A DNA stretch of 7,569 bases, taken from Chromatiales bacterium. Its GTDB lineage: Bacteria; Pseudomonadota; Gammaproteobacteria; Thiohalospirales; Thiohalospiraceae. This document shows positions 1 to 7,569 of the stretch, piece after piece. Within the stretch, counting starts at the first letter, position 1; each line of letters starts with the position of its first letter. The position numbers and the translations under genes are program-made. Under the pieces are notes generated by a model. It ran no database searches, was not told where the DNA came from, and saw nothing but the letters and a program-made list of their open reading frames with translations. The stretch covers positions 1-7,569 of the forward strand of contig JALSRO010000428.1 in the NCBI GenBank assembly GCA_026984715.1, in the 5' to 3' direction.

Positions 1-1
1 G

Positions 2-739
2 AAGATAGCCAAGGGGTTGGACAACGACAAGCCCTACTGCATCACCTGCCATACCAATCCGTTATACAACGAGGCGGAGAAGGAACCTCCCAAGGAGATC
101 GTGGAGCGTTGTGTCGTCTGTCATGAGGACAAGGCGTTCGCCACCAAATGGTACAACCATACCAGCCGCCGCATCCGTGAAGTGAAACGCTCTTCAGAAC
201 AGATTGTAACGCTCTGCTCCTCCTGCCACGCCGATCCGGAGTTCATAAAACGGCACGAGGCGGCTGCCGCCAGGGAGGGGCGCAAACTGGGCCGCAAGTT
301 CCCCTATGCCGCTGTGGCCTATCAGGAGAGTTTCCATGGCAAGGTTACCAAATACGGTTATACCAAAGCGGCAAATTGTCTGAACTGCCACGCCTCGCCA
401 GACAACTACTACCTCAGTGTACACGAGCTGCGCCCCTCCCGTGACCCGAAATCGCCTATCAACAAGGCCAACCGAGTCAACACCTGCCGCCAGTGCCACA
501 AGACTGCAGACGAAAACTACGCTTCCATCGATCCGCATCCGACCCATCACAAAGAGGACAATCCGTTCAACTACTATGCCGAAATCATCTATGGCATCGT
601 GGGTGATATCGCACTGTTCGGGCTGGTCGGCATGGCCATGTTCGAGACCTTTGGACGCAAGCGGGATGGCGTGAACTGGGTACTCCGCCAGGGAACCAGC
701 TGGCGCCGCAAGCGCAGAACACGTCGCTCGAGGAAGTAG
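2..739 (+). CDS. Membrane-anchored multihaem cytochrome c, 5' truncated
   Basis: The frame is open to the left edge, so the start lies outside the window and the TTG at 17 is not convincing as a start. Numbering residues from base 17, there are five CXXCH covalent haem c sites at about 8, 32, 67, 121 and 157 (CITCH, CVVCH, CSSCH, CLNCH, CRQCH). Further His residues (H107, H136, H174, H177, H178) could serve as distal ligands. A hydrophobic helix at about 187-209 is followed by a very basic tail ending in KRRTRRSRK. By the positive-inside rule the haem domain is periplasmic and the tail cytoplasmic. The next gene, 46 bases on, is a cytochrome b. A bc-type pairing, with this protein taking electrons from the b haems or giving them to it, is the likely role. 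The total haem number is unknown because the N-terminus, including any signal peptide, is missing. The exact family was not recognised beyond multihaem cytochrome c. Confidence 0.9.
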   Translation, partial: KIAKGLDNDKPYCITCHTNPLYNEAEKEPPKEIVERCVVCHEDKAFATKWYNHTSRRIREVKRSSEQIVTLCSSCHADPEFIKRHEAAAAREGRKLGRKFPYAAVAYQESFHGKVTKYGYTKAANCLNCHASPDNYYLSVHELRPSRDPKSPINKANRVNTCRQCHKTADENYASIDPHPTHHKEDNPFNYYAEIIYGIVGDIALFGLVGMAMFETFGRKRDGVNWVLRQGTSWRRKRRTRRSRK

Positions 740-785
740 AAACGGGTACGGATCCATCATCTGAATAAACGAGGGCAATAGCAGA

Positions 786-1787
786 ATGAAGCTGTCCAGA
801 GATGCAAGCGCGGTGCTCGAAACGAGCATGCGCCAGAACAAGATATCAATTGAAGAGTCCCGTGAGCTCGAAGAGCTGATAGGGATGATGCCAGATGACA
901 AGAAGGTCATCTATCAGAATGTCGACTCCAATCCGGTCGGGGATCTGCACCGCTACTCGGTTCATATCCGCATCCAGCATCTGCTCACCTTCACCACCTT
1001 TCTGTTGCTGGCGTTCACCGGGCTGCCGATCCACTACAACGAAGCCTTCTGGGCCGAACCGTTCAACAGCCTGCTGGGAGGGCTCGAGGTGACGCGGGTC
1101 ATTCACCGGACCTTGGCCATGACCTTCGTGGTCGCCATGATCTATCACGGCCTCACCCTTCTGCTGGGCACCATGCGCAGAATCTCTGCGGGAAAATTCG
1201 ACATTCGACAGACCATCATTCCGCTATGGAAGGACGCCCGCGACTTCTCTGCCGATATGGCCTATTTTGCCGGCAAGCGCAGCAATCGTCCCGACATGGA
1301 CAAATTCATGTACAAGCAGAAGATCCACTATTTTGCCGCTGCCTTCGGCAACACGGTGATGGTGGTATCGGGTTCCAGTTTCCTGTTCCCGGAGTTCTGG
1401 AACAGCATCCTGCCCGCCCAGTATGCCGCCAACTGGCAGGAGATGATGCGCCTCTCCCACCCTCATGAGGCCCTGCTGGCCCTGCTGGTGATCGCCTTCT
1501 GGCACTGGTACAACGTGCATTTGGCACCGGGGCGCTTCCCGATGCAGTGGACCTATCTCACCGGAAAGCTTACTCGTGAGCATCAAATCGAAGAGCATTT
1601 TCTGGAGTATCTGCGCAATCTGGTGGAACTGCCCGAAGAACGCCGCTACATGCAGGACAACCTCATCGATCGGGATCTGGCCGTCACCCCTCCCTCGCAA
1701 AACAGCGTATTCGAGGAGTATCGAAAAAGCGTCGCCAGCAGCCCGGGGGACTCCCCCTCTTCCGAAGTAGTGGAAGAGCTGCAGTAG
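786..1787 (+). CDS. Cytochrome b, four-helix b561 / formate dehydrogenase gamma-like quinone-linked subunit
   Basis: This 333-residue integral membrane protein probably exchanges electrons between the quinone pool and periplasmic haems. A hydrophilic N-terminus (about 1-55) precedes four predicted helices at about 63-83, 107-128, 182-201 and 228-246, and a polar tail of about 85 residues follows. Histidines cluster at helix ends: H55, H60 and H65 before helix 1, H83 at its end, H107 and H121 in helix 2, H181 at helix 3, H225 and H227 before helix 4, H240 and H245 within or after it. This pattern is typical of di-haem b cytochromes of the b561/FdnI/PhsC type, so two b haems are likely. The ATG at 786 has GAGG at 771-774 upstream, somewhat far. 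It lies between two anchored multihaem cytochromes, so it is probably the membrane core of the complex. No catalytic molybdoenzyme or hydrogenase subunit is visible nearby, which argues for a quinol-cytochrome c role. The assignment is by pattern, not by database match. Confidence 0.85.
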   Translation: MKLSRDASAVLETSMRQNKISIEESRELEELIGMMPDDKKVIYQNVDSNPVGDLHRYSVHIRIQHLLTFTTFLLLAFTGLPIHYNEAFWAEPFNSLLGGLEVTRVIHRTLAMTFVVAMIYHGLTLLLGTMRRISAGKFDIRQTIIPLWKDARDFSADMAYFAGKRSNRPDMDKFMYKQKIHYFAAAFGNTVMVVSGSSFLFPEFWNSILPAQYAANWQEMMRLSHPHEALLALLVIAFWHWYNVHLAPGRFPMQWTYLTGKLTREHQIEEHFLEYLRNLVELPEERRYMQDNLIDRDLAVTPPSQNSVFEEYRKSVASSPGDSPSSEVVEELQ

Positions 1788-1788
1788 G

Positions 1789-1905
1789 ATGATGCGGCCG
1801 CTGACGCGAGGACAGAAGATTGTCGCCTATGGGTCTCTGCTGTTTATCTTTTTCTGGATTGTTTTTGGTGTATTTGCTATCGGACTGATGCTGGTCGAGG
1901 GATGA
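1789..1905 (+). CDS. Small single-helix membrane protein (38 aa)
   Basis: An ATG one base after the cytochrome b stop opens a 38-codon frame ending in TGA at 1903-1905. The product has a short basic N-terminus (MMRPLTRGQK) and one strongly hydrophobic segment at about residues 14-36, rich in F, I, L, V, W and G, then ends VEG. It has no Cys and no CXXCH. The tight spacing implies translation coupled to the cytochrome b gene; a weak purine stretch ending in AGG overlaps the upstream stop. Small one-helix subunits are common in respiratory complexes, where they stabilise the membrane core, and that is the proposed role here. The inference rests on position, an ideal membrane-helix composition and operon packing. 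No named family was recognised. It could be a chance frame, but the hydrophobicity and exact abutment make a real gene more likely. Confidence 0.7.
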   Translation: MMRPLTRGQKIVAYGSLLFIFFWIVFGVFAIGLMLVEG

Positions 1906-1940
1906 TTCCCGCAGACCGAATCAAACAATAAAGGCTTGTT

Positions 1941-3008
1941 ATGAATCAGACACTACAACTCGATGCGGTGTTCATAGCACTTGCTGTGGTATTGTTCGTT
2001 TTTTTCGCCATTGCCGTGCTCATCATTATCGACCACAAGGCGAAGATACCAGGCCCCGAAACCCATGATCTGTTCTCCGTTTCCGGAATACGCCAGGACC
2101 ACCCGATCTGGGCATGGATGGTATCGCTGTTCCTCTGGTTCATCATCGGCAGCCTGCTGCTCATCATCACCTATAATCTGACCAGGCACCTGTTTGTTCA
2201 CGAGGAGGTCAAGGAGCAGACCTTCCTGGGCAAGGTGGACGCCGAGGCGCAGGCGGAGCGGATACGCCATTTCCACAACTCTCCCAAAGAGGCCCCCTAC
2301 TCCAAGGGAAAGCAGCCGGTCTGCTACTACTGCCATGGAGAGTTTCCGCACGCACAGAAGCCGATGGTACGCACCCTGCTGAACATGCACACCCAATTCA
2401 TCGGCTGCATGACCTGTCACACCAACAGCAAGAAGATCCCCGAGGACCAGCTGGAGCTCCGATGGCTCAACTACTCGGGGATCCCCACCAAGGGAAAACC
2501 CTTTGGTACCGATACCGATCCGGTCACGGGTGGATTGATCGAGACCGATGACTTCTTCTCCAAGATCGTCCCATACCGCAAGGGGCCGGATGGCAAGGAG
2601 ACACTCATCGAGATCACCGAGAACAACGACGAGGCCCGCGAGTTCATCACGGTTCGCGGCGACCTGACCACCCAGCAGCAGGGCGCCATCAAGAAGATGT
2701 TCCACACACTGGTCAACCCCATCGGGCGTTTCTGTACCCGCTGCCACGCTTCCGAGGATGAGAGCTATATCCCGTTTCGCAAGCTGGGCTTCTCCGAGAA
2801 GCGCATCACTGCACTCACCAATCTGAATATCGTTGGCATCGTTCAGAAATACAAAAAGTTCTATATCCCGACCATCTTCCGCGGCAACATGACCAAGGAT
2901 GAACAGGAGATTCTGCTGGGCAAGGACAAACCTGCTCCCGAGGTAGACCCGGAGATGCTGGAGGATCCCCGTGCCTGGTGGCGCAAGATGTATGACCAGA
3001 AGCAATAG
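1941..3008 (+). CDS. Membrane-anchored three-haem cytochrome c with two N-terminal helices
   Basis: A 355-residue protein with two predicted transmembrane helices at about 8-30 and 57-80, joined by a loop of about 26 residues containing IPGPETHDLFSVSG. A large hydrophilic domain follows. With both helices crossing, the N-terminus and the large domain lie on the periplasmic side, as haem c attachment requires. CXXCH motifs are at 128-132 (CYYCH), 156-160 (CMTCH) and 265-269 (CTRCH). The gap of about 105 residues between the second and third sites is unusually long for a small multihaem protein. It contains a haem-free stretch (about 180-255) that may be an independent folded insertion. The ATG at 1941 is preceded by AAGG at 1931-1934. 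The gene sits 35 bases after the small membrane ORF and belongs to the same operon. Likely role: an anchored relay between the cytochrome b core and the downstream soluble cytochrome. The family beyond cytochrome c was not recognised. Confidence 0.88.
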   Translation: MNQTLQLDAVFIALAVVLFVFFAIAVLIIIDHKAKIPGPETHDLFSVSGIRQDHPIWAWMVSLFLWFIIGSLLLIITYNLTRHLFVHEEVKEQTFLGKVDAEAQAERIRHFHNSPKEAPYSKGKQPVCYYCHGEFPHAQKPMVRTLLNMHTQFIGCMTCHTNSKKIPEDQLELRWLNYSGIPTKGKPFGTDTDPVTGGLIETDDFFSKIVPYRKGPDGKETLIEITENNDEAREFITVRGDLTTQQQGAIKKMFHTLVNPIGRFCTRCHASEDESYIPFRKLGFSEKRITALTNLNIVGIVQKYKKFYIPTIFRGNMTKDEQEILLGKDKPAPEVDPEMLEDPRAWWRKMYDQKQ

Positions 3009-3015
3009 TCGCTCT

Positions 3016-3021
3016 GGAGGG
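3016..3021 (+). promoter_or_regulatory. Strong ribosome binding site of the NHL gene
   Basis: GGAGGG lies 5 bases before the ATG at 3027 and is the best Shine-Dalgarno sequence in the operon. It favours 3027 as the start of the NHL protein over the in-frame ATG at 3093, which has no purine-rich stretch at a suitable distance. Confidence 0.6.
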
Positions 3022-3026
3022 ATACA

Positions 3027-4016
3027 ATGTCCGGGTACCGGAGCCTATCCATCCGGTACCCGAATCGATATGAACACTCGACCGTAGCCACAATGCGTCC
3101 ATCGCCTGCAAGGAATCTTCTGCTACTGGCGGCACTTCTGCTGCCGTGTGGATCGAGTCACGCAACAACCATCCCCACCAAACCAGCCAGACACCTGTTC
3201 GACATAACCGAAGCCGGTAGTGGAGCTCTTCTGCTCCCCACAGACGTCGCCGTCGGCACCAATGGCCAAGTATATATCGTCGACAGCGGCCACAGCCGGA
3301 TTGCGGTGTTCAACCCGGCCGGACACCCCGTCTCCACCTTCGGAACCCCGGGAAGCAGTGCGGGGGAACTGCAGAAACCCATCGGGATCGGCATCGACTC
3401 CAGGGGAATGGTCTATGTAGCCGACTCCGGAAACAACCGGATACAGGTGTTCACCCCGGACGGTCACTACCGCTCCGGCTTTCCGGTGAAAGGAAGATCC
3501 GGCCCGGTGAAACCCATCGATGTTGCGGTGGCAGACAACGGCACCATCTACGTTACCGGCAACACCAATCACATGGTGATGGTTTACGACCAGTCGGGAA
3601 AACTTGTCGACCAGTGGGGTGGCGAAGGCACCAGCGAGGGGCAGTTCCGTTATCCTGGGACCCTGGTGGTACGTGGCGGTCTCATCTACGTGGTGGATGT
3701 GCTGAATACCAGGGTCCAGGTGTTTGAACCCTCGGGGCAGTTCCGCTTCCACATCGGTGAGTGGGGAGTCGCGCCTGGGCAGATGTTCCGTCCCAAAGGC
3801 GTGGCCATCGACCGGCGCGGCCGCACCTACGTAACCGACAGCTATATGGATCTGGTGCAGGTGTTCAACCGTTCGTACAAATTCATGTATGTGCTCGGAA
3901 GAGGCGGCAAGCCGCAGAAATTTACCGCACCGGCAGGGTTGGCTATCGACTCTTCCAATCGGATGTACATTACCGAAATGCTCGAGCACAAGGTGTCGGT
4001 ATATCAGCTACCATGA
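3027..4016 (+). CDS. Exported NHL-repeat six-bladed beta-propeller protein
   Basis: From residue 70 to the C-terminus the protein is a series of about six NHL blades, starting near 70, 117, 162, 208, 255 and 302. Each has the pattern P-x-(G/D)-(V/I)-A-(V/I)-D, G-x-(I/V)-Y-V-(A/V/T)-D-S, and a hydrophobic strand such as RIQVF or RVQVF. Such propellers are protein or ligand binding platforms, not known enzymes. A signal peptide is clear: basic MRPSPARN, a leucine-rich core, and a probable signal peptidase I site after SSHA. It starts either at residue 1 with a long n-region or at the internal Met23 (base 3093). The start at 3027 is chosen for its GGAGGG ribosome binding site; the 3093 start gives a more typical signal peptide and would leave the hairpin at 3032-3062 non-coding. 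The gene ends in an ATGA overlap with the 18-haem cytochrome gene, so the two products probably work together in the periplasm or outside the cell. Confidence 0.88.
   Translation: MSGYRSLSIRYPNRYEHSTVATMRPSPARNLLLLAALLLPCGSSHATTIPTKPARHLFDITEAGSGALLLPTDVAVGTNGQVYIVDSGHSRIAVFNPAGHPVSTFGTPGSSAGELQKPIGIGIDSRGMVYVADSGNNRIQVFTPDGHYRSGFPVKGRSGPVKPIDVAVADNGTIYVTGNTNHMVMVYDQSGKLVDQWGGEGTSEGQFRYPGTLVVRGGLIYVVDVLNTRVQVFEPSGQFRFHIGEWGVAPGQMFRPKGVAIDRRGRTYVTDSYMDLVQVFNRSYKFMYVLGRGGKPQKFTAPAGLAIDSSNRMYITEMLEHKVSVYQLP
3032..3062 (+). promoter_or_regulatory. Perfect 11-bp hairpin near the start of the NHL gene
   Basis: CGGGTACCGGA at 3032-3042 is the exact reverse complement of TCCGGTACCCG at 3052-3062, with a 9-base loop (GCCTATCCA). 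No T-run follows, so it is not a standard intrinsic terminator. It begins 5 bases after the ATG at 3027. In the mRNA it would sit at the ribosome entry zone of the NHL gene, or form a processing or stability element between the cytochrome genes if the real start is 3093. The structure is seen directly; the function is inferred. Confidence 0.6.
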
Positions 4017-6340
4017 CTCTTTCCGGTCCTCTCAAAACCGTAACCGCCTCGATGGTGATGCTATTCGGGGTTTTACTGCTTGTGCAGCCAAACAGTGCAC
4101 ACGCAGCGCGCAACATCTCGCCCAAGAGGGAGTGTTCCATCTGTCATGTAATGTGGCTGACCACTTTCACTCGCAAGGACACGGCCACACTGATTCCGTA
4201 CGACCCGAAACCGGTAGTGAAAACCGGTAAGCAGGATGTGGTGAGCACCGAACGGATGTGCTTCTCCTGTCATGACGGCTTCGTACGGGACTCACGCTTT
4301 GCGTGGGAGAACAGGCAGCATTTTCACCCTGTGGGAGTAAAGCCGTCCAAGCGAATAAAGATCCCCACCATGGATGGAAAGATCGTCTTTCCCCTCAATG
4401 AAGAGGGTAAGCTCTACTGCGGCACCTGCCACAGCGCGCACGGTGTCGACTGGAAAGAGAAATACTCTCCGGTTTTCCTCCGCGTCAAGAACATAAATTC
4501 GAGCCTCTGCCTGGCCTGTCACGTGGATCGCGCCACTGGCATCCGCGAGGGTAATCACCCGATGTTCAAGAATATCGAGCGCATCGGGAAAGTACCCGCC
4601 GAGCTACGCAGGGCGGGCTCCAAATTTGGAGGAAAACGGAACAACAAGGTGATCTGCCAGTCCTGCCACCGCGTCCATGGCGCTGCAGACAAGAAGCTGC
4701 TGGCGGTCGACAAGCATGACTTGTGCACTACCTGCCACGCCAACAAGAGAGGAGTGAACGGCACCAAGCACGACGCCGCCATCATGAGCAAAAAGGGGTT
4801 GATCGAGCCGGACACCGGTCTCTGTACCGCCTGCCACAAACCCCATTTCGGCAACGGGCCGCGGATGTGGGCCTTCAAACTGAAAAAGGGTGAAAACCGC
4901 ATCACCGCAATGTGCTTGAGCTGCCACAACCCGAACGGTCCAGCAAAGAAAAAGGTTATCGACAAGAAGCACACCCACCCCATCGGGGTATCCATTGAAA
5001 ATGTTGGAATCTCTGCTACCCGCAAGCAATGGAAAGCGGTGGGAGACAACGTCTATGTCAAAGGTTCGCTCACCCCTCTGCCTCTCTATGACCGGCGCGG
5101 AAACCGGGTATCCAAGGGGGGGCAGGTCGCCTGCACCACCTGCCACGATCCCCACAACTGGTCCACCCTGCCCGCAAAGCAGCGCCCCGACCCGCTGGCT
5201 GAAGGGGATGGGCGGGGGAGCTTCCTCCGTATCCCTTTCGACCGCAAGGGTTCGATATGCACCAACTGCCATGTTGACAAGGCGATGGTAGCGCTCTCCA
5301 AGCACAACCTGCAGATCTCGTCACCGAAGAATGCCGGGAAGACCACCGGTGGCGGATTGTGCGGTGACTGCCACAAGCCCCATGCAGGGAAAGGCCCAAA
5401 TCTCTGGGCCAGAGACTACGGTCCGGGCAACGATACCATCGAGAAGATGTGCCGCGACTGCCATCAGAAGGGAGGTATCGCAGGCAACAAACTCACCGGC
5501 AAAAATTTCCATCCGGTAGGAGTCAACATCGACAAACTGGTATTCAAGCCCAAACCGCACCTCCCACTGTTCAGCAAGAGCGGAAAGCTGGGCTACGGCG
5601 AGGGCAGGGTCAGCTGCGGCACCTGCCACAACCCACATCAATGGGATCCCAAAGCTCCGGACAGCATCGAAGGGGCCTTTCCCGACGTAGAAGGCAATGG
5701 TCAGAACAGCTTCCTGCGCATCCCCGCCGCTCCGGGAGAGAAGCTCTGCGTCGAGTGCCACACCGATAAGCGTTTCATCCGCGGAACCGATCACGACCTG
5801 CATGTCACCGGCCCAGACCAGCCCAATGCACTGGGACAGACGGTGAACGAGACCGGAATCTGCGGCCAGTGTCACATGGTACATAACGCCCCCAATCGAT
5901 TGCGCCTCTGGGCGCGCAAGCTTGGCCCCGGCAAGAACCCGATGGAGAAACTCTGCCGCAGTTGTCACAGCAAGGGGCGTTTTGCCAGCAATAAGCTACC
6001 CAAGAGGCTCACCCACCCCATCGAGGTACGGGGAATCAGCATGCGCGGTGGCCAACCAACCAAGGGCAAGAAGGGGCACCGGCCGGTATTCGATGACCAG
6101 GGGCACGAATCCCGCTCCGGCGTAATCACCTGCCCCACATGTCACAACCCGCACAAGTGGTCAGACATCAGGCAACGCCCTGGGCCAGGAAAGAACGTGG
6201 AGGGTGACGTAAGAAACAGCTTCCTGCGCGATGCCCGCAACGTGGACCTGTGCGCCAACTGCCACGGCATGGACGCCATCTTCCGCTTCAAATACTTCCA
6301 TGCAGACGCATCGCGGCGGAAACATCGCCTCTACGAATAA
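4013..6340 (+). CDS. Exported 18-haem cytochrome c with tandem four-haem repeats (doubled-CXXCH type)
   Basis: A 775-residue protein with a signal peptide: a hydrophobic core at about 12-25 and likely cleavage after NSAHA at about 31. It has 18 CXXCH motifs, the first Cys of each at 41, 83, 136, 166, 215, 238, 271, 301, 374, 416, 450, 480, 535, 579, 617, 648, 707 and 747. Pairs such as CGTCHNPH...NSFLRIP...LCVECHTDK match the doubled-CXXCH (Paired_CXXCH) style. Homologous sites recur every 161-179 residues, so the protein is a repeat of a four-haem unit. Typical signatures are CHKPH-GP-LWA, MCRxCH-HPxGV and CHNPHxW. No membrane helix follows the signal peptide, so it is periplasmic or exported. 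ATG 4013 overlaps the NHL stop (ATGA). The frame stays open upstream to 3761, but that part lies inside the NHL gene and lacks haem motifs, so the start at the signal peptide was chosen. Likely role: a long multi-centre electron conduit. The partner at the cell surface is unknown. Confidence 0.93.
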   Translation: MTLSGPLKTVTASMVMLFGVLLLVQPNSAHAARNISPKRECSICHVMWLTTFTRKDTATLIPYDPKPVVKTGKQDVVSTERMCFSCHDGFVRDSRFAWENRQHFHPVGVKPSKRIKIPTMDGKIVFPLNEEGKLYCGTCHSAHGVDWKEKYSPVFLRVKNINSSLCLACHVDRATGIREGNHPMFKNIERIGKVPAELRRAGSKFGGKRNNKVICQSCHRVHGAADKKLLAVDKHDLCTTCHANKRGVNGTKHDAAIMSKKGLIEPDTGLCTACHKPHFGNGPRMWAFKLKKGENRITAMCLSCHNPNGPAKKKVIDKKHTHPIGVSIENVGISATRKQWKAVGDNVYVKGSLTPLPLYDRRGNRVSKGGQVACTTCHDPHNWSTLPAKQRPDPLAEGDGRGSFLRIPFDRKGSICTNCHVDKAMVALSKHNLQISSPKNAGKTTGGGLCGDCHKPHAGKGPNLWARDYGPGNDTIEKMCRDCHQKGGIAGNKLTGKNFHPVGVNIDKLVFKPKPHLPLFSKSGKLGYGEGRVSCGTCHNPHQWDPKAPDSIEGAFPDVEGNGQNSFLRIPAAPGEKLCVECHTDKRFIRGTDHDLHVTGPDQPNALGQTVNETGICGQCHMVHNAPNRLRLWARKLGPGKNPMEKLCRSCHSKGRFASNKLPKRLTHPIEVRGISMRGGQPTKGKKGHRPVFDDQGHESRSGVITCPTCHNPHKWSDIRQRPGPGKNVEGDVRNSFLRDARNVDLCANCHGMDAIFRFKYFHADASRRKHRLYE
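4143..6270 (+). repeat. Tandem four-haem protein repeat within the 18-haem cytochrome
   Basis: Sorting the 18 sites by context gives four classes. Class c is CxxCHxPH or similar followed by LWA. Class d is MC/LCxxCH followed by HPxGV and PL. Class a is CxTCHxPHxW followed by NSFLR. Class b is LCxxCHxDK followed by HD. The order is c d a b (sites 1-4, divergent), a b (5-6), then c d a b (7-10), c d a b (11-14) and c d a b (15-18). The sites per class are 161-179 residues apart in the last three units. This looks like internal duplication of a four-haem module, with one half-unit (sites 5-6) inserted or left after a deletion. The pattern is seen by eye; alignment scores were not computed. Confidence 0.75.
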
Positions 6341-6569
6341 GAGACGGGACTCTTGCCAAACCGGGTGGATAACGGCAGTTCCTCATGGCCTGGCAGGCAC
6401 GGAGCATGCTGGGGCCAGGGCGGTACTGGCCGTGTGACATCCGGCATTCCAATGCCAAACCAACTCTCGGCCCATGGGCAAAGCATCCTTGCCCCTTCTT
6501 ACCCCGAGGAAATGGGCCACCGCACGGTATAGTCTGACAATCGGTGAAACCCCTGCCACAAAAATGGCA
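6341..6569. other. Convergent intergenic gap
   Basis: These 229 bases separate the stop of the cytochrome operon from the stop of the minus-strand DUF455 gene. Open frames that cross the region have no recognisable content. Small inverted repeats are present: GGCATTCCAATGCC at 6443-6456, GCCCATGGGC at 6470-6479, and TGCCA...TGGCA at 6554-6569. Only the hairpin at 6476-6494 resembles a terminator. No tRNA, promoter or mobile-element end was seen. Confidence 0.6.
6476..6500 (+). terminator. Candidate weak intrinsic terminator of the cytochrome operon
   Basis: GGGCAA at 6476-6481 pairs with TTGCCC at 6489-6494 around a 7-base loop, followed by the pyrimidine-rich CTTCTT at 6495-6500. The stem is only 6 bp and the T-tract is interrupted, and it lies about 135 bases after the last stop codon. 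It is a plausible but not strong terminator for the plus-strand operon. Confidence 0.35.
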
Positions 6570-7367
6570 CTATCCCACCGACTCCAGATAGGCAAGCTCC
6601 GCTTCACTGAAACCACCTTTGAGGCGCGCCTCTCTGTAGAACGGACCCTTCAGACGCCCGGTCATGTAGCGCGAAACCAGATCACGGAAGGTACTCTCCG
6701 GCTCCATACCCCGCTCCCGACATAGATGGTTGAACCAGCGCGAGCCGATGGCCACATGGCCAATCTCATCGTGCAAAATGATCTCCAGCGCCGCTACAGC
6801 GCACCGATCACCGCGGGCACTCAGCTTCTCCATGATACCGGGGGTGACATCCAGCCCGCGTGCCTCCAATACCCGTGGTACCAGCGCCATACGCACCAAC
6901 GGATCGAAGGCGGTCTTCTGCGCCATCTCCCACAGGCCATCATGCGCATCGAAATCCCCATATCTATGGCCCTTTGTCTCCAGGCAGCGGTGCAGAAGTC
7001 CGAAATGAACCGCCTCCTCTTCTGCCACCCGGATCCAGTCGTCGTAGAACTCTCGCGGCATCTCACGGAAACGATACACCGCATCCCACGCCAGATTGAT
7101 GGCATTGAACTCGATATGGCAGATCGCGTGCAACAGTGCCGCATGGCCTTGCGGGGTGTTCATACTGCGCCGTGGCAGCTCCCGTGGCGCTACCAGCCGG
7201 GGACGGCGCGGCCGGCCCGGTTCACCTATCGGCTCCGGCGGGGCCGCCGGCTCGGGCCGCAGCCACCCTTCCCTCCACGCATTCGCAGTGGTGCGCGTCA
7301 GCGCTGCCTTCTCGTCCGGTTCGGTCGAATAGAGACAGGCCCGCGCTGCTTCGAAGAGATTACTCAT
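6570..7367 (-). CDS. DUF455 family ferritin-like protein
   Basis: A 265-residue soluble protein recognised as a DUF455 (PF04305) ferritin-like, putative di-metal four-helix protein of unknown substrate. A proline- and arginine-rich linker at about 38-67 separates a short N-terminal helical part from the ferritin-like core. Candidate metal ligands are E86 (in HIEFNAINLAWD), E118 with H121 (EEEAVH), E169 (VLEARGLD) and E201 with H204 (HDEIGH), which is the expected E, ExxH, E, ExxH arrangement. No signal peptide or membrane helix is present. Distant relatives include tRNA hydroxylase MiaE-like proteins, but no substrate should be assumed. It lies 25 bases downstream of a glycerate kinase gene on the same strand, so the two are probably co-transcribed; the association is not obviously functional. 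The start codon lies inside the second copy of an 11-bp tandem repeat, and the Shine-Dalgarno sequence is weak. Confidence 0.88.
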   Translation of the reverse strand: MSNLFEAARACLYSTEPDEKAALTRTTANAWREGWLRPEPAAPPEPIGEPGRPRRPRLVAPRELPRRSMNTPQGHAALLHAICHIEFNAINLAWDAVYRFREMPREFYDDWIRVAEEEAVHFGLLHRCLETKGHRYGDFDAHDGLWEMAQKTAFDPLVRMALVPRVLEARGLDVTPGIMEKLSARGDRCAVAALEIILHDEIGHVAIGSRWFNHLCRERGMEPESTFRDLVSRYMTGRLKGPFYREARLKGGFSEAELAYLESVG

Positions 7368-7382
7368 AGAGTACTCATAGAG
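7361..7382. repeat. Perfect 11-bp tandem duplication over the DUF455 start codon
   Basis: TACTCATAGAG occurs twice back to back (7361-7371 and 7372-7382); read on the minus strand it is CTCTATGAGTA twice. Each copy contains an ATG. The downstream copy supplies the DUF455 start at 7367. The ATG of the upstream copy (7378) is out of frame and gives a four-codon peptide whose TGA overlaps the DUF455 ATG. Confidence 0.8.
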
Positions 7383-7392
7383 TCGGCGTCAT

Positions 7393-7569
7393 TCAGGTTG
7401 GAACCCCTGACATTTGATGCTCACCCTCCACCTTCAACGCCAGCACCAGATCCATCACATTGGTTCCCGTGGGACCGGTATGGATGAGATCCCCTGCTGC
7501 CTTCAAAAAGGTACCAGCGTCCGCCCGCCTCAGACACTCTGCCGCAGCCAGCCCGGCATGCTCTCCCCT
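7393..7569 (-). CDS. MOFRL-family glycerate 2-kinase, C-terminal end only
   Basis: The 58 visible codons, read from the right edge to TGA at 7395-7393, end a protein whose start lies beyond the window. The segment HAGLAAAECLRRADAGTFLK followed by GDLIHTGPTGTNVMDL matches the conserved C-terminus of MOFRL/DUF4147 glycerate kinases, often annotated as hydroxypyruvate reductase TtuD. The TGPTGTNVxDL signature is characteristic. These cytoplasmic enzymes phosphorylate D-glycerate to 2-phosphoglycerate using ATP, feeding glyoxylate, tartrate or glycolate carbon into glycolysis. The last 12 or so residues after LALKVEG are poorly conserved tail. The family call is good for so short a fragment, but the exact activity and gene name cannot be settled here. 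Confidence 0.78.
   Translation of the reverse strand, partial: RGEHAGLAAAECLRRADAGTFLKAAGDLIHTGPTGTNVMDLVLALKVEGEHQMSGVPT

Follow-up and report, generated by a model that had tools for sequence, protein, structure and literature searches.

A compact string of cytochrome genes in a Chromatiales genome raises the question of how electrons might pass between the quinone pool and the cell exterior, and whether the string amounts to a whole route or to one half of a conduit of a kind already named. The window, by which we mean the whole 7,569-nucleotide stretch analysed here, is an entire contig of a metagenome-assembled genome (contig C428 of genome G000), so that its first gene is cut at the 5′ end.

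A six-gene operon and its products

All six operon genes lie on the forward strand, with intergenic gaps of 46, 1, 35, 84 and −4 nt. They encode, in order, the C-terminal part of an anchored 7-haem cytochrome c (2–739), assigned through homologues and retaining five CXXCH motifs and one C-terminal helix; a cytochrome b of the Ni_hydr_CYTB/formate dehydrogenase gamma type (786–1787; Pfam PF01292, E 1.5e-9); a 38-aa one-helix membrane protein (1789–1905); a 3-haem cytochrome c whose N terminus holds two transmembrane helices (1941–3008); an exported NHL-repeat beta-propeller (3093–4016; Pfam PF01436, E 6.7e-33); and an exported 18-haem cytochrome c with doubled-CXXCH repeats (4013–6340; Pfam PF09699, E 3.4e-45). 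The convergent neighbour on the reverse strand, a DUF455 protein (6570–7367; PF04305, E 6.2e-99), lies outside the system; a DUF455 gene is also found downstream in L004. The 26 visible haem c sites reported by the first-pass annotation are exact (5 + 3 + 18 CXXCH), while amino-acid shuffles of the same three cytochromes gave means of 0.02, 0.004 and 0.09 motifs and a maximum of 2. Because homologues of the cut first gene carry seven, the complete operon probably encodes 28.

That a four-helix cytochrome b and a one-helix protein lie between anchored cytochromes, as the annotation had it, is borne out by a Kyte–Doolittle scan, which shows four helices in cytochrome b, a pair in the 3-haem protein and a single one in the 38-aa protein. 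NCBIfam model TIGR01583 scores under its cut-off on cytochrome b. Eleven histidines are invariant across 61 distinct sequences of this protein. The alignment took in ORFs that reached 55 percent identity and 85 percent coverage, as those of 61 of 70 loci did, L001 (the window itself) included, and had 62 rows with the query. A complete homologue of the first gene (L004:4186–5286) has seven CXXCH motifs and two hydrophobic segments, and seven motifs recur in 62 of 64 filtered ORFs, the exceptions being the window copy (5) and L038 (6), both open at a contig start. All 54 filtered 3-haem ORFs, the window's among them, carry three CXXCH; both counts kept ORFs of at least 90 percent coverage and left out split or cut ones, such as those of the 3-haem gene in L010 and L021. 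The 3-haem protein has 507 homologues at E 0.001, and its AlphaFold2 model (pLDDT 76.9) places helices at residues 2–34 and 55–85; structure searches with it returned no confident match.

Between the cytochrome b and 3-haem genes, a hydrophobic ORF of 25–70 aa is present in 64 of 68 loci (not found in L033, L063, L064 and L070), and in none of the 68 in a reverse-strand control. The window's 38-aa protein has no match in Pfam or NCBIfam, and we predict that it is a small subunit of the membrane complex. The NHL gene most plausibly starts at 3093, directly ahead of a hydrophobic, signal-like stretch at the N terminus, and the 18-haem gene, starting at 4013, overlaps its stop by 4 nt; an 859-aa ORF for the 18-haem protein was set aside as an upstream extension of that start. 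Homologues of this large cytochrome occur with 12, 18 and 24 haem motifs, 18 or 24 being found in 48 of 55, and the protein is predicted to act as a periplasmic wire.

Elsewhere in the window's genome we found a nonahaem–cytochrome b fusion that is CbcL-like by layout. Of its two halves, one aligns with the 7-haem homologue from L004 (28 percent over 336 residues) and the other with the b protein of the window (27 percent over 255 residues), so that the Cbc analogy drawn at first pass was right in kind, even though the 7-haem and b proteins have a gene each in the window and an ORF each in the relatives inspected.

Conservation of the gene string

We examined gene order in 69 loci from a collection holding one genome per species. 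Among evaluable loci, a 7-haem match lies upstream of cytochrome b in 68 of 68 and the 3-haem gene downstream of it in 68 of 68, with NHL present in 52 of 59, a large-cytochrome homologue in 55 of 57 and the whole string in 49 of 56; an NHL match in L070, missed in the first count since it starts 14 nt outside the search range, brings two of these figures to 53/59 and 50/56. The six genes form a conserved unit, with the order proposed for them at first pass. The novelty claimed alongside fared less well: the order held and the unit is real, but what is new shrinks to a variant of a named kind. We did not find the string of 7-haem, b, 38-aa, 3-haem, NHL and 18/24-haem genes described in the literature searched, a body of work lying outside the primary papers on Uet (2022) and Occ (2020).

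The record titles of the carriers suggest vents, groundwater and lineages in which the oxidation of sulfur or iron is known. Two are genomes labelled Thiohalomonas denitrificans (L023 and L043), a species with cultured strains, and both have porin and 11-haem genes. A single cultured strain is named among the carriers, Noviherbaspirillum denitrificans TSA40 (L033), and it contains the b string; porin, 11-haem and 38-aa genes were not found in its 18-kb locus.

A porin and 11-haem set linked to the unit in relatives

Porin is absent from the window itself, and the first gene is cut; the annotation's "complete route" is on both counts more than the window holds. Relatives supply what lies upstream. 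Upstream sequence of 9 kb or more is available for 43 loci. A porin homologue occurs in 28 of them (upstream of the b gene in 27) and an 11-haem cytochrome in 25; 22 loci have the two together. No porin homologue was found in 15 of the 43, and neither gene in 12, although a divergent or more distant porin may have escaped the search (that of G045 lies ~12 kb from the b gene). On the complete chromosome of G122, twelve consecutive genes on one strand encode 4-haem, NHL, porin, NHL, 11-haem and 8-haem proteins, then a 7-haem protein, cytochrome b, a 39-aa counterpart of the 38-aa protein, and 3-haem, NHL and 24-haem proteins.

The association extends to the class. Nine of 369 genomes drawn from it have a cytochrome b of the window type, and a porin match occurs in 8 of these 9 compared with 7 of the 360 lacking the gene (Fisher p 7e-12, uncorrected for kinship), a contrast to be read knowing that the porin queries and profiles, built from b-gene loci, favour detection in b-carrying genomes. 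Three of the seven matches in genomes without the b gene are weak (E 5e-5 to 4e-4).

Within the window's own genus, the inner-membrane and outer-membrane halves appear to occupy separate loci, being unlinked as far as the contigs reach. Genomes G212 and G313 carry NHL, 4-haem, porin and NHL genes on a contig other than that of the bc unit (L118 and L119, respectively); the G212 contig continues with a homologue of the 11-haem protein that has 12 CXXCH, and that of G313 stops within the second NHL. Contig C216 of the window's genome has, at its end, the same NHL, with 81 and 79 percent identity to the genus-mates, and the beginning of the same 4-haem gene, with 77 and 83 percent. Neither porin alignment found a porin in this draft genome (86.5 percent complete, 490 contigs).

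Other neighbours vary. Small 3-haem ORFs of at most 240 aa occur in 15 of 70 loci, one to three in each, with one in G122 and none in L118 or L119, and a peptidyl-prolyl isomerase gene adjoins the porin in L066. G350 and G250 have a short form with two small 3-haem proteins each, this b gene not being found there, and in G301 the slot is filled by a paralogous 6-haem module.

Comparison with named systems

The first-pass annotation could name no system matching the 3-haem subunit and the NHL/18-haem pair, and the relatives do not support the view that no known system matches. The porin and 11-haem genes of these loci (28 and 25 of 43), together with 4-haem and NHL genes, fit the inventory of the Uet (undecahaem electron transfer) complex of Tenderiales and some Gallionella, given in a passage on that complex as UetJ (undecahaem), UetA (tetrahaem), UetHI (NHL), UetC (porin) and UetDEG (trihaem) (PMC10734462). 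The match is one of parts, no named Tenderia sequence standing among the hits listed: a UetJ-like undecahaem cytochrome is found in relatives' loci, a UetA-, UetHI- and UetC-like set stands consecutively in G122 and also in L118 and L119, and the window has none of these. The peptidyl-prolyl isomerase by the porin of L066 is a further likeness. The summary of Uet gives three 3-haem cytochromes and no inner-membrane b module (PMC10734462), whereas the relatives' loci have in addition the bc module, cytochromes with 8 and with 18 or 24 haem motifs, and one more NHL; small 3-haem genes are present here only in some loci, as candidate counterparts of UetDEG by haem count.

Among inner-membrane systems, CbcL of Geobacter is described as a nonahaem c–cytochrome b fusion (PMC9129911), and the unit resembles it, through the alignment to the fusion of its own genome, in pairing a multihaem c domain with an FdnI-type cytochrome b. 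The likeness is one of layout, and here there are two proteins in place of a single fusion, seven haem motifs in place of nine, and a 38-aa helix and a membrane 3-haem subunit in addition. Cbc5 (CbcEDCBA) of Geobacter, compared by published description, shares a 7-haem c subunit, a b subunit, further c subunits and a membrane protein (PMC7894505, PMC11434368); its 12-haem CbcC and HAMP-type 2-haem CbcD have no counterpart here by haem count, and, whereas the unit has an NHL propeller, those passages name none for Cbc5.

PCC3 of iron oxidisers (He et al. 2017) is similar in its long multihaem cytochromes, porin and inner-membrane protein of ~300 aa, the last described as having five helices and two WX3HX13H motifs (PMC5566968). 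That motif occurs in none of the 61 distinct b proteins, and the very large cytochrome near a porin that the systems have in common is matched by haem count and position. With MtrCAB of Shewanella the relatives share a porin–cytochrome logic, and the L043 porin model (pLDDT 85.4) has MtrB of the Mtr complex as its best Foldseek PDB match (6r2q_B, E 9.4e-11, TM 0.54); the model has 28 strands, and the partner here is an 11-haem cytochrome instead of the decahaem MtrA. With a second aligner, many large barrels came out close to the porin and 6r2q_B ranked ninth, 2.1 Z units under the top, so that the MtrB likeness is no proof of a cytochrome inside the porin, which has no Pfam or NCBIfam match above cut-off. 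The Occ cluster is reportedly rich in NHL proteins and multihaem cytochromes, and may already contain part of the bc module. It is cited, in one passage, as an undecahaem case from a manganese reducer, Ca. Dechloromonas occultata (Szeinbaum et al. 2020; PMC13264449).

A proposed conduit and its alternatives

Given the neighbours in relatives, extracellular electron transfer, one of the roles suggested at first pass, is the best reading, and we consider it likely that the unit is a quinone-linked inner-membrane bc complex with a periplasmic wire, joined to a Uet-type outer-membrane conduit. We infer haem attachment, complex assembly and electron flow, with its direction and substrate, along the following lines. 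Cytochrome b would exchange electrons with quinone, the 38-aa helix holding it and the anchored 7-haem and 3-haem proteins lying on either side. From the 7-haem domain the electrons would go to the soluble 18-haem protein, which in many relatives has 24 haem motifs and which would span the periplasm, the NHL propeller serving for docking or as a scaffold. In the outer membrane, 11-haem and 4-haem cytochromes with the large porin would move electrons to or from the outside.

As to direction, our choice is uptake, from the outside to quinone in this RuBisCO-bearing organism, with export about as probable. The outward reading, a Cbc-like quinol oxidase exporting electrons to metal oxides, humics or partner cells in the way reported for CbcL of Geobacter, is a serious possibility that we place somewhat below an even chance: it is favoured by the alignment with the CbcL-like fusion and by published passages in which PpcA receives electrons from CbcL (PMC9129911), Fe(III) reduction falls when cbcBA is deleted (PMC11434368) and the occ cluster, with its novel multihaem cytochromes, is linked to Mn(III) reduction (PMC8258643), but the Uet parts come from cathode-oxidising Tenderiales (PMC10734462), and the RuBisCO encoded in the window's genome also counts against export. 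The uptake and export readings have identical anatomy.

If the bc complex served a soluble multihaem enzyme of nitrite, tetrathionate or sulfur chemistry, the module would be purely periplasmic and have no surface link; the porin in 28 of 43 loci and its skewed occurrence among the 369 genomes argue against this, as do TIGR04315 scores of 21.7 and 32.5 bits, far under the cut-off of 375, and we regard it as improbable. The 18/24-haem cytochrome could instead lie outside the cell, as an OmcS-like filament or surface cytochrome rather than a periplasmic bridge, and its export and many haem motifs (12, 18 or 24 in homologues) are in keeping with such a role. Its gene, however, is grouped with those for the inner-membrane proteins, and in the two genus-mates with split loci (L118, 20 of 29 kb; L119) it did not turn up next to the porin; we find this placement very doubtful.

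Implications for undecahaem conduits

A bolder form of the proposed conduit, which we advance tentatively as having close to an even chance of being right, is that an undescribed bc complex of four subunits (7-haem c, b, the 38-aa helix and the membrane 3-haem c), linked to quinone and with an 18/24-haem wire of its own in the periplasm, is the missing inner half of undecahaem (Uet/Occ-type) conduits in three phyla, its slot being taken in G301 by a 6-haem paralogue and standing empty in G350 and G250, so that inner and outer modules would be exchanged as cassettes. The passages on Uet-type conduits leave the step to the quinone pool unspelled, and the unit would supply testable subunits for it. 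Among these, the 38-aa protein is conserved and lies outside both family libraries, and the 12-, 18- and 24-haem cytochromes offer a natural series for how length tracks the width of the periplasm.

A conserved six-gene unit

The draft genome that holds the window comprises 490 contigs and is 86.5% complete; contig C428 (7,569 bases) is the window in full. Six genes, all on the forward strand, span bases 2 to 6340: a 5′-truncated cytochrome c (five CXXCH motifs, C-terminal helix), a cytochrome b, a 38-amino-acid one-helix protein, a three-haem cytochrome (1941–3008; three CXXCH, two N-terminal helices) and, both exported, an NHL propeller and an 18-CXXCH cytochrome, separated in order by 46, 1, 35, 84 and −4 nt; a DUF455 gene on the right is convergent to them. 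The 26 haem c sites that the first-pass annotation counted lie far above chance expectation. The three-haem protein has a 100% match in P0001, whose longest contig (40,851 bases) exceeds that of the window and could reveal the operon start.

A scan for this b gene across a collection holding one genome per species yielded 69 loci, around which neighbouring genes were sought by tblastn, counting in each case the loci with enough sequence. The six genes, read initially as one operon, indeed keep their order across genomes, with the whole string intact in 49 of 56 loci. A seven-haem match lies immediately upstream of the b gene and a three-haem gene downstream of it in 68/68 loci each, while the NHL gene was found in 52/59 and the large cytochrome in 55/57. 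In L014, L015, L017 and L025 the three-haem gene is followed directly by the large cytochrome; L070 was scored as a miss, its NHL gene sitting 14 nt beyond the range searched; and an inserted paralogous module interrupts the string in L058 and L065. Carriers are recorded as Gammaproteobacteria, Thiobacillus, Sulfurimicrobium, Sulfuritalea, Noviherbaspirillum, Nitrospiria/Nitrospirae, Deltaproteobacteria and Desulfobacteraceae, which we take to span three phyla.

Haem number is nearly fixed in the smaller subunits (seven motifs in 62 of 64 seven-haem homologues, three in 54 of 54 three-haem homologues), and among 55 large cytochromes 30 have 24 motifs and 18 have 18; of the remaining seven, two have 23 and one has 14, and contig edges truncate three at 19 and one at 12. 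Very long proteins of 1,130 and 1,234 amino acids with 11–12 haem motifs lie downstream of the unit at L047:15862–19254 and in L069. Neither Pfam nor NCBIfam has a model that matches the window's 38-residue protein. In 64 of 68 loci the b and three-haem genes are separated by an ORF of 25 to 70 residues with one strong hydrophobic stretch, as against 0/68 in a reverse-strand control on the same spacers, and a pattern around QK..AY.SL is common to the small ORFs listed. From this position and conservation we infer that it is a subunit of the complex.

Relationships of the predicted quinone-side module

Eleven histidines are invariant across 61 distinct b sequences; positions 107 and 121 (helix two) are among them, as are 227, 240 and 245 (around helix four). 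Pfam and NCBIfam place the protein near the b subunits of hydrogenase and formate dehydrogenase. The W-x3-H-x13-H motif of PCC3, the porin-cytochrome system of iron oxidisers, occurs in none of the 61. One protein of the window's genome (L095:3–1925, contig C168) joins nine CXXCH motifs to a cytochrome b domain. One half aligns with the complete seven-haem homologue of L004 (28% over 336 residues), the other with the window's b protein (27% over 255); the truncated seven-haem protein of the window likewise matches this fusion (31% over 157). Its layout resembles that of Geobacter CbcL, described in passages of PMC9129911 as a quinone oxidoreductase with six helices, two b haems and nine c haems that passes electrons to PpcA. 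The three-haem proteins at 1941–3008 of the window and L092:1687–2634 weakly resemble the octahaem tetrathionate reductase family (TIGR04315, 1sp3), with which they perhaps share the origin of their haem core.

Porin and undecahaem genes in relatives

Two arrangements of outer genes are common around the unit. In one (for example L013 and L047), four-haem, NHL, 660–720-residue, NHL, 11-haem and eight-haem genes lie upstream; in the other (for example L043), NHL, four-haem, 585–611-residue, propeller-like (PQQ type in L007) and eight-haem genes lie upstream, and NHL and 11-haem genes downstream. In 43 loci the sequence reaches 9 kb or more upstream. The long protein, the candidate porin, has a homologue in 28 of these (the six seed loci included) and the 11-haem protein in 25, with both in 22 and neither in 12. 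Barrel proteins often end in F or L, as do the long proteins (F in 17/27, L in 8/27). That of L043 was modelled as a 28-strand barrel (pLDDT 85.4) whose top Foldseek PDB match is MtrB in the Mtr complex, with many large barrels about equally close by a second aligner. The L007/L043 and L013/L047 types show no mutual BLAST match at E 1e-5, their profiles cross-match weakly (E 9e-5 to 8e-8), and no member tested had a Pfam match above cut-off; judged from sequence, they are one fast-evolving family of predicted barrels. In L120 (G285:C1), a porin homologue adjoins an 807-residue protein that is NHL-like in part and has several hydrophobic segments, with no cytochrome genes in the stretch examined.

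This inventory fits the parts of the undecahaem electron transfer complex (Uet) listed in passages of PMC10734462: UetJ (11-haem), UetA (four-haem), UetHI (NHL), UetC (porin), UetB (isomerase) and UetDEG (three-haem). Closer still to that list are short undecahaem clusters in two genomes where this b gene was not found and the cluster has no inner-membrane b module: G350 (L122, C7), with NHL, four-haem, two small three-haem, porin, NHL and 11-haem genes, and G250 (L123, C9), whose stretch begins at the four-haem gene and continues in the same order. In G301 (L121, C2:171000–190999), where this b gene was likewise not found, a six-haem/b/three-haem paralogue occupies the slot of the window's module within the long gene order, ending in a 12-motif cytochrome; this substitution makes the inner-membrane module look exchangeable.

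Of 369 genomes sampled from the class, nine carry the b gene (E 1e-70). There is a porin match (E 0.001) in 8 of those 9 and 7 of the 360 others, three of the 7 being weak (Fisher p 7e-12, uncorrected for kinship, the nine carriers falling in seven genera, and biased in that the porin profile derives from b-carrying loci). The one carrier without a porin match is the window's own draft, 86.5% complete. Its genus-mates G212 and G313 are hit by the profile built for the second type of porin (E 1e-106 and 1e-107) and carry NHL, four-haem, porin and NHL genes on a contig separate from the unit, followed in G212 by an 11-haem-protein homologue with 12 motifs and terminating in G313 inside the second NHL gene. 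Since contig C216 of the window's genome ends in the same NHL gene and four-haem start, the two halves appear to lie at separate places in this genus. Elsewhere in that genome, C467 carries a six-haem/b/three-haem paralogue; C137 carries cytochrome c assembly genes, a four-haem gene and the start of a six-haem gene; and C41 (L094) and C56 (L091) encode PQQ-type propellers and an NHL protein together with eight-haem cytochromes and a 24-haem cytochrome related to the 18-haem one in the window.

A known kind of system with a distinct inner module

Electrons would probably travel between quinone and the outside through cytochrome b, the seven-haem and 18-haem proteins, the 11-haem protein in the porin and a four-haem protein on the outer side; the NHL proteins, from their pairing with large cytochromes, may serve as docking platforms. 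The outer half is of an already named kind. The literature passages searched, which stop short of the original reports of Uet and of Occ (the cluster of Ca. Dechloromonas occultata), do not describe the inner half, a four-gene module with a 38-residue protein and a predicted 18- or 24-haem wire. Going by these passages, the whole is a known kind of system with an unreported inner module. Uet was described in cathode oxidisers (PMC10734462), and CbcL is reported to export electrons. Because this organism encodes RuBisCO (contig C319), we lean towards electron uptake as the direction of flow.
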